A stretch of 64,000 bases of DNA from Bergeyella cardium (GTDB taxonomy: Bacteria > Bacteroidota > Bacteroidia > Flavobacteriales > Weeksellaceae): positions 1,382,001-1,446,000 of the forward strand of contig NZ_QYCZ01000001.1 in the NCBI RefSeq assembly GCF_003614945.1. The letters run 5' to 3'. Under the pieces are notes generated by a model. The model was given only the letters and a program-made list of their open reading frames with translations, made no database searches and was not told the origin of the DNA. The position numbers were made by a program, and so were the translations under genes. Positions 1 through 64,000 of this stretch are shown one piece after another. Position 1 is the stretch's first letter. Each line of letters starts with the position of its first letter.

Positions 1-463
1 TATTCAGTGCCTCAAAGACCAGCCAAGAATTGACCAATGCCCAAACCAATCCCACATAGAAGATTTTCAGCAGAGGAATCCTCCTGATGTATATCGCAAG
101 GAAAGAAGAGTTATAAAACAATCCCAAAATTACGATAAACACCCATTTCAGAAGAGTGGGCAAGTTGTGATTATAGATGATGAAAGCAATGCAGACAAGG
201 GCAGAAAAGCCACAGAGCAAGAGAACAGCAAGGAAATATTTCGAGCTCTGGTACTTGGTATAGAGGTAGCCACAGAGGTAAGTAATGAAGATAAGCAAAG
301 TAGCTGGCAAGCGGAAAACACCCTGCTGTAAAAAGAAAAATACCGCAAGGGAGGTGCCCATAAGGGAGACGAAAATCTGGCTATCTATAACAAGCCTCTT
401 GATGAGTTTATAGAAATTCATTTGAGAATAAAAACGGCTAACGAGAAGATTTCTGTTAGCCAT
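1..463 (-). CDS. Membrane protein, UbiA-like family, C-terminus outside window
   Basis: Reading the minus strand from the ATG at 463 gives an uninterrupted frame that runs off the left edge, about 154 codons. It is strongly hydrophobic with several probable membrane spans. The arrangement of spans and a segment like RRIPLLKIFYVGLVWALVN recall a family of uncharacterised flavobacterial membrane proteins distantly related to UbiA prenyltransferases; that assignment is from memory of the family. An internal ATG at 421 (MNFYKLIKRL) is an equally good start. The short distance (8 bp) to the stop-side neighbour upstream, dpp11, suggests co-transcription on the minus strand. The function is unknown, and the missing C-terminus prevents a check for the aspartate-rich prenyltransferase motifs. 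Confidence 0.5.
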   Translation of the reverse strand, partial: MANRNLLVSRFYSQMNFYKLIKRLVIDSQIFVSLMGTSLAVFFFLQQGVFRLPATLLIFITYLCGYLYTKYQSSKYFLAVLLLCGFSALVCIAFIIYNHNLPTLLKWVFIVILGLFYNSSFLAIYIRRIPLLKIFYVGLVWALVNSWLVFEALN

Positions 464-471
464 TTCAGGAG

Positions 472-2619
472 TTATTTTACAATCTTCATTTCGTCTATCA
501 GCCATTTAGAATCGGCATATTTATCTATAATGAAGAGGATGTACTTGGTATCTACCATTATGTTTCGGCAGAGGTTGGGGTCGTAGTTTATATCGCTCAT
601 CGTGCCCTCCCATTGCCTGTCAAAATTCAGCCCAATGAGGTTTCCGTACGCATCAAGAGCGGGGCTTCCAGAGTTGCCCCCCGTAGTATGGTTCGTCGCT
701 GTGAAATTCACTGGCACATCACCCGTTTTATCCTTATAAACGCCATAATCTTTGGCATTATAAAGATTGATGAGCTTTTCAGGGACATTAAATTCATAAT
801 CGTTAGGAATGTACTTTTCCATCACCCCTTTCAAGTGGGTTTGATAGTTATACGAAACGGCATCTCGAGGGGAAGAACCCTTTATCTGACCGTAAGTAAC
901 CCTAAGGGTAGAATTAGCATCTGGGAAAAATTTCCTGTCTTTATCGGTCTCCATTTGCTGAGCCATAAAGGTCTTTTGGAGCGCATCAATCTGGGTTTGA
1001 TATTGTGCGAAATTAACATCAGTCGTTCGAGAATAAACCGCTTTTAGATCTCTCACCAGCGTAATGAAAGGGTCTTTTTCTAATACTTCTAAGAGCGCCT
1101 GTTGATTGCTAAATACCTTATCAATATCCGAATAAACGGTGCTTCCGTTGAGTGCCTTTCTCCCTGTGATGATGGAATTAGCTGAAAACCGCTCCATACT
1201 CTCCAAGATAGCATCTTGATTTGATGATTTAAAATCATTCTTAAAGCTTGATGGCAGGTATTCCTTCGGTGTTTTATCTCCGTAGAGAACGAGGAGTTTT
1301 GCGGTAACCTGAGCATCAAGCTGAGCATCATAATCTTTGTAGAAAGATTTAAGGTAGCTCTTTAATCTATTCAGATATTGAGCATCTGCTCTTCCATCCT
1401 TAGCATTTTGGAGGTATCCCAAGTAGATATTTGCCAGAGTAAGGGTCTCAGCATTTCTTAAAAGTTCCAAGTAATATGCACGGTTGAGGGCATACGGCGC
1501 CTGCTCATTATAAAGCCTGTTGAGCTGCTCTATGGTTGGTTTTATGGCAGGATTTTTAGCGATAAGCTGCTGTTCGTACTGCTTTTTCTTCTCTACGGCA
1601 CGGGATTTTTTTAGCCCCTCTACCTCGCCAATCCATTTTTTCCAGTAGTTGGCAATCCTCGCATATTTAGATGCATATTTAATTCTGGTAGTATCATCAG
1701 CGCGCATTTTTTCATTCAAGGTTTTGAGGGCTACATCTCGCACGGAAATCATCGCTGGGTCGGTTTCATTCATTATTTTCTCTACCGCAATGGCTGGGAG
1801 ATACTCGGTAGTCCTCCCTGGGAAGCCAAACACAAAAGTAAAGTCCCCCTCCTTCTTGTCTTTTATGGAAATAGGGAGGTAGTGCTTAGGCGTAAAAGGC
1901 ACATTGTCCTTAGAATATTCCGCGGGTTTATTGTCTTTACCCGCATAGATTCTAAACAGAGAAAAGTCGCCCGTATGTCTCGGGAACACCCAGTTATCGG
2001 TATCCGAGCCGAACTTCCCAATGGCAGACGGCGGAGCGCCCACCAAGCGAATATCCTTGTAAGTATCAATTACATAAGCGTAGTATTTATTACCGTAGTA
2101 CATTGATTTCACTACGATTTTCTGATAGCTTTCTATCTTCTGAGAGGCTTTATAATTCTGAATATTCTGATTGATTTTATCCTCTAAATCCGCCCCTGAA
2201 AGCCCTTTCGTACCTTCTAAAATCTGAGAGGTAACCTCCTTTATATCGGTAATGAAATCTACCGTTACACCAGGGTTGGGAAGCTCACCAGACATATTCT
2301 TTGCCCAAAAACCATTGGTCAGCAAATCATTTTCTACGGTGGAGTGCGACTGAATCTCTCCATACCCACAGTGGTGGTTGGTCAATATCAAGCCTTTTGG
2401 TGAGATCACTTCGGCGGTACAGCCTCCATCAAACTGCACTACGGCGTCTTTTATGCTTGGCTTCTCGGTGTTATAAATATCCTTTGCGGATATCTTCATC
2501 CCGAGCTGTTTCATTTCTTTTTCGTTGAGTTCGGTAGGCATCCACATCCCTCCATACTGCTGTGCAAAAGCGATAACCGCAGGTAATAATGCCGATGCTA
2601 TAAAAATTTTTCTAATCAT
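472..2619 (-). CDS. dpp11: S46 family dipeptidyl-peptidase, DPP11 type (Asp/Glu-specific)
   Basis: A secreted or periplasmic serine dipeptidyl-peptidase of 715 residues, the usual length of family S46. Residues 1-20 form a signal peptide ending AFA-Q. The chymotrypsin-like catalytic elements are visible: the TNHHCG histidine (about 82-83), the DNW..PRHTGDFS aspartate region (about 206-218) and the GNSGSP serine (Ser650). The residue 18 positions after the serine is Arg668 in NFDRQWEG. In this family Arg at that place marks DPP11, which releases dipeptides with Asp or Glu in second position, whereas Gly marks DPP7. Such enzymes let asaccharolytic Bacteroidota feed on peptides. Specificity is inferred from this one residue and the surrounding sequence. 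Confidence 0.93.
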   Translation of the reverse strand: MIRKIFIASALLPAVIAFAQQYGGMWMPTELNEKEMKQLGMKISAKDIYNTEKPSIKDAVVQFDGGCTAEVISPKGLILTNHHCGYGEIQSHSTVENDLLTNGFWAKNMSGELPNPGVTVDFITDIKEVTSQILEGTKGLSGADLEDKINQNIQNYKASQKIESYQKIVVKSMYYGNKYYAYVIDTYKDIRLVGAPPSAIGKFGSDTDNWVFPRHTGDFSLFRIYAGKDNKPAEYSKDNVPFTPKHYLPISIKDKKEGDFTFVFGFPGRTTEYLPAIAVEKIMNETDPAMISVRDVALKTLNEKMRADDTTRIKYASKYARIANYWKKWIGEVEGLKKSRAVEKKKQYEQQLIAKNPAIKPTIEQLNRLYNEQAPYALNRAYYLELLRNAETLTLANIYLGYLQNAKDGRADAQYLNRLKSYLKSFYKDYDAQLDAQVTAKLLVLYGDKTPKEYLPSSFKNDFKSSNQDAILESMERFSANSIITGRKALNGSTVYSDIDKVFSNQQALLEVLEKDPFITLVRDLKAVYSRTTDVNFAQYQTQIDALQKTFMAQQMETDKDRKFFPDANSTLRVTYGQIKGSSPRDAVSYNYQTHLKGVMEKYIPNDYEFNVPEKLINLYNAKDYGVYKDKTGDVPVNFTATNHTTGGNSGSPALDAYGNLIGLNFDRQWEGTMSDINYDPNLCRNIMVDTKYILFIIDKYADSKWLIDEMKIVK

Positions 2620-2655
2620 TAGATACTATTTTTAAATGGTTAATTCGTATAATCA

Positions 2656-3219
2656 CTATCGTCTGTCCAAGAATTTTTCAATTGCCTTTTTTCTGTGGCT
2701 CATCTTATTTTTCTCCTCAGGAGGCATCTCCGCAAAAGTGATGCTGTGCCCTTTGGGAACGAAAATTGGGTCGTATCCAAAGCCTTTATGCCCTCTGTTT
2801 TCGGTGAGTAAATCTCCATAGACCTCGCCTTTGTAATAGGTAGCACCTGTTTCATCATAATAGCAGAGAACAGTGATGAAGTGTGCATTTCTATTCTCTT
2901 CTCCTTGCATTTCTTCGAGGACTTTAGCGATGTTTTTCTCAAAATTATGGTCTCCCGCATAGCGCGCAGAGTAGATACCAGGCTTTCCATCCAGCGCCTC
3001 TACTGCCAGACCTGAATCATCTCCAAGGCTGGGGATTCCCGTTTTCTCATAGCAGTATTTTGCTTTGATAAGGGCATTTTCTTCAAAGGTCTTCCCGTCT
3101 TCTACAATCTCATCGTGGAGGTTATAGTCGGCAAGGCTCTTTACCGTATATCGGCTACCGAGAATCTGCTGTATTTCGTCTTTCTTGTGCTGATTATGTG
3201 TGGCTACTAAAAGCTCCAT
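2656..3219 (-). CDS. rdgB: RdgB/HAM1 family non-canonical purine NTP pyrophosphatase
   Basis: A cytosolic house-cleaning enzyme that hydrolyses dITP, XTP and related non-canonical purine triphosphates to monophosphate and pyrophosphate, keeping them out of DNA and RNA. The 187 residues match the family length. Visible motifs are the N-terminal ATHNQHKKDEI nucleotide-binding segment (6-16), the GDDSGLAVEAL metal-binding aspartates (Asp67-Asp68), the PGIYSARYAG segment and the late GFGYDPIFVP and MSHR motifs. The start overlaps the end of the upstream CPBP protease gene by 26 bp, implying translation from one mRNA. Confidence 0.95.
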   Translation of the reverse strand: MELLVATHNQHKKDEIQQILGSRYTVKSLADYNLHDEIVEDGKTFEENALIKAKYCYEKTGIPSLGDDSGLAVEALDGKPGIYSARYAGDHNFEKNIAKVLEEMQGEENRNAHFITVLCYYDETGATYYKGEVYGDLLTENRGHKGFGYDPIFVPKGHSITFAEMPPEEKNKMSHRKKAIEKFLDRR

Positions 3220-4024
3220 TCTTAAAACTTAATTTTTTAAAGAGATAATAAAATATTCCAAAGATACTCACCCCAGCGGCGAAAAGAACCAATGGCGATA
3301 CACCCAAGATTTTGCTAAAACTCTCCTCATCGGTCAGTTTGACAAGAAGGATAGAGCTGAGGTTATTAAAAGCGTGAAGTAAAATAGGCAATAATAAAGA
3401 GCCCGTCCTGTGATAGACTACCCCCAAGACATATCCGAGCAAGACTCCTCCCACAAACTGCCAAGGGTTGGCGTGTACAATGCCAAACAAAAGAGCCGAT
3501 ATCCAGATTGCCGCTTGCGGATTCTTTTTTCCATTGATAAGCCCTTTCTGAATGATTCCTCTGAATACCACCTCCTCAAAGAGCGGTGCCATTATCACCG
3601 CTGCAATGAACATCGCTGAGAAGCTGGACTGCATCCTGCGCATCATCTCATCAAACGACTTATACAGCGCTCCCAATATCTCTCCTTCGGTGGGTATCAG
3701 CCCTGCAATCACATCGCCAATGAGCATCATTCCGAACATCATTGGGAAGATAATAAGGTAGGACTTAAGGCTTACAGAGGAGAAATCAAACTTCAGCCTC
3801 CTTCCCGTCTGATTTTTACAAATAAGAAAGTCAAATGCGAGGATTATCGTGAGCCACATTATCAGATTAGACACCACCATCCCGATGGGCGAAGTAAGAA
3901 AATCCTTCCCTCCTGGCACAAAAAATAAAAGGGCAAGCCCGATATTGGGAACAAGCCCCCCCATAAATAAAATCCCGATTCCTGCTAAGTCCAGTTTATA
4001 CTTCGGTAGTTTGTCGTCTGTCAT
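3194..4024 (-). CDS. CPBP family intramembrane glutamic endopeptidase
   Basis: A polytopic membrane protein of 276 residues with about six to eight hydrophobic segments. The CPBP (Abi/CAAX protease) signature is present: EEVVFRG with Glu150-Glu151 and Arg155, then FGIVH with His184, and LLHAFNN with His217. In family members such as Rce1 these residues form the intramembrane active site. Its substrate here is unknown; bacterial members act in protein maturation or bacteriocin immunity. It lies in a minus-strand run, cupin to CPBP protease to rdgB, and its end overlaps rdgB by 26 bp. Confidence 0.88.
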   Translation of the reverse strand: MTDDKLPKYKLDLAGIGILFMGGLVPNIGLALLFFVPGGKDFLTSPIGMVVSNLIMWLTIILAFDFLICKNQTGRRLKFDFSSVSLKSYLIIFPMMFGMMLIGDVIAGLIPTEGEILGALYKSFDEMMRRMQSSFSAMFIAAVIMAPLFEEVVFRGIIQKGLINGKKNPQAAIWISALLFGIVHANPWQFVGGVLLGYVLGVVYHRTGSLLLPILLHAFNNLSSILLVKLTDEESFSKILGVSPLVLFAAGVSIFGIFYYLFKKLSFKNGAFSSHT

Positions 4025-4040
4025 TTACTTTATCAATTGT

Positions 4041-4382
4041 TTATATACGGTTATAATCATCTTCTATACGGACGATATCATCCTCCCCGAAGTAGGTGCC
4101 GTACTGTACTTCTATAAAGACCACAGGCATTGAGGTTCTGTTTTCTATCCTGTGCTTGCTTCCCTGAGGGATCTGCACCACTTCCCCTGCGGAGTAGTCC
4201 TTCACCTTATCGTCTATTGTTACAGTGCCTGTTCCAGAGACTATCGTCCATACCTCTCCTCTCTTATGATGGTATTGTAGGGAGAGCCTCCCCCCTGGGT
4301 TCACTAAAATTCTTTTCACTTTGTGGGTTTCTGCGTCTTCCAAGACCCAATACTCTCCCCACGGTCTTACATCGTGCTCCAT
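4041..4382 (-). CDS. Cupin protein, mannose-6-phosphate isomerase type II-like
   Basis: A single cupin domain of 113 residues resembling the C-terminal domain of bifunctional mannose-1-phosphate guanylyltransferase/mannose-6-phosphate isomerase (RPWG.Y near the N-terminus). The metal-binding cupin motifs are visible: YHHKRGEVW (His38, His39, Glu43) and the second motif IPQGSKHRIEN (His77). It could isomerise fructose-6-phosphate and mannose-6-phosphate to supply GDP-mannose, but stand-alone cupins of this type are often uncharacterised, so the reaction is inferred. It is 16 bp upstream of the CPBP protease gene on the same strand. Confidence 0.8.
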   Translation of the reverse strand: MEHDVRPWGEYWVLEDAETHKVKRILVNPGGRLSLQYHHKRGEVWTIVSGTGTVTIDDKVKDYSAGEVVQIPQGSKHRIENRTSMPVVFIEVQYGTYFGEDDIVRIEDDYNRI

Positions 4383-4388
4383 ATATTC

Positions 4389-4724
4389 CTACTTGTCTTT
4401 AATGTATTTCAAAAAACTATAAAGTCTCCTTCGTTTCAGATAATCTCCATCGGTTTCGTGAGCATAGGCTTCTCTTTCAAAACTAATGTTCAGATAGGCT
4501 TTGTGTCTGTCTTTATACTGCACATAGCGGAGCATAAATTCCACTATATACCAAATATAAAAGGGGATTATCAAGAGCTCAATCTGCTGCCGTAGATGGA
4601 TTTTTTCATGGCTTAAAACTTTTTCATCCTGTTTAAAAGCTATATTTCTCAAGATAATAAACGGAAAAATCGTAATACCAATAAAATTTGTATTTTTGAA
4701 TAATCTTTGGCAGATAATTATCAT
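4389..4724 (-). CDS. Conserved hypothetical membrane protein with HEKIH motif
   Basis: About 111 residues, recognised only as a conserved flavobacterial hypothetical protein. The chosen ATG at 4724 gives MIIICQRLFKN; longer versions would run into the divergent neighbour. The middle contains SHEKIHLRQQIELL, a zincin-like HExxH helix, followed by a hydrophobic segment (IIPFYIWYIVEFML) and a conserved ISFEREAYAHE segment whose glutamates could supply a third metal ligand. A small membrane-associated metalloprotease is possible, but no activity is established for the family. It lies 6 bp upstream of the cupin gene. Confidence 0.62.
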   Translation of the reverse strand: MIIICQRLFKNTNFIGITIFPFIILRNIAFKQDEKVLSHEKIHLRQQIELLIIPFYIWYIVEFMLRYVQYKDRHKAYLNISFEREAYAHETDGDYLKRRRLYSFLKYIKDK

Positions 4725-4763
4725 TGCACAAATATAATATTTTATTCCAAACCTGAGGGCACA

Positions 4764-4940
4764 ATGCAAGCGAGTTTAAAAGAAAACGAAGACTTTTACT
4801 ACAACCAAGAGGGCTACAGAGTCTTCACCGAAAAACACCACCTAAAGCGCGGCTACTGCTGCAAAAGTGGATGCAAACATTGCCCCTATGGTTATGATAA
4901 AAAAACCGATACATTTAAAAAGAACAACAATAATAAATAA
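4764..4940 (+). CDS. DUF5522 family small cysteine-rich protein
   Basis: A protein of 58 residues if started at the ATG at 4764 (MQASLKENEDFYYN). The in-frame ATG at 4707 would add a tail unlike the family. The signature is YYN.EGYRVFTE.HHLKRGYCC.SGC.HCPYG, with four cysteines arranged like a small metal site. This matches a short family conserved in Bacteroidota whose function is unknown. The cysteines suggest zinc or iron binding, which is inference. It is followed 4 bp later by the lipoprotein gene, so the two are probably co-transcribed, divergently from the 4389-4724 gene. Confidence 0.75.
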   Translation: MQASLKENEDFYYNQEGYRVFTEKHHLKRGYCCKSGCKHCPYGYDKKTDTFKKNNNNK

Positions 4941-4944
4941 TCGT

Positions 4945-5478
4945 ATGAAAAAGTTTTTAATTTCAAGTTTCGCAATGGCTACACTCGCTCTTAGCACCTC
5001 TTGTAGCCCGTTTCAGGTAAGAACCGACTATGCGGTAAGCGCTGATTTTACCGCCTACAAAACCTATAAACTGAGGATTGATGACCTCAAGCTGAACGAT
5101 ATCGACAAAGACCGAGTGCTCAACGAAGTCTCAAAACAGCTACAGCTCAAAGGGCTCTCCGTAGGCGATTCCCCAGACCTCATCGTCAATGTAAAGGCAG
5201 AGCACAAGCACATCACCGATGTACAGCGCACCTCCCCCTACGGCGCTTGGGGCTGGGGCAGCGCAGGCTGGGGCTTTGGCTTCGGTATAGAGCGCAGCTG
5301 GGCATCTGAGCACAACACAGGCAGCCTCATCATAGACCTCATCGATGCCCAAAGCCAAAAACTCATCTGGCAAGGAATAGGAAGCGGGCTTTCAGTAGAT
5401 TCCCCAAAAAGAAAACAAAAAGAAATCCCAGCACTCGTCTTTGAAATGATGAAAACCTATCCTCCACAAGCCAAGTAA
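4945..5478 (+). CDS. DUF4136 domain lipoprotein
   Basis: A 177-residue lipoprotein starting at the ATG at 4945 (MKKFLISSF). A hydrophobic signal ends in LALSTSC, with Cys20 or so as the lipidation site. The rest, with DFTAYKTYK, DLIVNVKAE and a closing segment around LIWQGIGSG, fits the DUF4136 family of periplasmic or outer-membrane lipoproteins. A glycine/tryptophan-rich loop (GAWGWGSAGWGFGFG) sits in the middle. No biochemical role is known for the family. It lies immediately downstream of the DUF5522 gene, and its end faces the convergent RNA methyltransferase gene 75 bp away. Confidence 0.8.
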   Translation: MKKFLISSFAMATLALSTSCSPFQVRTDYAVSADFTAYKTYKLRIDDLKLNDIDKDRVLNEVSKQLQLKGLSVGDSPDLIVNVKAEHKHITDVQRTSPYGAWGWGSAGWGFGFGIERSWASEHNTGSLIIDLIDAQSQKLIWQGIGSGLSVDSPKRKQKEIPALVFEMMKTYPPQAK

Positions 5479-5553
5479 CTAATACATAAAATAATTTACC
5501 CACAAAGCCCTCTATGAGTTTTTTTTTCATAACCCACTCCCTATCATTTTAGG

Positions 5554-6279
5554 CTACCGCTTAGAAAAAATCTGCCCAAGGATAATGGAGGTAGCGATGG
5601 AGACATTGAGGCTCTCGGTGCTTTGGTGCCTGCCAAAGCGAGGGATGCTCAGCGTCTGGTGGAGGAGCTGCTCGGTAGCGGGGCGGATGCCATTGCCCTC
5701 GTTGCCCATAATCAGGTTGATGTTCTCAGGATAGTGGGCGGTGTAAATATTCTGCCCCTGCATATCGGTGCCGAGATTGAGATTTTGGGTATTTTGGAGG
5801 AAGTGGGTAAGGTTTTGATAAACGATATTCACTCGGGCGAAACTGCCCATCGTAGCTTGTATTACTTTTGGGTTGTAGAGGTCTGCGGTGTCTTCGCTGC
5901 AAACGATTTGCTCTATCCCGAACCAGTCTGCCAAGCGAATGATGGTACCGAAATTACCTGGGTCTTGTATGCCATCCAGCACGATATTAAAGCGGCAGTT
6001 TCTCAGGTGCTGCTGTGGAATTTCGCAGACGGCTACGGAATCCTTAGGGTGCTGGAGGAAGGAGATTTTCTTGAGCTGGTGAGCATCGATTCTGTGTATG
6101 GGTGCATTGATTTTGTGCAAAGATTCTGGGTGGGTAGAAAATATTTCTTTGATTTTAATGTTTGAATGTAGGAGTTCGCGTATGGTTTTATTACCTTCGA
6201 CCAAAAACAAATTGTATTTTTGCCTGAATTTTTTTTTATCTAAAGACTGTAAAATTTTTATTGTATGGGCTGTAAGCAT
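5554..6279 (-). CDS. SpoU/TrmH family RNA 2'-O-methyltransferase
   Basis: A 241-residue SPOUT-fold enzyme that transfers a methyl group from S-adenosylmethionine to a ribose 2'-OH in tRNA or rRNA. The N-terminal part (KKFRQKYNLFLVEGNKTIREL) is the substrate-binding domain. The three SpoU motifs follow: DPGNFGTIIRLADWFG, LIMGNEGNGI and SLNVSIATSIIL, which form the trefoil knot and cofactor site. The target nucleotide cannot be told from sequence. The start at 6279 (MLTAHTIKI) fits the family better than the ATG at 6297. Its 5' end overlaps the divergent tamL start by about 15 bp, so the two promoters must lie inside each other's coding regions. Confidence 0.9.
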   Translation of the reverse strand: MLTAHTIKILQSLDKKKFRQKYNLFLVEGNKTIRELLHSNIKIKEIFSTHPESLHKINAPIHRIDAHQLKKISFLQHPKDSVAVCEIPQQHLRNCRFNIVLDGIQDPGNFGTIIRLADWFGIEQIVCSEDTADLYNPKVIQATMGSFARVNIVYQNLTHFLQNTQNLNLGTDMQGQNIYTAHYPENINLIMGNEGNGIRPATEQLLHQTLSIPRFGRHQSTESLNVSIATSIILGQIFSKR

Positions 6280-8823
6280 ATCAAGAAATATTTCCAAAAG
6301 TATTATATATTTTTCTGTTCTGCAAGTACGGTATTAGCGCTCCTCGCCTGCTCTACGACGAAGAAAGTGCCCAAAGGAGAATTCCTCCTTACGAAAAATA
6401 AAATTTCGTTTAAAGACGGTAAAGTCCTTTCAAGTGAAATCCCTGATTATATCATCCAAAAGCCGAACAAGAGCGCGATACCCTTTTTGCCCTCGAGGCT
6501 TTTGTTCTACAATATGACGAATCCTAAGTATGATACCATTCTTAATGATTATATGGCTTTCCCTTCGGATATGAGGAATAGGAACCTACTGGATTCATTA
6601 TTTATCAAATACAATCACCCCGAGTACAGAGGAAAATCATTGTGGGGGCAGAGATTCCTGCACAACCTCGGCTCCCAGCCCGTAATATGGAATGCCGGGA
6701 AGACAAAGGCTTCGGCAAACAACATACGGAAGATGCTCATCTACCACGGATATTGGGACGCGGAGACTACCTATAAGGAAGATTTGGACTCATCAGCCAA
6801 GAAAGCGAAGATAGATTACATCATCACCCATAAAGACCCGACGATGATTAGCGAGTATCATTACCGAATTTCAGACCCTGGAATTCGAAGTATCTACGAG
6901 GGTTCGCTGCATAAAACCATCGTTCGCGCAGGGCACAGGCTCGACCAAAGCAAACTGGAAAGCGAAGCCAAAAGAATCTCCGAACTAATGCAAAATGAGG
7001 GGTATTATAAATTTAATGCGTCCAACGAAGAAATATTCTTCACCGCCGATACCCTCAGCAGCCGAAAGAAAGTTCCCCTCTTCTTAGAGATAAGGAAGGA
7101 TTCATTAGACTCGCCTTACCACAAAACCAAGATCGGAGACATCAAAGTAGTGCTGAAAGATAATGACGACAATACCCCCCTGAAAAAGGACTCGATAAGA
7201 GGAATATCATTTGAAAAAGCAAACGACCACTACAAAAGCAGTGCGCTCTGGAGAGCCGTAATCCTGCAACCTGGCGAAGTCTATAAACAACGGAACTTTG
7301 ACCTGACGAAGAGAAACTTCACCCTGATGAACAACTTCAACATAAGCCAGGAGATTAAGGAAAGAGCGGGTGCCGACAGCATTTTGGATGTGCGCTATAC
7401 CCTCAAACCCCTCCCCCGCTATGAATTTAAAGTTTCTACGGATGCTACCTATTCTCAAATCCTCAACTTTGGTCTCTCCCCTGCGCTGGACTTCACTTCC
7501 CGTAATATCTTCAGGGGTGCAGAGAACTTTAATGCCAACTTCTCTGGGGTTTTCGGATTTGTAGAAGACACCAAAAATACCGACAAGCGAACCCTCGCTT
7601 CCGAGATATCTGCTCAGGTGGGCGTTAGCTTCCCAAGGCTATTGCTCCCCTTCAAATACTATAAACTCATCCCGAAACGCTACTCTCCCACCTCATCCAT
7701 CACATTAGGAACCTCCATACAGAATAATCTCGGCTTAGGAAGGCTAAACTTCAATGCAGGGCTTAATTATTACGCAGATGTAAATGAAATCGTCAGCCAC
7801 AAACTCTCGCTATTCAATACCCAACTGAGCTTTACTCGAGACAAAGACAGTTTTTATAACTTCTTCCCACGAGATAGAGAGCTGAGGAACTCTATTTTCA
7901 AGCTGTATGATGCCGCGCTGTACCAACAGTTTGAGCAGGGGCTTATCTCTTCTAATGATTTTACAGAGAGAGTCCTCAGCGACCCTAACTTCGCCCAAAC
8001 GCTCTCCAAAGAGAACCAAGAGACCTATACCTCTTTCCTTCAATCTTTATATAATAAGGAGAGGCAGACTCAGGATGTGATTATCTCCTCCATACTATAC
8101 AATTTTACTTACAATGAAATTGGGAAGCAGGACTACAAACACCCATTTTACTTTAATGCTCGGGTGGAGACCGCAGGAAATCTTTTAGGGCTCTTCAGCA
8201 GAAGGAATAAATCTTCTGATGCTTTTGAATCGGAGAGCAGAAACATTTTCGGCGTGCCATATTCACAATTCGTAAAGCTCGACTTTGATATAAGAAAGTA
8301 CTTTAAGCTCTACCGTAACCAAACCCTTGCGATAAGACAGCTCATCGGTATTGGGATTCCTTACGGAAACTCTCGTTCTATGCCATTCGTCCGAAGCTAC
8401 TTCACTGGAGGCTCCAACGATATACGAGCGTGGAGGGTATATGGCGGATTAGGGCCCGCAGACTCCCAAATAGACCCTAAAATCCGTGCCTATGTAATGG
8501 AAAACCTGAAACTCACCACCAATATAGAGTACAGAATCTCATTCAATAAAATGTTTGAAGGGGCTCTATTCGCAGATGCAGGTAATATTTGGAGCTTAAA
8601 CAATAATGACTTTGGAGGGCTCTTCAAGTTTAATAAATTCATCAGCCAGATGGGGATAGGTACGGGCTTTGGACTGAGGATAAACATCGCTTACATCACG
8701 CTGAGGATAGATACCGCATACAAGGTCTATGACCCCAACCTCCCTGTGGGCAATCGCTGGGTGTTTAAGGACTGGCGCCTGCTTGATGGTATTGTTAACT
8801 TTGCTTTTGGTTATCCTTTCTAA
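6265..8823 (+). CDS. tamL: BamA/TamA family outer-membrane lipoprotein TamL
   Basis: An 852-residue Omp85-superfamily protein. Residues 1-28 are a lipoprotein signal with the lipobox LALLAC (Cys29). POTRA-like periplasmic repeats follow, and the C-terminal half is an Omp85 barrel with motifs such as FVRSYFTGGSNDIRAWRVYGGLGP and a terminal FAFGYPF. In Bacteroidota this lipidated TamA homologue (TamL) works with TamB in inserting or transporting outer-membrane material; the partner tamB is not in the window. The arrangement with a divergent SpoU methyltransferase and a downstream M28 peptidase recurs in this group, as I recall. A -7 like box TATTTTTG at 6215-6222 lies 43 bp before the start. 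Confidence 0.9.
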   Translation: MGCKHIKKYFQKYYIFFCSASTVLALLACSTTKKVPKGEFLLTKNKISFKDGKVLSSEIPDYIIQKPNKSAIPFLPSRLLFYNMTNPKYDTILNDYMAFPSDMRNRNLLDSLFIKYNHPEYRGKSLWGQRFLHNLGSQPVIWNAGKTKASANNIRKMLIYHGYWDAETTYKEDLDSSAKKAKIDYIITHKDPTMISEYHYRISDPGIRSIYEGSLHKTIVRAGHRLDQSKLESEAKRISELMQNEGYYKFNASNEEIFFTADTLSSRKKVPLFLEIRKDSLDSPYHKTKIGDIKVVLKDNDDNTPLKKDSIRGISFEKANDHYKSSALWRAVILQPGEVYKQRNFDLTKRNFTLMNNFNISQEIKERAGADSILDVRYTLKPLPRYEFKVSTDATYSQILNFGLSPALDFTSRNIFRGAENFNANFSGVFGFVEDTKNTDKRTLASEISAQVGVSFPRLLLPFKYYKLIPKRYSPTSSITLGTSIQNNLGLGRLNFNAGLNYYADVNEIVSHKLSLFNTQLSFTRDKDSFYNFFPRDRELRNSIFKLYDAALYQQFEQGLISSNDFTERVLSDPNFAQTLSKENQETYTSFLQSLYNKERQTQDVIISSILYNFTYNEIGKQDYKHPFYFNARVETAGNLLGLFSRRNKSSDAFESESRNIFGVPYSQFVKLDFDIRKYFKLYRNQTLAIRQLIGIGIPYGNSRSMPFVRSYFTGGSNDIRAWRVYGGLGPADSQIDPKIRAYVMENLKLTTNIEYRISFNKMFEGALFADAGNIWSLNNNDFGGLFKFNKFISQMGIGTGFGLRINIAYITLRIDTAYKVYDPNLPVGNRWVFKDWRLLDGIVNFAFGYPF

Positions 8824-8877
8824 GAAAATATTTAGAATGAGGCAAAATTAGCTACCTTTGCCAGAAAAAACCTCATT

Positions 8878-10107
8878 ATGAATTTCAAAAAACACATCAT
8901 TTTCGGGCTTGTAGCCCTCTCGCTACTCGCTCAGGCACAGAAAAGAGACAAGCAGGAAATCATTTCGGATGACAACCTCAAGTCAAGCCTTGTCTATCTC
9001 GCATCAGACGAGCTACAAGGACGGCTCACAGGAAGTGAAGGCGAGAAAAAAGCCTCTGCTTTCCTCGAAAAAAAGCTCAAATCTTTTGGATTAAAAACCG
9101 AGCTTCAAGACTTTAGCTATTCGGTAAGACCCGACAGAAATCCGCACTCCACTCCCGTGAAAGTAACGGGCAGAAATGTGATCGGCTACCTAAACAACAA
9201 GGCAGAGCGCACCATCATTATCGGAGCACACTACGACCATCTCGGGCTTAATGAGCACAACAACTCTACCCTACCCAACTCCAAAGGAATGATACACAAC
9301 GGTGCTGATGACAATGCCTCTGGCGTATCATCGGTATTGGAAATCGCGAGGATGTTTAGTAAAAACAAGACAAAGGAAAAAGCAAACTTCGTCTTTGTAC
9401 TCTTCTCTGGCGAAGAAGATGGACTGATGGGCTCAAAAGCATTCGCAGAAACCGTAAAAGAAAAATATCCTAAGCCCATAGCGATGATCAACCTCGATAT
9501 GGTGGGTAGATTAAATGCAGAAAAAGCCCTCACAGTGGGCGGAGTAGGCACTTCTCCCCTTTTCGGAAGCCTGATTGAGAAACATCGCCCCGAAGGAGTT
9601 AAAATCGCAATTGATAGCTCAGGAGTAGGACCGAGCGACCATACTTCTTTCTACTCGAAAGACCTCCCCGTACTCTTTTTATTCACAGGCGTACACTCAG
9701 ACTATCATAAACCGAGTGATGATTCCGATAAAATCAACTACGAAGGGCTAAAAATCATTACACAATATGTTTTTGATATCGCCAAAACACTTTCGCAACG
9801 GGAAGAAATCCCCTTCACTAAAACAAAAATGAAGAAAACAGATGTACCGAGCTTTAAAGTAACCATCGGTGTAATGCCGAGCTTCATAGATGCCGATGAT
9901 GGGCTACATATAGAGGGTGTTTCAGAAGGTAGACCCGCAGATAAAGCAGGAATACAGCAGGGCGATATTCTGATAAAACTCGGCGATTGCCAGATAACCA
10001 ATATTTATACTTATATGGAATGTCTCTCCAAGCTGAAATCTGGCGATGAAGTCCCCGCACAGGTAAAACGAGGCGACAAAATCCTCAACCTAAGCATCAA
10101 ACTCTAA
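8878..10107 (+). CDS. Secreted M28 family metallopeptidase with C-terminal PDZ domain
   Basis: A 409-residue zinc aminopeptidase-like protein with a signal peptide at residues 1-20. The M28 metal ligands and catalytic residues are visible: GAHYDHLG (His118, Asp120), GADDNASG (Asp144), FSGEEDGLMG (Glu179-Glu180), NLDMVGRL (Asp207) and DYHKPSDD (His277). Residues of about 320-409 form a PDZ domain (GRPADKAGIQQGDILIKLG). It probably removes N-terminal residues from peptides in the periplasm or outside. A -7 element TACCTTTG at 8853-8860 lies 17 bp before the ATG, giving the gene its own candidate promoter downstream of tamL. Confidence 0.92.
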   Translation: MNFKKHIIFGLVALSLLAQAQKRDKQEIISDDNLKSSLVYLASDELQGRLTGSEGEKKASAFLEKKLKSFGLKTELQDFSYSVRPDRNPHSTPVKVTGRNVIGYLNNKAERTIIIGAHYDHLGLNEHNNSTLPNSKGMIHNGADDNASGVSSVLEIARMFSKNKTKEKANFVFVLFSGEEDGLMGSKAFAETVKEKYPKPIAMINLDMVGRLNAEKALTVGGVGTSPLFGSLIEKHRPEGVKIAIDSSGVGPSDHTSFYSKDLPVLFLFTGVHSDYHKPSDDSDKINYEGLKIITQYVFDIAKTLSQREEIPFTKTKMKKTDVPSFKVTIGVMPSFIDADDGLHIEGVSEGRPADKAGIQQGDILIKLGDCQITNIYTYMECLSKLKSGDEVPAQVKRGDKILNLSIKL

Positions 10108-10126
10108 ACTCATTACACAATAATAA

Positions 10127-10157
10127 AAATCAGAAGGCAAATGCTTTCTGATTTTTT
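10127..10157 (+). terminator. Rho-independent terminator after the M28 peptidase gene
   Basis: An imperfect hairpin AATCAGAAGGCA-aat-GCTTTCTGATT is followed at once by a run of Ts, 20 bp after the stop codon of the M28 peptidase gene. Confidence 0.8.
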
Positions 10158-10291
10158 TGTGATTTATTGCAAAAGAGAGAATTGAAATTCTCCTGCTCAG
10201 TCTCATTCTTTCAGATTATCTACAAGATATTGCTTAATTGCAAGGTATTTCAATTTAAAATTCCGATTTTTGCACGCGTTTAAAATACAAT

Positions 10292-11884
10292 ATGTCAGAT
10301 TTAATAAAAGAAATACAGAAAAGAAAGACTTTTGGAATTATCTCCCACCCCGATGCAGGGAAAACCACCCTTACAGAGAAACTCCTCCTCTTTGGTGGGG
10401 CTATTCAGGAGGCGGGAGCGGTAAAATCCAACAAAATAAAGAAAGGCGCGACTTCCGACTTTATGGAAATCGAGAGACAAAGGGGGATTTCGGTGGCTAC
10501 TTCCGTGCTGGCGTTCAACTATCGCGGGCATAAGATTAATATCCTCGATACTCCTGGGCACAAGGACTTTGCGGAGGACACCTACCGTACCCTTACGGCG
10601 GTAGATTCGGTGATTGTAGTCATCGATGTGGCAAAAGGGGTGGAGGAGCAAACCGAAAAGCTCGTTCAAGTATGCCGAATGAGAAGCATTCCGATGATTG
10701 TCTTCATCAACAAGCTCGATAGAGAGGGTAAAGACGCTTTTGACCTCCTCGACGAAGTGGAGCAAAAGCTCGGGCTCTCTGTAGTGCCACTCTCCTTGCC
10801 GATTGGTATGGGAGCGGACTTCCAAGGGATTTATAACATCTGGGAGAACAACATCCAGCTCTTCCTCGAAGAGAAAAAACAGAAAGTAGGCGAGAGCATT
10901 ACCTTTAATGATATTAATGACCCTGCCATCGCAGAAGCCATTGGCGAAAAGGCCGCACAAACCCTCCGCGAGGAGCTGGAGCTCGTGCAGTCCGTCTATC
11001 CAGAGTTTAGCCGAGAGGAATATATGGCAGGCACTCAGCAGCCCGTGTTCTTCGGTTCGGCATTGAATAACTTCGGTGTGAGAGAGCTCCTTGATGCGTT
11101 TATAGACATTGCCCCAAACCCTCAACCTAAGGAGTCTGACACCCGAATCATAAAGCCAGAAGAGAGCAACTTCACGGGATTTGTCTTTAAAATCCACGCC
11201 AATATGGACCCTAAGCACAGAGACAGACTCGCCTTTGTGAAAATCGTTTCAGGGACATTCAAAAGGAATGAAAATTACCTCCTCGTAAGGGAAGGCAAGA
11301 AGATGAAATTCTCCTCACCGAATGCCTTTTTCGCCGATAAAAAAGAGGTAGTAGATGAGTCCTTCCCTGGCGATATCGTAGGACTACACGATACGGGAAA
11401 CTTCCGAATTGGCGACACGCTTACCGCAGGAGAAAAGCTCAACTTTAAGGGAATACCGAGCTTCTCACCAGAGCATTTCCGATACATTAATAATGATGAC
11501 CCACTCAAAGCAAAACAGCTCGCAAAAGGTATCGACCAGCTGATGGACGAGGGAGTAGCACAGCTCTTCACCCTCGAGATGAACGGTAGAAAGATTATCG
11601 GAACGGTGGGCGCCTTGCAGTATGAGGTAATCCAGTACCGACTGGAGCACGAGTACGGCGCAAAATGCACCTACGAACCTATCAGCATCCATAAAGCCTG
11701 CTGGGTAGAGGCGAATGAAAAATCCGAAGAGTTCAAAGAATTTGCAAGACTAAAACAACGCTTCCTCGCGAGGGACAAGTATAACCAGCTTGTATTCCTT
11801 GCCGACTCCTCCTTTACCATTACAATGACCCAAGAGAAATTCCCAAATGTAAAACTACACTTTATTAGTGAGTGGGGGGAGTAG
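10292..11884 (+). CDS. prfC: Peptide chain release factor 3
   Basis: A 530-residue translational GTPase that recycles RF1 and RF2 from the ribosome after peptide release. The G-domain motifs are present: G1 SHPDAGKTTLTE (about 18-29), an RGISV effector segment, G3 DTPGHKDF, and G4 NKLD. The domain II and III regions characteristic of RF3 follow (FVFKIHANMDPKHRDR, and TLEMNGRKIIGTVGALQYEV). The length is normal. It stands alone on the plus strand after a terminator. The spacing to the next, compositionally different gene is only 20 bp. Confidence 0.95.
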   Translation: MSDLIKEIQKRKTFGIISHPDAGKTTLTEKLLLFGGAIQEAGAVKSNKIKKGATSDFMEIERQRGISVATSVLAFNYRGHKINILDTPGHKDFAEDTYRTLTAVDSVIVVIDVAKGVEEQTEKLVQVCRMRSIPMIVFINKLDREGKDAFDLLDEVEQKLGLSVVPLSLPIGMGADFQGIYNIWENNIQLFLEEKKQKVGESITFNDINDPAIAEAIGEKAAQTLREELELVQSVYPEFSREEYMAGTQQPVFFGSALNNFGVRELLDAFIDIAPNPQPKESDTRIIKPEESNFTGFVFKIHANMDPKHRDRLAFVKIVSGTFKRNENYLLVREGKKMKFSSPNAFFADKKEVVDESFPGDIVGLHDTGNFRIGDTLTAGEKLNFKGIPSFSPEHFRYINNDDPLKAKQLAKGIDQLMDEGVAQLFTLEMNGRKIIGTVGALQYEVIQYRLEHEYGAKCTYEPISIHKACWVEANEKSEEFKEFARLKQRFLARDKYNQLVFLADSSFTITMTQEKFPNVKLHFISEWGE

Positions 11885-11904
11885 AGAGAATTAATAACAA
11901 ACAT

Positions 11905-12738
11905 ATGATATATTTAATTTTAATATTCTTAGTAATTTTAGCATTATTATATGCTATAAACCCTACACGAAAAATATTTCTTAAGGCTTATACAGAAGTT
12001 ATTACACTTGTAGGAAATTTTATATGTTTCTTAGTAGGAATAAAGATTGATATAGATTTTAACTCTGTTAATTTTTGGCTAATTATATTAGGGGAATCTG
12101 TACTTATTATAAGTATTGGTATTAATATATATTCCAAAAACTCTAAAAATTCTCTAACAATAGAAGAAGCTAATAAAAAGGTAGAAGAGACTAATGGTAA
12201 GTTCGAAAAAATAAAAGAAGAGTATTATAAACTGTGCTCTGATATTATAAAAGTGATGTTTAAAGAATTTTACTCAAGTGCTGAGGGGCAGGGAAGAATT
12301 AGCATATATAAACATTATACAAATGAAAATAAAGAAGATAAATTTAAATTATTAGGGAGATACGCAACCAATAATATATATAATAAATATGGAAGAGGAG
12401 AATATTCAGCTAATGAAGGATTTATAGCAAAAGGTTGGGAAATGGGAACTTTCAAAATTGAAGGTATTCCTAAATGGATAAATAAAGGGAAGGAATACAA
12501 AGATTTTATAAAACAAAAATGTAGTATTAATGATTCAACATTAAATAAGATAACAATGAAAAGTCGTTCATTTCATATCCGCAGGATTGAAAATGAAGAT
12601 TCAAGACCTCCTTTAGGTATTGTTGTTTTTGAACAAATGTCTCCTCAAACTATTAATGAAGAATCAATTCAATCAATATTAAAAAATCATCAAGAACAAT
12701 TAATATTCTTAATTAAATCAATGAAATCTATATCTTAA
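11905..12738 (+). CDS. Hypothetical membrane-anchored protein with GAF-like cytosolic domain
   Basis: I do not recognise this 277-residue protein. The start at 11905 (MIYLILIFLV) was chosen because the longer frame overlaps prfC. Three hydrophobic helices fill about residues 1-90, then a short coiled coil (TIEEANKKVEETNGKFEKIKEE), then a soluble domain. Parts of that domain (GRISIYKHY, LLGRYATNN.YNKYGRGEYSANEGFIAKGW) have the look of a GAF-type sensor. The gene is visibly more AT-rich than prfC and its neighbours and uses AT-rich codons throughout, suggesting recent acquisition. It is followed by a cluster of palindromes. Small membrane proteins with a cytosolic sensor occur in defence systems, but nothing here proves such a role. 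Confidence 0.6.
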   Translation: MIYLILIFLVILALLYAINPTRKIFLKAYTEVITLVGNFICFLVGIKIDIDFNSVNFWLIILGESVLIISIGINIYSKNSKNSLTIEEANKKVEETNGKFEKIKEEYYKLCSDIIKVMFKEFYSSAEGQGRISIYKHYTNENKEDKFKLLGRYATNNIYNKYGRGEYSANEGFIAKGWEMGTFKIEGIPKWINKGKEYKDFIKQKCSINDSTLNKITMKSRSFHIRRIENEDSRPPLGIVVFEQMSPQTINEESIQSILKNHQEQLIFLIKSMKSIS

Positions 12739-12802
12739 ATAGTTCTTAATCATTTTTTTTCCATCACTCTCCAATAAAAAATCTAACACTTTACACATAA
12801 CC

Positions 12803-12926
12803 TTGTCAGTTTTTCTGACAAGTTTTGATGTTTTAGGGTGAATGTTGTCAGTTTTACTGACAAAGTTGTCACATTTTGCTTGAATGTTGAGGGTTTTTGC
12901 TCAGATGTTGTCACAAAAACTGACAA
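12803..12926. repeat. Cluster of TTGTCAG...CTGACAA palindromes
   Basis: Three dyads lie here: TTGTCAG-N5-CTGACAA at 12803-12821 and 12845-12863, and TTGTCA-N7-TGACAA at 12908-12926. A half site lies at 12866-12871. The intervening sequence also repeats (TGAATGTTG and AAAGTTG segments). The region lies between the stop of the accessory gene at 12738 and the terminator-like hairpin at 12953. Confidence 0.8.
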
Positions 12927-12952
12927 AGTTGAGGCTTTTACCCTCAAAATAT

Positions 12953-12983
12953 AAGGATGAACCTTTGATTTTGGTTCATCCTT
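12953..12983. terminator. Bidirectional terminator between convergent genes
   Basis: An 11-bp perfect stem, AAGGATGAACC-N9-GGTTCATCCTT, is followed on the plus strand by a T-rich stretch (gttttgtttttt). It separates the accessory gene (plus strand) from the convergent gene ending at 13014. Confidence 0.8.
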
Positions 12984-13013
12984 GTTTTGTTTTTTAGTTT
13001 TACTCCTTAGTGT

Positions 13014-13493
13014 TTATCCTTTTGGAGTTTGTTTTTTACTTGGCGACTTCTTCGCAAACCTCTTCCCTAAATCCTCTTGGATGGTTTTAGCGTCTGGGCT
13101 GCCTGTTTTGGCTGCCATTTTTACGGTAGCGTAGTAGAGTAGGGCTTGCGCATACGCCTCGTGTCCTGTGAGCATAAGGGTTTCGCTTACATTTTCGGAC
13201 AGCTGTTTCAGAATCTTAAAGACTGGCTGAAGGGATTGATTGAGCTTGAAATCTTTCTCCATTTCCTCCTTGTCCATCATCGGTGGGATGAGGTCGGGAT
13301 TGGTTTTGATGTATTCCATCACTTTGGATACGAAGGATACGGATTTGTCGCTCATTTTTGGCAATTTAGTTCGCTCTTCTGGGGTTAGATTTACCAGATA
13401 AGGGCTAAGCAGCTGGCGAATTTCACTGATTTTTGTTTCGATTTGTGCTAGCGTTTGATCTGAAATGGCAGCACTGATTTGGTTTTTTGGCAT
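13014..13493 (-). CDS. Conserved hypothetical protein, helical with basic tail
   Basis: A 159-residue protein without signal peptide or membrane span, predicted mostly helical. Segments such as LTPEERTKLPKMSDKSVSFV, followed by NPDLIPP and ending DLGKRFAKKS, resemble a Bacteroidota family of unknown function that I recall only as hypothetical. The last 15 residues (KKSPSKKQTPKG) are lysine-rich and could contact nucleic acid; this is a guess. It is encoded alone, convergent with the accessory membrane gene, and an AT-rich 105-bp gap separates it from the S41 peptidase gene. Confidence 0.6.
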   Translation of the reverse strand: MPKNQISAAISDQTLAQIETKISEIRQLLSPYLVNLTPEERTKLPKMSDKSVSFVSKVMEYIKTNPDLIPPMMDKEEMEKDFKLNQSLQPVFKILKQLSENVSETLMLTGHEAYAQALLYYATVKMAAKTGSPDAKTIQEDLGKRFAKKSPSKKQTPKG

Positions 13494-13598
13494 AATTTTA
13501 AAATTTTAAATTGAGCCCTAAAAGTAATAATAAAATTTTAATAGCCAAATTTTATTTAATAAGATATTTTATTATTAATTTCTGAATTGTAACTGTAG

Positions 13599-15215
13599 CT
13601 ATGGCAACCGTATCCCATTAACCGCTCTACCCAGCACAGGGTCTTTTTTCATTATCAGGTCTTCTAAGGTAGTTGGTACGGGGATATCGGGAAGTACGCC
13701 TCTACCGATGAGCTTTCGCTGGGCGTTGGGTTTTATGGTCATTACCCCAAAGCAGAAATCAGTGTGGGAATTTCTGAGTTTTGTACATCGGGAGTGCCCT
13801 GCTACGGTACCATTGAAGTCGCCCCCTGTTTCTTCGCCTATAAATGTAGCGCGACCTTCTGCCTGCAAAGATGCCGCAAGAACTGACGACATAGAGTAAG
13901 TAGCACCATTGGTAAGCACATAGAGCTTGCCTGTGTATTTATTCAGAGGCTTGGCTTTGTGGTCGCTTTTGTTCATCATTTTGTAGTAGTAGCTCCCATC
14001 TTTCCCTTTTTGGGTATTAAAATATTCGGAGGTGGAGAAAGCGAGGGTAAGAGGCAAGAATACGGTATGCTGAAAGGCATTAAACTTAGTGAAATTCAAG
14101 CCTGCCATTGCGGTTTTAGACATCACTTTTGCAGAGTCCATTATTACAGGGTGAGAGTCCTTGCTCAGATAGCTGTAGAGGGTGTTCCCGTGCCGTACAT
14201 AGCCACCACCATTTCCTCTAAGGTCTAAGATAAGATACTGCACTTTGTGCTTATGAAGAGAGTCAAAGATGAAAGCATAACCTTTCTTTACACTCCCTCG
14301 CTTGAAGTCCCTTATTTTGAGCACAGCAATGCTGGAATCTCCCTTTACTGGGAATGAAATCTCCCTACTGTACTGCTTAGTTGCAGGGTTGTAGCCCAAA
14401 TATTTCTTCACCTTATTCTGGTACTTTTCTAAGGCATTTCTCTTGATGATTTCCTCCCTTGTGGGGTATTTCACTGGGGTTTTCTTTACGATTTTCTGCT
14501 TCTGAGGGGCTGGAGCTTGCTTGCTTTTGGCATTTTTATGCTCCAAAAACTCCCTTTTTACAACTTTGGTATAAACCGAACCGTTCTTTTTCAGGGTGAG
14601 GATAATCGCATCCTGCACCCCCAAGACTCTGGATACATAGTTCAGATAGTTTTTTGAAATGATATAGGAATCCATTGTCTTGATGTATCCATCGCCAGGT
14701 CTTGTACCTTTGTAGAGGTTGTAATAGTCTTTATACTTAATATCATCTATGCTAATGAGCTCTGCATAGACATCTTGTGAAGATTTCTTGCCTGTGATTT
14801 TTTTGAGCATCAGCCTATCACCTGCCCCCTCTACGCTGAGCTGGGAGAGCGGACCTTTGGAGCCTTTGGTATGGTGGCGCTCTACTTTGGTCATCTTGTA
14901 CGGGCGAGAAGTGAGGTAGATATGCCCGTGCCCAAACTTGGAAACCACTTTAAACAGCTCACGGGAGAAGTCGGCGGACTTCATCGGTTTTTTTACTGTC
15001 TTTTTAAGGCTGTCCAGCTTGTGAGAAATCTGCTCTTTGGTCAGGTACATATCAATATCAGGATGGTGGGCAAAGAGGTTCTTCCTTACCTTATCTATAT
15101 CTTGATGTAATTCTTCCGGGGGGATATCTCTGTTCGTCACCGCATTGTATCTCTCGGCTGTAGCGCAGGAGACGAGCAGAATACTTAAGCATATTAAGAC
15201 TTCTATCTTCTTCAC
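13599..15215 (-). CDS. S41 family peptidase, lipoprotein
   Basis: A 538-residue peptidase of the C-terminal processing/tricorn-like family. The signal ends in ILLVSC, so it is probably lipid-anchored. The N-terminal helical segment (about 30-90) resembles other Bacteroidota S41 proteins. The core has YLILDLRGNGGGYVRHG and LTNGATYSMSSVLA, where Ser441 aligns with the catalytic serine, followed by FIGEETGGDFNG. No PDZ domain is obvious. A lysine- and proline-rich insertion lies at about 215-255. Substrates are unknown; a periplasmic role in peptide or protein turnover is inferred. Confidence 0.87.
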   Translation of the reverse strand: MKKIEVLICLSILLVSCATAERYNAVTNRDIPPEELHQDIDKVRKNLFAHHPDIDMYLTKEQISHKLDSLKKTVKKPMKSADFSRELFKVVSKFGHGHIYLTSRPYKMTKVERHHTKGSKGPLSQLSVEGAGDRLMLKKITGKKSSQDVYAELISIDDIKYKDYYNLYKGTRPGDGYIKTMDSYIISKNYLNYVSRVLGVQDAIILTLKKNGSVYTKVVKREFLEHKNAKSKQAPAPQKQKIVKKTPVKYPTREEIIKRNALEKYQNKVKKYLGYNPATKQYSREISFPVKGDSSIAVLKIRDFKRGSVKKGYAFIFDSLHKHKVQYLILDLRGNGGGYVRHGNTLYSYLSKDSHPVIMDSAKVMSKTAMAGLNFTKFNAFQHTVFLPLTLAFSTSEYFNTQKGKDGSYYYKMMNKSDHKAKPLNKYTGKLYVLTNGATYSMSSVLAASLQAEGRATFIGEETGGDFNGTVAGHSRCTKLRNSHTDFCFGVMTIKPNAQRKLIGRGVLPDIPVPTTLEDLIMKKDPVLGRAVNGIRLP

Positions 15216-15304
15216 AAGTACTTTATTTCAATGGCGAAAATATCAAATAAAATCTAAACCCACCAAGACAAAACCACTGAGGAAAGAATGCACAAAATAA
15301 TAAT

Positions 15305-15329
15305 CCCCACTGCTAAAGCTATAGTGGGG
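15305..15329. terminator. Terminator hairpin downstream of the MuiA-family gene
   Basis: The stem CCCCACT-N11-AGTGGGG has T-rich flanks on both sides (gattttt on the plus strand, attattatttt on the minus strand). It lies 15 bp beyond the stop of the minus-strand gene ending at 15345. Confidence 0.7.
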
Positions 15330-15344
15330 ACTGATTTTTCTCGC

Positions 15345-17006
15345 TTAAAGATTGCTAATGATATAGTCTTTCGGGTAGCGAACTTTATAGCTTACGCGGT
15401 ATTTCTTGGTTTCGGAGGGCGAGAGTTTGGTTGTCCAGAGGAGGAAGCCTTTCTCGTCGTCTTTCTTAGCACCGCTTTTTTCGAGGAGTTCTACTTTTAC
15501 AGCATCGTTATTGCTTAGCGGGATACGGTCTTTCACCTCAATATTCACAGCGTCTTTCTTATTATTCTTGATAATAATGTCATAGGTTATGGTTTTCTCA
15601 CGATAGGAGGAGAGGAATTTCTCGCCCGACTTATCCTGAATATTTTCCCTTCGGATGCTGATTTTAGGGTCGTTTCCGAGCGTAATGTTCAGCTCATTGG
15701 TCGTAAGATTTGGGCTAATGGTCGTCTCACCGATATACATATTCTCAAAAATCACGCTTGCAGGTGCTCCTACCAAATGATAATTACTAAAATCCTTAAT
15801 CTTCGCTAAAAGAAACGCCTCACGAGTATAATTTGGAGCGGTGTAGTACTGATATTCCGCTGGTATTTTCTGGTTAAACAGGCTGATGAGGTGGTCTTCG
15901 CCATTGGAGAGAATGTCATAAGGCACATCTACATCATAGCTGGTGTTAAGTTGATTGGCATTCACTGAGAAATTAGCACCTACAACCACGACATCTGCTA
16001 CTGCACCTTCCATAGCATTGGATTCATAGGCTACGGCATCTTGTTTTACAGATGCCAGACCTCTTATTTTTACTTGGGCAGACCTTTTAGCGGTTTCGTA
16101 TTCTTGCTGCCTTTCTTTAGCGCTTTGAGCATAGATGAACCAAGGACTAAGCTCTGGTGCGGTGTTGTTTCGGTAGGAGTTTCCGTTGATAAGGGTGAGC
16201 TTTACGCCTTTCCAGTCCAAACCTGTTCTTTGTTTTACAATCGCTTTAAAGGTTACATCCAGCGGAGCGGAAACTTTCTCACTTTTGATTTCGTAATAAG
16301 GATTCCAAGTTACATCATTCGCAAGATAGTTGATATTGAGCTTCAAGTTGCCCGCCGTGGAAGCCATCACTTTGAGGACAAGGACGCCACTTGCGAACTC
16401 TTCGGCTTCTTTTTGCTCTTTTGTTTTTAGGCTACTTTTCAGGCGAGAGAGCTTTTTAGCGAGCTCGGTTTCGTCTTTTCTGAGAGCCACGAGTTTGTTA
16501 TCGATTTCAATGCGTTTTTTAGTGTAGAAATCGGTCAGTTGGGTCAGCTGAGCCACGCTTCCAGCATTGCTCCCTACCAGTACGGTTTGGTTTTTATCGA
16601 GGAGCTCGATGGCCTTCTTATTGGCGTCGAGTTCTATCTTGTTTTTGGTAATGAGGCTTTCGACAATTTTGATGCTGTCATTCACTTTCTTTATTTGCGG
16701 ATTGGTGGTATCCATCTTAAAGTCGGAGGAATAATCGTCCGTAAACTGTGAGGATAGAATGGAGATATTCTTAGCATTGACCCCAATTTGAATGGTTTTT
16801 TCGTTGATTTCTTCAGAGATATTGCCAATCACCACTTCGGAGATGCCCGCAGGTACGGTGATAGAAGCTACATTTTGCAGCTCAGCAGAGTTTCTGTACA
16901 CCTTTACGGCGGTTACTTTTGCTTTGGTATAAATCGGTTTCTGTGCAGAAGCCAGCCCTGTAACAAGGCTAAATACCACGGAGAATAAAACGGATTTTTT
17001 CATCAT
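15345..17006 (-). CDS. Mucoidy inhibitor MuiA family protein (DUF4140/DUF4139)
   Basis: A 553-residue exported protein with a signal peptide at 1-21 (ending LASAQ). The N-terminal DUF4140 part (VYRNSAELQNVASITVPAG...) precedes a coiled-coil stretch at about 100-200 and the C-terminal DUF4139 part, with the typical NYLANDVTWNPYYEIKSEK segment. The family name comes from a mucoidy inhibitor, and its molecular function is unknown; a surface or periplasmic location follows from the signal peptide. A second ATG at 17003 is an equally possible start. No partner gene is adjacent. Confidence 0.88.
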   Translation of the reverse strand: MMKKSVLFSVVFSLVTGLASAQKPIYTKAKVTAVKVYRNSAELQNVASITVPAGISEVVIGNISEEINEKTIQIGVNAKNISILSSQFTDDYSSDFKMDTTNPQIKKVNDSIKIVESLITKNKIELDANKKAIELLDKNQTVLVGSNAGSVAQLTQLTDFYTKKRIEIDNKLVALRKDETELAKKLSRLKSSLKTKEQKEAEEFASGVLVLKVMASTAGNLKLNINYLANDVTWNPYYEIKSEKVSAPLDVTFKAIVKQRTGLDWKGVKLTLINGNSYRNNTAPELSPWFIYAQSAKERQQEYETAKRSAQVKIRGLASVKQDAVAYESNAMEGAVADVVVVGANFSVNANQLNTSYDVDVPYDILSNGEDHLISLFNQKIPAEYQYYTAPNYTREAFLLAKIKDFSNYHLVGAPASVIFENMYIGETTISPNLTTNELNITLGNDPKISIRRENIQDKSGEKFLSSYREKTITYDIIIKNNKKDAVNIEVKDRIPLSNNDAVKVELLEKSGAKKDDEKGFLLWTTKLSPSETKKYRVSYKVRYPKDYIISNL

Positions 17007-17195
17007 TAAATAAATTAAAAAACTGAGAAACGAAGATATAAAAAAAATAGGATAAGACCGCTCAACGAGAGGATTTTTTATCCATAAAGAATACCTATTG
17101 AGGAGTTTTCAGTCTTTGATATCATCTCTTCTAAGGGCAAGCCTAAGCCTGCTTTCTACGATATAAAGCCCCCAAAAGCCCAAAAACTACCCTTT

Positions 17196-17720
17196 TTATT
17201 TTTTCTGCTTTTGGGAGTGGGTAGAGATTTCCAAGCCATAAGTAGCACTGTATCCATACTTTTTGTAGAGCTCGCTTCTTCTGAGGAGCTTGTATTTTAA
17301 GGTTTTATCGTTGCGGAGGCGTTGTTTTAGCTTGTCTACCGCCTTATCCGTTACCAATTTTCCATTGAGGATAAACAATATCCCACACATCTCATTCTTT
17401 TCAAAAAGCATATCGTGAGGATAATCAACCATCACTACATCTATTCTCTGCTTTGGTGCATTCTCGACGATAGGAGCACAATTGCTATCAAGGCTCAAGC
17501 CTTTCACAGGGCTTTCCCCGTAATAGAGGAGGTTATCCCACTGGTACGCCTGTATCTCGTAGAAGCCTTTTGCATTGGTACGCACCTCTTCCCTACCATT
17601 AGAGACAAAAATCCCTTCTAAGGGCTTACCATTCCTCATCGAAACCACCCCTCTCACCGTAATTTGCGCCATTACAGAAAACCCTAAAACCAAGCCGAAT
17701 AATACCGATACTTTTTTCAT
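17196..17720 (-). CDS. Exported protein with carboxypeptidase-like regulatory domain
   Basis: A 174-residue protein with a signal peptide (about 1-18, ending SVMAQ). The first half has the sequence ITVRGVVSMRNGKPLEGIFVSNG...TNAKGFYEI, the beta-sandwich of the carboxypeptidase D regulatory-like domain found in TonB-dependent receptors and secreted Bacteroidota proteins. The second half has no recognised domain. Such small proteins are thought to interact with envelope partners, but no function is known. The gene is isolated, with about 190 bp of non-coding DNA before the upstream MuiA gene. Confidence 0.68.
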   Translation of the reverse strand: MKKVSVLFGLVLGFSVMAQITVRGVVSMRNGKPLEGIFVSNGREEVRTNAKGFYEIQAYQWDNLLYYGESPVKGLSLDSNCAPIVENAPKQRIDVVMVDYPHDMLFEKNEMCGILFILNGKLVTDKAVDKLKQRLRNDKTLKYKLLRRSELYKKYGYSATYGLEISTHSQKQKK

Positions 17721-18049
17721 TGCGTGTCTATTTCATTAATAATTTACTTGAACTGCTATAGAATTATAGATTTAATCCTCTCAATACCCCTCACAAGAAT
17801 GGGATTTTGCACCTTCTTCTTCCTCTTTTATACTAAAAAACCGAGAAACAAAGCTATTAAAAAAATGAATACCGCCCTCCCCTTCTTAGCAGCAGTGAAA
17901 GTGTTTTAGTTTTGAGGAATGCCATTTTTTTTGGAAATTAGCCCGCCGAAAAAAGACTTATTAACCCTTTTAAAATTGGTGTTAATGATGAAAATTCCGA
18001 TGTTAATCATAAAAAAAAACGATGTTAAAACCTTAAACAAAAGAAAGAA
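17721..18049. other. Intergenic region upstream of pdxJ with GNTGTTAA direct repeats
   Basis: No gene is supported in these 329 bp. The segment just before pdxJ carries three directly repeated GNTGTTAA boxes at 17978-17985, 17999-18006 and 18021-18028, spaced about 21-22 bp, roughly two helical turns. This could be an operator, but no known regulator site matches. Confidence 0.4.
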
Positions 18050-18769
18050 ATGACAAAACTCAGTGTAAATATCAACAAAATTGCGACCCTTAGAAATGCA
18101 CGAGGGGGAGATGTGCCCAGCGTAACCCAAGTAGCCATAGATGCCCAGAGATACGGTGCGCAAGGCATTACCGTGCACCCAAGACCAGACCAAAGACACA
18201 TCACAAGAAAGGATGTATACGACCTAAAACCTCTTATAAGCACAGAATTTAATATAGAAGGTAATCCCCACCAGCCATTTATAGACCTCGTACTGGAAGT
18301 TCGCCCAGAGCAGGTAACCCTCGTACCCGATGCCGATGATGCACTCACCTCTAATGCGGGGTGGGACTGCATAAAACACAAAGATTTCCTGAAAGAAGTG
18401 GTTTCAGAATTTAAAAAAGCAGGAATACGAACTTCCCTATTCCTTGATCCCAATCCAGAAATGGTACGGCACGCAGCAGATACGGGTACCGACAGGATAG
18501 AGCTCTACACAGAAGCCTATGCCAAGCAATACAGTAGCGATAGAGCAGCAGCAATACAGCCCTATCTGCAAACCGCACAGAAAGCAGAGGAATACCACTT
18601 GGGGCTCAATGCTGGACACGACCTTAGCCTTGAAAACCTCAAATACTTCGCAGAAAACATCCCCAATCTACTGGAAGTATCCATAGGGCACGCCCTTATC
18701 TCCGAAGCTCTCTATTTAGGTCTCGAAAATACGATACAAGCCTATCTGAAACGCCTGGCAAAGTGGTAA
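18050..18769 (+). CDS. pdxJ: Pyridoxine 5'-phosphate synthase
   Basis: A 239-residue TIM-barrel enzyme that condenses 3-amino-2-oxopropyl phosphate with 1-deoxy-xylulose 5-phosphate to make pyridoxine 5'-phosphate, the last ring-forming step of the DXP-dependent vitamin B6 pathway. Characteristic segments are [20 protein letters not shown] at the N-terminus, [13 protein letters not shown] (phosphate and substrate binding), [17 protein letters not shown] and [12 protein letters not shown]. The alpha/beta hydrolase gene starts 31 bp downstream on the same strand, and co-transcription is likely. Confidence 0.95.
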
Positions 18770-18800
18770 CCTCATCATCTAAAACCCATAAAAAAGCATA

Positions 18801-19574
18801 ATGAACATTCTACATTCTAAAATCTACGGACAAGATAAAAGCGGTACTCCCCTCCTCGTGCTCCACGGGCTTTTTGGGATGCTCGACAATTGGGGTACCT
18901 TCGGTAGGGACACGAGCGAGTTCTTCCCTGTGCACCTCCTCGACCTTCGCAATCACGGCAAGAGCTTCCACTCGGCAGGAATGTCTCACGATGACCTCGC
19001 ACGCGATATCCTGAACTATATGGATTATCACAACATTGAGAAAGCCCACCTCCTCGGGCATTCACTCGGCGGAAAGGCGGTGATGCAGTTCGCCATCAAT
19101 ACCCCCAATAGGGTCGAAAAGCTCGTCGTCGTAGATATCGCCCCCAAAGCCTATCCTCCCCATCACCAAGGAATCTTCAAAGCCCTCCACAGCATAGACT
19201 TTAACACGGTAACTTCCCGCAGCGAGGTAGAAGCCCTCCTCGCCCACTACATCCACGAGCGGACGGTGATTCAGTTCCTCACCAAAAATCTTTATTGGAC
19301 CGATGAGAAGAAACTCAACTGGCGCTTTAACCTCCAAGTTCTCTCCGATGAATACACCACCGCCGTAGCCAATACCATCCGCTTCGGTACCTTTACTGGG
19401 GAGACACTCTTCATCGCTGGCGAGAAATCCAACTATATCCTCCCCCAAGACGGCTTTCTGATAAAGCAGCAGTTCCCCCAGTCCAAAATCGTTAAGATAA
19501 AAAATGCAGGGCACTGGGTGCAAGCAGAAAACCCTACCGATTTTTTCCTCACCGTAACGAATTTCCTGCTCTAA
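18801..19574 (+). CDS. Alpha/beta hydrolase (esterase, YbfF-like)
   Basis: A 257-residue cytosolic alpha/beta-hydrolase. The oxyanion motif LHGLFGMLDNWG (about 21-32), nucleophile elbow GHSLGG with Ser88, and late histidine NAGHWVQAENP (His238) complete a catalytic triad with an aspartate. The family includes E. coli YbfF, an acyl-CoA and ester hydrolase; the true substrate is unknown. It follows pdxJ at 31 bp. The 3' end runs into the repeat region at 19.6 kb. Confidence 0.85.
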   Translation: MNILHSKIYGQDKSGTPLLVLHGLFGMLDNWGTFGRDTSEFFPVHLLDLRNHGKSFHSAGMSHDDLARDILNYMDYHNIEKAHLLGHSLGGKAVMQFAINTPNRVEKLVVVDIAPKAYPPHHQGIFKALHSIDFNTVTSRSEVEALLAHYIHERTVIQFLTKNLYWTDEKKLNWRFNLQVLSDEYTTAVANTIRFGTFTGETLFIAGEKSNYILPQDGFLIKQQFPQSKIVKIKNAGHWVQAENPTDFFLTVTNFLL

Positions 19575-19607
19575 ACCACCCTGCCTTTACTTATTGTAAT
19601 CTCACGG

Positions 19608-20090
19608 AACTTTCCAGCAATATTTCGGAACTCTCCCGCAACATTGATTATAGATAAAGTGATATGACGGAATTCTTCTGCAATGTTGCGGAACTCTTCC
19701 GCAACATTGATTATAGATAGAGTGATATAGCGGAACTTTTCCGCAATCTATCTTATCTATTAAGTAACATTGATTATAGATAGAGTGATATGACGGAACT
19801 TTTCTGTAATCTATCTTATCTTATTGAGTAAGATGAATATAAATATGTGTAGTGCCGACTACGGCATCCGTAATCTAGCTTATCTATTGAGTAAGATAAA
19901 TGTAAATATGTGTAGTGCTGACTACGGCATCCGCAATCTAGCTTATCTATTGAGTAAGATAAATGTAAATATGTGTAGTGCTGACTACGGCATCCGCAAT
20001 CTATCTTATCTATTGAGTAAGATGAATGTAAATATGTGTAGTGCCGACTACGGCATCCGTAATCTAGCTTATCTATTAAGCGAAATAGTA
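19608..20090. repeat. TTGCGGAA...TTCCGCAA palindromes passing into a 63-bp tandem repeat
   Basis: The left half (about 19613-19810) has degenerate copies of CGGAACT..TTCCGCAA joined by the phrase CATTGATTATAGATAGAGTGATAT; the best copy is TTGCGGAACTCTTCCGCAA at about 19685. The right half has four tandem units of 63 bp, with the phrase ATGTGTAGTG starting near 19845, 19908, 19971 and 20034. Each unit contains the dyad ATCTTA...TAAGAT or close relatives. Because 63 is divisible by three, a frame stays open from 19824 to 20099 and encodes a 21-residue repeat (MCSADYGIRNLAYLLSKINVN). I regard that frame as fortuitous. No other gene is seen between 19575 and 20156. Confidence 0.85.
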
Positions 20091-20156
20091 AGTGAATAAG
20101 TACTCTCCACGCAAGTGGGTGGTGAGCCCGATTGTGGTATAAGCATTAAAGCAGAG

Positions 20157-21065
20157 CTATAGAAATGCCTTCAGAAGAGGAATAACACCATCGAGGAACA
20201 TTGCAAGTACCCCAATGAAAATCCAGAAACGGAGGAGGTTCATTAGCCAGAAAATATTTTTTCTATTAAATGAGAAAATGGGAATCATAGAGAGGAGAAG
20301 CACACCCGCAGAAACCAAAAAATAAATGGAAAGCACACCCGCCTGCTGTATATAATCCGCGTAGTAGATAAAAACCGCAGTCGCAGCATTGATAAGAAGA
20401 AGGAGGAGGAGAACCACCTGAGTACCCCACTTCCCGAGCACGATAGGGAGAGTACAGTAGTTAAAGATTTTATCGGAGCGCTGAGTGAGGACATCCTTCA
20501 TTACATCTACCTCCCATAGAATAAGGAAGAGGAAGACTGCCATCGCCATTATACGAACAGAAAAATGCTGATAATAGACCAGCATACCTGAGAACGGATA
20601 GAGGGTGAGAGCTACATAAGTGAGGTTATTCACAACTGCGATTTTGCTCAGCTTGTGGCTATAAAACCAGATAACGAACTGATAAAAAAGAAAGAAAAAG
20701 AAAATTCTGTACGACAAGAATAAGGCTACGACGAGAGAGAGAGCATTTAGAAATAAATAGGTATAGAGGAAATGCTTCTGAGAGACGAAGCTCTGCAACC
20801 GTACACGAAGTGGGCGCTCTACGCTGTCCTTGTCCCAATCATAAAACTGATTGATAATACCCCCTGCGGCAATGCTCAGTACCGAGCAGAAGATAATCCC
20901 ATTCACTTTAATATCAAAAACGAAGTTCCTGAGGCTCTCCTCCTGATTAAACAAGAAAAAAGTAGAGACATAGAGTGTAAAAGTAAAGAACGAAAGGACG
21001 AAAACCCTCGCACCCAAAAGCAAACTGATGAACTGCGAAAATCTGTATAGCCCTTTGCTCTTCAT
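20157..21065 (-). CDS. UbiA family prenyltransferase
   Basis: A 302-residue polytopic membrane enzyme of the UbiA superfamily. The first aspartate motif NQFYDWDKD (Asn72, Asp76, Asp80) is intact. The second is the region DVMKDVLTQRSDK (about 187-200). These bind Mg2+-prenyl diphosphate in the family, which attaches prenyl chains to aromatic rings or to glycerol phosphate. The acceptor is not evident; many flavobacterial members are annotated as geranylgeranylglycerol-phosphate geranylgeranyltransferase-like. It begins 3 bp after the mevalonate kinase-like gene, so the two are co-transcribed, coupling prenyl supply and use. Confidence 0.85.
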   Translation of the reverse strand: MKSKGLYRFSQFISLLLGARVFVLSFFTFTLYVSTFFLFNQEESLRNFVFDIKVNGIIFCSVLSIAAGGIINQFYDWDKDSVERPLRVRLQSFVSQKHFLYTYLFLNALSLVVALFLSYRIFFFFLFYQFVIWFYSHKLSKIAVVNNLTYVALTLYPFSGMLVYYQHFSVRIMAMAVFLFLILWEVDVMKDVLTQRSDKIFNYCTLPIVLGKWGTQVVLLLLLLINAATAVFIYYADYIQQAGVLSIYFLVSAGVLLLSMIPIFSFNRKNIFWLMNLLRFWIFIGVLAMFLDGVIPLLKAFL

Positions 21066-21068
21066 ACG

Positions 21069-22007
21069 CTAAAATCTATAAATAATCTCTTTGTGGAAGC
21101 CTTTAAGCATCTCTTCTGCCTTAGGATAATCCTGAGTAAAACCGAGAATATAGCCCCCACCACCGCTTCCGCAGAGCTTGAGATAGTAGGCATTGGTATC
21201 CAGACCTTTTTTCCAAGCGTTGTAGATACTGTCGGGTATCATCGGTTTAAAGTGGTCGTATGCCCAGATGGAGAGCTTCCTAAGGTTTTTAAAGAACGGA
21301 TTCATATCCTTTTTCAGAAACGCTTGTATGCAGGCATTATTGTATCGTATAAACTCTTCCTTCAAGGTTTTTCGGAAACCTTCGGTCTTCATTTTCTCAA
21401 AAAAGATCTGAACCATAGGTCCTGTTTCTCCAACCATTCCAGAATCGATGAGGAAGATTGCCCCCCTGCCTTGCTCCTCTTTTGGGATGGAGACTTTATC
21501 TACATTCTCGCGGTTTTCGATAAGGATAGGCAAGTTCATATAGCAGATGAGTGGGTCTATACCCGAACTCTTACCGTGGAAATAGCTTTCCAAAAGTCCA
21601 AAGACCTTTTTGAGTTCCTTTAAATCTTCTTTGCTGATGCTTTCGGGGTTGTATTTCTTAATGGAATACTTCTCAAAGATGGCAGCAACCAATGCTCCCG
21701 AGCTACCGACACCATAACCTTGTGGGATATTGCTATCAAAATAAAGCCCCTTAGCAATATCATCTTTAAGAGCAGAGATATTAATCTCAAAACCCGCTGG
21801 AAGGTCTATACCAAGAAGCTCATCTGAATAATTGAGCAGATGCTCGTTTGATTGTTTTTCAAAATCGGTAGATAAGTCCGAAAACTTCAATGTACCCTTA
21901 TAAAAGCTGTAAGGTAAGGTAAGTCCTTGCGAGTCTTCAATGATTCCATACTCACCAAACAGTAGGATTTTAGCATAGAATAAAGGATTTGTCATTTCTC
22001 TTTTCAT
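21069..22007 (-). CDS. GHMP kinase, mevalonate kinase-like
   Basis: A 312-residue kinase of the GHMP superfamily. The N-terminal FYAKILLFGEYGII, the ATP-binding motif IPQGYGVGSSGALVAAI (about 94-110), a VDKVS..., and the C-terminal KLCGSGGGGYILGF are the three GHMP motifs. The best match from memory is the Bacteroidota mevalonate kinase, which phosphorylates mevalonate in isoprenoid synthesis. A related mevalonate-pathway GHMP kinase cannot be excluded. An ATG four codons in (21995) is an alternative start. It leads a two-gene operon with the UbiA-type prenyltransferase. Confidence 0.83.
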   Translation of the reverse strand: MKREMTNPLFYAKILLFGEYGIIEDSQGLTLPYSFYKGTLKFSDLSTDFEKQSNEHLLNYSDELLGIDLPAGFEINISALKDDIAKGLYFDSNIPQGYGVGSSGALVAAIFEKYSIKKYNPESISKEDLKELKKVFGLLESYFHGKSSGIDPLICYMNLPILIENRENVDKVSIPKEEQGRGAIFLIDSGMVGETGPMVQIFFEKMKTEGFRKTLKEEFIRYNNACIQAFLKKDMNPFFKNLRKLSIWAYDHFKPMIPDSIYNAWKKGLDTNAYYLKLCGSGGGGYILGFTQDYPKAEEMLKGFHKEIIYRF

Positions 22008-22126
22008 TTAAAAGCTGGGCAAAGATAGTCTTTTTTAGTAATTGTACTCGTTTTATGGGCGTTTATTATTTCAGGAGAAGTAGTTGAAATCTATTGATAT
22101 TAAAAGATATTTTCTATTAACCTCTA

Positions 22127-22157
22127 TTGTTTAGAATGTTTTTAAACAATACTTTTG
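22127..22157 (+). promoter_or_regulatory. Candidate promoter of the TonB-dependent receptor gene
   Basis: TTG at 22127-22129, a 20-bp spacer and TACTTTTG at 22150-22157 match the Bacteroidota -33/-7 promoter consensus (TTG, TAnnTTTG). It lies 21 bp upstream of the chosen start. Confidence 0.7.
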
Positions 22158-22178
22158 CCGGCATTAAAAATAGAATAT

Positions 22179-24425
22179 ATGATGAATAATTCATTATCCT
22201 TAGCCTTGGTTGTGGTGGGTGCCATTTGTGGAAATGCACAAACGACCAAAGACAGTTTAAAATCTAAAACAATCCCTGAAGTAGAACTCTTCGGAGAGAG
22301 AAAAAAGCAGAACAAAGGTATGGAAGTTATCACCCGTATGCCTTTGAAAGTGCGAGATCAGATACAGAGCATCTCTGTAATTTCTGATAGAGCCATCGAA
22401 GAAATGGGAGCCCTTACCGTAACAGATGCAGCAAAAAACATCCCTGGTGTAGTACTTTTCAGTACCTATGGAGATGGGGAGGAGTCTATGTCTATCCGTG
22501 GATATAGAGGAACTCCTGTACTTAAAAACGGAGTACTGATGTATTCCGATTTCAGAACAAGCTCTATACTTACCGATATGCAGGGCGTAGAAAGCCTACA
22601 AGTAATACGAGGTTCGGTAGCGATTACTCAGGGGATAGGTTCATCGCTTGGAGCTGCGGGAGGGGTAATTAACCTTACCACCAAAAAACCAAAATTCATC
22701 AATGCAGGAACAGTAGGTTTCAGGTATGGAAACTGGAATCTATTCCGACCAACGCTCGACATCCAAAGGGTATTAGACAGCGAAGGCAAAGTAGCTTTCA
22801 GGCTCAATGCTGCTTATGAAAACAAAGAATCCTTCGCCGATTATGTAAAAGGTGAGAGACTATACATCAACCCATCGGTTTCTTACAGACCTGATGATAA
22901 AACCAATATAACGGTAGAGATGGACTATATGTATAATCAAAACACACCAAACAGAGGTACAGTAAACCTCGCTCCAGATGATACAAATGCCCTCTACGAA
23001 TTGCCTACAAACAAGTTTTTAGGCTTTAAAACCAATTTTAATAAAACAACTTCCCTCAACTTTGGAGCGTATGCTGATAGGAAACTCGGTGATAAGTTCC
23101 GCGTTCGCATTGCCTATCTTCAAGGTGATGTAAGCAACAATGGAGAGTCTTACTCCCTCGCAACCGTTACCTATCCAGACCCTAAAAACCCCAAAAAACA
23201 GATTATAAAAGACTACAAAGAGAGGAACAGAAGATGGACGAAGTTTAGCAGTGAAGACCACTCTAAGGTATTCCAAGCGGACTTTATCGGTCAGGAAGTG
23301 GAGACAGGTTTCTTAAAACACACCTTCCAGATTGGGTTTGACTGGAAAGAATCCTACACCCTAAGCGGTACCTATCAGCATAAATTCCTCACCGAAGTCG
23401 TACGAGGAAAAACCTCCCCACTTAGCTACATTCCAATAGATAAAATCGCTGATGTAACGGGCGAATTTACCAATGACCTCCCTGCAACCTTTAACCCTGA
23501 TGATTTAGTGCATAAGGGGGATAGAATCTCTGCAAAATCTCCTATCTACGGCATTACGGCACAGGAAGTAATGGCTATCGGGAAGTATGCAAAAGCGGTT
23601 CTCGGCATCCGATACAGCTCCTACCAAGGAAATAACCAGACAGGCAAGAAAGACGCTTGGAACCCCTCTCTCGGGCTAATGATTTCTCCATTAGAGAATA
23701 TGAATATCTACGGCTCTTTCACTACGACGACTGACCTTAGGGGGAACGACAGAGTCCTCGCTAATGGCGAAGGCACAATAGGGGCAACCATCACCCAACA
23801 GTGGGAAGCGGGCTTCAAATCCGATTGGTTTGATGAAAAACTCAGGTTTAATCTAAACCTCTACGCTATGAACCTTAACAATCTTTCGTACGAAGTTCTC
23901 GATGCGGCTGGAAATGGAACCAAGACTTATGACTTCGCGGGTGACCTTACCCGAAAAGGCGTGGAGATAGACCTCATCGGGAAAATCCTCCCCGAGCTCG
24001 AAGTAATGGCAGGCTACTCCTACCTCGATGCGAAGTACAAAAACAGCCCTGCGTATGTGAACGATTCCCGACCGATGATGGCGGCTGAGCATACGGCTAA
24101 TGCGTGGCTCAACTATACCTTCCGAAGTGGCGCCCTTAAAGGGTTTAACATCGGTGGAGGCACGTATTATGTAGGCGAAAGACCAGTGAATGAATACACC
24201 CAGAAGGTCATAATTCATAACACGACCCCTGGCGTAAAGCCCTTTAACCTGAATGCCTACACCACCCTAAACCTCCAAGCGGGCTACGCTTATAAGAATG
24301 TTGGCGTGAGGGTATTCGCGAATAATCTAAACAATGCCTTAGGCTACAACGCCTACTACCGCGGAGGGTATATCAATAGGAATGACCCGAGAAACTTTGC
24401 CGTACAGGTCAATTATAAGTTTTAA
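22179..24425 (+). CDS. TonB-dependent siderophore-type receptor
   Basis: A 748-residue outer-membrane receptor. The start at 22179 gives a signal peptide ending CGNAQ; the longer frame would cover the promoter. The plug domain is recognisable (about 40-160) by QIQSISVISDRAIEEMGALTV, ESMSIRGYRG, and LQVIRGSVAITQG...GGVINLTTKKP. A 22-strand barrel follows, ending NFAVQVNYKF with the expected terminal aromatic. Subfamily features (the plug sequence, the GVRVFANNLNN segment) resemble ferric-siderophore receptors such as FhuE or FecA. No Fur box or sigma/anti-sigma pair was recognised nearby, so the ligand is unknown. Confidence 0.92.
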   Translation: MMNNSLSLALVVVGAICGNAQTTKDSLKSKTIPEVELFGERKKQNKGMEVITRMPLKVRDQIQSISVISDRAIEEMGALTVTDAAKNIPGVVLFSTYGDGEESMSIRGYRGTPVLKNGVLMYSDFRTSSILTDMQGVESLQVIRGSVAITQGIGSSLGAAGGVINLTTKKPKFINAGTVGFRYGNWNLFRPTLDIQRVLDSEGKVAFRLNAAYENKESFADYVKGERLYINPSVSYRPDDKTNITVEMDYMYNQNTPNRGTVNLAPDDTNALYELPTNKFLGFKTNFNKTTSLNFGAYADRKLGDKFRVRIAYLQGDVSNNGESYSLATVTYPDPKNPKKQIIKDYKERNRRWTKFSSEDHSKVFQADFIGQEVETGFLKHTFQIGFDWKESYTLSGTYQHKFLTEVVRGKTSPLSYIPIDKIADVTGEFTNDLPATFNPDDLVHKGDRISAKSPIYGITAQEVMAIGKYAKAVLGIRYSSYQGNNQTGKKDAWNPSLGLMISPLENMNIYGSFTTTTDLRGNDRVLANGEGTIGATITQQWEAGFKSDWFDEKLRFNLNLYAMNLNNLSYEVLDAAGNGTKTYDFAGDLTRKGVEIDLIGKILPELEVMAGYSYLDAKYKNSPAYVNDSRPMMAAEHTANAWLNYTFRSGALKGFNIGGGTYYVGERPVNEYTQKVIIHNTTPGVKPFNLNAYTTLNLQAGYAYKNVGVRVFANNLNNALGYNAYYRGGYINRNDPRNFAVQVNYKF

Positions 24426-24457
24426 TTTTTTCATATCGTTTAAAGTTTTTTTTAGTG

Positions 24458-24494
24458 CATCGGGCTGGGGATTTCCTCAGTCCGATGTGTTTTT
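24458..24494 (+). terminator. Terminator of the TonB-dependent receptor gene
   Basis: The 10-bp stem CATCGGGCTG / CAGTCCGATG (one G-T wobble, 10-nt loop) is followed by GTGTTTTT, 32 bp after the stop codon. Confidence 0.8.
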
Positions 24495-24677
24495 ATAGGC
24501 TTATTTTGGATTGATGAAGACTCAATCAAATACCTATTTCAAATACAATACAGAAAATTTAATCTTAGTAAAGCAAGGGTCTAAGCCCCCTATTTATATT
24601 AAAATTAGTAAAGAACTGATGTGTTTATAAGGAATCCTCAATTTTTCAATAAAAAAACTGTCTACTTGAATGCCTTT

Positions 24678-25811
24678 TTATTCTGCTTCTTCGTCAAGAG
24701 ACACCTTTCGAGCGGTTTCTAATAATGGATAGATAGAAGCTATTCCCCCGATTTTTGGGATTTTTTTATTCACTTGGTACTCATATCCTCTTGTATCGAT
24801 GAGATAGTCTGTGCCATCTCTTTTTACTGCTATGTACTCATCATATGCATCAAAGTAACGATTGTGATTTACAGAAGACCAGCCCAAGTTTTCATATATC
24901 GCTGGATAGAGTACGCCATTAAGATTAGCAAGACCTTGTTTATTATTGAGATGCAATTCATAGAATTTGCTATTATAACTTTTTATCTTATCATATCTTA
25001 TGGGAACAAACTCCTCTCCTTTCATATTAACTAAGCCCATTTTACCCATATTCTTCACATAGAATACAGGATTTATTTCGTATTCTTCATATTCTATATC
25101 ATCGTATTTGACAGGAACTATCTCCCTACCCTCATAATCCAAAATCCCATACTTATCATTGATTTTTACCTTAATATATTCATCCTTATAGGTGTAGGCA
25201 ATATCATATATAGCAGGGACAATCTCCTTCTCTCCCCTCTTTATCCCATATTTACCATCTTTATAAAAAGCCTTATTGCCTGCATATTTGTCATATTTCT
25301 CGAAGACAAAATCCGAAGTGTAAGCAACTCCTCCAGCCAAGATTAGAATATTTCCTGTATTCTCATAATAGTGCTGTATCAAGAGTTGATTTTCCTTTGT
25401 CTTGCCTATTTTAATATAGTTCTTCTGTGTATTACCATATATCAGCGGGATAAAAATATCCTCGTTCCAGTGAGTCACTTTTAGATAGTTTCTTCTTCTC
25501 TTCCCTGTAAATGTCTGCTTCTTGGTGGTGATTTCCCCCAGCTCCATCACAGGATAGGTGAGCTCCACTTTATCAGGCTCCTGAAATTTCATCTCGACCC
25601 AATTTACAGTTTCCAAATTTTTCTCACTATTAAAGAACCTTAACATATGAGCCTTCGTGTCTGGTATCTTCTTCTTTCCATTATACTTAAATAAAGATTT
25701 GGAATAGTACTTTCCATTCAGACTTTCCAAATTTTCCAGTTTTGTGAAATAACTCGGGCGGCAGGATACCAATGCCAATACTAAAAAGATTAATAATATT
25801 TTTACTTTCAT
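24678..25811 (-). CDS. WG repeat-containing lipoprotein
   Basis: A 377-residue lipoprotein. The start at 25811 (MKVKILLIFLV) gives a short signal with lipobox ALVSC; the longer frame adds a non-family extension. The second half has several WG-type repeats, for example GKYGIKRGEKEIVPAIYD, DKYGILDYEGREIVPVKYD, GKMGLVNMKGEEFVPIRYD and KQGLANLNGVLYPAIYE, each about 40 residues. These build extended beta structures of unknown function in surface-exposed Bacteroidota proteins. The N-terminal 150 residues have no recognised domain. It follows clpB at 120 bp, with a terminator between. Confidence 0.82.
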   Translation of the reverse strand: MKVKILLIFLVLALVSCRPSYFTKLENLESLNGKYYSKSLFKYNGKKKIPDTKAHMLRFFNSEKNLETVNWVEMKFQEPDKVELTYPVMELGEITTKKQTFTGKRRRNYLKVTHWNEDIFIPLIYGNTQKNYIKIGKTKENQLLIQHYYENTGNILILAGGVAYTSDFVFEKYDKYAGNKAFYKDGKYGIKRGEKEIVPAIYDIAYTYKDEYIKVKINDKYGILDYEGREIVPVKYDDIEYEEYEINPVFYVKNMGKMGLVNMKGEEFVPIRYDKIKSYNSKFYELHLNNKQGLANLNGVLYPAIYENLGWSSVNHNRYFDAYDEYIAVKRDGTDYLIDTRGYEYQVNKKIPKIGGIASIYPLLETARKVSLDEEAE

Positions 25812-25886
25812 AGAACTAAAATTTAATGGTAAATGTAGAAAATTTCTCAATATTATCTCCCAATTGAAAAATACTAAATAAAAAAC

Positions 25887-25907
25887 CACCTCTGGATGAG
25901 AGAGGTG
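25887..25907 (-). terminator. Terminator of clpB
   Basis: Read on the minus strand, CACCTCT-N7-AGAGGTG is followed by GTTTTTTATTTAG. It is 24 bp beyond the clpB stop codon. Confidence 0.8.
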
Positions 25908-25931
25908 ATTTTAAAATCAAAAAACTATTAT

Positions 25932-28523
25932 TTAATCAATCTTTCGGAAGATGAGCCCTTCACCATCAAAGAAATCAAGGCTTATTCTATCGCCGTCATT
26001 TACTTTTCCTGCGAGGATTTCCTTAGAGAGTTTATTGAGAACATCCTGCTGGAGCACTCGTTTTAGAGGTCTTGCTCCAAAGGCTGGGTCGTAGCCCTTG
26101 TTCATAATATAATCTACTGCCTCTTCGGTAGCCGTCATTATGATGCCTCGTTTTTCGAGCATTTTGTTGAAGCCTCTTAGCTGAAGCCCGATAATCTTGC
26201 CAATCTCTTTTTTATTAAGCGGTTGGAAGAGTACCACCTCATCTATCCTGTTGACAAACTCTGGTCGGAGGCTTTGTTTGAGAAGGTCAAAAACTTCGAT
26301 TTTGGTTTTTTCTACCACTTCAAACTGGTTATCATCATTTATTCCCTCAAAATTCTCCTGAATAATATGCGAACCGAGATTGGAGGTCATAATGATAATC
26401 GTGTTTTTGAAATTGACCACTCTACCTTTGTTATCGGTAAGCCTACCGTCATCCAAAACTTGGAGAAGCGTATTGAAAACATCAGGATGGGCTTTTTCAA
26501 TCTCATCGAGGAGGACTACGGAATAAGGTCTCCTGCGCACGGCCTCAGTGAGCTGACCGCCCTCATCATAGCCCACATACCCAGGAGGCGCACCCACCAA
26601 TCGGGAAACACTGTGGCGCTCTTGATATTCGCTCATATCTATTCGGGTGAGGTTATTCTCATCATCAAAGAGAAACTCGGCAAGTGCCTTTGCAAGCTCG
26701 GTTTTACCAACCCCTGTAGTCCCAAGGAAGAGGAAGGAGCCGATAGGTCTTTTCTCATCACTAAGCCCTGCACGGTTTCTTCGGATGGCATCTGCTACAG
26801 CTTGTATGGCTTCCTCCTGACCAATTACTCGCCTGTGAAGCTCATTTTCTAAGTGGAGGAGCTTCTCTCTCTCGCTTTGGAGGAGCTTGGTTACGGGAAT
26901 TCCCGTCCATTTTGAAATAACTTCGGAGATGTTTTCTGCGGTTACTTCTTCTTTTACAAGTTCATTTTCCTCGTTTTGCATCAGAAGCTCCAGCTGTTTG
27001 AGCTCGTCCTCCTTCTCGCGGAGTTTTCCGTACTGTATCTCTGCTACTTTTGCATAATCGCCCACTCGGGAAGCTCTTTCGGCTTCAAATTTTAAAGCTT
27101 CAATATCTTTTTTAATCTGGGTTAAATCCTCAGACTTCTGTTTTTCCTGCAACCACTGTGCATTGATGGCATTTCGCTCTTCGGTAACCTTAGCGATATC
27201 TTCCTTCAAATGCTCGATTTTGGTTTGATTGCCCTCTCTGGAAATCGCAGCGAGTTCTATTTCAAGCTGCATCAGTTTCCTATCGAGTACATCGAGCTCC
27301 TCTGGTTTGGAGTTGATTTCCATTCTGAGCTTAGCTGATGCTTCGTCTATCAAGTCAATCGCCTTATCGGGTAAAAACCTGTCGGAAATATACCTTTGAG
27401 ACATTTCTACTGCTGCTATAATGGCTTCGTCTTTTATTCTCACCTTATGATGAGACTCGTATTTATCTTTAATCCCCCTTAGGATGGAGATAGCAGATTC
27501 CGTGTCTGGCTCCTCTACCATTACCTTTTGGAAACGGCGCTCAAGGGCTTTATCTTTCTCGAAATATTTTTGATATTCGTTTAATGTCGTCGCTCCAATT
27601 GCTCTGAGCTCACCTCTTGCCAAGGCCGGTTTGAGGATATTGGCAGCGTCCATTGCGCCCTCGCCACCACCTGCACCTACAAGGGTATGGATTTCATCGA
27701 TGAAAAGGATGATTTGCCCATCGGATTTGGTAACTTCATTCACTACGGATTTAAGCCTTTCTTCAAACTCACCTTTGTACTTAGCTCCCGCCACAAGCGC
27801 ACCCATATCAAGAGAGTAAAGGGTTTTGTCCATCAAGTTTTCTGGCACATCTCCCGAGATAATACGGTGAGCAATACCCTCTGCTATGGCAGTTTTACCC
27901 ACACCTGGTTCACCGATTAATATCGGATTATTCTTGGTTCTTCGGGAGAGAATTTGAAGCACTCTGCGGATTTCCTCATCTCGCCCAATAACAGGGTCAA
28001 GTTTGCCCTCCGCAGCGAGCTCATTAAAGTTTTTTGCATATTTATTAAGGCTTTGGTAAGTGTCTTCGGAGCTTGCCGAGTTTGCCTTGCTGCCTTTTCT
28101 TAGCTCTTTAATTCCTCCTTCTAAAAGGGATTTGGTTACCCCCATATCTTTGAGCATAGTAGCCACTGGTGAGGAGATTTCTATCAGCGCAAGCCAAAGA
28201 TGCTCGATGGTTACAAACTCATCTCCCATTTTCTTAGCGATATTCGGAGCGTCGAGTAAGATTTTATTTGCCGGTTGAGAAAGGTAGATATTTCCCCCCT
28301 CTACTTTTGGCAGTTTTTCTATCGCCTCCCTGTTTCTCTCTCTGATGAGCGTAGCATCTGCCTCCGATTTCTTTAAAAGGAATGATGAGATATGCTCATC
28401 TGCCTGGAAAATCCCCTCTAATAAATGCTGAGGTTCGATACTCTGGTTGCCAAACTCTAAAGCTACTTGCTGTGCTTTCTGAATGGCTTCTTGTGATTTT
28501 ACTGTATATTGGTTTAAGTTCAT
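25932..28523 (-). CDS. clpB: ATP-dependent disaggregase ClpB
   Basis: An 863-residue Hsp100 chaperone that, with DnaK, pulls proteins out of aggregates. The domain order is complete: Clp N-domain repeats (1-145), AAA1 with Walker A GEPGVGKT (204-211) and Walker [11 protein letters not shown], the coiled-coil middle domain (about 405-530, the mark of ClpB against ClpA or ClpC), and AAA2 with GTTGVGKT and [11 protein letters not shown], ending in the C-terminal D2 small domain. It is transcribed away from nrnA, with a 205-bp divergent region that holds two direct copies of CTGACAAAATTTCCGA. Heat-stress control is expected but the regulator is unknown. Confidence 0.97.
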
Positions 28524-28605
28524 CTGAATTGTTTTTATGTTTTATGCCCTCCCTTTCTCAAAAATTATACAACAAGGCTTAACACCTCAAAAAAGGCTTA
28601 TTTAT

Positions 28606-28664
28606 CTGACAAAATTTCCGAATTAAAGTATTTTTAATTTAAATAACACTGACAAAATTTCCGA
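28606..28664. promoter_or_regulatory. Direct repeat CTGACAAAATTTCCGA in the clpB/nrnA divergent region
   Basis: Two identical 16-bp copies begin at 28606 and 28649, 43 bp apart, between clpB and nrnA. Their identity in an otherwise non-repetitive spacer suggests an operator for clpB, nrnA or both. No recognised CtsR, HrcA/CIRCE or HspR site is present. Confidence 0.5.
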
Positions 28665-28680
28665 TTACCTACAACAATCC

Positions 28681-28710
28681 TTGAAATTCTCCTAAAAATA
28701 TCTACCTTTG
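28681..28710 (+). promoter_or_regulatory. Candidate promoter of the nrnA-like gene
   Basis: TTG at 28681-28683, a 19-bp spacer and TACCTTTG at 28703-28710 match the Bacteroidota consensus. It is 18 bp before the ATG at 28729. Confidence 0.75.
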
Positions 28711-28728
28711 AGGTCTTATAAAATCAAA

Positions 28729-29742
28729 ATGTTTAGCGAAAAACAATTAACAGAAATCAAAGCGCTTTTAAAGCCAGAAAATAAAATCGTAATTATCTCT
28801 CATTATAACCCTGACGGTGATGCTATCGGCAGTACATTAGGACTGAAACATTACCTCAAAACAAAAGGGCTGGAAGCAGATACCATTGTACCCAACGACT
28901 TCCCAAAATTCCTGAAATGGATGCCCGAAGCAAAGAAAATAACCATTGCTGACTACAAAAGAAAAAAAGCCTTTGAGCTTATTGAGAATGCAGATGTTAT
29001 ATTCATACTCGATTTTAATGCTACCCACAGAAGTGGCAACCTCGTAGCTCCTTGGCTCGAGCGGGCAAAATCGACTAAAATACTTATAGACCACCACCAG
29101 CAGCCAGATGATTTCAATTTCGTGTATTCGGATACCAGCGTACCTGCTACCTGCCAAATGGTCTACCACTTTATAGAAGCTATGGGAGATGCCCATCTGG
29201 TGAATAAAGACATCGCTCAGTGCCTTTATACTGGGATTATGACCGATACTGGGGGCTTCAGGTTCCGCTCTACAAGTGCTACTACCCATAGAATTACAGC
29301 CAACCTTATAGAAAAAGGTGCCGACCCTGCAGAGATATCCTCCAACACTTGGGATACCAATACCCTGTCAAGATTTCAATTGCTCTCACTCATCCTGAGC
29401 CGTATAGAGATTATCGGTAATGGACGGGTTGCCATACTCTATCTAAAACGAAACGAACTGGAAAAGTATGGCTTTGAGAAAGGAGATACCGAAGGTTTTG
29501 TAAATTATGGACTGAGCATATTGGGAGTGCAGGTCTCCGCATTCTTTATGGAGGACTTATATGAAGATTATATCAAAATCTCTTTCCGAAGCAAGAGAGA
29601 GGTGGATGTTAATCAGTTCTCCCGATCGTTTTTCAATGGTGGAGGGCATATTAATGCCGCAGGAGGCAAATCATTCCACTCCATTGAAGAAAGTATTAAT
29701 GAATTTAAAGAAGTATATACTCACCTCAATCTGGAAGAATAG
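28729..29742 (+). CDS. DHH family phosphoesterase, NrnA-like oligoribonuclease/pAp phosphatase
   Basis: A 337-residue DHH/DHHA1 protein. The start at 28729 (MFSEKQLTEI) lies after the promoter. The DHH motifs are visible: SHYNPDGDAIGS (His25, Asp29, Asp31), ILDFN, LIDHHQQP and the TDTGGFRF segment. The C-terminal DHHA1 motif GGGHINAAGG follows at about 305-315. Family members degrade nanoRNA and dephosphorylate 3'-phosphoadenosine 5'-phosphate. Which activity dominates cannot be read from sequence. It starts a plus-strand run with folB, the bifunctional nuclease and the permease. Confidence 0.88.
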   Translation: MFSEKQLTEIKALLKPENKIVIISHYNPDGDAIGSTLGLKHYLKTKGLEADTIVPNDFPKFLKWMPEAKKITIADYKRKKAFELIENADVIFILDFNATHRSGNLVAPWLERAKSTKILIDHHQQPDDFNFVYSDTSVPATCQMVYHFIEAMGDAHLVNKDIAQCLYTGIMTDTGGFRFRSTSATTHRITANLIEKGADPAEISSNTWDTNTLSRFQLLSLILSRIEIIGNGRVAILYLKRNELEKYGFEKGDTEGFVNYGLSILGVQVSAFFMEDLYEDYIKISFRSKREVDVNQFSRSFFNGGGHINAAGGKSFHSIEESINEFKEVYTHLNLEE

Positions 29743-29772
29743 TTTTCAAATAATATAATATCAACAACTCTA

Positions 29773-30141
29773 ATGAGCTTAACGACCAAAATATTTCTCG
29801 AAAGCATTAAAATCTATGCACATCACGGAGTACTTCCAGAGGAAAGGAGTATAGGAACCTACTACCTCATCAATGCCGAACTGCATACCGATTTTAGTAA
29901 AGCTATGGAAACCGATGACCTGCACCATACTATTAGCTATGCAGATATAAACGATATCATCCACCAAGAGATGAAAACTCCCTCTCTACTTTTGGAAAGA
30001 GTAGCCGGGAGAATTCTCTCACGGATAGAAAAAGAATTCCCACAAACCACCTACCTGAAAATGAAAATTACCAAAACTGCTCCACCCGTTCAAGGAGAAG
30101 TATTTGGAGCAGGCGTAGAAGTAGAAAAAACATTCAAATAA
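29773..30141 (+). CDS. folB: Dihydroneopterin aldolase
   Basis: A 122-residue enzyme of the tunnelling fold, converting 7,8-dihydroneopterin to 6-hydroxymethyl-dihydropterin and glycolaldehyde in folate synthesis. Family features are IFLESIKIYAHHGVLPEER near the N-terminus, HTISYADINDII, and LLERVAGRILSRI, followed by KITKTAPPVQGEV with the catalytic lysine region. The length is typical. It lies 30 bp after the nrnA-like gene and 18 bp before the bifunctional nuclease gene, in one apparent operon. Confidence 0.93.
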   Translation: MSLTTKIFLESIKIYAHHGVLPEERSIGTYYLINAELHTDFSKAMETDDLHHTISYADINDIIHQEMKTPSLLLERVAGRILSRIEKEFPQTTYLKMKITKTAPPVQGEVFGAGVEVEKTFK

Positions 30142-30159
30142 AAGCATTATCTTTGTTCT

Positions 30160-30783
30160 ATGGATTACAAAAAACTCATCATACGGGGAATATCTTACAG
30201 CCAGACGCAAGCAAATGCCTACGCTCTGCTTCTGGAAGATGAAGAGACCGCTATTAAACTTCCCGTAGTTATTGGTAGCTTTGAGGCGCAATCCATCTCC
30301 TTAGGATTAGAAAAAGACCTTACTCCGCCTCGTCCCCTTACTCACGATTTATTCGCTTCATTCATAAGGCTCTCTTCATTAGAGCTTGTATCTGTGATTA
30401 TCTATAAAATCGTAGATGGAGTCTTCTATTCCAACCTCAACTTTATGGATAAAGCTACTGGAGAAAATAGCAGCCTTGATGCTCGTACATCAGATGCTGT
30501 TGCAATAGCGGTGCGTTTCAATATCCCTATCTACACCACCCCAAAAGTACTAGATGAAGCGGGTATCCTATTAGACTTGGATGCTCTCCCTACTGAGAAA
30601 ACAGAAGATGCTATTCCAGAAATAGATATAGACTTTTCCGAATTTGAGAAAAGCCTTAGGGACTTTAGCAACTTGCCGATAGAGGACTTGGAAAACCTGC
30701 TGGAGAATGCTGTAAAAAATGAAGACTATGATACCGCCTTTGAAATACAGGAAATCATCAAACAACGAAAAAATAAAAACTAA
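30160..30783 (+). CDS. Bifunctional nuclease family protein (DUF151) with UVR motif
   Basis: A 207-residue protein. The N-terminal 140 residues carry the BFN/DUF151 domain: AYALLLEDEETAIKLPVVIGSFEAQSI, a conserved RPLTHDL, and SLDARTSDAVAIAVRFNIPIY. The C-terminal end LENLLENAVKNEDYDTAFEIQEIIKQRK is a UVR (UvrB/UvrC) motif. Plant and mycobacterial relatives show nuclease activity; the physiological role in Bacteroidota is unknown. A -7 box TATCTTTG (30148-30155) ends only four bases before the ATG, which would give a leaderless mRNA if active; otherwise the gene is read from the folB transcript. Confidence 0.88.
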   Translation: MDYKKLIIRGISYSQTQANAYALLLEDEETAIKLPVVIGSFEAQSISLGLEKDLTPPRPLTHDLFASFIRLSSLELVSVIIYKIVDGVFYSNLNFMDKATGENSSLDARTSDAVAIAVRFNIPIYTTPKVLDEAGILLDLDALPTEKTEDAIPEIDIDFSEFEKSLRDFSNLPIEDLENLLENAVKNEDYDTAFEIQEIIKQRKNKN

Positions 30784-30815
30784 CTTAAATTAATAACCGA
30801 TAAAATCTTTTCAAG

Positions 30816-32091
30816 ATGAGTACTACAAATAATGTAAAGTTAAAATTAACGGTAATGAACTTTTTAGAGTTCGCCGTTTGGGGAGCCTATCTTATCTCTA
30901 TGGGAAATTACCTCGGCACTATTGGATTGGGCAGTAAAATTGGGCTTTTCTATGCTATGCAAGGGGTTGTTTCTATCTTTATGCCTGCTATTATGGGGAT
31001 TATCGCTGACCGATGGATTCCTGTACAGAGACTACTTGGTATCAACCACCTTCTTGCGGCTGTATTTATCATCTTAACGGGCTATTACGGATATTCATCA
31101 GGTGAGGGGGGTAAATTTCACCATTATGTTTAGCTTGTATTCCCTCAGTGTAGCCTTCTTTATGCCGACCATTGCACTCTCTAATTCTGCTGCATATACC
31201 ATATTAAAACAAAACAATTTAGATACTATCAAAGCATTTCCACCTATCAGAACGCTAGGAACAGTGGGCTTTATCTGCGCTATGCTTTTGGTAGATTTTA
31301 TGGGCTTCCAGTCTGATTATCGCCAGTTTTATGTCTCTGGTGGGCTGGGCATCATACTCTTCCTGTATAGCTTTGTACTGCCTAACTGCCCAATCAGCAA
31401 AAGCAATGAAAAACAATCCTTAGCAGATGCCTTCGGATTAAAGGCTTTCGCTTTGTTTAAGAATAGAAAAATGGCAATATTCTTCATATTTTCTATGCTT
31501 TTAGGTGTATCGCTTCAGATTACAAACGGATATGCCAACCCCTATATCTCCAGCTTTAAAAGTATAGAGGAGTTCCAAGACAGCTTCGGAGCCAACCACG
31601 CCAATGCACTTATCTCCCTCTCTCAAACATCGGAGGCACTCTGCATCCTGCTTATCCCTTTCTTCCTGAAAAGGTTTGGTATTAAAACCGTAATGCTAAT
31701 GGCTATGGCAGCGTGGGTTCTTCGCTTCGGGCTATTGGGTGCGGGTAACCCGGGTGGTGGCGTATGGATGTTCGTTATCTCTATGATTGTCTATGGTATT
31801 GCCTTTGATTTCTTCAATGTATCAGGTTCTCTCTTTGTAGATCAGGAGACGAATGAAGATATTAAGTCCTCTGCACAAGGCGTATTTATGATGATGACCA
31901 ATGGTTTTGGAGCCACAATAGGGCTACTTATAGCACAATCTATCGTCAATTACTTTGTAAAAGAGGGCGAATCTCCCGCTCAGCAGCTGGAAGGTTGGCG
32001 CTCGGCGTGGTACATCTTTGCGGCTTATGCCTTAGTAGTGGGAGTATTGTTTGCACTGGTATTTAAGCATAATAATAAAAATAATAATTAA
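30816..32091 (+). pseudogene. Nucleoside permease NupG-like MFS transporter, frameshifted
   Basis: Two frames together make one protein of the nucleoside:H+ symporter family of the major facilitator superfamily, about 430 residues and 12 spans. The first frame (30816-31133) has MNFLEFAVWGAYLISMGNYLG and ends soon after GYYGYSSGEGG. The second picks up at 31102 with VNFTIMFSLYSLSVAFFMPTIALSNS and continues to the natural C-terminus. The break is at a run of six Gs around 31105-31111; removing one G would restore a single frame (SGEGVNFTIM). The cause may be a real mutation, slippage-based switching or a sequencing error. It lies 20 bp upstream of cas13b and 32 bp after the nuclease gene. Confidence 0.8.
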
Positions 32092-32111
32092 CTATCTAAT
32101 AAAAATAAACT

Positions 32112-35100
32112 ATGCCATTATATTATCCTTTTTCTGAAAAAGATAAGCACTATTTTGGGAGCTATCTTAATCTTGCACATAAAAATATCTTTGATGTATT
32201 AAATGAATTTTGCAGTAGATTTCAGCTAAAAAATAAAAAGCCCAAAGAAAAAGAATTTTTCAAAGATTTTAAAGAACTTGAAAAGTTCTTAATTAATATA
32301 TTTAAAGAAAACATATCTATTTCTGATTATGAAAAATGGATTGAAGTTCTGAGTTCATATTTTCCAGTAGTAGCATATTTAGATAACCAAGAAAAAAACA
32401 GGAATAAAAAAGAAGATAGAATTAATAATTTTCGTAATAACTTTTTAAATCTAATCTCTACTATTGATAAACTTAGAAACTTCTATACTCACTATTTTCA
32501 TAATGAAGTAAAGATTGAAGATTCTGTTTTTGAAATATTAGATAAATTATTTGAGAATACGCTTTTAGAAATCAAAAATAAATTTCTAAAAACAGATAAA
32601 ACGCAGGAAGCATTAAAAAAGCTCCTACAAAAAGAGATAGATACATACACTAAAAATAATAAAAAAGAAGAGGTTCTAAAATCTATATTTGAAGAATCAA
32701 TTGATATTATAGATGAAAAGGGAAACCTAAAAACTGAATGTTTTAGTTCTAAGAACATATCTCAACCTAATAATAATGGTTTAAAAGTTTCTATTTCACT
32801 TGATGGTTTAGTCATTCTATTGTCTATTTTTCTAAATAAAAAAGATATTAATCATTTTAGGGCTAATATCTCTGTTCCAGATATTATAAAAGGAGATGAA
32901 GAATTATTTAAAAAATTAAATTCCACCTGTATTGATAGAATTAATTCTCATTTGGCTTATAAAGGATTAAAATATAGATTAAAAACCTCTCCTATCCTTG
33001 ATAAAGCTGTTCTAATGAAACAGATTCTAGATGAATTAAATAAAGTTCCAGATGTAATATATAAAAACATTGAAGAATCTAAACAAGAGGACTTTATTAT
33101 GGATCTGAATGAATATTTTAGAGACAATGGTGAAGAAAATCAGTCTTTAGATAATTTAAGAGTAGTTCATCCTGTAATAAGAAAAAGATATGAAGATAAA
33201 TTCAATTATTTTGCTCTACGCTTTTTAGATGAGTATGCTGATTTCCCCAAGCTACGATTTCAAGTTCATATAGGGAATTATATTCATCATCAAACGGATA
33301 AATTTGTTGGAAATAGTACAAAGAATAGAATCATCAAAGAAAAAATCAATGTTTTTGGAAAATTAAATGATATAATAAAAGCTAAAGCTAATTATTTCCA
33401 TTCTTCTACTATAGATACACAATGGGAGGAGTTTCCCAACCCAAGTTATCTCTTTCCTAAAGAAAACATAGTTGATAATAAAAACCAAAATGCTAATAAA
33501 ATTGGGATACAGCTGCCTATAAATAATCCCATTATCAACAATATTCTAAATGAAATTCCCAATCTTAACCAAGAAAGAAATCCTAATAAAAAAGAAAAAA
33601 TATATATTGTTAATGATGTCTTGAATATTAATGAGTCTGATAACAACAACGCTAATAACAACGACAATCCTATCATTCCTTTTGGAGCACCTACTGCTTA
33701 TCTAAGTATGAATGACATACATTCTATTTTATATGAAATAATAAAAAATGGAACAAGTGGACAAAAACTTGAAAATAAAATCCGAAGACAAATTGAGAAA
33801 CAAATAGGTGATATTCATAATCAATCTGAAGGTATTAAAATACTAAAAAAAAGGATAGAGATTGATAATGAACAAATTAATTATAACAAGCTAAAAAAGG
33901 ATTTGGAGAATCTAATTAACCAGACTAAGAATCTTCAAAAAGAACATCAGGAAAGAATTGATAGTTATAATAATAAAGAGAGAAAATATATCCTAACTAA
34001 TAATGAAAAAGGAAGAATAGCAAATTGGCTTGCTAATGAGATTAAGCAATTTATGCCTCAAAAATTTAAATCTAACTGGAAAGGATATCAGCATAACGAA
34101 TTACAAAAACTATTAGCATATTATGAAATCAGTAAAGATGAAGTACTCAAATTATTAGAAAATTCCGGTACAAAAGAACATTTTAATTTTGAAAAATACA
34201 GTACATTAGAAGAACTATACGAAGATTATTTAAATACTAAAATCAGCACATTATCTACTTTACAACAACAACTTAAAAACTTTGAAAAAGAAATTTTTAT
34301 ATTTCTTAATAGAAAAAACTATATTCAAAAACCTATTAGTGAAAAAATCAATCAAATTCTCTCCTCTCCTATATTTATAGAAAGAGGATTTTTAGATAAT
34401 AAACCCACTATGATAGAAAAAACAAAATTTGCTGGTAATGAAGAGTTATTTGCAGATTGGTTTCAATTCTATAAAAAAAATAAAGAGTATCAGGATTTTT
34501 ATAATACTGAAAAATATCCATTAAAATCTGACTTAAGCAAATCTGAACTAAAGAGCATAAATAAAAAAATCAATCAACAGAAAAAGAATGATGTATTTGC
34601 TCTACATATGGCTAAAGAGATATTTAACGATTTATTCCTAACCAATAATAATTTAGATATAACTCTATCAGATTTATTTGGGCAAAATATATGGGATAAA
34701 ACATTAACATTAGAATTATTCGGAGGGAAGCTAAAAATAAAAAATGTAAAGATTAAAGATATTGGTAAATATCGTAAATATGAAAATGATAGTCGGGTAA
34801 AATTATTAACAGAATATTTCCCCGATAGAGAATGGGTAGGTCATCTTCCTAATGACAAAAACACTCCAGCTTATAATTCTATCGAAAGACAATTGGAGGA
34901 ATATGAGAGAATAAGAAGTGAAGAGCTATTTAAAGAAGTACACAAATTAGAAAAAGAAATATATGACCAAGTAGAAGATAAAAATTGTCTGCTAGAATCT
35001 AATAATCCAAATTTTAGAAACTATATTATTAAAGGTTTTTTATGTGAAATAAAAAATTATATAAAAGATACAGATACAGAAAATTATGCTAAAGAACTCA

Positions 35101-35306
35101 AAGAAGATAATGACCAAAATAAAGTTGAAAACTATACTTATGTTTTAATAAATATTAGAAATAAATTTTCACATAATCAATTACCAGACTTAGAGACATT
35201 TAACTACTGCCAAAAGATAAAAGAAATTAATAATGATCAATTTATTGCTAAATATTACTTGGATATATTTCGTACCATTACAGAAATACTAAAAGGAAAT
35301 TTATAG
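32112..35306 (+). CDS. cas13b: Type VI-B CRISPR effector RNase Cas13b
   Basis: A 1,064-residue RNA-guided RNase. The two HEPN active sites are intact and at the protein ends, as in Cas13b: RNFYTH (Arg122, His127) and RNKFSH (Arg1016, His1021). Several stretches match what I remember of Bergeyella zoohelcum Cas13b (about 1,224 residues), notably IRKRYEDKFNYFALRFLDE, PTAYLSMNDIHSILYE, FADWFQFYK and IRNKFSHNQLP. The present protein is about 160 residues shorter, so internal segments are missing relative to that enzyme. In the family the crRNA-bound protein cleaves matching RNA and then nearby RNA, and also processes its own pre-crRNA. The gene is strongly AT-rich beside its neighbours. No csx27, csx28, cas1 or cas2 is adjacent. 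Confidence 0.95.
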   Translation: MPLYYPFSEKDKHYFGSYLNLAHKNIFDVLNEFCSRFQLKNKKPKEKEFFKDFKELEKFLINIFKENISISDYEKWIEVLSSYFPVVAYLDNQEKNRNKKEDRINNFRNNFLNLISTIDKLRNFYTHYFHNEVKIEDSVFEILDKLFENTLLEIKNKFLKTDKTQEALKKLLQKEIDTYTKNNKKEEVLKSIFEESIDIIDEKGNLKTECFSSKNISQPNNNGLKVSISLDGLVILLSIFLNKKDINHFRANISVPDIIKGDEELFKKLNSTCIDRINSHLAYKGLKYRLKTSPILDKAVLMKQILDELNKVPDVIYKNIEESKQEDFIMDLNEYFRDNGEENQSLDNLRVVHPVIRKRYEDKFNYFALRFLDEYADFPKLRFQVHIGNYIHHQTDKFVGNSTKNRIIKEKINVFGKLNDIIKAKANYFHSSTIDTQWEEFPNPSYLFPKENIVDNKNQNANKIGIQLPINNPIINNILNEIPNLNQERNPNKKEKIYIVNDVLNINESDNNNANNNDNPIIPFGAPTAYLSMNDIHSILYEIIKNGTSGQKLENKIRRQIEKQIGDIHNQSEGIKILKKRIEIDNEQINYNKLKKDLENLINQTKNLQKEHQERIDSYNNKERKYILTNNEKGRIANWLANEIKQFMPQKFKSNWKGYQHNELQKLLAYYEISKDEVLKLLENSGTKEHFNFEKYSTLEELYEDYLNTKISTLSTLQQQLKNFEKEIFIFLNRKNYIQKPISEKINQILSSPIFIERGFLDNKPTMIEKTKFAGNEELFADWFQFYKKNKEYQDFYNTEKYPLKSDLSKSELKSINKKINQQKKNDVFALHMAKEIFNDLFLTNNNLDITLSDLFGQNIWDKTLTLELFGGKLKIKNVKIKDIGKYRKYENDSRVKLLTEYFPDREWVGHLPNDKNTPAYNSIERQLEEYERIRSEELFKEVHKLEKEIYDQVEDKNCLLESNNPNFRNYIIKGFLCEIKNYIKDTDTENYAKELKEDNDQNKVENYTYVLINIRNKFSHNQLPDLETFNYCQKIKEINNDQFIAKYYLDIFRTITEILKGNL

Positions 35307-35402
35307 AACAATATAATATAGTATTTTATAAGTTTTATTCTTCCTAATCAAAAGCAATAAAATGTTACTAATAAATAAGTTAATAACATTCTAATATCTG
35401 AG
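35307..35402 (+). other. AT-rich leader-like spacer between cas13b and the array
   Basis: These 96 bp are very AT-rich, with no gene and no TAnnTTTG box on the plus strand. This is where a leader would be if the array is transcribed in the same direction as cas13b. No hairpin terminator is seen after cas13b. Confidence 0.45.
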
Positions 35403-36646
35403 GTTGGAACTGCCCTTATTTTTGGAGGGTAAATACAACTACCTCGTCGAATCGTTTTTTTATAACGTTGTTGGAACTGCCCTTATTTTTGGAGGGTAAA
35501 TACAACTAAGACCTGTAACGGCAATACTTGGAGGCTGTTGGAACTGCCCTTATTTTTGGAGGGTAAATACAACTCTTTTTTATTAGCCCAATCTCCAGCA
35601 AAAGTTGGAACTGCCCTTATTTTTGGAGGGTAAATACAACCAGTCCAGAATTCTGCATTTTCGAATTCTTGTTGGAACTGCCCTTATTTTTGGAGGGTAA
35701 ATACAACGATTGGTTATTTGATTAAGAATTCGAGCAAGTTGGAACTGCCCTTATTTTTGGAGGGTAAATACAACTGGTTCAAAAGCTGGTATTTGAGTAC
35801 TTATTGTTGGAACTGCCCTTATTTTTGGAGGGTAAATACAACTTTTCCTAAGGCTGTCTGCCAAGCTGCTATGTTGGAACTGCCCTTATTTTTGGAGGGT
35901 AAATACAACTTCAACTGCCCCCAGTATCAGATTAAATAGGTTGGAACTGCCCTTATTTTTGGAGGGTAAATACAACTTAAAAACTTATATATTAAACCTC
36001 TACAAAGTTGGAACTGCCCTTATTTTTGGAGGGTAAATACAACACCCAATTATGAACAAATGCTCTTAAACTCGTTGGAACTGCCCTTATTTTTGGAGGG
36101 TAAATACAACATGGGGGACACAATGAGTTTAATGTATGCAGTTGGAACTGCCCTTATTTTTGGAGGGTAAATACAACAAAGTATCTTTAGAATAGAATAC
36201 TAGGTCTGTTGGAACTGCCCTTATTTTTGGAGGGTAAATACAACAAGTCTAATACAGGGATATTTTCAAATGATGTTGGAACTGCCCTTATTTTTGGAGG
36301 GTAAATACAACCATGCTTTCTTTATGTTGCTGGTAAGCCAAGTTGGAACTGCCCTTATTTTTGGAGGGTAAATACAACACTTGAAGCTTAGAATCAGGAT
36401 TACCTGGCGTTGGAACTGCCCTTATTTTTGGAGGGTAAATACAACTATTTGTACATCAAGGTCTCTCCTGCTGAAGTTGGAACTGCCCTTATTTTTGGAG
36501 GGTAAATACAACTGTGTATCTGGAAGATATTCTTCTATTATTGTTGGAACTGCCCTTATTTTTGGAGGGTAAATACAACTAAAGTTGTAGTGTCCATTTT
36601 GCTAGTTATGTTGGAACTGCCCTTATTTTTGGAGGGTAAATACAAC
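35403..36646 (+). CRISPR. Type VI-B CRISPR array, 19 repeats and 18 spacers
   Basis: Nineteen identical 37-nt repeats start at 35403, 35470, 35537, 35604, 35671, 35738, 35806, 35873, 35940, 36007, 36074, 36141, 36208, 36275, 36342, 36409, 36476, 36543 and 36610. The repeat begins GTTGGAACTGCCC and ends GGAGGGTAAATACAAC; the ends GTTG and CAAC are complementary and TGCCCT pairs with AGGGTA around a T-rich loop. Spacers are 30 nt except the sixth (31 nt, 35775-35805). The repeat resembles the 36-nt Bergeyella zoohelcum VI-B repeat in the same orientation, so plus-strand transcription with the repeat at the crRNA 3' end is inferred. Neither end repeat is degenerate. Repeat positions 15-22 read TATTTTTG, a -7 promoter match. 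Confidence 0.98.
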
Positions 36647-36741
36647 TAAACACGCTATTCCAATACTGCTCTACACAAAATCACCAAGGGCTTTTCTACT
36701 ATTTTTTTCGTAAGTTAGCCGACACGAAAAACAAAAGAATA

Positions 36742-37920
36742 ATGAAAGAAGTATTTATAGTATCCGCTGTGCGAACCCCTATGGGGAGCTTTATGGGGAG
36801 CCTCTCCAGCATACCAGCGCCAGCACTTGGGGCTACAGCCATTCGTGGAGCGATAGACAGGATAGGCATCAATGCCTCAGAAGTAGAGGAAGTGTTTATG
36901 GGCAATGTAGTACAAGCAGGCGAAGGACAAGCGCCCGCTCGACAATCCGCAATACTGGCAGGGCTTAGTGATGTGGTTCCGTGCACCACCATCAATAAGG
37001 TATGTGCCTCTGGGATGAAAGCAGTAATGCTCGCGGCACAAGCGATTAAGTCTGGTGATATCTCTCTTGCCGTAGCGGGAGGGATGGAGAATATGTCTCA
37101 AACCCCTCACTATCTCGGAGGGAGAAAAGGCGTAAAGCTGGGGAACATCAATATGGAAGATGGGATGGTAAAAGATGGGCTTACCGATGCCTACTCGGGT
37201 GAGCATATGGGTAAGCTCGCAGAGCGCTGTGCAGAGAAGTACGGCATTACAAGAGGGGAACAGGATGCGTTTGCCATAACCTCTTATAAGCGCTCAGCAG
37301 AAGCGTGGGCAGAAGGCAGGTTTAATGATGAAATCGTGCCCGTAACAGTGCCACAGCGCAAGGGCGAGCCCCTTATCATCAGCGAAGATGAAGAATACAA
37401 ACAGGTAGATTTTAATAAAATCAGCAGCCTTAGACCTGTGTTTAAGGACGGGGGAACGGTAACTGCTGCCAATGCTTCTACTATAAATGATGGAGCTTCT
37501 GCCCTCGTACTCGTATCCAGAGAACGAATGGAAGCACTCGGCTTAAAGCCTCTGGCGAGAATCCTCTCCTATGCCGATGCAGCGGGAGCTCCAGAGTGGT
37601 TCACCACAGCACCATCTAAAGCCCTACCACTGGCAGTTCGCAAGGCAAACCTCAGCATAGAAGATATTGACTACTTCGAACTGAATGAAGCGTTTTCGGT
37701 AGTAGGTCTGGTAAATATCCAACTGCTCGGCATCAGCAGCGAGAGAGTAAATATAAATGGAGGAGCAGTAGCCCTCGGGCACCCACTGGGGAGCTCTGGA
37801 GCGAGAATTATCGTTAGCCTGCTCAGCGTACTCAAACACCAGAATGCCCGCTATGGAGCAGCAGCGATATGCAACGGTGGCGGTGGTGCTTCCGCAATAG
37901 TGATAGAGAATTTACAATAA
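36742..37920 (+). CDS. Acetyl-CoA C-acyltransferase (thiolase)
   Basis: A 392-residue thiolase that joins or splits acyl-CoA and acetyl-CoA. The catalytic residues are in place: Cys88 in NKVCASGMKAV, His347 in GHPLGSSGARI and Cys377 in CNGGGGAS. The N-terminus IVSAVRTPMGSF and length fit acetyl-CoA C-acetyltransferase. It may serve acetoacetyl-CoA formation for the mevalonate pathway, or fatty-acid oxidation; the neighbours do not decide. It is the first gene after the CRISPR array, at 95 bp, and faces metG across a shared terminator. Confidence 0.93.
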   Translation: MKEVFIVSAVRTPMGSFMGSLSSIPAPALGATAIRGAIDRIGINASEVEEVFMGNVVQAGEGQAPARQSAILAGLSDVVPCTTINKVCASGMKAVMLAAQAIKSGDISLAVAGGMENMSQTPHYLGGRKGVKLGNINMEDGMVKDGLTDAYSGEHMGKLAERCAEKYGITRGEQDAFAITSYKRSAEAWAEGRFNDEIVPVTVPQRKGEPLIISEDEEYKQVDFNKISSLRPVFKDGGTVTAANASTINDGASALVLVSRERMEALGLKPLARILSYADAAGAPEWFTTAPSKALPLAVRKANLSIEDIDYFELNEAFSVVGLVNIQLLGISSERVNINGGAVALGHPLGSSGARIIVSLLSVLKHQNARYGAAAICNGGGGASAIVIENLQ

Positions 37921-37923
37921 AAA

Positions 37924-37956
37924 AATCCCCACAACTTACAAACAGCTGTGGGGATT
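37924..37956. terminator. Bidirectional terminator between thiolase and metG
   Basis: AATCCCCACA and TGTGGGGATT form a 10-bp stem between two convergent genes, with A/T-rich flanks on both sides suited to termination in both directions. Confidence 0.85.
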
Positions 37957-37970
37957 GATTTATTTAATGA

Positions 37971-40013
37971 TTAACCGATTTCTACACCATTGGCAACGGT
38001 TTCATCTGGTGTTACGAAAGCGAGCTTGCCATCTGCTTTTGTAGTGAGGAGCAGCATTCCTTGGGACTCTATACCTCTTATCTTCCTTGGGGCAAGATTG
38101 AGGAGAATCATCACCTGCTTACCGATAAGCTCTTCTGGGGAGAAGCTCTCGGCAATTCCAGATACTACGGTGCGTATATCTACACCTGTATCTACTTTCA
38201 GTTTGAGGAGTTTGTCGGCTTTCTCAACCTTTTCGGCTTCCAGAATGGTTGCTGTTCTCAGGTCTATTTTTGCAAAATCATCAAAGCTAATATGTTCCTT
38301 CATCGCATTTGCTTGTGGGTTGGTTTTCTGATTATTGATTTTCGTCTGTTCAAGCTTGTTAATCTGTGCTTCTATTGCTTCATCTTCTATTTTAGAGAAA
38401 AGCAGCGGCATTTCATTGATTTGATGCCCTGTTGGGATAGGCGGCGTGTTTAGAACTTCATACCAGTTTTTGTTTCCGAGATTTAGTCCAGATTTCATTT
38501 TTTGGGAAGTAAAAGGCAGGAACGGCTCACACAAATACGCTAGTGCTCCAGCCACCTGTAATGCGCAGAACATCTGTGTTTTCACGCGCTCTGGATTGTC
38601 TTTTATCACTTTCCAAGGTTCTTCATCTGCAAGGTATTTATTCCCTAATCTTGCTAAATTCATCATTTCGGTAAGGGCGTCACGGAAGCGGAATTCATCT
38701 AGGTTTTTACCGATTTTTTCTGGAATTTGCTGCATTTCGTGGTAAAGGTCTTTATCCACTTGCGCAAATTCATTAGGCTGAGGAACGATTCCGTTGTAAT
38801 ATTTTTGGGTAAGAACCGTCACACGATTGATAAAATTTCCAAAAATCCCTACCAATTCCGAATTGTTTTTGGTCTGAAAATCTTTCCAAGTAAAATTATT
38901 ATCCTTAGTCTCTGGTGCAGATGAGAGGAGTGCATAGCGCAGTGCATCTTGCTGATTGGGGAAGTCTTGCACATACTCGTGTGCCCATACCGCCCAGTTT
39001 CTCGAGGTAGAAATCTTTTCATTCTCAAGGTTGAGGAACTCAAAAGCAGGTACATTGGTTGGCATAATATAGCCTCCGTGAGCCTTCATCATAGATGGGA
39101 AGATGATGCAATGGAAAACGATATTATCTTTCCCGATGAAATGCACGAGCTCGGAGTTTTCGCTCTGCCAATAATCCTTCCAGTTTTTGCCGTTTTCTTC
39201 TGCCCATTCTTGAGTGAAAGAGATATATCCGATAGGGGCATCAAACCAAACATAAAGCACCTTACCCTCTGCATTGGGCAGTGGTACGGGTACTCCCCAG
39301 TTGAGGTCTCTGGTCATTGCACGAGGTTTCAAACCGTCATTAAGCCAAGACTTCACTTGCCCGTAGACATTGGGTTTCCAATCCTCCTTATGTCCCTCGA
39401 TAATCCATTGATTAAGGAAATCTTCATACTCATTAAGTGGCAAATACCAGTTTTGAGTAGGTTTAAGGACAGGAACATTACCGCTAAGCATAGATTTAGG
39501 GTTGATGAGCTCTGAAGGAGAAAGCGTAGAGCCACACTTCTCGCATTGGTCTCCATAGGCATTTTCATTTCCACAATTGGGGCAAGTACCTACAATATAC
39601 CTATCGGCGAGGAACTCTCCTGCCTGCTCATCAAAATACTGCTCGGAAGTCTCCTCCGTAAATTTTCCTGCATCATAGAGCGTCTTGAAGAAATCTTGAC
39701 TCATCTGATGGTGCTTCTTAGAGGTAGTCCTCGAATACCTGTCAAACGAAATCCCCAAATCTTCAAAAGATTTCTTTATAATAGCGTGGTATTTATCTAC
39801 GATATCTTGAGGAGCTACGCCCTCTTTCTTTGCCCTAATCGTAATAGGGATTCCGTGCTCATCAGAGCCACAAATAAAGGCAACATCTTTCCCTGCCCTC
39901 CTCTGAAATCTCGCATAGACATCCGCAGGGATATAAACTCCTGCCAAGTGCCCAATATGCACTGGACCATTGGCATAAGGCAAAGCTGCCGTTATCATCT
40001 TCTTATCTGACAT
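37971..40013 (-). CDS. metG: Methionyl-tRNA synthetase
   Basis: A 680-residue class I synthetase charging tRNA-Met. Near the N-terminus is [13 protein letters not shown] with the HIGH signature. The zinc knuckle is [19 protein letters not shown], and the second catalytic signature appears as EKISTS (KMSKS equivalent). The C-terminal 110 residues, starting at [18 protein letters not shown], form the tRNA-binding (Trbp111/EMAP-like) dimerisation domain. The length is normal. A -7 box TATCTTTG on the minus strand (40040-40047) lies 26 bp before the start. Confidence 0.96.
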
Positions 40014-40057
40014 AATCTGTATTGTAATTTTTAAAGTGGCAAAGATAAGGTTTCTCA

Positions 40058-40140
40058 GACGATAAGCTAGCAGCTGGCTGTTGGCTTTTAGCTATTGACT
40101 GTAAGTGGTTATATTACGATGAGTTTGCAGTAAGTATCTT
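40058..40140. repeat. Dispersed GCTA-rich intergenic repeat, copy 1
   Basis: A segment built on TTGGCTTTTAGCTATTGAC and related phrases (GCTAGCAGC, GGCTGTTGGC). The same vocabulary occurs at 40520-40575, 45345-45490, 49045-49140 and 63645-63775, always outside genes. Confidence 0.6.
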
Positions 40141-40143
40141 CGC

Positions 40144-40520
40144 TCACTAATTAGTGAACGGAAATTATTTTTTTTTCTCTTCACTAATTAGTGATTGCTT
40201 CCTTTTATATATTTTCTCCCTTTCACTAATTAGTTATTGCTTCAAACATTTTGGTTTCTGCCTTTCACTATTTAGTGAATGGCTCCTTTTATATATTTTC
40301 TCCTTTTCACTAATTAGTTATTGCTTCAAACATTTTGGTTTCTGCCTTTCACTATTTAGTGAATGGCTCCTTTTATATATTTTCTCCTTTTCACTAATTA
40401 GTTATTGCTCCCTTTTATATATTTTCTACCTTTCACTATTTAGTGGATGAAAATTATCTTTTTTTCTCTTCACTAATTAGTTATTGCTCCCAATCATTGG
40501 GTTTCTGCTTTTCACTATTC
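40144..40520. repeat. Array of TTCACTAATTAGTGAA palindromes
   Basis: About eleven copies of TTCACTAATTAGTGAA or TTCACTATTTAGTGAA and decayed forms (TTCACTAATTAGTTA) occur at intervals of about 35-45 bp. In the middle the pattern forms an 84-bp higher-order unit (for example copies near 40264 and 40348). The connecting phrases are CCTTTTATATATTTTCTCC and CAAACATTTTGGTTTCTGC. A frame stays open through it (40154-40450), but it encodes only low-complexity sequence and I reject it as a gene. No other gene is seen between metG and lpxD. Confidence 0.85.
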
Positions 40521-40575
40521 GCCCACAGCCATAAGCTAATGGCTAAAAGCTAGCCACCACTTACTGCTCATAACG
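40520..40575. repeat. Dispersed GCTA-rich intergenic repeat, copy 2
   Basis: AGCCATAAGCTAATGGCTAA and AAAGCTAGCCACCACTTACTGC lie just after the palindrome array. They look like the reverse complement of the copy at 40058-40140, so the array is flanked by inverted copies of this repeat. Confidence 0.5.
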
Positions 40576-40581
40576 CACACA

Positions 40582-40608
40582 TTGGTTTTATAGAAATTAT
40601 TATCTTTG
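40582..40608 (+). promoter_or_regulatory. Candidate promoter of lpxD
   Basis: TATCTTTG at 40601-40608 matches the -7 element. A TTG at 40582-40584 is at a short 16-bp spacing. The box ends five bases before the lpxD ATG, so the mRNA would have almost no leader. Confidence 0.45.
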
Positions 40609-40613
40609 CGGGT

Positions 40614-41636
40614 ATGAAATTCACAGCTTCACAAATTGCAGAGGTAATTAATGGCAGAATCATTGGTGATGAAAATGCCTTAATTACGGGGGTAGCCCCG
40701 ATAGAATCTGGTGCAGAAGGATATCTTTCCTTTGTAGCACAGGAGAGATTTTCAGATTTCATAGAGCGCACGGACTGCTCGGTACTCGTTGTTTCAGAAA
40801 AATTATTGACGGATAAACCCTACAAGGCAACCATTATCGCAGTGGAAGACGCCTATCTTTCATTTCAAATTCTGATGAATCTTTACAATGAAATGAAGCA
40901 GGTAAAACGATCCGAAATAGAGCAAGGAGCTTCTGTAGACACCTCTGCAAACATTGGCGAAGGGGTTTATATAGGAGCTTTTTCTTATATATCCGAAAAT
41001 GTAAAGGTGGGCGAAGGTACGCAAATCAGCCCGCAGGTATTTATCGGGAAGAATGTAAAAATCGGGAAGAATTGCACGATATACAGCGGAGTGAAAATTT
41101 ATGATTATTGTGTAATTGGAGATAACTGCATCATTCATTCTAATACGGTTATCGGTGCTGATGGCTTTGGTTTCCAGCCTACAGCAGATGGTTTTCAGAA
41201 AATCCCTCAGCTGGGCAATGTAGTTTTGGAAGAAAGCGTAGAAATCGGCTCTAATTGTACGATTGATAGAGGTACAATTGGCTCTACGATTATCGGTAAA
41301 GGAACGAAGATAGATAACCTTATACAAATTGCTCACAATGTAAAAATCGGACAGAATAATGTCATCGCTGCACAGGCGGGCATTGCTGGCTCTACGGTTA
41401 TTGGCGACTGGAATCAGATTGGTGGGCAAGTAGGCATAGTAGGGCATATAAAAATCGGCAATGAGGTGAAAATACAAGCACAGAGTGGCGTAAATAAAAA
41501 TGTGGAGGACAAAGAAATTCTATACGGCTCGCCAGCCATCTCTGCAAGCGATTTCAGGAGAAATTATGTGCATTTCAGGCATCTCAACGATATAGTAAAA
41601 AGATTAGAAGAATTAGAAAAAAAATCAAACGATTAA
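40614..41636 (+). CDS. lpxD: UDP-3-O-(3-hydroxyacyl)glucosamine N-acyltransferase LpxD
   Basis: A 340-residue left-handed beta-helix acyltransferase that adds the N-linked hydroxyacyl chain to UDP-3-O-acyl-glucosamine, the third step of lipid A synthesis. The N-terminal domain ([18 protein letters not shown]...) binds the nucleotide. Hexapeptide repeats (I.IG.N.VI..) fill residues of about 105-310, and [12 protein letters not shown] carries the probable catalytic histidine. The C-terminal helix is short. It heads the lpx operon, 10 bp before lpxC-fabZ. The start is fixed by the conserved N-terminus. Confidence 0.95.
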
Positions 41637-41646
41637 TATTAATGCA

Positions 41647-43044
41647 ATGAGTGATTTGCAAAAGACTTTAAAGGAAGAAGTAACCCTGTCGGGGATTGGT
41701 CTCCACACGGGTAAAGAAGTCAATCTTACCATAAAACCTGCTAAAGAAAATACAGGTTTTGTTTTTGTAAGAACCGATTTGGAAGGCAACCCACAAGTAG
41801 AAGCAGATGTAAACTATGTAACGACTACCGAAAGAGGAACTACCTTGGAGAAATTAGGCGTAAAAATCCATACTTGTGAGCACCTCTTAGCGGCATTAGT
41901 GGGCTGTGATATAGACAATGCTATACTGGAAATGGACTCTGCCGAACCTCCGATTATGGACGGCTCATCTATCCACTTCGTAGAAGCAATAGAAAAAGCA
42001 GGGATAGCAGAACAAAGCAAACCGAGAGAATACTTAGTAATAAAGGAAGTCCTAAACTATACAGACCCTAATACAGGCTCTGAGATTACCATCATCCCTT
42101 CCGAGCAGTATGAAGTAACCACAATGGTAGATTTCGGTACCAAAGTTTTAGGAACACAGAATGCTACCCTCAAAAACATCTCTGATTTTAAGTCCGAAAT
42201 ATCTTCTGCAAGAACCTTCAGCTTCCTCCACGAGTTGGAAATGCTCCTCGACCACGGGCTTATAAAAGGGGGCGACCTCTCTAATGCCATCGTATATGTG
42301 GATAAAGAGCTCACACCAGACACTGCTGAAAAACTCAAAAAAGCATTTAATAAGGATAAAATATCCATTCAGCCTAATGGGATATTGGATAACCTTACAC
42401 TAAAATATCCTAACGAAGCTGCAAGGCATAAACTCCTCGATGTAATAGGAGACCTCGCCTTGGTAGGAGTGAAGATAAAGGGTAAAGTTATCGCTAACAA
42501 ACCTGGGCACTTTGTAAATACACAGTTTGCTAAAAAACTAAACCGACAATGGAAGCTGCAAAAGAAGAAAAATGTTCCAGATTTTGACTTGAGCAAACCT
42601 CCAGTATATGATATTAACGGTATTATGAGGCTACTCCCTCACCGCCCGCCGTTCTTATTAATAGACAAAATCCTTGAGCTATCAGAATCCCATGTAGTAG
42701 GTCTTAAAAACATTACGATGAATGAACCTTTCTTCGTAGGGCATTTCCCAAAAGAACCTGTACTTCCAGGAGTGCTTCAAATAGAGGCTATGGCTCAAAC
42801 GGGAGGAATCTTAGTCCTCGCTAATGTTCCAGACCCAGAGAACTATTCTACCTACTTCGTGAAGATTGATAATGTGAAATTCAAGAAAAAAGTAGTGCCG
42901 GGAGATACGATTATCTTCAAAATTGAGCTTATGGAACCTATCCGAAGAGGCATTGTACATATGCAAGGCTACGGATATGTAGGAGACAGCGTAGTAGTAG
43001 AAGCTGAACTAATGGCACAAGTAGCAAAAACAAAAATTGATTAA
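41647..43044 (+). CDS. lpxC/fabZ: Fused LpxC deacetylase and FabZ dehydratase
   Basis: A 465-residue bifunctional protein known from Bacteroidota. The first 310 residues are LpxC, the zinc enzyme that removes acetate from UDP-3-O-acyl-GlcNAc in the committed step of lipid A synthesis; HTCEHLLAAL (His75, Glu78, His79) and MDGSSIHFVEAI are visible. From about 315 on is FabZ, a hot-dog-fold 3-hydroxyacyl-ACP dehydratase with LLPHRPPFLLIDKI and HFPKEPVLPGVLQIEAMAQ. The fusion places the enzyme competing for hydroxyacyl-ACP beside the committed lipid A step. The stop codon directly abuts the lpxA ATG. Confidence 0.97.
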   Translation: MSDLQKTLKEEVTLSGIGLHTGKEVNLTIKPAKENTGFVFVRTDLEGNPQVEADVNYVTTTERGTTLEKLGVKIHTCEHLLAALVGCDIDNAILEMDSAEPPIMDGSSIHFVEAIEKAGIAEQSKPREYLVIKEVLNYTDPNTGSEITIIPSEQYEVTTMVDFGTKVLGTQNATLKNISDFKSEISSARTFSFLHELEMLLDHGLIKGGDLSNAIVYVDKELTPDTAEKLKKAFNKDKISIQPNGILDNLTLKYPNEAARHKLLDVIGDLALVGVKIKGKVIANKPGHFVNTQFAKKLNRQWKLQKKKNVPDFDLSKPPVYDINGIMRLLPHRPPFLLIDKILELSESHVVGLKNITMNEPFFVGHFPKEPVLPGVLQIEAMAQTGGILVLANVPDPENYSTYFVKIDNVKFKKKVVPGDTIIFKIELMEPIRRGIVHMQGYGYVGDSVVVEAELMAQVAKTKID

Positions 43045-43833
43045 ATGATACATCAATTAGCCGCAGTAGATAAACGAGCAAAAATAGGCAAAGGAGTTAC
43101 CGTAGAGCCTTTCACTACCATTGCAGCAGATGTAGAGATAGGCGAAGGCACTTGGATAGGTCCTAATGTAACCATTATGGACGGAGCGAGAATCGGTAAA
43201 AACTGCCGAATATTCCCTGGTACAGTCATCTCTGCTATTCCACAGGATTTAAAATTTGACGGCGAAGATTCATTGGTCATCATCGGAGATAATACCACCG
43301 TCCGCGAATGTGTTACCATAAACCGAGGGACGAAGGCATTAGGATATACCAAAATAGGAAACAACTGCCTCATTATGGCTACGGCACACATTGCTCACGA
43401 CTGTACTTTGGGCAATAATGTGATTATCGTAAATGGCTGTGGTATTGCTGGGCATGTGGAGATTGATGATTTTGTAGTAATGGGAGGGCTCTCAGCAGTT
43501 CATCAGTTTGTGAAGATAGGCAAACACGCAATGATTTCTGGTGGAGCACTCATCAGGAAAGATATTCCACCCTATGTAAAGGTTGCCCGCGAACCACTCT
43601 CCTATGCAGGAATCAATTCGGTAGGACTGAGAAGAAGAGGTTTTAGCAATGAGAAAATCTTTGAAATACAGAAAATCTACCGCTACATCTTCCAGATGAA
43701 AATGAATGTAAGCCAGGCTACCCACTTCATAGAAAAAGAAATGCTGCCAACGGCAGAGAGAGATGAGATTCTCGAATTTATAAAGAACTCTCCTCGAGGT
43801 ATCGTAAAAGGATATGGCACAACAAAAGAATAA
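43045..43833 (+). CDS. lpxA: Acyl-ACP--UDP-N-acetylglucosamine O-acyltransferase
   Basis: A 262-residue trimeric left-handed beta-helix enzyme catalysing the first step of lipid A synthesis, transfer of a 3-hydroxyacyl chain to the 3-OH of UDP-GlcNAc. Hexapeptide repeats run from about residue 5 to 190; MATAHIAHDCTLGNNVI holds the catalytic histidine. The C-terminal helical part includes GLRRRGFSNEKIFEIQKIYR, the usual LpxA tail. It starts at the base after the lpxC-fabZ stop codon and is followed by efp at 30 bp. Confidence 0.96.
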   Translation: MIHQLAAVDKRAKIGKGVTVEPFTTIAADVEIGEGTWIGPNVTIMDGARIGKNCRIFPGTVISAIPQDLKFDGEDSLVIIGDNTTVRECVTINRGTKALGYTKIGNNCLIMATAHIAHDCTLGNNVIIVNGCGIAGHVEIDDFVVMGGLSAVHQFVKIGKHAMISGGALIRKDIPPYVKVAREPLSYAGINSVGLRRRGFSNEKIFEIQKIYRYIFQMKMNVSQATHFIEKEMLPTAERDEILEFIKNSPRGIVKGYGTTKE

Positions 43834-43863
43834 AATTTAAGAATAATAAAACATATTTAATTA

Positions 43864-44427
43864 ATGGCAACAACAGCTGATATTAGAAAAGGGCTTTGTA
43901 TTGAATTTAGTAACGACATCTACAAAGTAATCGAGTTTCTCCATGTAAAACCAGGTAAAGGACCTGCATTCGTGAGAACAAAACTTAAATCTGTAACCAA
44001 CGGTAAAGTGGTAGATAATACCTTCTCCGCAGGGCATAAAATAGAGGAAGTAAAAGTTATCACAAGGAAGTTCCAATACCTCTATGATGATGAAAACGGT
44101 TTCCACTTTATGAATAATGATGACTTCTCCCAAATCTATATCAATAAAGATATGATAGAGAATGCTCAGTTTATGAAGCCAGGTGAGGAGGTTACCATCA
44201 TCTTGAAAGAATCTGACGAAAGCCCACTCTCTGCGGAAATCCCACCAACGGTATTCTTAGAAGTAGTAGAGGCAGACCCAGGAGTGAAAGGAAACACCGC
44301 TACCAATGCTCTGAAAAATGCTATCGTAGAAACAGGAGCAAGGGTTATGGTACCCCTATTCATAGAACCAGGAGACAAAATCAAAGTAAATACAGAGGAC
44401 GGCTCCTACATAGAAAGAGTAAAATAA
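43864..44427 (+). CDS. efp: Elongation factor P
   Basis: A 187-residue three-domain protein that relieves ribosome stalling at consecutive prolines. The KOW-like domain I carries the loop [17 protein letters not shown] with Lys32 at the tip, the residue modified in other bacteria. The OB domains follow ([24 protein letters not shown], and [24 protein letters not shown]). No lysylation genes (epmA, epmB) are present in the window. Its place between lpxA and the lpxD-like gene is, as I recall, common in this group. Confidence 0.97.
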
Positions 44428-44444
44428 GTGAAAACTCATTATTT

Positions 44445-45344
44445 ATGACTTTCCAGCACGCTCAAATATTAAAGAATATAGCGGAAATCATCGGTGCCAA
44501 GTATATTGGCGCTGATGATTTTCCCGTTTTAGGGACTAATGAAATCCATAGAGTTCGCCCTGGGGATATTGTCTTCGTAAATCATCCGAAGTATTATGAC
44601 AAGGCACTTGGCTCAGCGGCAACCGTTATCCTTATCGATAAAGAAGTTCCCTGCCCAGAAGGTAAAGCGCTCCTGATTTCCAACGACCCATTCAGAGATT
44701 TTAATAAAATCAATACCTACTTTACTAAGATTTACAACTTTAAAGAAGATTTAAAGGATACCGAAATAGGCGAAAACACCTCTATTCACCCCTCTGCTGT
44801 AATAGGAAATGGAGTAAAAATCGGGAAAAACTGCCATATATTCCCCAATGTAGTCATCGGCGACCGCTGTGTTATCGGGGATAATGTGATTATACAGTCG
44901 GGCACCGTTATCGGTGGAGATGCCTTCTATTACAGAAAGGTAGATGGCAGGTTTGACAGGCTGATTTCCGTAGGAAATGTAGTGATAGAGAACAATGTAG
45001 AAATAGGAAACCTCTGCACCATAGACCGCGGAGTAACCGATTCTACCCTAATCGGTGAAGGGTCTATACTCGACAACCAAATACAAATCGGGCACGATAC
45101 CCTAATCGGCAAAAGATGCCTCATCGCTTCCCAAACGGGGATTGCCGGGTGCTGCATCATAGAAGACGATGTTACAATGTGGGGGCAGGTAGGCATAGCC
45201 TCTGGGCTGCAAATAGCCTCTGGCACAGTACTCCTCGCACAAGTGGGAGTCAATAGAAACCTTGAAAAAGGTACCTACTTCGGACCTATCGCCGAAGACT
45301 TCCGAGGCTACCTAAAAAAAGAAGCCAAAATCCGAAAATTATAG
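44445..45344 (+). CDS. LpxD-like N-acyltransferase, second copy
   Basis: A 299-residue protein with an LpxD-like N-terminal domain ([37 protein letters not shown]) and hexapeptide repeats from about residue 105 to 280. It is a distant relative of the lpxD gene four genes upstream and is annotated in flavobacteria as UDP-3-O-(3-hydroxymyristoyl)glucosamine N-acyltransferase. Its true acceptor may be another sugar nucleotide, because the cell already has LpxD. It starts 17 bp after efp and ends the lpx operon. From memory the next gene in related genomes is sucD; here the dispersed repeat and an island follow instead. Confidence 0.88.
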
Positions 45345-45490
45345 CCGTAGCACGGCAGGCACCCACTGTGTGGGGCACACTTATCACAAACTATCCGCAC
45401 ACCGCCTACTGCCTAAAGCCTACTGCTTACTGCACGAAGCTAACCGCGCACCGCCAATAGCTAAAAGCCAATAGCTATTTGCCATCTGCT
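45345..45490. repeat. Dispersed intergenic repeat, copy 3 (left edge of island)
   Basis: The segment contains GCACGGCAGGCACCCA, then TATCACAAACTATCCGCAC, ACCGCCTACTGCC and GCTAAAAGCCAATAGC. Its reverse complement matches 63645-63775, where GCGGTGTGTGG, TAGTTTGTGATAATCGCC and the TGGCTATTAGC phrase occur in the matching order. It also matches 49045-49140 in inverted orientation (ACCGCCTAnnGCC...ACTGC..GAAGC.AACC). Confidence 0.7.
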
Positions 45491-45498
45491 AAAAAGAA

Positions 45499-45526
45499 GT
45501 ACGGCACCCCAAATGGGGTGCCGTAC
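45499..45526 (-). terminator. Strong hairpin, probable terminator on the minus strand
   Basis: A perfect 12-bp stem GTACGGCACCCC-aaat-GGGGTGCCGTAC. On the minus strand it is followed by ttctttttagc, so it may stop transcripts arriving from the 45912-46628 gene. Confidence 0.6.
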
Positions 45527-45697
45527 AAATAAATACTAACAATTATAAAAACGCATTATGCACACAAGTGATAAAGTGCAAGGTTTCTATTTTCTTTCTT
45601 ATCAGCTAATGGCTTTAAAATTCATCGCTGAGTTTATTATTCATTCTTAAAGCTTATTTATTGTTTAGGTTTAATGGGATATCTTGGCTAATTTCTA

Positions 45698-45840
45698 TCG
45701 CCTGAGTAGGCGAGACACTATCGCCCGAGAGAGCGAGTCACCTTCGCCCGAGAGAGCGAGTCACCTTCGCCCGAGAGAGCGAGTCACCTTCGCCCGAGAG
45801 AGCGAGACACTATCGCCCGAGAGAGCGAGTCACCTTCGCT
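45698..45840. repeat. 23-bp tandem repeat, six copies plus a part
   Basis: Units start at 45698, 45721, 45744, 45767, 45790 and 45813, with a partial one at 45836. The usual unit is TCGCCCGAGAGAGCGA plus a 7-bp linker GTCACCT or GACACTA. The first unit has a perfect 6-bp stem, TCGCCT-GAGT-AGGCGA; later units keep only TCGC/GCGA. It is GC-rich in an AT-rich intergenic setting. No gene is seen between 45345 and 45911. Confidence 0.9.
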
Positions 45841-45911
45841 TTTCCAATTGTCCCAAAAAAACATTAATATATGATTTAAATAGCATTATAATAGATAGTT
45901 AAGTAGATTAA

Positions 45912-46628
45912 TCAGGCAATAACTACGGGTGTATTAAGCACCTCAGTTCTTGGGGTTTTTAGAAAGACTTTCGAGGTATTGCTAAACTGCGTTGTGATGC
46001 TCAGTTCATAATTGCCGGCAGGGAGCGAGGCGGGGATAAGCACCAAGAGACGAGAAGGTTCATTGAGGGCAAGGTCTTCAAGCTTGGTCTTGGCTTTGGT
46101 GTCTATATTGGTGAGGTAGATGCCATTATCTGTGTGAGTACCTGCAACCTTGAGGTAAGTTCCCTTAATCTCTGCATTCTTGCCTTTGGTAAGGGTGCCA
46201 TCGGTTTTGCCTGTGCTGAGGTCGGTAATACCGAAGATTGCCATTGGGCTGGATTGCTCTCCAAGAAACTCTACCTTGGTTTGGGAGATGGCTTTTCTTA
46301 GCTCGGCACCTTGATTGACATTTACATAGACGCTGTGCTTGTCCTTATCCCAAGTCCTATCGCGGAAGGCTCCCTTGATGGCTGAGCGCATTATCACGAG
46401 ACCTGTATTCACTACATAGCCTTGGAGCACCAGCTCTGTGCTCTTGCGATTGAAGCGGGAAACGATGTCTATTGCCGTCTCCTCTTTTATCTCCATACCT
46501 TCTTTTTTGAGCTCTGCTACAATCTCTGCTATGCTTACACTCCCTACGCTTGCGGGTACGCCTACAAAATCTGATGGGTCGCTGGTAAGAGGGTTGTCTC
46601 TTAGCCACGCTTTTAAAGTATTTTTCAT
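45912..46628 (-). CDS. HU-like DNA-binding domain protein with DUF4469 domain
   Basis: A 238-residue protein. The N-terminal part (MKNTLKAWLRDNPLTSDPSDF..., about 1-125) matches the HU/IHF-like fold of the Bacteroidota family typified by Bvu_2165, with RSAIKGAFRDRTWDKDKHSV in its beta-arm region. The C-terminal part, with KGKNAEIKGTYLKVAGTHTDNGIYL and LVLIPASLPAGNYELSITTQFS, is the immunoglobulin-like DUF4469 domain. The cellular function is not established; DNA binding is inferred from the fold. It lies downstream of the FISUMP surface protein gene (79 bp) on the same strand within the probable island. Confidence 0.82.
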   Translation of the reverse strand: MKNTLKAWLRDNPLTSDPSDFVGVPASVGSVSIAEIVAELKKEGMEIKEETAIDIVSRFNRKSTELVLQGYVVNTGLVIMRSAIKGAFRDRTWDKDKHSVYVNVNQGAELRKAISQTKVEFLGEQSSPMAIFGITDLSTGKTDGTLTKGKNAEIKGTYLKVAGTHTDNGIYLTNIDTKAKTKLEDLALNEPSRLLVLIPASLPAGNYELSITTQFSNTSKVFLKTPRTEVLNTPVVIA

Positions 46629-46706
46629 TGTAATAATGTTTATTGGTTTATATATAATTCTTTATGTTTCCTTTTATAAAAGGGGGAGTCCCCCCTTGGG
46701 TGTATC

Positions 46707-48608
46707 TTAGTCCTGTACACAACGAACATTATTACCTTCATTTCTAAGTACATTAGCACTAATTAAAATATTATCACTAGATGATAATACACTCAATGCC
46801 TGTGGAATTTTAAATGTTGGATTAGTATACTCATCTGACCTTAAAACAATTACATCAGCCTTAGTTCCTGATGAAGTACTTAGCCAGAAACCACCTATAT
46901 TATAATTTATCTGATAACTACGAACAACTCCACCATGGGCTTGACTATACCATCCTGATCCTAAGCGCTTTAACTCTAATAAAAAGTTACCCTGTTGTAT
47001 CCATCCCCCTGTTGTAGTTCCATGTAAATTTAACAGCAATTGTTCCATCTCTGTTCTTGTAGGGGTATGCCATCCACTTGGACAGGGTTCCGTATAGCTG
47101 GTCACTTTGGTAGGATACTCAGAAGGGGTATATCGCTTCCATGCATCTGTAATTGTCCCTGTAGGGAATTGAGACTGGTATATATATTTGAATGAAGCAC
47201 CTCCTGCTCCATTATTGGGCTCTGTAGTCTTCCAGTCGACTAGCTCATGTCCATCTGCTTCTCTTCCCCATTGGAATAGTGAACCCAGTCCTCTATAGTC
47301 CCCACCATCACTTGGGCTACGCTTGTCATAAGTTTGATCATTTCCAAATACTCCAAATCTCGTGGCATCTGCATAGTACGCTCCTAGGTTTTTGTCTAGC
47401 CATATCTGCTGGTCATAGGTCATCACCTTGCTATAAACAAAGCGGTGGTCATATCTATTCACCCCAGGCGTTTTGAAGTTATACTGTTTGTCCTTCACTC
47501 CTCCTGTTGCGATTACTTTTAAGTTAAATGGAGCAGTTGCACTCGTTAGCTGTACAGGAATAGTAGCTATCTCCTCATCTGCACTACCTGCCTCCAATAG
47601 CGGCGCTAAATACGGTGTTGGTTCTAAGACTTCCAGTGTCCCTGTAATGACATTATAGAGGTTCGGGTTGGTGTTCTGGTGCAACTTTCCGCCTGGTATC
47701 GTTAGTTTCAATGTTCTCTGATTAGAACCCGTGCCTATCGTTACCGTCTTGTTGAACTCCCCAAACTCCTTACCATCTCCGTTTCTATATGGGATTTTCA
47801 CAGGGATTTTGTAGGTGCTGTTGTCAATCTTTCCTTGGTAGCTTTGGTTGGCTGGTCTAGGGCCTTGTACAGAGCTGTCCTCCTTCCATGAGAAGACAAA
47901 CACGCTATAATCTTGGAACTCTGCATATCCTACACCTATGCTATAGTTTTGCTCCACAGCATAGATACCTACTTCCAGCCTTGCCTTGATATTGCCAGGC
48001 TGTGGTTTTCCTTTGAGGGTGTAAGTCACCACCTGAGATGCCCCAGGAGCTACGGTTACACTGCTATTTTGGGAGCCATCTACATCTACTGTCCCTGTGG
48101 GTCCTGGCGTTCCACTTGGGCCTGGTGCTGGTGTGTTGGTAATCGTAAGGGCAGAAGACAGGTCACCCGTCCATGCCGTTGCTCCATTATTGATGATAAG
48201 GAACTTCACTTTATGAGTACCAGAACCCGCAGGAATATCCACTCCTTGTTGGAAAACTCCTTCCCAACCTGCTCCCATCACCTGCATACTTACTCCTAAT
48301 GGTGTAGAAGACCCCTTGCTTACACAGTTCCAATCATTTTGAGTAAAGATTTCCAAACACCTTTTCGTCAGGTTAAATATCATTGTCCCTTCGGCTACAT
48401 CCGTTTTGGTAAATTTATCCCTCTGCTCAGTCGTTAACTGAGGAAATAGCACTCCCTGCACTGAGGTCTCGGGTAATCCCGTGTGCCTTGCTATTTCCAA
48501 AGATGCCTTTGGCGTCTCTGTATTGATTCCGACTCTGCCGTCGTACTCTGTCTGTGCGCTGGCTAATACTCCTATTAGCACAAACGCTAAAATCATTTTA
48601 AATCTCAT
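46707..48608 (-). CDS. Secreted FISUMP-domain surface protein
   Basis: A 633-residue exported protein. The start at 48608 gives a signal peptide MRFKMILAFVLIGVLASAQ; the frame is open further upstream, but only through hairpin-rich non-coding DNA. After the signal comes the GRVGINTETPKASLEI motif common at the start of Bacteroidota surface proteins, a DUF-like beta-rich middle, and a C-terminal Fibrobacter succinogenes paralogous (FISUMP) domain: WLDKNLGAYYADATRFG, SLFQWGREADGHE, CPSGWHTPTRTEMEQLL, NNVRCVQD. FISUMP proteins resemble lectin-like or formylglycine-fold surface adhesins; the ligand is unknown. The reading frame is intact. Confidence 0.85.
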   Translation of the reverse strand: MRFKMILAFVLIGVLASAQTEYDGRVGINTETPKASLEIARHTGLPETSVQGVLFPQLTTEQRDKFTKTDVAEGTMIFNLTKRCLEIFTQNDWNCVSKGSSTPLGVSMQVMGAGWEGVFQQGVDIPAGSGTHKVKFLIINNGATAWTGDLSSALTITNTPAPGPSGTPGPTGTVDVDGSQNSSVTVAPGASQVVTYTLKGKPQPGNIKARLEVGIYAVEQNYSIGVGYAEFQDYSVFVFSWKEDSSVQGPRPANQSYQGKIDNSTYKIPVKIPYRNGDGKEFGEFNKTVTIGTGSNQRTLKLTIPGGKLHQNTNPNLYNVITGTLEVLEPTPYLAPLLEAGSADEEIATIPVQLTSATAPFNLKVIATGGVKDKQYNFKTPGVNRYDHRFVYSKVMTYDQQIWLDKNLGAYYADATRFGVFGNDQTYDKRSPSDGGDYRGLGSLFQWGREADGHELVDWKTTEPNNGAGGASFKYIYQSQFPTGTITDAWKRYTPSEYPTKVTSYTEPCPSGWHTPTRTEMEQLLLNLHGTTTGGWIQQGNFLLELKRLGSGWYSQAHGGVVRSYQINYNIGGFWLSTSSGTKADVIVLRSDEYTNPTFKIPQALSVLSSSDNILISANVLRNEGNNVRCVQD

Positions 48609-48668
48609 ATATCTATTATTTATGTTACTTCCTTGGGAATAATTATTGAGCGTAGAAACTGCGATTGA

Positions 48669-48691
48669 GTCGCCAGCCAAAGGCTGGCGAC
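48669..48691. repeat. Perfect 10-bp hairpin GTCGCCAGCC/GGCTGGCGAC
   Basis: GTCGCCAGCC-aaa-GGCTGGCGAC lies 61 bp upstream of the FISUMP gene start. It would form in the 5' leader of that transcript if the promoter lies further upstream. Confidence 0.75.
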
Positions 48692-48834
48692 AATGTGCCT
48701 CCCTTCTCTCCTCTCTTGTCTGATTTTGTTCTAAAAGAAGATTGACTAGCGCTTTGTCGCTCGCTTCGCTCGCGACTTTGTGGGGATTATAGCCTCCTGC
48801 ATAAGCGAAAAAGTGAGAAGCAGGCAAGCGCAAA

Positions 48835-48879
48835 AGCGCCGATAGGCGCGCGGGCAGAGCCCGCGCGCCTATCGGCGCT
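48835..48879. repeat. Perfect 21-bp GC-rich inverted repeat with 3-nt loop
   Basis: The arms 48835-48855 and 48859-48879 are exact reverse complements (AGCGCCGATAGGCGCGCGGGC and its complement), with loop AGA. Such a long, GC-rich cruciform is striking in this AT-rich spacer. It could terminate murF transcripts or be a recombination or protein-binding site. Confidence 0.9.
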
Positions 48880-48881
48880 CT

Positions 48882-48907
48882 ATATAGTCTTTTAAATAAG
48901 ACTATAT
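48882..48907. repeat. 10-bp AT-rich inverted repeat next to the 21-bp hairpin
   Basis: ATATAGTCTT-ttaaat-AAGACTATAT begins 3 bp after the large inverted repeat and is followed by a GAAG tandem (gaaggaaggaaggaagg). No gene is seen in 48609-49149. Confidence 0.7.
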
Positions 48908-49044
48908 TTTGAAGGAAGGAAGGAAGGATAACAAATTATCGCACATACGCAAGTTTGCACATGTGATATTTGTCATGTTTTGTGTATTCCTTTTCATCCT
49001 TTTTTCATCTAATTGCGAGGCAAATATAAAACTTATTTTTTATC

Positions 49045-49140
49045 TGGCAACAATTAGCGGTTAGCTTTTGGCTTTTAGCTGCTAGCTGGGGGTGGTTTGC
49101 TTCTCGCAGTAGGCTATAGGCGGTGGGTGGCTATTAGCTA
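49045..49140. repeat. Dispersed intergenic repeat, copy 4 (right edge of island)
   Basis: Contains TTAGCGGTTAGCTTTTGGC, then GCTTCTCGCAGTAGGC, TATAGGCGGTGGGTGGC and TATTAGC. It is inverted relative to the copy at 45345-45490 and in the same orientation as the copy near 63650 (which shares GCTTCTCGCA). Confidence 0.65.
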
Positions 49141-49149
49141 AATTTCTAC

Positions 49150-50412
49150 TTATAGCAGTTTTTCCAGAGCTATGCCTCGCGAGCCTTTCAGGAGGAGGTT
49201 TTGGGAACGAATAGGATGAGTTTTGAGGTATTCAATCAGGGTTTCGGTATTGGGGAAGTTGTGCTCGGTATCTACTTTAGCAAAGTTTTGCCCAACGGTA
49301 ATAATTTCATCAAAGCCCAGACTTTTGGCAAGGTTAAAAATCTGCTGATGCTCGGCTAAACTCTCTTCCCCAAGCTCGAGCATATCGCCGATGATAATAG
49401 CTTTTGAGCCTTCGAAGGTGATGAAATTATGGAGCGAGGCAGACATACTGCTCGGATTGGCATTATAGGTATCAAGGACGAGGGTTTGCCCCTCTTTTTT
49501 GATGATTTGAGAGCGCATATTGGTAGGCGTATATGCCTCAATGGCAAGGGCAATGTCATTAAAATCAATACCGAACGACAGTCCAAGAGCAGCAGCAGCA
49601 CAGAGATTGGTAAAGTTATAATCGCCTGTGAGATGAGAGAGCGCCTTTCTGCCTGCGTATTCTATACCCACAAAGTGGTCAGAAGTATATTTCTGGAACA
49701 TAAAATCTGATGCCTCCGTACCGAAAGAAACTCTATTAAAGTAATCCCCCACTTTCTCGCGCTGGATTTCATCATTATCATTCATTAAAATCTTCTGCTG
49801 ATGGCTTTTTAAATAATCATAAAGCTCGGATTTACCTTTAATAACACCTTCAAAACCACCGAAGCCTTCGAGGTGAGCCTTTCCAAAGTTGGTAATATAA
49901 CCTATGGTAGGCTGAGAAATGCTGCACAACGCCTCTATTTCGTGCTGATGATTTGCCCCCATCTCTACCACTGCAATATCGTGTGATGGTTTTATGGAGA
50001 GCAGCGTGAGCGGCACACCAATGTGGTTATTGAGGTTCCCAAAAGTGTATTGGACTTTATATTTCTGCATCAGTACGGTGCTGATGAGCTCTTTTGTAGT
50101 GGTCTTGCCATTGCTGCCTGTAAGCCCTATAACGGGAATGGTGAGCTGCTGCCTGTGATGCCTCGCAAGCGCCTGCAAGAAGTCTAAAGTAGAGGGTGCA
50201 AAAAATATATTGAGGTCTCTATTCTCAAACTCCTGCTGCTCTACGATAACCGCCAAAGCACCCTGCTCTACAGCTTTTTCTGCCAAGGTAGCAGCATTAA
50301 AATTTTCACCGGAAAAGGCAAAAAAGATATCATTCTGCTCTATTTTTCGGCTGTCTATGGTTACCTTATTTGCCCTTTTGTAATAACTGTTATAAAACTC
50401 CTGTACATTCAT
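49150..50412 (-). CDS. murF: UDP-N-acetylmuramoyl-tripeptide--D-alanyl-D-alanine ligase
   Basis: A 420-residue Mur ligase that adds D-Ala-D-Ala to UDP-MurNAc-tripeptide, completing the peptidoglycan precursor. The N-terminal domain (about 1-85) has the DSRKIEQNDIFFAFSGENF segment; the ATP-binding motif is VIGLTGSNGKTTTKEL (about 96-111). The central ligase has AVVEMGANHQHEIEALC, followed by the GRKALSHLTGDYN region, and the C-terminal domain has DTYNANPSSMSASL. It is 12 bp downstream of the universal stress protein gene. A -7 box (minus strand, 50417-50424) with TTG at 18-bp spacing ends four bases before the ATG. Confidence 0.95.
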   Translation of the reverse strand: MNVQEFYNSYYKRANKVTIDSRKIEQNDIFFAFSGENFNAATLAEKAVEQGALAVIVEQQEFENRDLNIFFAPSTLDFLQALARHHRQQLTIPVIGLTGSNGKTTTKELISTVLMQKYKVQYTFGNLNNHIGVPLTLLSIKPSHDIAVVEMGANHQHEIEALCSISQPTIGYITNFGKAHLEGFGGFEGVIKGKSELYDYLKSHQQKILMNDNDEIQREKVGDYFNRVSFGTEASDFMFQKYTSDHFVGIEYAGRKALSHLTGDYNFTNLCAAAALGLSFGIDFNDIALAIEAYTPTNMRSQIIKKEGQTLVLDTYNANPSSMSASLHNFITFEGSKAIIIGDMLELGEESLAEHQQIFNLAKSLGFDEIITVGQNFAKVDTEHNFPNTETLIEYLKTHPIRSQNLLLKGSRGIALEKLL

Positions 50413-50416
50413 AGCC

Positions 50417-50445
50417 CAAAAATACTATTTCTCCTTAATAACCAA
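50417..50445 (-). promoter_or_regulatory. Candidate promoter of murF, leaderless geometry
   Basis: On the minus strand, TTG (50445-50443), an 18-bp spacer and TATTTTTG (50424-50417) match the consensus; the box ends four bases before the murF ATG. It overlaps the end of the upstream stress-protein gene. Confidence 0.45.
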
Positions 50446-51282
50446 AAGCGGAATATCTATTTTGGAGGCGAGCTTATCGCTGAGGCTGGAATAAAACAGA
50501 CTGTCTATAAAGCTGAGATTTCTTTTAGCAATGACCAGAGCATCTATATTTTCAGATTTTGTAAAGCCGAGTACGCCCTTTCTTAAATCATCTGCTTTAG
50601 AAACTACGAAGTCTAATCTATCACTGCTAAAGAAATGTTTCCACTCATTGATTTTCTCGGTTGCAAAAGCCTCTTTCTTCTCTACATTACCGCTGTATTC
50701 TATAATGTGGAGAACTTTTATCTGCGCATTAAAATACTCGGAAGCAGTGAGGAGCTCCTGTAATATCTCCTTATCGGAATCCTTAAATGCCGTTGTAAAT
50801 CCGATATTTTTTATCGCGTGAAACTCAGCACTGCCTGGGATACTGAGCACGGGAAGGTTCATAGATTGCATAGCATTTAGGGTATTCGTACCCCAGAATC
50901 TTTTACCGAATCCCGAAGCACCATTAGTACCCATCACTACCATACTGATGTCTTCTTTCTTGGCCACTTTGGTAAGGATGTGCGGTAGCCCACCAGCCTC
51001 AAACATAAAACTAATCTTTAAATCGCTGAGCTGATGCTTTTCGGCAATTTCTCTTAATTTCTGACCTTCTTTCTTAAACTGCTCAAATTCGCCAAGCTCC
51101 ATCGTAGTATATACATTGGCTACCAGCTCTGGATGCCCACTGTGGAAGCTGGAAAGTACATCGGCATCGAAGGCGTGTACTACAATAATCTCCGCCTGCA
51201 TACTCTTAGCGAGGTGCAGGGTATAGACAAAGGCATTATCTGCCACTTCCGAGAAATCTGTTGGAAAAAGAATTTTTTTCAT
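50425..51282 (-). CDS. Tandem universal stress protein
   Basis: A 285-residue protein with two UspA-fold domains. The first starts KKILFPTDFSEVADNAFVYTLHLAK and ends with VVMGTNGASGFGKRFWGTNT; the second starts near IKNIGFTTAFKDSDKEILQELL and ends LVIAKRNLSFIDSLFYSSLSDKLAS. The GTNGASGFGKRFWGT segment resembles the ATP-binding G-2x-G-9x-G(S/T) motif; the second domain lacks it. Tandem USPs are thought to sense nucleotide or stress states, but the target here is unknown. It is 12 bp before murF on the same strand. Confidence 0.88.
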   Translation of the reverse strand: MKKILFPTDFSEVADNAFVYTLHLAKSMQAEIIVVHAFDADVLSSFHSGHPELVANVYTTMELGEFEQFKKEGQKLREIAEKHQLSDLKISFMFEAGGLPHILTKVAKKEDISMVVMGTNGASGFGKRFWGTNTLNAMQSMNLPVLSIPGSAEFHAIKNIGFTTAFKDSDKEILQELLTASEYFNAQIKVLHIIEYSGNVEKKEAFATEKINEWKHFFSSDRLDFVVSKADDLRKGVLGFTKSENIDALVIAKRNLSFIDSLFYSSLSDKLASKIDIPLLVIKEK

Positions 51283-51413
51283 AATTTTTACTTTTTAGGG
51301 TTAATATTTCTACTGATTCACGAGCTAAAATTAAATAAAATATTTGAATGACCAGAAAGCAAGCCTATAAAAAAAATTCTTACTTTTGCGCCTTACTAAC
51401 GATTAAATCCAAG

Positions 51414-52424
51414 ATGATACAAAGTATAGAAGATTATCTGAAAGAGGTACAAAACTTCGTAGCGCAAGGCAAGGAAGAAATGGAGCAATTCAGAATACGG
51501 TTTAATGGTAAAAAAGGTATTCTGAATGATTTATTTGCAAAATTTAAAGAAGTGCCTAACGAACAAAAAAAAGAGTTTGGGCAGAAAATAAATCTTTTAA
51601 AACAGTCCGTTGCAGAGAAGCTGGAGTCTCTTAAATCTACCTTTGAAACCAGCCAAACCGAAGTAAAAGAAGACCTCACACGCCCTGGCTTCCCTCTCGA
51701 TTTAGGGACAAGGCACCCCATCAATTTAGTGAGAAACAGAATTATTGAAATCTTTAAATCCATAGGTTTTGCCGTAGCAGATGGTCCCGAAATAGAAGAC
51801 GACTGGCATAATTTCACGGCGCTCAACCTGCCAGAATATCACCCTGCACGAGATATGCAAGATACTTTCTTCATAGAAACCCATCCTGATATACTCCTCA
51901 GAACGCATACCTCATCAGTGCAGATTCGCCATATGGAGCAAAGCGAGCCACCCATCCGAATACTCTCACCAGGTAGAGTATTTAGAAATGAGGCTATCTC
52001 CTCCCGCTCGCACTGCATCTTCCACCAGATAGAGGGGCTTTATATAGACAAAGCGGTGAGCTTCGCAGACCTGAAACAGACCATTCAGTTCTTCACCACC
52101 GAGCTCTTCGGGAAATCCAAAATAAGAATGCGTCCTTCCTACTTCCCATTCACCGAACCAAGTGCCGAAGTAGATGTATATTGGGGGCTCAACTCCGAGA
52201 CCGACTACCGAATTACCAAAGGAACAGGCTGGCTAGAAATAATGGGCTGCGGAATGGTAGACCCCGCCGTACTGACTAATGTAGACATAGACCCCGACCA
52301 ATACAGCGGCTATGCCTTCGGAATGGGAATAGAACGAATCGTAATGCTCCTCTACCAAATGGGAGACATCCGAATGTTCTTTGAAAACGATATCCGAATG
52401 CTCAAACAGTTCTCATTAGTATAA
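51414..52424 (+). CDS. pheS: Phenylalanyl-tRNA synthetase alpha chain
   Basis: A 336-residue class II synthetase subunit; with PheT it charges tRNA-Phe. The start at 51414 (MIQSIEDYLKEVQ) follows a -7 box TACTTTTG (51381-51388). The N-terminal coiled coil (about 1-85) is followed by motif 1 (HPINLVRNRIIEIFKSIGF), motif 2 (GRVFRNEAISSRSHCIFHQIEGLYID) and motif 3 (GYAFGMGIERIVMLLY). The PSYFPFTEPSAEVDV segment is the phenylalanine-binding region. pheT is not adjacent, which is usual for this phylum. Confidence 0.96.
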   Translation: MIQSIEDYLKEVQNFVAQGKEEMEQFRIRFNGKKGILNDLFAKFKEVPNEQKKEFGQKINLLKQSVAEKLESLKSTFETSQTEVKEDLTRPGFPLDLGTRHPINLVRNRIIEIFKSIGFAVADGPEIEDDWHNFTALNLPEYHPARDMQDTFFIETHPDILLRTHTSSVQIRHMEQSEPPIRILSPGRVFRNEAISSRSHCIFHQIEGLYIDKAVSFADLKQTIQFFTTELFGKSKIRMRPSYFPFTEPSAEVDVYWGLNSETDYRITKGTGWLEIMGCGMVDPAVLTNVDIDPDQYSGYAFGMGIERIVMLLYQMGDIRMFFENDIRMLKQFSLV

Positions 52425-52477
52425 AGGCAATTAGTGAGTAATTAAAAATAATTAATCTTCCCCATAGAATGGATATA

Positions 52478-52504
52478 ACTCTCCCCCAACAGGGAGAGTT
52501 TTTA
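52478..52504 (+). terminator. Terminator of pheS
   Basis: ACTCTCCC-N6-GGGAGAGT is followed by TTTTTATT on the plus strand, about 55 bp after the pheS stop. Confidence 0.88.
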
Positions 52505-52610
52505 TTAAAATTAAAGCCTTAAACAATGCGATCCATACTATAAACTGATGGCTAAAAACAATTTAGTAGGGATTAGATCTAAAAGTTGGAATTCAATTCC
52601 ATAAAAAAAC

Positions 52611-52632
52611 TCCTCTGAGTATTCAGAGGAGC
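52611..52632 (-). terminator. Terminator of the E1 dehydrogenase gene
   Basis: On the minus strand CTCCTCTGA-N4-TCAGAGGAG is followed by a run of seven Ts, 9 bp after the stop codon at 52642. Confidence 0.88.
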
Positions 52633-52641
52633 TCTTTTATA

Positions 52642-55068
52642 TTAATCTAATGGATACTTCGTGGGATTTACCTCATTAAAGAGCGCATAAACCTTCTCTA
52701 CAATATCATCCACCGAAGGCTTACTGAAATAATCCCCATCCGAGCCATAGGCAGGCCGATGGTCTTTGCCCGTAATGGTCAGTGGAGCAGAGTCTAAGTA
52801 CTTATACCCCTGCTGATTCTCCAAAATCTGTTGCAGAATATAAGCAGACGCTCCACCTTGCACATCTTCATCTATAATCACAAGACGATTGGTCTTTTTA
52901 AGACTCTCCCCAACGATTTCGCCTGCTATATCAAATGGCACAAGAGACTGAACATCTATCACCTCAGCATTAATACCTAATTTTTGAAGCGTCTCCGCTG
53001 CTTGAGTTACAATACGCCAAGTAGAACCATAAGTTACCAGCGTTACATCTGTCCCCTCTCGGGTTATTTCTATCTTACCTACAGGTACTGTAAATTCACC
53101 CAAGTTATCAGGTTCAGTTTCCTTTAATCTATAGCCATTTAAGCATTCAATAATAAGTGCTGGCTCATCGGTTTTAAGCATTGTATTATAGAAACCTGCT
53201 GCTTTTGTTAAGCTCCTTGGCACAAGGATATTAATCCCTTTTGATAGGTTGAGAATCCCTGCCATAGGAGAGCCAGAATGCCAGATTCCTTCTAATCTAT
53301 GCCCTCTTGTTCTGATGATAAGCGGTGCTTTTTGCCCTCCTTTGGTTCTGTATTGTAGAGTAGCGAGGTCATCGCTCATCCCTTGAAGGCAGTAGAGCAG
53401 ATAATCCAAATACTGAATCTCCGCAATAGGACGAAGCCCCCTCATCGCCATACCAATACCCTGACCGAGGATAGTTGCCTCACGAATACCCGTATCTGCC
53501 ACTCGTGTAGCACCATATTTCTCCTGCATACCCTCCAAACCTTGGTTTACATCGCCTATATTCCCAGAATCTTCTCCAAAGATGAGCGTCTGAGGATATT
53601 TTTCAAATATTTTATCAAAATTATTTCTGATGACAATTCTACCATCTACCTCTAAGGAAGTGCTGGAATATACAGGTTTAATCTCCTCCACCGAAGTCGC
53701 TTTCCACTGAGACTGAGAATAGAGATGAGAGGAGTAATTATCTTCCTCTGCTTTAAAAAGCCTTTGTAATACGGATTTCAAATCTTCTTTCTGAGGTGAA
53801 TTTACAGAGAATAAAAGCGCCTGCCTTCCCAAATGGAATACATCCTTTTTACCTATGGTTACAATCTTATCAAAAGCATCTAATTCCTGTTTTATGTTTT
53901 CATTTCCTTCGGATAATGCCTTTACAAGTGGATAAACCTCTGCTTTTGCATCATCTATTGGCTTTCTGTATGCTGCCCAAGATGCTTTTTGAGCCTCTTT
54001 TACTTCCTTTTTAGCTTCGTTTTCTATAGTTTCAAGCTCTTCGAGGGTAGCCAGAGGATGCTTTTTCTTATCTAATGTAACAGAATACTCAAGAATCCAT
54101 TCTTTGAATTTTGCTAATCCATCATACTCTGCTTCCCAAGCAAGTCTCTCTTCGGATTTATATCTTTCGTGTGAGCCAGATGTAGAGTGCCCCTGTGGCT
54201 GAGTTACTTCTACAGCGTGAATAACTACAGGAACGCTCTCTTCACGAGCGAAGTGCTCCGCTTTGGCATAAGCATCAATGAGGGCAGGATAATCCCACGC
54301 TTTCACTTGAATAATCTCACAGCCTTGCTTTTCTCCTGCTTTTCTCTGGAAGCCAGATAGCATTTCGGCAATATCTACTTTTGCTCTTTGGTTATGGGTA
54401 GGCACAGAGATACCGTAACCGTCATCCCAAATAGAGATAATCATAGGCACTTGGAGGGCACAAGCAGCATTGAGGGTTTCCCAGAAATGCCCCTCCGCAG
54501 TGGAGGCATCTCCCACGGTACCAAAAGCTATTTCATTACCCTTGTTTGAAAACTTTTCAGAGCCTTCAAACTGAATTTCCTTGAATATCTTAGATGCTTG
54601 AGCCAAACCCAAGAGTCGTGGGAACTGCCCAGCAGTAGGAGAAATATCGCAGGATACATTTTTTATTTTGGTAAGGTCTTTCCAGCTACCATCATCATTC
54701 AGGCTTCGGGTAGCGTAGTGCCCATTCATCTGCCTACCGCCTGTTGCAGGCTCTCTGCTGGTATCTGTATCTGCATAGAGCTGAGCAAAGAAAGACTGCG
54801 GACTAAGAGCACCTACAGCAAGCGCAAGGGTCTGATCACGATAGTAGCCAGAGCGCCAATCTCCCTCTCGGAAGACTTTTGCCATAGCGATTTGCGGGAG
54901 TTCTTTGCCATCTCCGAAGATACCGAATTTGGCTTTTCCTGTAAGCACTTCGCGCCTTCCAAGCAAGGAAAGCTCTCGGGAGATTCTTCCAAGTTTATAG
55001 TCATCTAAGATGCTTTTCTTAAAATCTTCAAAGGAAACCGACTGGGTTTTCAGATATGTTTCTTTCAT
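52642..55068 (-). CDS. Fused alpha/beta E1 of 2-oxoacid (branched-chain) dehydrogenase
   Basis: An 808-residue thiamine-diphosphate enzyme combining the E1-alpha and E1-beta chains of a 2-oxoacid dehydrogenase complex, which decarboxylates branched-chain 2-oxoacids (or pyruvate) and passes acyl groups to lipoyl-E2. The alpha half (1-about 420) has the ThDP motif GTVGDASTAEGHFWETLNAAC...DDGYGISVPTHNQ. The beta half (about 470-808) has FGEDSGNIGDVNQGLEGMQEKYG, then RVADTGIREATILGQGIGMA and VQSLVPFDIAGEIV. Bacteroidota commonly encode this as one chain; E2 and E3 are not in the window. A -7 box TACATTTG (55095-55088, minus strand) lies 19 bp before the ATG. Confidence 0.93.
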   Translation of the reverse strand: MKETYLKTQSVSFEDFKKSILDDYKLGRISRELSLLGRREVLTGKAKFGIFGDGKELPQIAMAKVFREGDWRSGYYRDQTLALAVGALSPQSFFAQLYADTDTSREPATGGRQMNGHYATRSLNDDGSWKDLTKIKNVSCDISPTAGQFPRLLGLAQASKIFKEIQFEGSEKFSNKGNEIAFGTVGDASTAEGHFWETLNAACALQVPMIISIWDDGYGISVPTHNQRAKVDIAEMLSGFQRKAGEKQGCEIIQVKAWDYPALIDAYAKAEHFAREESVPVVIHAVEVTQPQGHSTSGSHERYKSEERLAWEAEYDGLAKFKEWILEYSVTLDKKKHPLATLEELETIENEAKKEVKEAQKASWAAYRKPIDDAKAEVYPLVKALSEGNENIKQELDAFDKIVTIGKKDVFHLGRQALLFSVNSPQKEDLKSVLQRLFKAEEDNYSSHLYSQSQWKATSVEEIKPVYSSTSLEVDGRIVIRNNFDKIFEKYPQTLIFGEDSGNIGDVNQGLEGMQEKYGATRVADTGIREATILGQGIGMAMRGLRPIAEIQYLDYLLYCLQGMSDDLATLQYRTKGGQKAPLIIRTRGHRLEGIWHSGSPMAGILNLSKGINILVPRSLTKAAGFYNTMLKTDEPALIIECLNGYRLKETEPDNLGEFTVPVGKIEITREGTDVTLVTYGSTWRIVTQAAETLQKLGINAEVIDVQSLVPFDIAGEIVGESLKKTNRLVIIDEDVQGGASAYILQQILENQQGYKYLDSAPLTITGKDHRPAYGSDGDYFSKPSVDDIVEKVYALFNEVNPTKYPLD

Positions 55069-55404
55069 AATAATAAGCAGTTTGCCACAAATGTAATCAT
55101 TTTTAGAATATCATAATCTATATAAAGAGGAGGAATTATTAATTTATCAAACAAAGAGACAGGGAAAAAGACATTTTGGCAGATATTAGATATTTATCAC
55201 TTTTTCCTTCCGCCTTTGCTTTGCCTCCATTTTAAGTAGATTTTTTTTAGGAGATAAAATATAGGATTTGCCAGATTGTCAGAAATATTTTTAATAATTT
55301 AAAAATTAAAATTGAGTTTTATTGTATAAAAAGTATTATTAACCTCTTAAAAAATAGAGCTCATTAATTTGATAAAGCTGGTATTATACCCATTCACTCT
55401 CATT
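55069..55404. other. AT-rich intergenic region without genes
   Basis: These 336 bp between two minus-strand genes carry the candidate E1 promoter at the left end (55088-55095, minus). I see no frame, structured RNA or repeat of note in the rest. Confidence 0.5.
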
Positions 55405-56034
55405 TTATATAATACCTAATTCTTTAGCTTTTTGGAGGAGGTTGATGGTTTTATTGACCGAGAATTTTGCCATTAAATTTTTACGATGGCTATCGACTGT
55501 CTGAGAGGTAATATACATTTTTTCAGCAATCTGAGGAGAGGTAAGTCCCTCGGAAATGTATTTTAGAACCTCCTTTTCGCGTTTGGTAATCGGTGGTAGG
55601 CTGGTAGTCTCGGTATTCGCAAGAGAAGCAAGAATTTTCCGCGCCTCATCATCAAAATAAATTCTACCTGAATGGACTTCTTTTATTGCCTTTTCAATCT
55701 CCACAATAGATGAGCTTTTAATGAGGTAACCAGATGCATTACTGCTAAGCATACGGAGGATATAGCTACGCTCGTTATGATTGCTCAGCGCCAGTACTTT
55801 GAGATGAGGGTACTTTGCCTTAATTTCCGCACAGAGCTCTACACCGTTGCTATCGGGCAAGCTAATATCCAATAGAAGGACATCTGCCTGGTAATCTTTT
55901 AGAATCTCCCATAGCTCTCTGGCAGAAGAAGCTGTGGCAATAATTCTCATCTCCTTTGTATTATTGATAAAACTTTGAAGCCCCTCGGTAATGAGCGGAT
56001 GATCATCACAGATAATAATGTCTATTGCTTTCAT
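55405..56034 (-). CDS. LuxR-family (NarL-type) response regulator
   Basis: A 209-residue two-component response regulator. The receiver domain (about 1-120) has the acidic pair in IIICDDHPLI and the phosphoacceptor Asp in VLLLDISLPDSNG. The C-terminal LuxR helix-turn-helix is TKREKEVLKYISEGLTSPQIAEKMYITSQTVDSHRKNL. The start at 56034 is preferred: its ATG overlaps the kinase stop codon as ATGA, implying translational coupling. The ATG at 56043 would add three residues. The regulon is unknown; the beta-barrel gene 2.4 kb upstream is one possibility. Confidence 0.92.
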   Translation of the reverse strand: MKAIDIIICDDHPLITEGLQSFINNTKEMRIIATASSARELWEILKDYQADVLLLDISLPDSNGVELCAEIKAKYPHLKVLALSNHNERSYILRMLSSNASGYLIKSSSIVEIEKAIKEVHSGRIYFDDEARKILASLANTETTSLPPITKREKEVLKYISEGLTSPQIAEKMYITSQTVDSHRKNLMAKFSVNKTINLLQKAKELGII

Positions 56035-57944
56035 ATGTTGCATTCTATATTTATGGTTGTACCTTTTTGGAGTGCAGATTCTATGGTGAGTTTCCCGTTG
56101 AGGGCTATGACTCTCTTTTCTATATTATTAAGTCCTAAATTTCGGCTAACAGTCTCTGGATTGAAACCTTTACCATTGTCCTCTATTTCCATTAGCAGGA
56201 AAGGAGGCTCATAGGTGCATTGCACAATGATTTTACTTGCTTCTGAGTGCTTTATAGCATTGCTTACAGACTCCTGCAAGATGCGGTAAATGTGCATTTG
56301 AGTTACTTTATCGTTTATAATATTAAGGTTTTTGGAATAGAAATAAATCTTGCAATAATCGTTTTGTGAATTTTGGCAAAAGTCCTTTATCGCCTCTTCC
56401 AAACCATATTTGAGGAGGGTGATGGGAGCGAGGTTTTTGGAGATAAGGCGAACTTCTGATACCGCTTCATCAAGGCTATTAATGGCTTTTAGCAGTTTTT
56501 CATCTTCCTGCTCACGAGCAAGGTGCTCCAGACTGATTTTAATCCCTGTAATTTTACCACCTATACCATCGTGCAGTTCTTTTGATATCCTCTCTCGCTC
56601 TTTATTCTCACCATCAGTAAGGGCTTGTTTTACTTCTATTTCCTTTGTTTTCTGTATGTTAAGGAGTTTTTGTTCATTATGTTTCTTCCTCTGCCGATAA
56701 GTATAAATAATAAAAAATGCAATGATGATAATGAGAGCTGAACTTATCCAAAAGATAATCTTCTGCTGGTAATTTTTGGATTTAAGATATTGGATTTCGG
56801 TTTGTTGCTCCTTATTTTTAAACTTGGATTCCAGAGAGATGATTTTTGTTTTCTCATCTTCCTGCGTAAGGCTATCATAAATTACCTGAAATTTTTTCAG
56901 ATACTCAAAAGCCTCTTTATAGTTTTTATTTTCATATTCTAAACTCGCAATATCATTGAGATAAATAAGATGGTTTTTCTTGTTCTTGAGAAATTTCTTG
57001 TTTTCTAACAGGCTAATCAATACCTGTTTTGCCTCGCTGTACTGCTTTAAATCTCTGTAAAGTCTGAATTTTTCATAGCTCAAGGACTGCTCATCATACT
57101 CCAGTCCCATTTTCTGAGCAAAACTAATTCCCTTTTCTATATAAGTTAAGGCTTCGGTTATGTTTTCGGTACTGATATAATATCGAGATTTCACCTTATA
57201 TATGAGTACATTATACTGAGACTGCGGAATATTTACAAGTGCTTTTTCTGCCTTTTCTATTGAGTGTAGAGCTTCTATATTCTGCTTTAAAAAGAGATAG
57301 GTTTCAGCAAGGTTGATGTATGCCCAAGCAGTGGTTTCTCCTTTTTGTATAGATGATTGGGTGTCTTTATCTAAAATGCTGATGGCTTTTTTATAGTAAT
57401 GAATCGCCTTTTCGTACTCCTTTATATTAAAGAAAAGAATGCCTATATCGGTATGATAACCTGCTAAAAGGGTATTATTATTTGATTTTTCTGCAAAAGG
57501 AATGCACTTTTTAAGGGTGATATCCATCAGCCGTTTGCCATTGCCTTTTATCTGCTCCAAAACACCATAGTTATGCCACAGCCGAGCTCTGTATTCGTAG
57601 GATTCTGTTGATTTTTTAGTAGCAATGAGAGGCTCTGCCTTTAAATAAAGCTGCTGGCTGGCGTCTATATCCTTATCAAAATAAACTCCCGCTTTGTAGA
57701 AGTATTTCAGCCCTTTTGTATACTCATCTTTTATATAAGGCTCTGCCTGTTTTATCGCTGAAAAAGCCATAGCTGTATCCCTGTAAGACCAGTAATCTGA
57801 TATTTTCATTAATATCTTAAATTTCTCATCAGGCTTCTGAACTTCTGAGAGCTTCTTATTAAGGCTATCCAGAAAAGTATCATTCTTCTGGGCAGAAATA
57901 CCGCTAAATATTATAATAAACAACAGGCTAAAGACTATTCTCAT
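56031..57944 (-). CDS. Sensor histidine kinase with periplasmic TPR domain
   Basis: A 637-residue hybrid-topology kinase. A signal peptide (1-19) is followed by a long periplasmic region with TPR-like repeats (about 40-360, for example NIKEYEKAIHYYKKAISIL and AYINLAETYLFLKQNIEALHSIEKAEKAL). A single membrane span lies at 396-416 (IIFWISSALIIIIAFFIIY), then a coiled coil. The HisKA_3 dimerisation helix ERISKELHDGIGGKITGI has phosphoacceptor His458, and the HATPase domain has YRILQESVSNAIKHSEA and DNGKGF. It pairs with the downstream NarL-type regulator. This TPR-HisKA_3 form is common in flavobacteria; the signal is unknown. Confidence 0.93.
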   Translation of the reverse strand: MRIVFSLLFIIIFSGISAQKNDTFLDSLNKKLSEVQKPDEKFKILMKISDYWSYRDTAMAFSAIKQAEPYIKDEYTKGLKYFYKAGVYFDKDIDASQQLYLKAEPLIATKKSTESYEYRARLWHNYGVLEQIKGNGKRLMDITLKKCIPFAEKSNNNTLLAGYHTDIGILFFNIKEYEKAIHYYKKAISILDKDTQSSIQKGETTAWAYINLAETYLFLKQNIEALHSIEKAEKALVNIPQSQYNVLIYKVKSRYYISTENITEALTYIEKGISFAQKMGLEYDEQSLSYEKFRLYRDLKQYSEAKQVLISLLENKKFLKNKKNHLIYLNDIASLEYENKNYKEAFEYLKKFQVIYDSLTQEDEKTKIISLESKFKNKEQQTEIQYLKSKNYQQKIIFWISSALIIIIAFFIIYTYRQRKKHNEQKLLNIQKTKEIEVKQALTDGENKERERISKELHDGIGGKITGIKISLEHLAREQEDEKLLKAINSLDEAVSEVRLISKNLAPITLLKYGLEEAIKDFCQNSQNDYCKIYFYSKNLNIINDKVTQMHIYRILQESVSNAIKHSEASKIIVQCTYEPPFLLMEIEDNGKGFNPETVSRNLGLNNIEKRVIALNGKLTIESALQKGTTINIECNI

Positions 57945-58111
57945 ACAAATTAAATAAAGGTAAAAGTACTAAGGTTTTGGGAAATAAGTGCATTAAAGGT
58001 GAAAAATCCCTAAAAGTGGGGATTTCAAAATCCATAATTAGCAGGATTGTATAAACCTGTAAGCTTATCTAAGTTTGAAAAAAATTATTGATTAACATTA
58101 AAAAAACACTT

Positions 58112-58390
58112 ATGAAATCTTTTAGAAAAAAAATTCAGGCTTTCTTTATTATATTAAGCCTCTCTCTATTAGCCTTCTCCTGCAAGAGAGCAGATGACAA
58201 TGTAGGAGACAAAGACCCTATCGTTGGGAACTGGAAAATAGCAGCTATTTCCAATGGCAATCAATCGCAAGATGTATCTAATCTCGATTGCTGGAACCTG
58301 AGCAGGGGAAGCAAAACTACCCATTAACCTTATAGACAATCAAACACTTCATGTCAACAGTAGTTCTATTACTTTGATATTTAAGAAATA
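58112..58390 (+). pseudogene. Lipocalin-like lipoprotein remnant, frameshifted
   Basis: The frame starting at 58112 encodes a lipoprotein signal (MKSFRKKIQAFFIILSLSLL, lipobox LAFSC) and then DPIVGNWKIAAISNGNQSQDVSNLDCW, which looks like the start of a lipocalin-like domain (GxW motif). It ends early at 58327. The +1 frame just downstream reads INLIDNQTLHVNSSSITLIFKK and stops at about 58390, which resembles a lipocalin C-terminus. Together the pieces are about 90 codons against 130-150 expected, so both a frameshift near GGGG (58304) and an internal deletion are likely. A short intact lipoprotein cannot be ruled out. Confidence 0.45.
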
Positions 58391-58444
58391 GAAAATCTCT
58401 GAAACAACTTAAGTTTATCATTAAACCTATTAAAAACCAATGTA

Positions 58445-59182
58445 ATGAAAAAAATTGTAATCTCAACCTTATGCTTATGCTGTGCCTTTGTCTCTGCACA
58501 GAGGAAGCAAAATGTAAAACATAAAAAGACCACAGTACAACAAAAGAAAAGTACAAATAATGACTTAGAGCCTGCCAGAAGAAAGTCTTCGCCGTCTTAT
58601 TCCAGTAAAAGCTCTGCTGGTGCCTTTCATTTTGGAGGTAAGGCAGGTGGTAACTTCACTACAATAACTGGAGAAGACAAGTACAGAAACCTGAAATCCA
58701 AATTAGGCTTCTATGGAGGTTTCTTTGCGAATTATGAAATCAGCAGAAATACGGCAGTGCAGTTAGAAGCGCTTTATCAATACGCAGGAGCCGCCATTAC
58801 AATGAAACAAAATACCAATATAAAAGGCAGATGGGAGCTCAATTATATCGCTGTACCTCTATCTTTTCAGTTTAAACCTGTTCCTGAGCTCTATTTAGAG
58901 ACTGGACCTGAGCTCCAGATTAATATAGAAAGCAAGCAGGTGGTTACAGATAGGGCAGGAGATGATTCAGTAAAACCCGAAGTAAATTTTAAAGATGCTA
59001 CAAATACCCTCACCTTTGGTTGGAATATAGGTGCAGGATACCATATTTCGGATAATATTGGTGTAAACTTAAGATATAGCCTTGGGCTTACAACTCCATA
59101 TAAAGATCCTGAAAACAACTCTACGAAGATGACGAGGTTTAAAAATTCCAATATTCAGCTCGGAGTTTTCTATTCATTTTAG
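58445..59182 (+). CDS. Outer-membrane beta-barrel protein (PorT-like)
   Basis: A 245-residue exported protein. The signal peptide (1-18, ending SAQ) is followed by a lysine- and serine-rich low-complexity stretch (about 19-55), then a compact beta-barrel of alternating strands (FHFGGKAGGNFTTITGE, LGFYGGFFANYEISRNTAVQLEALYQYAGA, YIAVPLSFQFKPVPELYLETGPEL), ending LGVFYSF with the terminal aromatic. It fits the porin/PorT outer-membrane beta-barrel family. The function is unknown. It follows the lipocalin remnant and has its own terminator. Confidence 0.85.
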   Translation: MKKIVISTLCLCCAFVSAQRKQNVKHKKTTVQQKKSTNNDLEPARRKSSPSYSSKSSAGAFHFGGKAGGNFTTITGEDKYRNLKSKLGFYGGFFANYEISRNTAVQLEALYQYAGAAITMKQNTNIKGRWELNYIAVPLSFQFKPVPELYLETGPELQINIESKQVVTDRAGDDSVKPEVNFKDATNTLTFGWNIGAGYHISDNIGVNLRYSLGLTTPYKDPENNSTKMTRFKNSNIQLGVFYSF

Positions 59183-59218
59183 TAAATACTTTTTTCCACT
59201 CATTTCTATATGAAGAGC

Positions 59219-59246
59219 CCCCAAACCGTTCGGTTTGGGGACTTTC
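59219..59246 (+). terminator. Terminator of the beta-barrel gene
   Basis: CCCCAAACCG-TT-CGGTTTGGGG is followed by ACTTTCTT on the plus strand, 36 bp after the stop. The convergent malic enzyme gene may share it. Confidence 0.85.
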
Positions 59247-59271
59247 TTATAATGATTTCTAAATTTATTAT

Positions 59272-61554
59272 CTATTTCTCCTCTCTTCTCTGTGCATCGA
59301 GAACGGCTATGGTAGCGAGATTGACGATTTCATCTACGCTGGAGCGCATTTGGAGTACATGTACGGGTTTATCTAATCCCATAAGGATTGGTCCCACCAT
59401 TTGTGCTACTTTCATCCCTCTGAGGATTTTGTAAGACAGGTTGGCAGATGCCAGATTCGGGAACACAAAGACATTTGCAGGTTCTGTTCCGAGTTTTGAG
59501 AATGGATAATCGCTCAAATGTTCGGAATCTAATGCAAAGTCTGGCTGAATCTCACCATCTACCACCATATTAGGATATTTATTGTGGAGGATTCTCACCG
59601 CTTCGGCTACCTTTTTAGAAGTGCGGGAATATCCTGCAAAGTTCTCAAAAGAAAGCATTGCGAGTCTCGGTTCTATGGCAAAGGTTTTCACAGTGCGCTC
59701 TGCCATTTTAGCGATATTGGCGAGCTCCTCTGCCGTAGGGTCTTGGTTGATAGTTGTATCTGTAAAGAACATTGGCTTCTTATCGGAGAGTATCATCATC
59801 ATAGATGCGATTTTCTCTACTCCTTTTTCTTTACCAATGATTTTGAGTACAGGTCTCAGTACGCTGGAATAGTTCTTCGAGAAACCAACGATAAGCGCAT
59901 CCGTATCTCCGTGGTGAAGCATCAGCGGACCGAAATAATCCCTCTGGCGTACATACCTCTTCGCTTTGTACTCGTTCATCCCTTTTCTTTGGCGGAGTTT
60001 CCAGAGGGTTTCTCTGTATCTCCTTCGGTTTTCTTCTTGGTCATCATCGGCAGGGTCTATAATCGGTACATCTATATTAATACCGAATTTCTCCATTTGC
60101 TCTTTGATATATTTCTTCTCACCGAGGAGGATAGGCTTCGCAATCCCTTCTTCTACCAAGATTTGAGCAGCTTTCAGTACATTATATTCTTCAGCGTTGC
60201 CCAAGGTTACCCTCTTAGGATTAGACTTCGCACGGTTTTGCATCATTCGGAGGAGTTTTTCCTCTCTACCCATTCTATCGAGCAGATGCTGTTCATAAGC
60301 CTCAAAATCATTGATTGGTCGGCCAGCAATACCGCTTTCCATTGCTGCTTTTGCCACTGCGATAGATACTCGGGTGATCAGCCTGTTGTCAAACGGTTTT
60401 GGGATAAAATAATCTCTCCCGAACTGTAAGTTTTTAAGGTTATATGCTAGGATTACAGACTCTGGCACTGGCTCTTTTGCAATAGCGGCAAGGGCTCTTA
60501 CAGCAGCGAGTTTCATCTCTTCATTGATACCTGATGCCTGCACATCAAGCGCCCCTCGGAAGATGTATGGGAAGCCGAGCACATTATTCACTTGGTTAGG
60601 ATAATCGCTTCGCCCAGTTGCCATAATCACATCTTTACGGGTAGCCGTTGCCAGCTCATAGGTAATCTCTGGGTCTGGGTTGGCAAGCCCGAATACAATT
60701 GGGTTTTCTGCCATAGAAAGTAGCATCTCTGGCGTTACTACATTTCCTTTGGACAGTCCTACGAATACATCTGCACCCTCCATCGCTTCGGTGAGGGTAT
60801 TTCTATCGGTTTTTGCAATAAATTCTAATTTCTCAGGCGTTAATCCTTCTCTTCTCTCATTAATCACACCTTTGGAATCGCACATTAGAATATTTTCCTT
60901 CTTCAATCCAAGGGCGATGTAGAGCTTCGTACAAGCGATTGCTGCGGCACCTGCACCATTCACCACCATTTTCACCTCCTCAATCTTCTTACCCGCAATT
61001 TCAAGGGTGTTGATAAGCGCCGCTGCAGAGATGATAGCTGTACCGTGCTGGTCATCGTGCATCAGTGGGATATCCAGCTCATCTTTCAGCCTTTGCTCTA
61101 TATAGAAAGCCTCAGGAGCTTTGATATCTTCCAGATTTATCCCCCCAAAAGTCGGTGCTATTCCTTTTACGATTTCTATGAATTTATCTGGGTCTTTTTC
61201 ATTGATTTCAATGTCAAAAACATTAATATCTGCAAAGATTTTAAAGAGCAAACCTTTCCCCTCCATTACGGGTTTTGATGCCTCTGCCCCTATATCTCCC
61301 AGCCCAAGCACCGCCGTACCGTTGGATATCACAGCTACAAGGTTTCCTTTCCCCGTATAATCGTAGGCTGTGGTTGGGTTTTTCTCTATTTCAAGGCAAG
61401 GAACGGCTACCCCTGGCGAATATGCGAGTGATAAATCCCTCTGCGATGAGTGCGGTTTAGACGGTACTACTTCTATCTTCCCTTTCGGCTCAGATTGGTG
61501 GTATTCCAATGCTGCCTTTCTAAAACTGTTTTCGTCTCTGTTAATATTAGACAT
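59272..61554 (-). CDS. maeB: NADP-dependent malic enzyme (MaeB-type, with phosphotransacetylase-like domain)
   Basis: A 760-residue enzyme that oxidatively decarboxylates malate to pyruvate, giving NADPH. The malic domain (1-about 430) has DLSLAYSPGVAVPC, NGTAVLGLGDIGAEASKPVMEGK, the metal site HDDQHGTAIISAAAL and the cofactor motif VVNGAGAAAIAC. The C-terminal 320 residues resemble phosphotransacetylase (RPVLKIIGKEKGVEKI, GPILMGLDKPVHVLQMRSSVDEIVNL) and in this class act in regulation rather than catalysis. The length is normal. A -7 box TACATTTG (minus, 61594-61587) lies 33 bp before the ATG. Confidence 0.94.
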   Translation of the reverse strand: MSNINRDENSFRKAALEYHQSEPKGKIEVVPSKPHSSQRDLSLAYSPGVAVPCLEIEKNPTTAYDYTGKGNLVAVISNGTAVLGLGDIGAEASKPVMEGKGLLFKIFADINVFDIEINEKDPDKFIEIVKGIAPTFGGINLEDIKAPEAFYIEQRLKDELDIPLMHDDQHGTAIISAAALINTLEIAGKKIEEVKMVVNGAGAAAIACTKLYIALGLKKENILMCDSKGVINERREGLTPEKLEFIAKTDRNTLTEAMEGADVFVGLSKGNVVTPEMLLSMAENPIVFGLANPDPEITYELATATRKDVIMATGRSDYPNQVNNVLGFPYIFRGALDVQASGINEEMKLAAVRALAAIAKEPVPESVILAYNLKNLQFGRDYFIPKPFDNRLITRVSIAVAKAAMESGIAGRPINDFEAYEQHLLDRMGREEKLLRMMQNRAKSNPKRVTLGNAEEYNVLKAAQILVEEGIAKPILLGEKKYIKEQMEKFGINIDVPIIDPADDDQEENRRRYRETLWKLRQRKGMNEYKAKRYVRQRDYFGPLMLHHGDTDALIVGFSKNYSSVLRPVLKIIGKEKGVEKIASMMMILSDKKPMFFTDTTINQDPTAEELANIAKMAERTVKTFAIEPRLAMLSFENFAGYSRTSKKVAEAVRILHNKYPNMVVDGEIQPDFALDSEHLSDYPFSKLGTEPANVFVFPNLASANLSYKILRGMKVAQMVGPILMGLDKPVHVLQMRSSVDEIVNLATIAVLDAQRREEK

Positions 61555-61755
61555 ATTCTGATGATATTAATTTAAAAATAAGGCTGCAAATGTATAAAAT
61601 ATTATAGTAAATAAGCTAATGACATACAACTTTAATAGTGGCTTTCTTGCTTATAGCCAATACCCGACTATAGCCTTCATAAGTCTTCTGTCTTTATTTC
61701 TTAAAATGGCAGATGGGTGATTGTTTTATTCTATTATGATAAGTGAAAAATAAAA

Positions 61756-61786
61756 GAGACCCTTGCACTTTACATACAAGGATCTC
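61756..61786 (-). terminator. Terminator of typA
   Basis: On the minus strand GAGATCCTTG-N11-CAAGGGTCTC (one wobble or mismatch) is followed by TTTTATTTTT, 21 bp beyond the typA stop. Confidence 0.8.
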
Positions 61787-61806
61787 AGATTTAATAATGA
61801 AAAAAG

Positions 61807-63609
61807 TTACATTCTACCTCTCTCTGCGCGTTTTCTGTCCTCTTCGGAGAGGAGTTTCTTGCGCATACGGATGAAGTTGGGAGTTACCTCTATGGCTTCA
61901 TCGGCTTGTATGTATTCCATACATTCTTCAAGGGTCATCAGGACTTTTGGAGCGATGTTTCCGTCCTTATCTTTCCCTGCCGCCCGCATATTATTGAGCT
62001 GTTTTCCTTCTACGATATTCACTACGAGGTCGCCAGGCTTGTTTTGCTCGCCTACAATCATACCCATATAGACTTCCTCACCTGGGTCTACAAAGAAACG
62101 ACCCCTGTCTTGAAGTTTTTCTATGGAATAGGCGGTGGACTGGCCTTGATTTTTAGAAATAAGCACCCCATTTATACGGCTTGGGATAGCCCCTTTGAAG
62201 GGTTTATACTCACTGAAGCGGTGCGCCATAATCGCCTCTCCTGCCGTAGCGGTAAGCATCTGAGAGCGGAGACCGATAAGCCCTCTGGAAGGGATATCAA
62301 ACTCCAAGTGCTGCATCTCGCCTTTGGTTTCCATAACGAGGAGGTCGCCCTTCCTCTGGGTAGCGAGGTCTATTACTCGGGAGGAGTATTCCTCTGGCAC
62401 ATCTACCACCATTGTTTCATAAGGCTCGCATTTCTCACCATCGATTTCCCTTAGAATAACTTGTGGCTGGCCAATCGTCATCTCATAGCCCTCTCTCCTC
62501 ATCGTTTCTATCAGTACGGAGAGGTGGAGAATCCCCCTACCGAATACGAGGAAAGTATTGGCATCATCGGTAGGCTGCACCCTGAGAGCAAGGTTCTTCT
62601 CGAGCTCCTTTTCAAGGCGGTCTTTCAGGTGATTGGAAGTTACATACTTGCCATCTTTACCGAAAAATGGTGAGTTATTAATACTGAAAGTCATATTAAG
62701 CGTAGGCTCATCTATAGCAATTCTGTCGAGTGGCTCGGGGTTTTCTAAATCCACGAAAGTATCACCAATCTGGAACTTATCAAAGCCCACTATAGCACAG
62801 ATATCTCCCGCGAAAACCTCCTGAACTTTCTTCTTGCCAAGCCCCTCGAATACATAGAGCTCCTTTACCTTACCTTTGATAATCTGGTCGCCCTCCTGAG
62901 CGAGACCTATCCACTGCCCCTCCTTTACGGAGCCTCTGGCTACTTTACCAATGGCTATTCGCCCAAGGAATGAGGAGTAATCCAAAGAGGTAATCTGCAT
63001 TTGGAGGCTGCCCTCCTCTACTTTCGGTGCGGGTACATATTTCAGTACTCCATCGAGGATGGGGAGGATGCTATCGGTCGGTTCCAAACTGGTATTAAAC
63101 CAGCCTTGCTTAGATGAGCCGTAATAGGTTGGGAAATCGAGCTGCTCCTCAGTGGCATCTAATGCAAAGAAGAGGTCAAAAACCTTATCGTGAACCTCCT
63201 CTGGTCGGCAGTTTTCCTTATCTACTTTATTGATCACTACAATAGGTTTCAGCCCGAGCTGAAGCGCCTTTTGAAGCACAAAACGGGTCTGAGGCATAGG
63301 CCCCTCAAAGGCATCTACGAGGAGGATAACCCCATCTGCCATTTTGAGTACCCGCTCTACCTCTCCACCGAAGTCAGCGTGCCCAGGAGTGTCTATTACA
63401 TTAATCTTTGTGTTTTTGTAATTGACGGAAATGTTCTTGGACAGGATGGTAATCCCTCGCTCTCTCTCGAGGTCGTTATTGTCCATAATAAGTTCTCCGC
63501 TCTCCTGATTTTCCCTGAAAATATTCGTAGCGTGAATGATTTTGTCTACCAAAGTAGTCTTACCGTGGTCCACATGTGCGATAATCGCAATATTTCTAAT
63601 GTCTTGCAT
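61807..63609 (-). CDS. typA: Ribosome-associated GTPase TypA/BipA
   Basis: A translational GTPase of about 600 residues from the ATG at 63609 ([19 protein letters not shown]); the ATG at 63630 would add seven atypical residues. G-domain motifs are [13 protein letters not shown], the RGITI effector, [15 protein letters not shown] and NKVDKENC. The domain II-V order and the unique C-terminal domain (...[38 protein letters not shown]) mark BipA. It acts in ribosome assembly and stress or cold response. A well-matched promoter lies upstream (63628-63659, minus). Confidence 0.96.
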
Positions 63610-63627
63610 CGTGATTTTTTTCGGGGG

Positions 63628-63659
63628 CAAAAGTAAGGTTTTTTATTAGCTTCTCGCAA
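63628..63659 (-). promoter_or_regulatory. Candidate promoter of typA
   Basis: On the minus strand TTG (63659-63657), a 21-bp spacer and TACTTTTG (63635-63628) match the consensus. The -33 TTG lies inside the edge of the dispersed repeat (GCTTCTCGCAAC). Confidence 0.7.
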
Positions 63660-63775
63660 CTGGCAATTGGCTGCTGGCTATTAGCTTTTGGATTCTGGCG
63701 GTGTGTGGTTAGTTTGTGATAATCGCCTGCCACGCTGTGGCTGCATCACCTGCAAGGTGTGCTTCCTCTGCTAAG
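63645..63775. repeat. Dispersed intergenic repeat, copy 5
   Basis: Contains AGCTTCTCGCAACTGGC, TGGCTGCTGGCTATTAGC, GCGGTGTGTGGTTAG, TTTGTGATAATCGCCTGCC and ACGCTGTGGCTGC. Its reverse complement aligns with 45345-45490 in the same order of phrases. Confidence 0.7.
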
Positions 63776-63828
63776 GGGTTAGTCAATAAATACACTATAT
63801 TTGCAGGCTTTTTAAATATTTAGAAACA

Positions 63829-64000
63829 ATGGGAAAAATAAATCTAAGACTCTTGATGTTTATCGGGTTGCTAATGTCTAGCTATGTATTTTCGTGGGGC
63901 ATTACAGGGCACAGGGTAATCGCAGAAATCGCAGAGAGACACCTCACAAAGAAATCTAAAAAAGAACTGAGAAAACTCTTCGGAAAAGAGAAAATGGCGT
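63829..64000 (+). CDS. S1/P1 family nuclease, N-terminal part
   Basis: The first 57 codons of a gene that runs off the right edge. A signal peptide (MGKINLRLLMFIGLLMSSYV-FS) is followed by WGITGHRVIAEIAERHLT. This is the N-terminal zinc-site segment of the S1/P1 nuclease family, in which the mature N-terminal Trp and the following His bind zinc. Family members cut single-stranded RNA and DNA and remove 3'-phosphates, in the periplasm or outside. A -7 box TATATTTG (63796-63803) lies 25 bp before the ATG. The rest of the active site is outside the window. Confidence 0.85.
   Translation, partial: MGKINLRLLMFIGLLMSSYVFSWGITGHRVIAEIAERHLTKKSKKELRKLFGKEKMA

Follow-up and report, generated by a model that had tools for sequence, protein, structure and literature searches.

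A perfect GC-rich hairpin in the common leader of mosaic surface-gene units of Bergeyella cardium, a candidate leader RNA element

In a 64,000-nt stretch of the Bergeyella cardium genome (here the window), a 21-bp inverted repeat, named P3, stands ahead of a surface-type protein gene, and related copies of it stand ahead of further surface-type genes in the same genome. Comparison of these copies suggests that P3 is most likely a structural element, of the attenuator or processing type, in a long 5′ leader RNA shared by surface-gene units, a reading to which we give about an even chance. The units themselves are mosaics of one another, and the loops of three of their hairpins occur in exactly inverted form in different copies.

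The P3 hairpin and the unit that carries it

The two arms of P3 (48835-48855 and 48859-48879) are 21 nt each, 100% complementary, with G or C at 17 of 21 positions, and they enclose a loop of 3 nt. First-order Markov shuffles of the window, 30 in all, gave perfect hairpins with arms of at most 12 bp (loops of 0-8 nt), and the window's own runner-up after P3 has 13-bp arms. With three mismatches permitted, the arm matches two sites in the window, both of them P3's own, where 100 shuffles give an expectation of none. As RNA, each of the two strands has a predicted minimum free energy of -48.7 kcal/mol (z -8.4 and -9.9), and the value for DNA is -33.4; the stem is GC-rich, as in an intrinsic terminator. 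Arm complementarity and shuffles together place the repeat far beyond chance, and its arms and loop are those given in the original prediction; the other elements that it listed, namely a second hairpin (48882-48907), the GTCGCCAGCC/GGCTGGCGAC hairpin (48669-48691) and a GAAG repeat, are all present.

P3 had been described as one site, which is exact in every detail of the hairpin but not in its number. A search of the whole genome (1.96 Mb, 3 contigs) with the 21-bp arm, which had been proposed as a check, returned eight sites, seven exact and one with one mismatch, that form four hairpins, and the search with the leader returned three further copies, 92-94% identical to the window leader, plus a diverged fifth with 68% identity over about 200 nt. 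We call these copies W (the window), A (C1:396 kb), B (483 kb), D (1819 kb) and C (1182 kb, the diverged one). W, A, B and D are copies of one unit of ~3.6 kb, made of a promoter, a leader, a FISUMP-like surface gene, a HU/DUF4469 gene and a terminator. Copy C is partial, with a different and shorter surface-type gene (336 aa), a broken HU gene and the second half of the leader missing; the leader measures ~290 nt there and ~400 nt elsewhere. All five leader copies precede a surface-type gene. Perfect hairpins with arms of at least 17 bp were confined to the P3 leader and its copies in a scan of the window and five 8-kb loci (104.5 kb, in which the W locus duplicates part of the window). The window unit has the following parts, in the order of its transcription.

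49021-49050, minus strand: putative promoter, TTG-N19-TATATTTG, recognised by its sequence and fitting the -7 consensus TAnnTTTG
48902-48997, minus strand: possible short leader ORF of 31 codons plus stop, which ends in the AT hairpin
48911-48927, minus strand: CTTC tetranucleotide repeat (the GAAG microsatellite), of equal length in four copies and missing from copy C
48882-48907, minus strand: AT-rich hairpin P2, 10-bp arms and a loop of 6, identical in four copies
48835-48879, minus strand: GC-rich hairpin P3, 21 bp, with TTTT after it on the sense strand
48756-48776, minus strand: palindromic stretch GTCGCGAGCGAAGCGAGCGAC, with 0 of 21 columns varying in four copies; absent from copy C
48669-48691, minus strand: hairpin GTCGCCAGCC/GGCTGGCGAC, 10-bp arms and a 3-nt loop, its arms unchanged among W, A, B and D
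46707-48608, minus strand: surface-type protein gene, 633 aa, with a signal peptide judged by eye and a weak FISUMP/Fib_succ_major match
45912-46628, minus strand: HU-DNA_bdg/DUF4469 protein gene, 238 aa, above the Pfam cut-off
45499-45526, minus strand: unit-closing terminator, a 12-bp stem then TTCTTTTTAG, called by the terminator scan and found in all five copies

TAnnTTTG is given as the -7 consensus of Bacteroidota in a source cited in part of PMC7366714. The spacing of the putative promoter is identical in the five copies, and copy C carries one mismatch in the -7 element (CATCTTTG). P3 starts 137 nt past the predicted transcription start in W, A, B and D and 129 nt past it in C; in W, the end of P3 lies 226 nt from the predicted start codon of the surface gene (48608). 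The FISUMP-domain matches of the surface gene fall below curated cut-offs, and the HU/DUF4469 gene is present in all four full units. In copy C, a different AT-rich stem is predicted where P2 stands in the others.

Several observations were made around the units. Units W and A carry the repeat AGCTAAAAGCCAANAGC as an inverted pair at their two ends (in W, 49061-49090 and 45440-45480), and copies B, C and D have it at their downstream end; it is interspersed, with 28 genome sites at no more than one mismatch against 0 for a control pattern. Downstream of the HU gene, 45684-45840 holds a short direct-repeat array of GCCCGAGAGAGCGAGTCACCTTC-like elements of about 23 nt, and the alignment shows related arrays downstream of A and D, the one in A differing in length. 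The copy C locus (C1:1178500-1186500, minus strand) carries two adjacent perfect hairpins, with arms of 22 and 21 bp, and its 336-aa surface-type protein has weak matches, far below cut-off, to trimeric autotransporter models. The loci C1:1749500 and C1:361800 are 99.4% identical over 2.1 kb and carry another gene with a similar N-terminus.

Mosaic units and the variation of arms, loops and pairs

Identity along the units is uneven. Compared with W in 100-column steps over about 3.6 kb, identity stays mostly at 90-100% in the leader and at the HU/terminator end, while in the surface gene it drops to 38-89%, with the exception of a W/A stretch at 97-100% and a B/D stretch at 99-100%, near 48490-48195. 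Among W, A, B and D (C left out), 1127 of 3423 ungapped columns vary, and the two-against-two sites (WA|BD 351, WB|AD 31, WD|AB 31) form 57 runs, compared with a mean of 111 and a minimum of 96 in 2000 shuffles. The longest tracts with full agreement at variable ungapped columns reach 688 nt for W/A, 532 nt for W/D and 453 nt for B/D, and for all six pairs the longest tract exceeds that of every one of 2000 shuffles. Since long tracts are common to different partners, the copies appear to have exchanged DNA. Read from the alignment, the mosaics show past exchange between units, or a history mimicking exchange; ongoing switching would go beyond what such tracts tell. Mosaic copies with conserved flanks, as known from antigenic variation, are thus found here, and an arrangement of one expression site with silent cassettes is not, promoter-like sequence being present in all copies.

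Within the leaders of W, A, B and D, variable columns make up 1 of 82 in hairpin arms, 29 of 281 in linkers and 6 of 12 in loops. Arms are less variable than linkers (p 0.005) and loops more variable (p 0.001), p values to be read with the reservation that variable columns are not independent because the copies recombine. The contrast of arms with linkers comes from the downstream linkers (23/170, p 0.001); against the upstream linkers alone (6/109) it is not significant (p 0.24), which we count against a role of P3 as leader RNA. The loop of P2 shows no variation across the four copies.

The P3 stem is kept in all five copies, in the diverged copy C through compensated changes: four of 23 pairs are changed there on both sides, a figure reached in 0 of 500 shuffles, and further pair types are not above shuffles (94/500). 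Pairing is lost at one position in copy A and at the outermost position in copy C. All compensated changes fall in one sequence, copy C, and this too counts against the leader RNA reading. Moreover, compensated changes can arise from template switching alone, as described in part of PMC8794818, and because template switching makes such signatures, they cannot by themselves prove selection on RNA.

On the sense strand, the P3 loops read TCT (W), GAA (A), TTT (B), AGA (D) and AAA (C), so that W/D and B/C are exact inversions. The loops of hairpin 48669-48691 read TTT in W and D and AAA in A and B, and those of the terminator ACTC in A and B, GAGT in C and ATTT in W and D. Exact loop inversion with unchanged arms is therefore present at all three hairpins, and spacer inversion with arm homogenisation is a signature of template switching in the parts of PMC8604942 and PMC8794818 drawn on here. 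When the P3 loop letters were shuffled, two or more inversions appeared in 4.5% of trials (P3 alone, p 0.045). P3 by itself is modest evidence for a presumed loop inversion, and the three hairpins taken jointly are more persuasive.

Possible roles of the hairpin

In the leader RNA reading, P3 would act in the transcript as a partial stop of the attenuator type, or as a stable or processed barrier, and would thereby set the share of transcript that reaches the surface gene. Template switching on the DNA hairpin during replication would partly maintain its perfect pairing and its changing loop, and recombination between copies would keep the leaders alike. The position of P3 between promoter-like sequence and gene at all five loci, which is where an attenuator would be expected, counts in favor of this reading, as do the second 21-bp hairpin directly after P3 in copy C and, in the relative G028, a stretch near-identical to the unit promoter that precedes a tRNA-Asn gene. 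The scarcely varying arms and palindrome and the compensated pairs of copy C are counted on its side as well. A run of T follows P3 on the sense side in all five copies (TTTT in W, A, B and D; T6 in C). Under a simple terminator rule that asks for a U-rich tail directly after the stem (at least 5 of 8), P3 of W is not called on either strand and P3 of copy C is called on the sense strand. The leader as a whole folds better than its shuffles (z -8.7 in W and -14.8 in C). On the other side, no alternative antiterminator fold was seen in the predicted leader folds, the hairpins being adjacent and not competing, P3 of W is not called a terminator, and the window as a whole gave no Rfam family at gathering thresholds.

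Other candidates in the leader were tried and not adopted. A long stem close to the 5′ end is predicted in both W and C, but its register differs between them, and this putative P1 stem is not counted as covariation. A coding extension of the surface gene (48609-48935, minus strand) has an open frame of 105-109 codons in four copies, with an in-frame 12-nt indel; it was ruled out by variable sites that spread 8/12/10 over the codon positions and by the missing frame in copy C. The short leader ORF keeps its frame in all five copies (27 codons in copy C), and the substitution evidence for it is weak: of its differences from copy C, third positions take 10 of 21 in A, B and D and 11 of 20 in W, which leaves a conserved leader peptide weakly supported. 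When 148 family genomes were searched for it, 42 of the 147 others had a match at E <= 1, a yield that chance explains.

That P3 is an ordinary intrinsic terminator of the preceding gene, which in the window is murF, is very improbable in our view. murF is co-directional with the surface gene, the strong stem is followed by TTTT, and copy C passes the terminator rule. Against this, promoter-like sequence lies between murF and P3, the nearest long upstream ORF points away from the unit in three of the five copies (A, C and D), and the rule does not call P3 in the window. The original prediction of an extreme terminator guarding the surface gene against read-through from murF thus finds no support; we rejected it because the promoter (49050-49021) lies upstream of P3 and because the upstream neighbours differ among the five loci. 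The idea of a transposition relic is not supported either. The unit carries its two genes only and matched no plasmid record, no mobile-element ends or target duplications were evident when the flanks were read by eye, and gene-independent movement with defined ends, as in MITE or REP elements, was not found.

Two rivals concern the DNA itself. The palindrome could be a recombination element that extrudes or is cut and in this way starts or ends gene conversion between units, as has been proposed for inverted repeats beside the Borrelia vmp and vls genes; we regard this as less likely than the RNA role but as a serious rival, second in our ranking. The units are mosaics, and for some pairs identity changes abruptly at P3: between promoter and P3, A and D are identical at 171 of 171 positions, and beyond P3 they differ at 10 of the first 46 (p 8e-8), W and D differ at 4 of 171 before and 12 of 58 after (p 2e-5), and B and D at 9 of 171 before and 10 of 46 after (p 0.0015). 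In addition, switching in B. hermsii depends on an inverted repeat within the downstream homology sequence, according to part of PMC6011951. However, all of these steps involve copy D, so one event or a local mutation cluster may explain them; A and B show no step (9/171, then 0/46, p 0.21), other tracts end elsewhere (for B/D, at 48645 and 48193), and the whole palindrome is just 45 bp. The earlier, looser suggestion of a cruciform site for recombination fares better, given that other copies exist, that loops are inverted between copies and that the units are recombinant mosaics. Alternatively, P3 could be a functionless relic, a palindrome whose perfection template switching preserves and restores and which was passed on whenever a unit was copied. 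This we hold to be improbable, less so than the plain terminator. The exact loop inversions at P3 (W/D, B/C), at 48669-48691 (W and D versus A and B) and at the terminator (A and B versus C) fit it, as does the range of products that part of PMC8604942 reports for template switching, spacer inversion and arm homogenisation among them. Yet the P3 inversions are weak when taken by themselves, and P3 persists in copy C despite the loss of other leader parts, with a T run on its sense side. An RNA role therefore ranks first, ahead of a recombination element, a relic and, last, a plain terminator.

A more speculative proposal, for which we claim little, is that the leader palindrome may have a double role, metering each unit as RNA and serving as a preferred junction of DNA exchange, with the inverted loops as its record. 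Equally doubtful is the extension of this proposal, that the units could be a surface-antigen diversification family in Weeksellaceae in which complete promoter-bearing units swap segments.

Relatives and known systems

None of 319 other family genomes, among which is no sister species of the same genus, matched the leader at E <= 1e-6, and four of 58 other relatives had short leader matches (27-52 nt, E 4.5e-5 to 8.9e-4). Of the three such matches that touch the promoter end and were read, two precede genes, one for tRNA-Asn and one a putative rpmE. A covariance model of the leader found all five own copies; of 315 other genomes, 8 had a hit at E <= 0.1, which is below the chance expectation. 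The best hits, G336 (8.3e-5) and its congener G338 (0.026), have a CTTC repeat and a terminator in common with the leader, and G012 (0.065) a short motif and a poly-C run; none is claimed as a relative. A motif scan of 316 genomes, which also missed copy B, added three single hits versus one for a control pattern, and these are not claimed as relatives either. The G336 and G338 loci consist of promoter-like sequence, a CTTC repeat that differs in length and then a strong terminator, with no ORF of at least 60 aa between promoter and terminator, possibly a small RNA with a variable repeat.

Relatives of the surface gene occur in five of 59 other family genomes sampled, and Riemerella anatipestifer, R. 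columbina and Weeksellaceae bacterium TAE3-ERU29 are among 49 loci with such relatives from various bacteria. G330 and R. anatipestifer have several paralogous surface genes with common upstream blocks of tens to hundreds of bases that contain smaller hairpins; for G330, seven upstream regions from ten loci were aligned. Hairpin-bearing common upstream regions, with differing sequences, may thus be widespread in these surface-gene families. Some G330 upstream hairpins, such as TTGAAAGC-NNNN-GCTTTCAA, have constant arms and differing loops, and at one locus (L066) a similar set of hairpins stands in inverted orientation on the downstream side of the gene. Relatives of the HU gene occur in four of 58 other genomes, in G033 with one downstream of a surface gene.

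If the leader RNA reading is true, the four complete recombined units, in a relative of Riemerella, would offer a compact system for the origin of variable Bacteroidota surface proteins. Their arms, loops and linkers can be compared between paralogues, so that selection on RNA structure may be weighed against palindrome repair by template switching. A misreading is also corrected, in that a long GC hairpin before a gene need not terminate the preceding one. In the literature on Riemerella and Bergeyella surface variation, FISUMP-type paralogues, gene conversion, vls repeats, template switching, leaders and promoters, we recognised no description of the surface-gene unit family, which does not imply that it is unpublished.

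As portrayed in excerpts of the cited accounts, four known systems resemble the units in part. The vmp genes of Borrelia hermsii (PMC6011951) are variable surface genes with conserved flanks, an inverted repeat and exchange between copies; they have one expression site and silent copies, whereas B. cardium has four full units, each with its own putative promoter, and their 31-bp repeat lies downstream of the gene, whereas P3 lies in the leader, in units whose mosaics point to past exchange. In vls of Borrelia burgdorferi (PMC11499132), inverted repeats also stand beside a variable surface gene with segmental mosaics, but the silent cassettes form a contiguous array, unlike the dispersed complete units of B. 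cardium. The template-switch studies (PMC8604942, PMC8794818) describe perfect arms, exactly inverted loops between related copies and compensated changes, as seen at P3; they compare strains or reconstructed histories, whereas P3 is compared between paralogues of one genome, which give no direction of change. Finally, the long 5′ leaders with short ORFs that are set beside attenuation leaders in Bacteroides thetaiotaomicron (PMC7366714) resemble the P3 leader, which is long too, has a possible short ORF and carries a stable hairpin and T run ahead of the gene; the P3 leader differs from them in being a sequence-level candidate, with no regulator, ligand or alternative fold seen.
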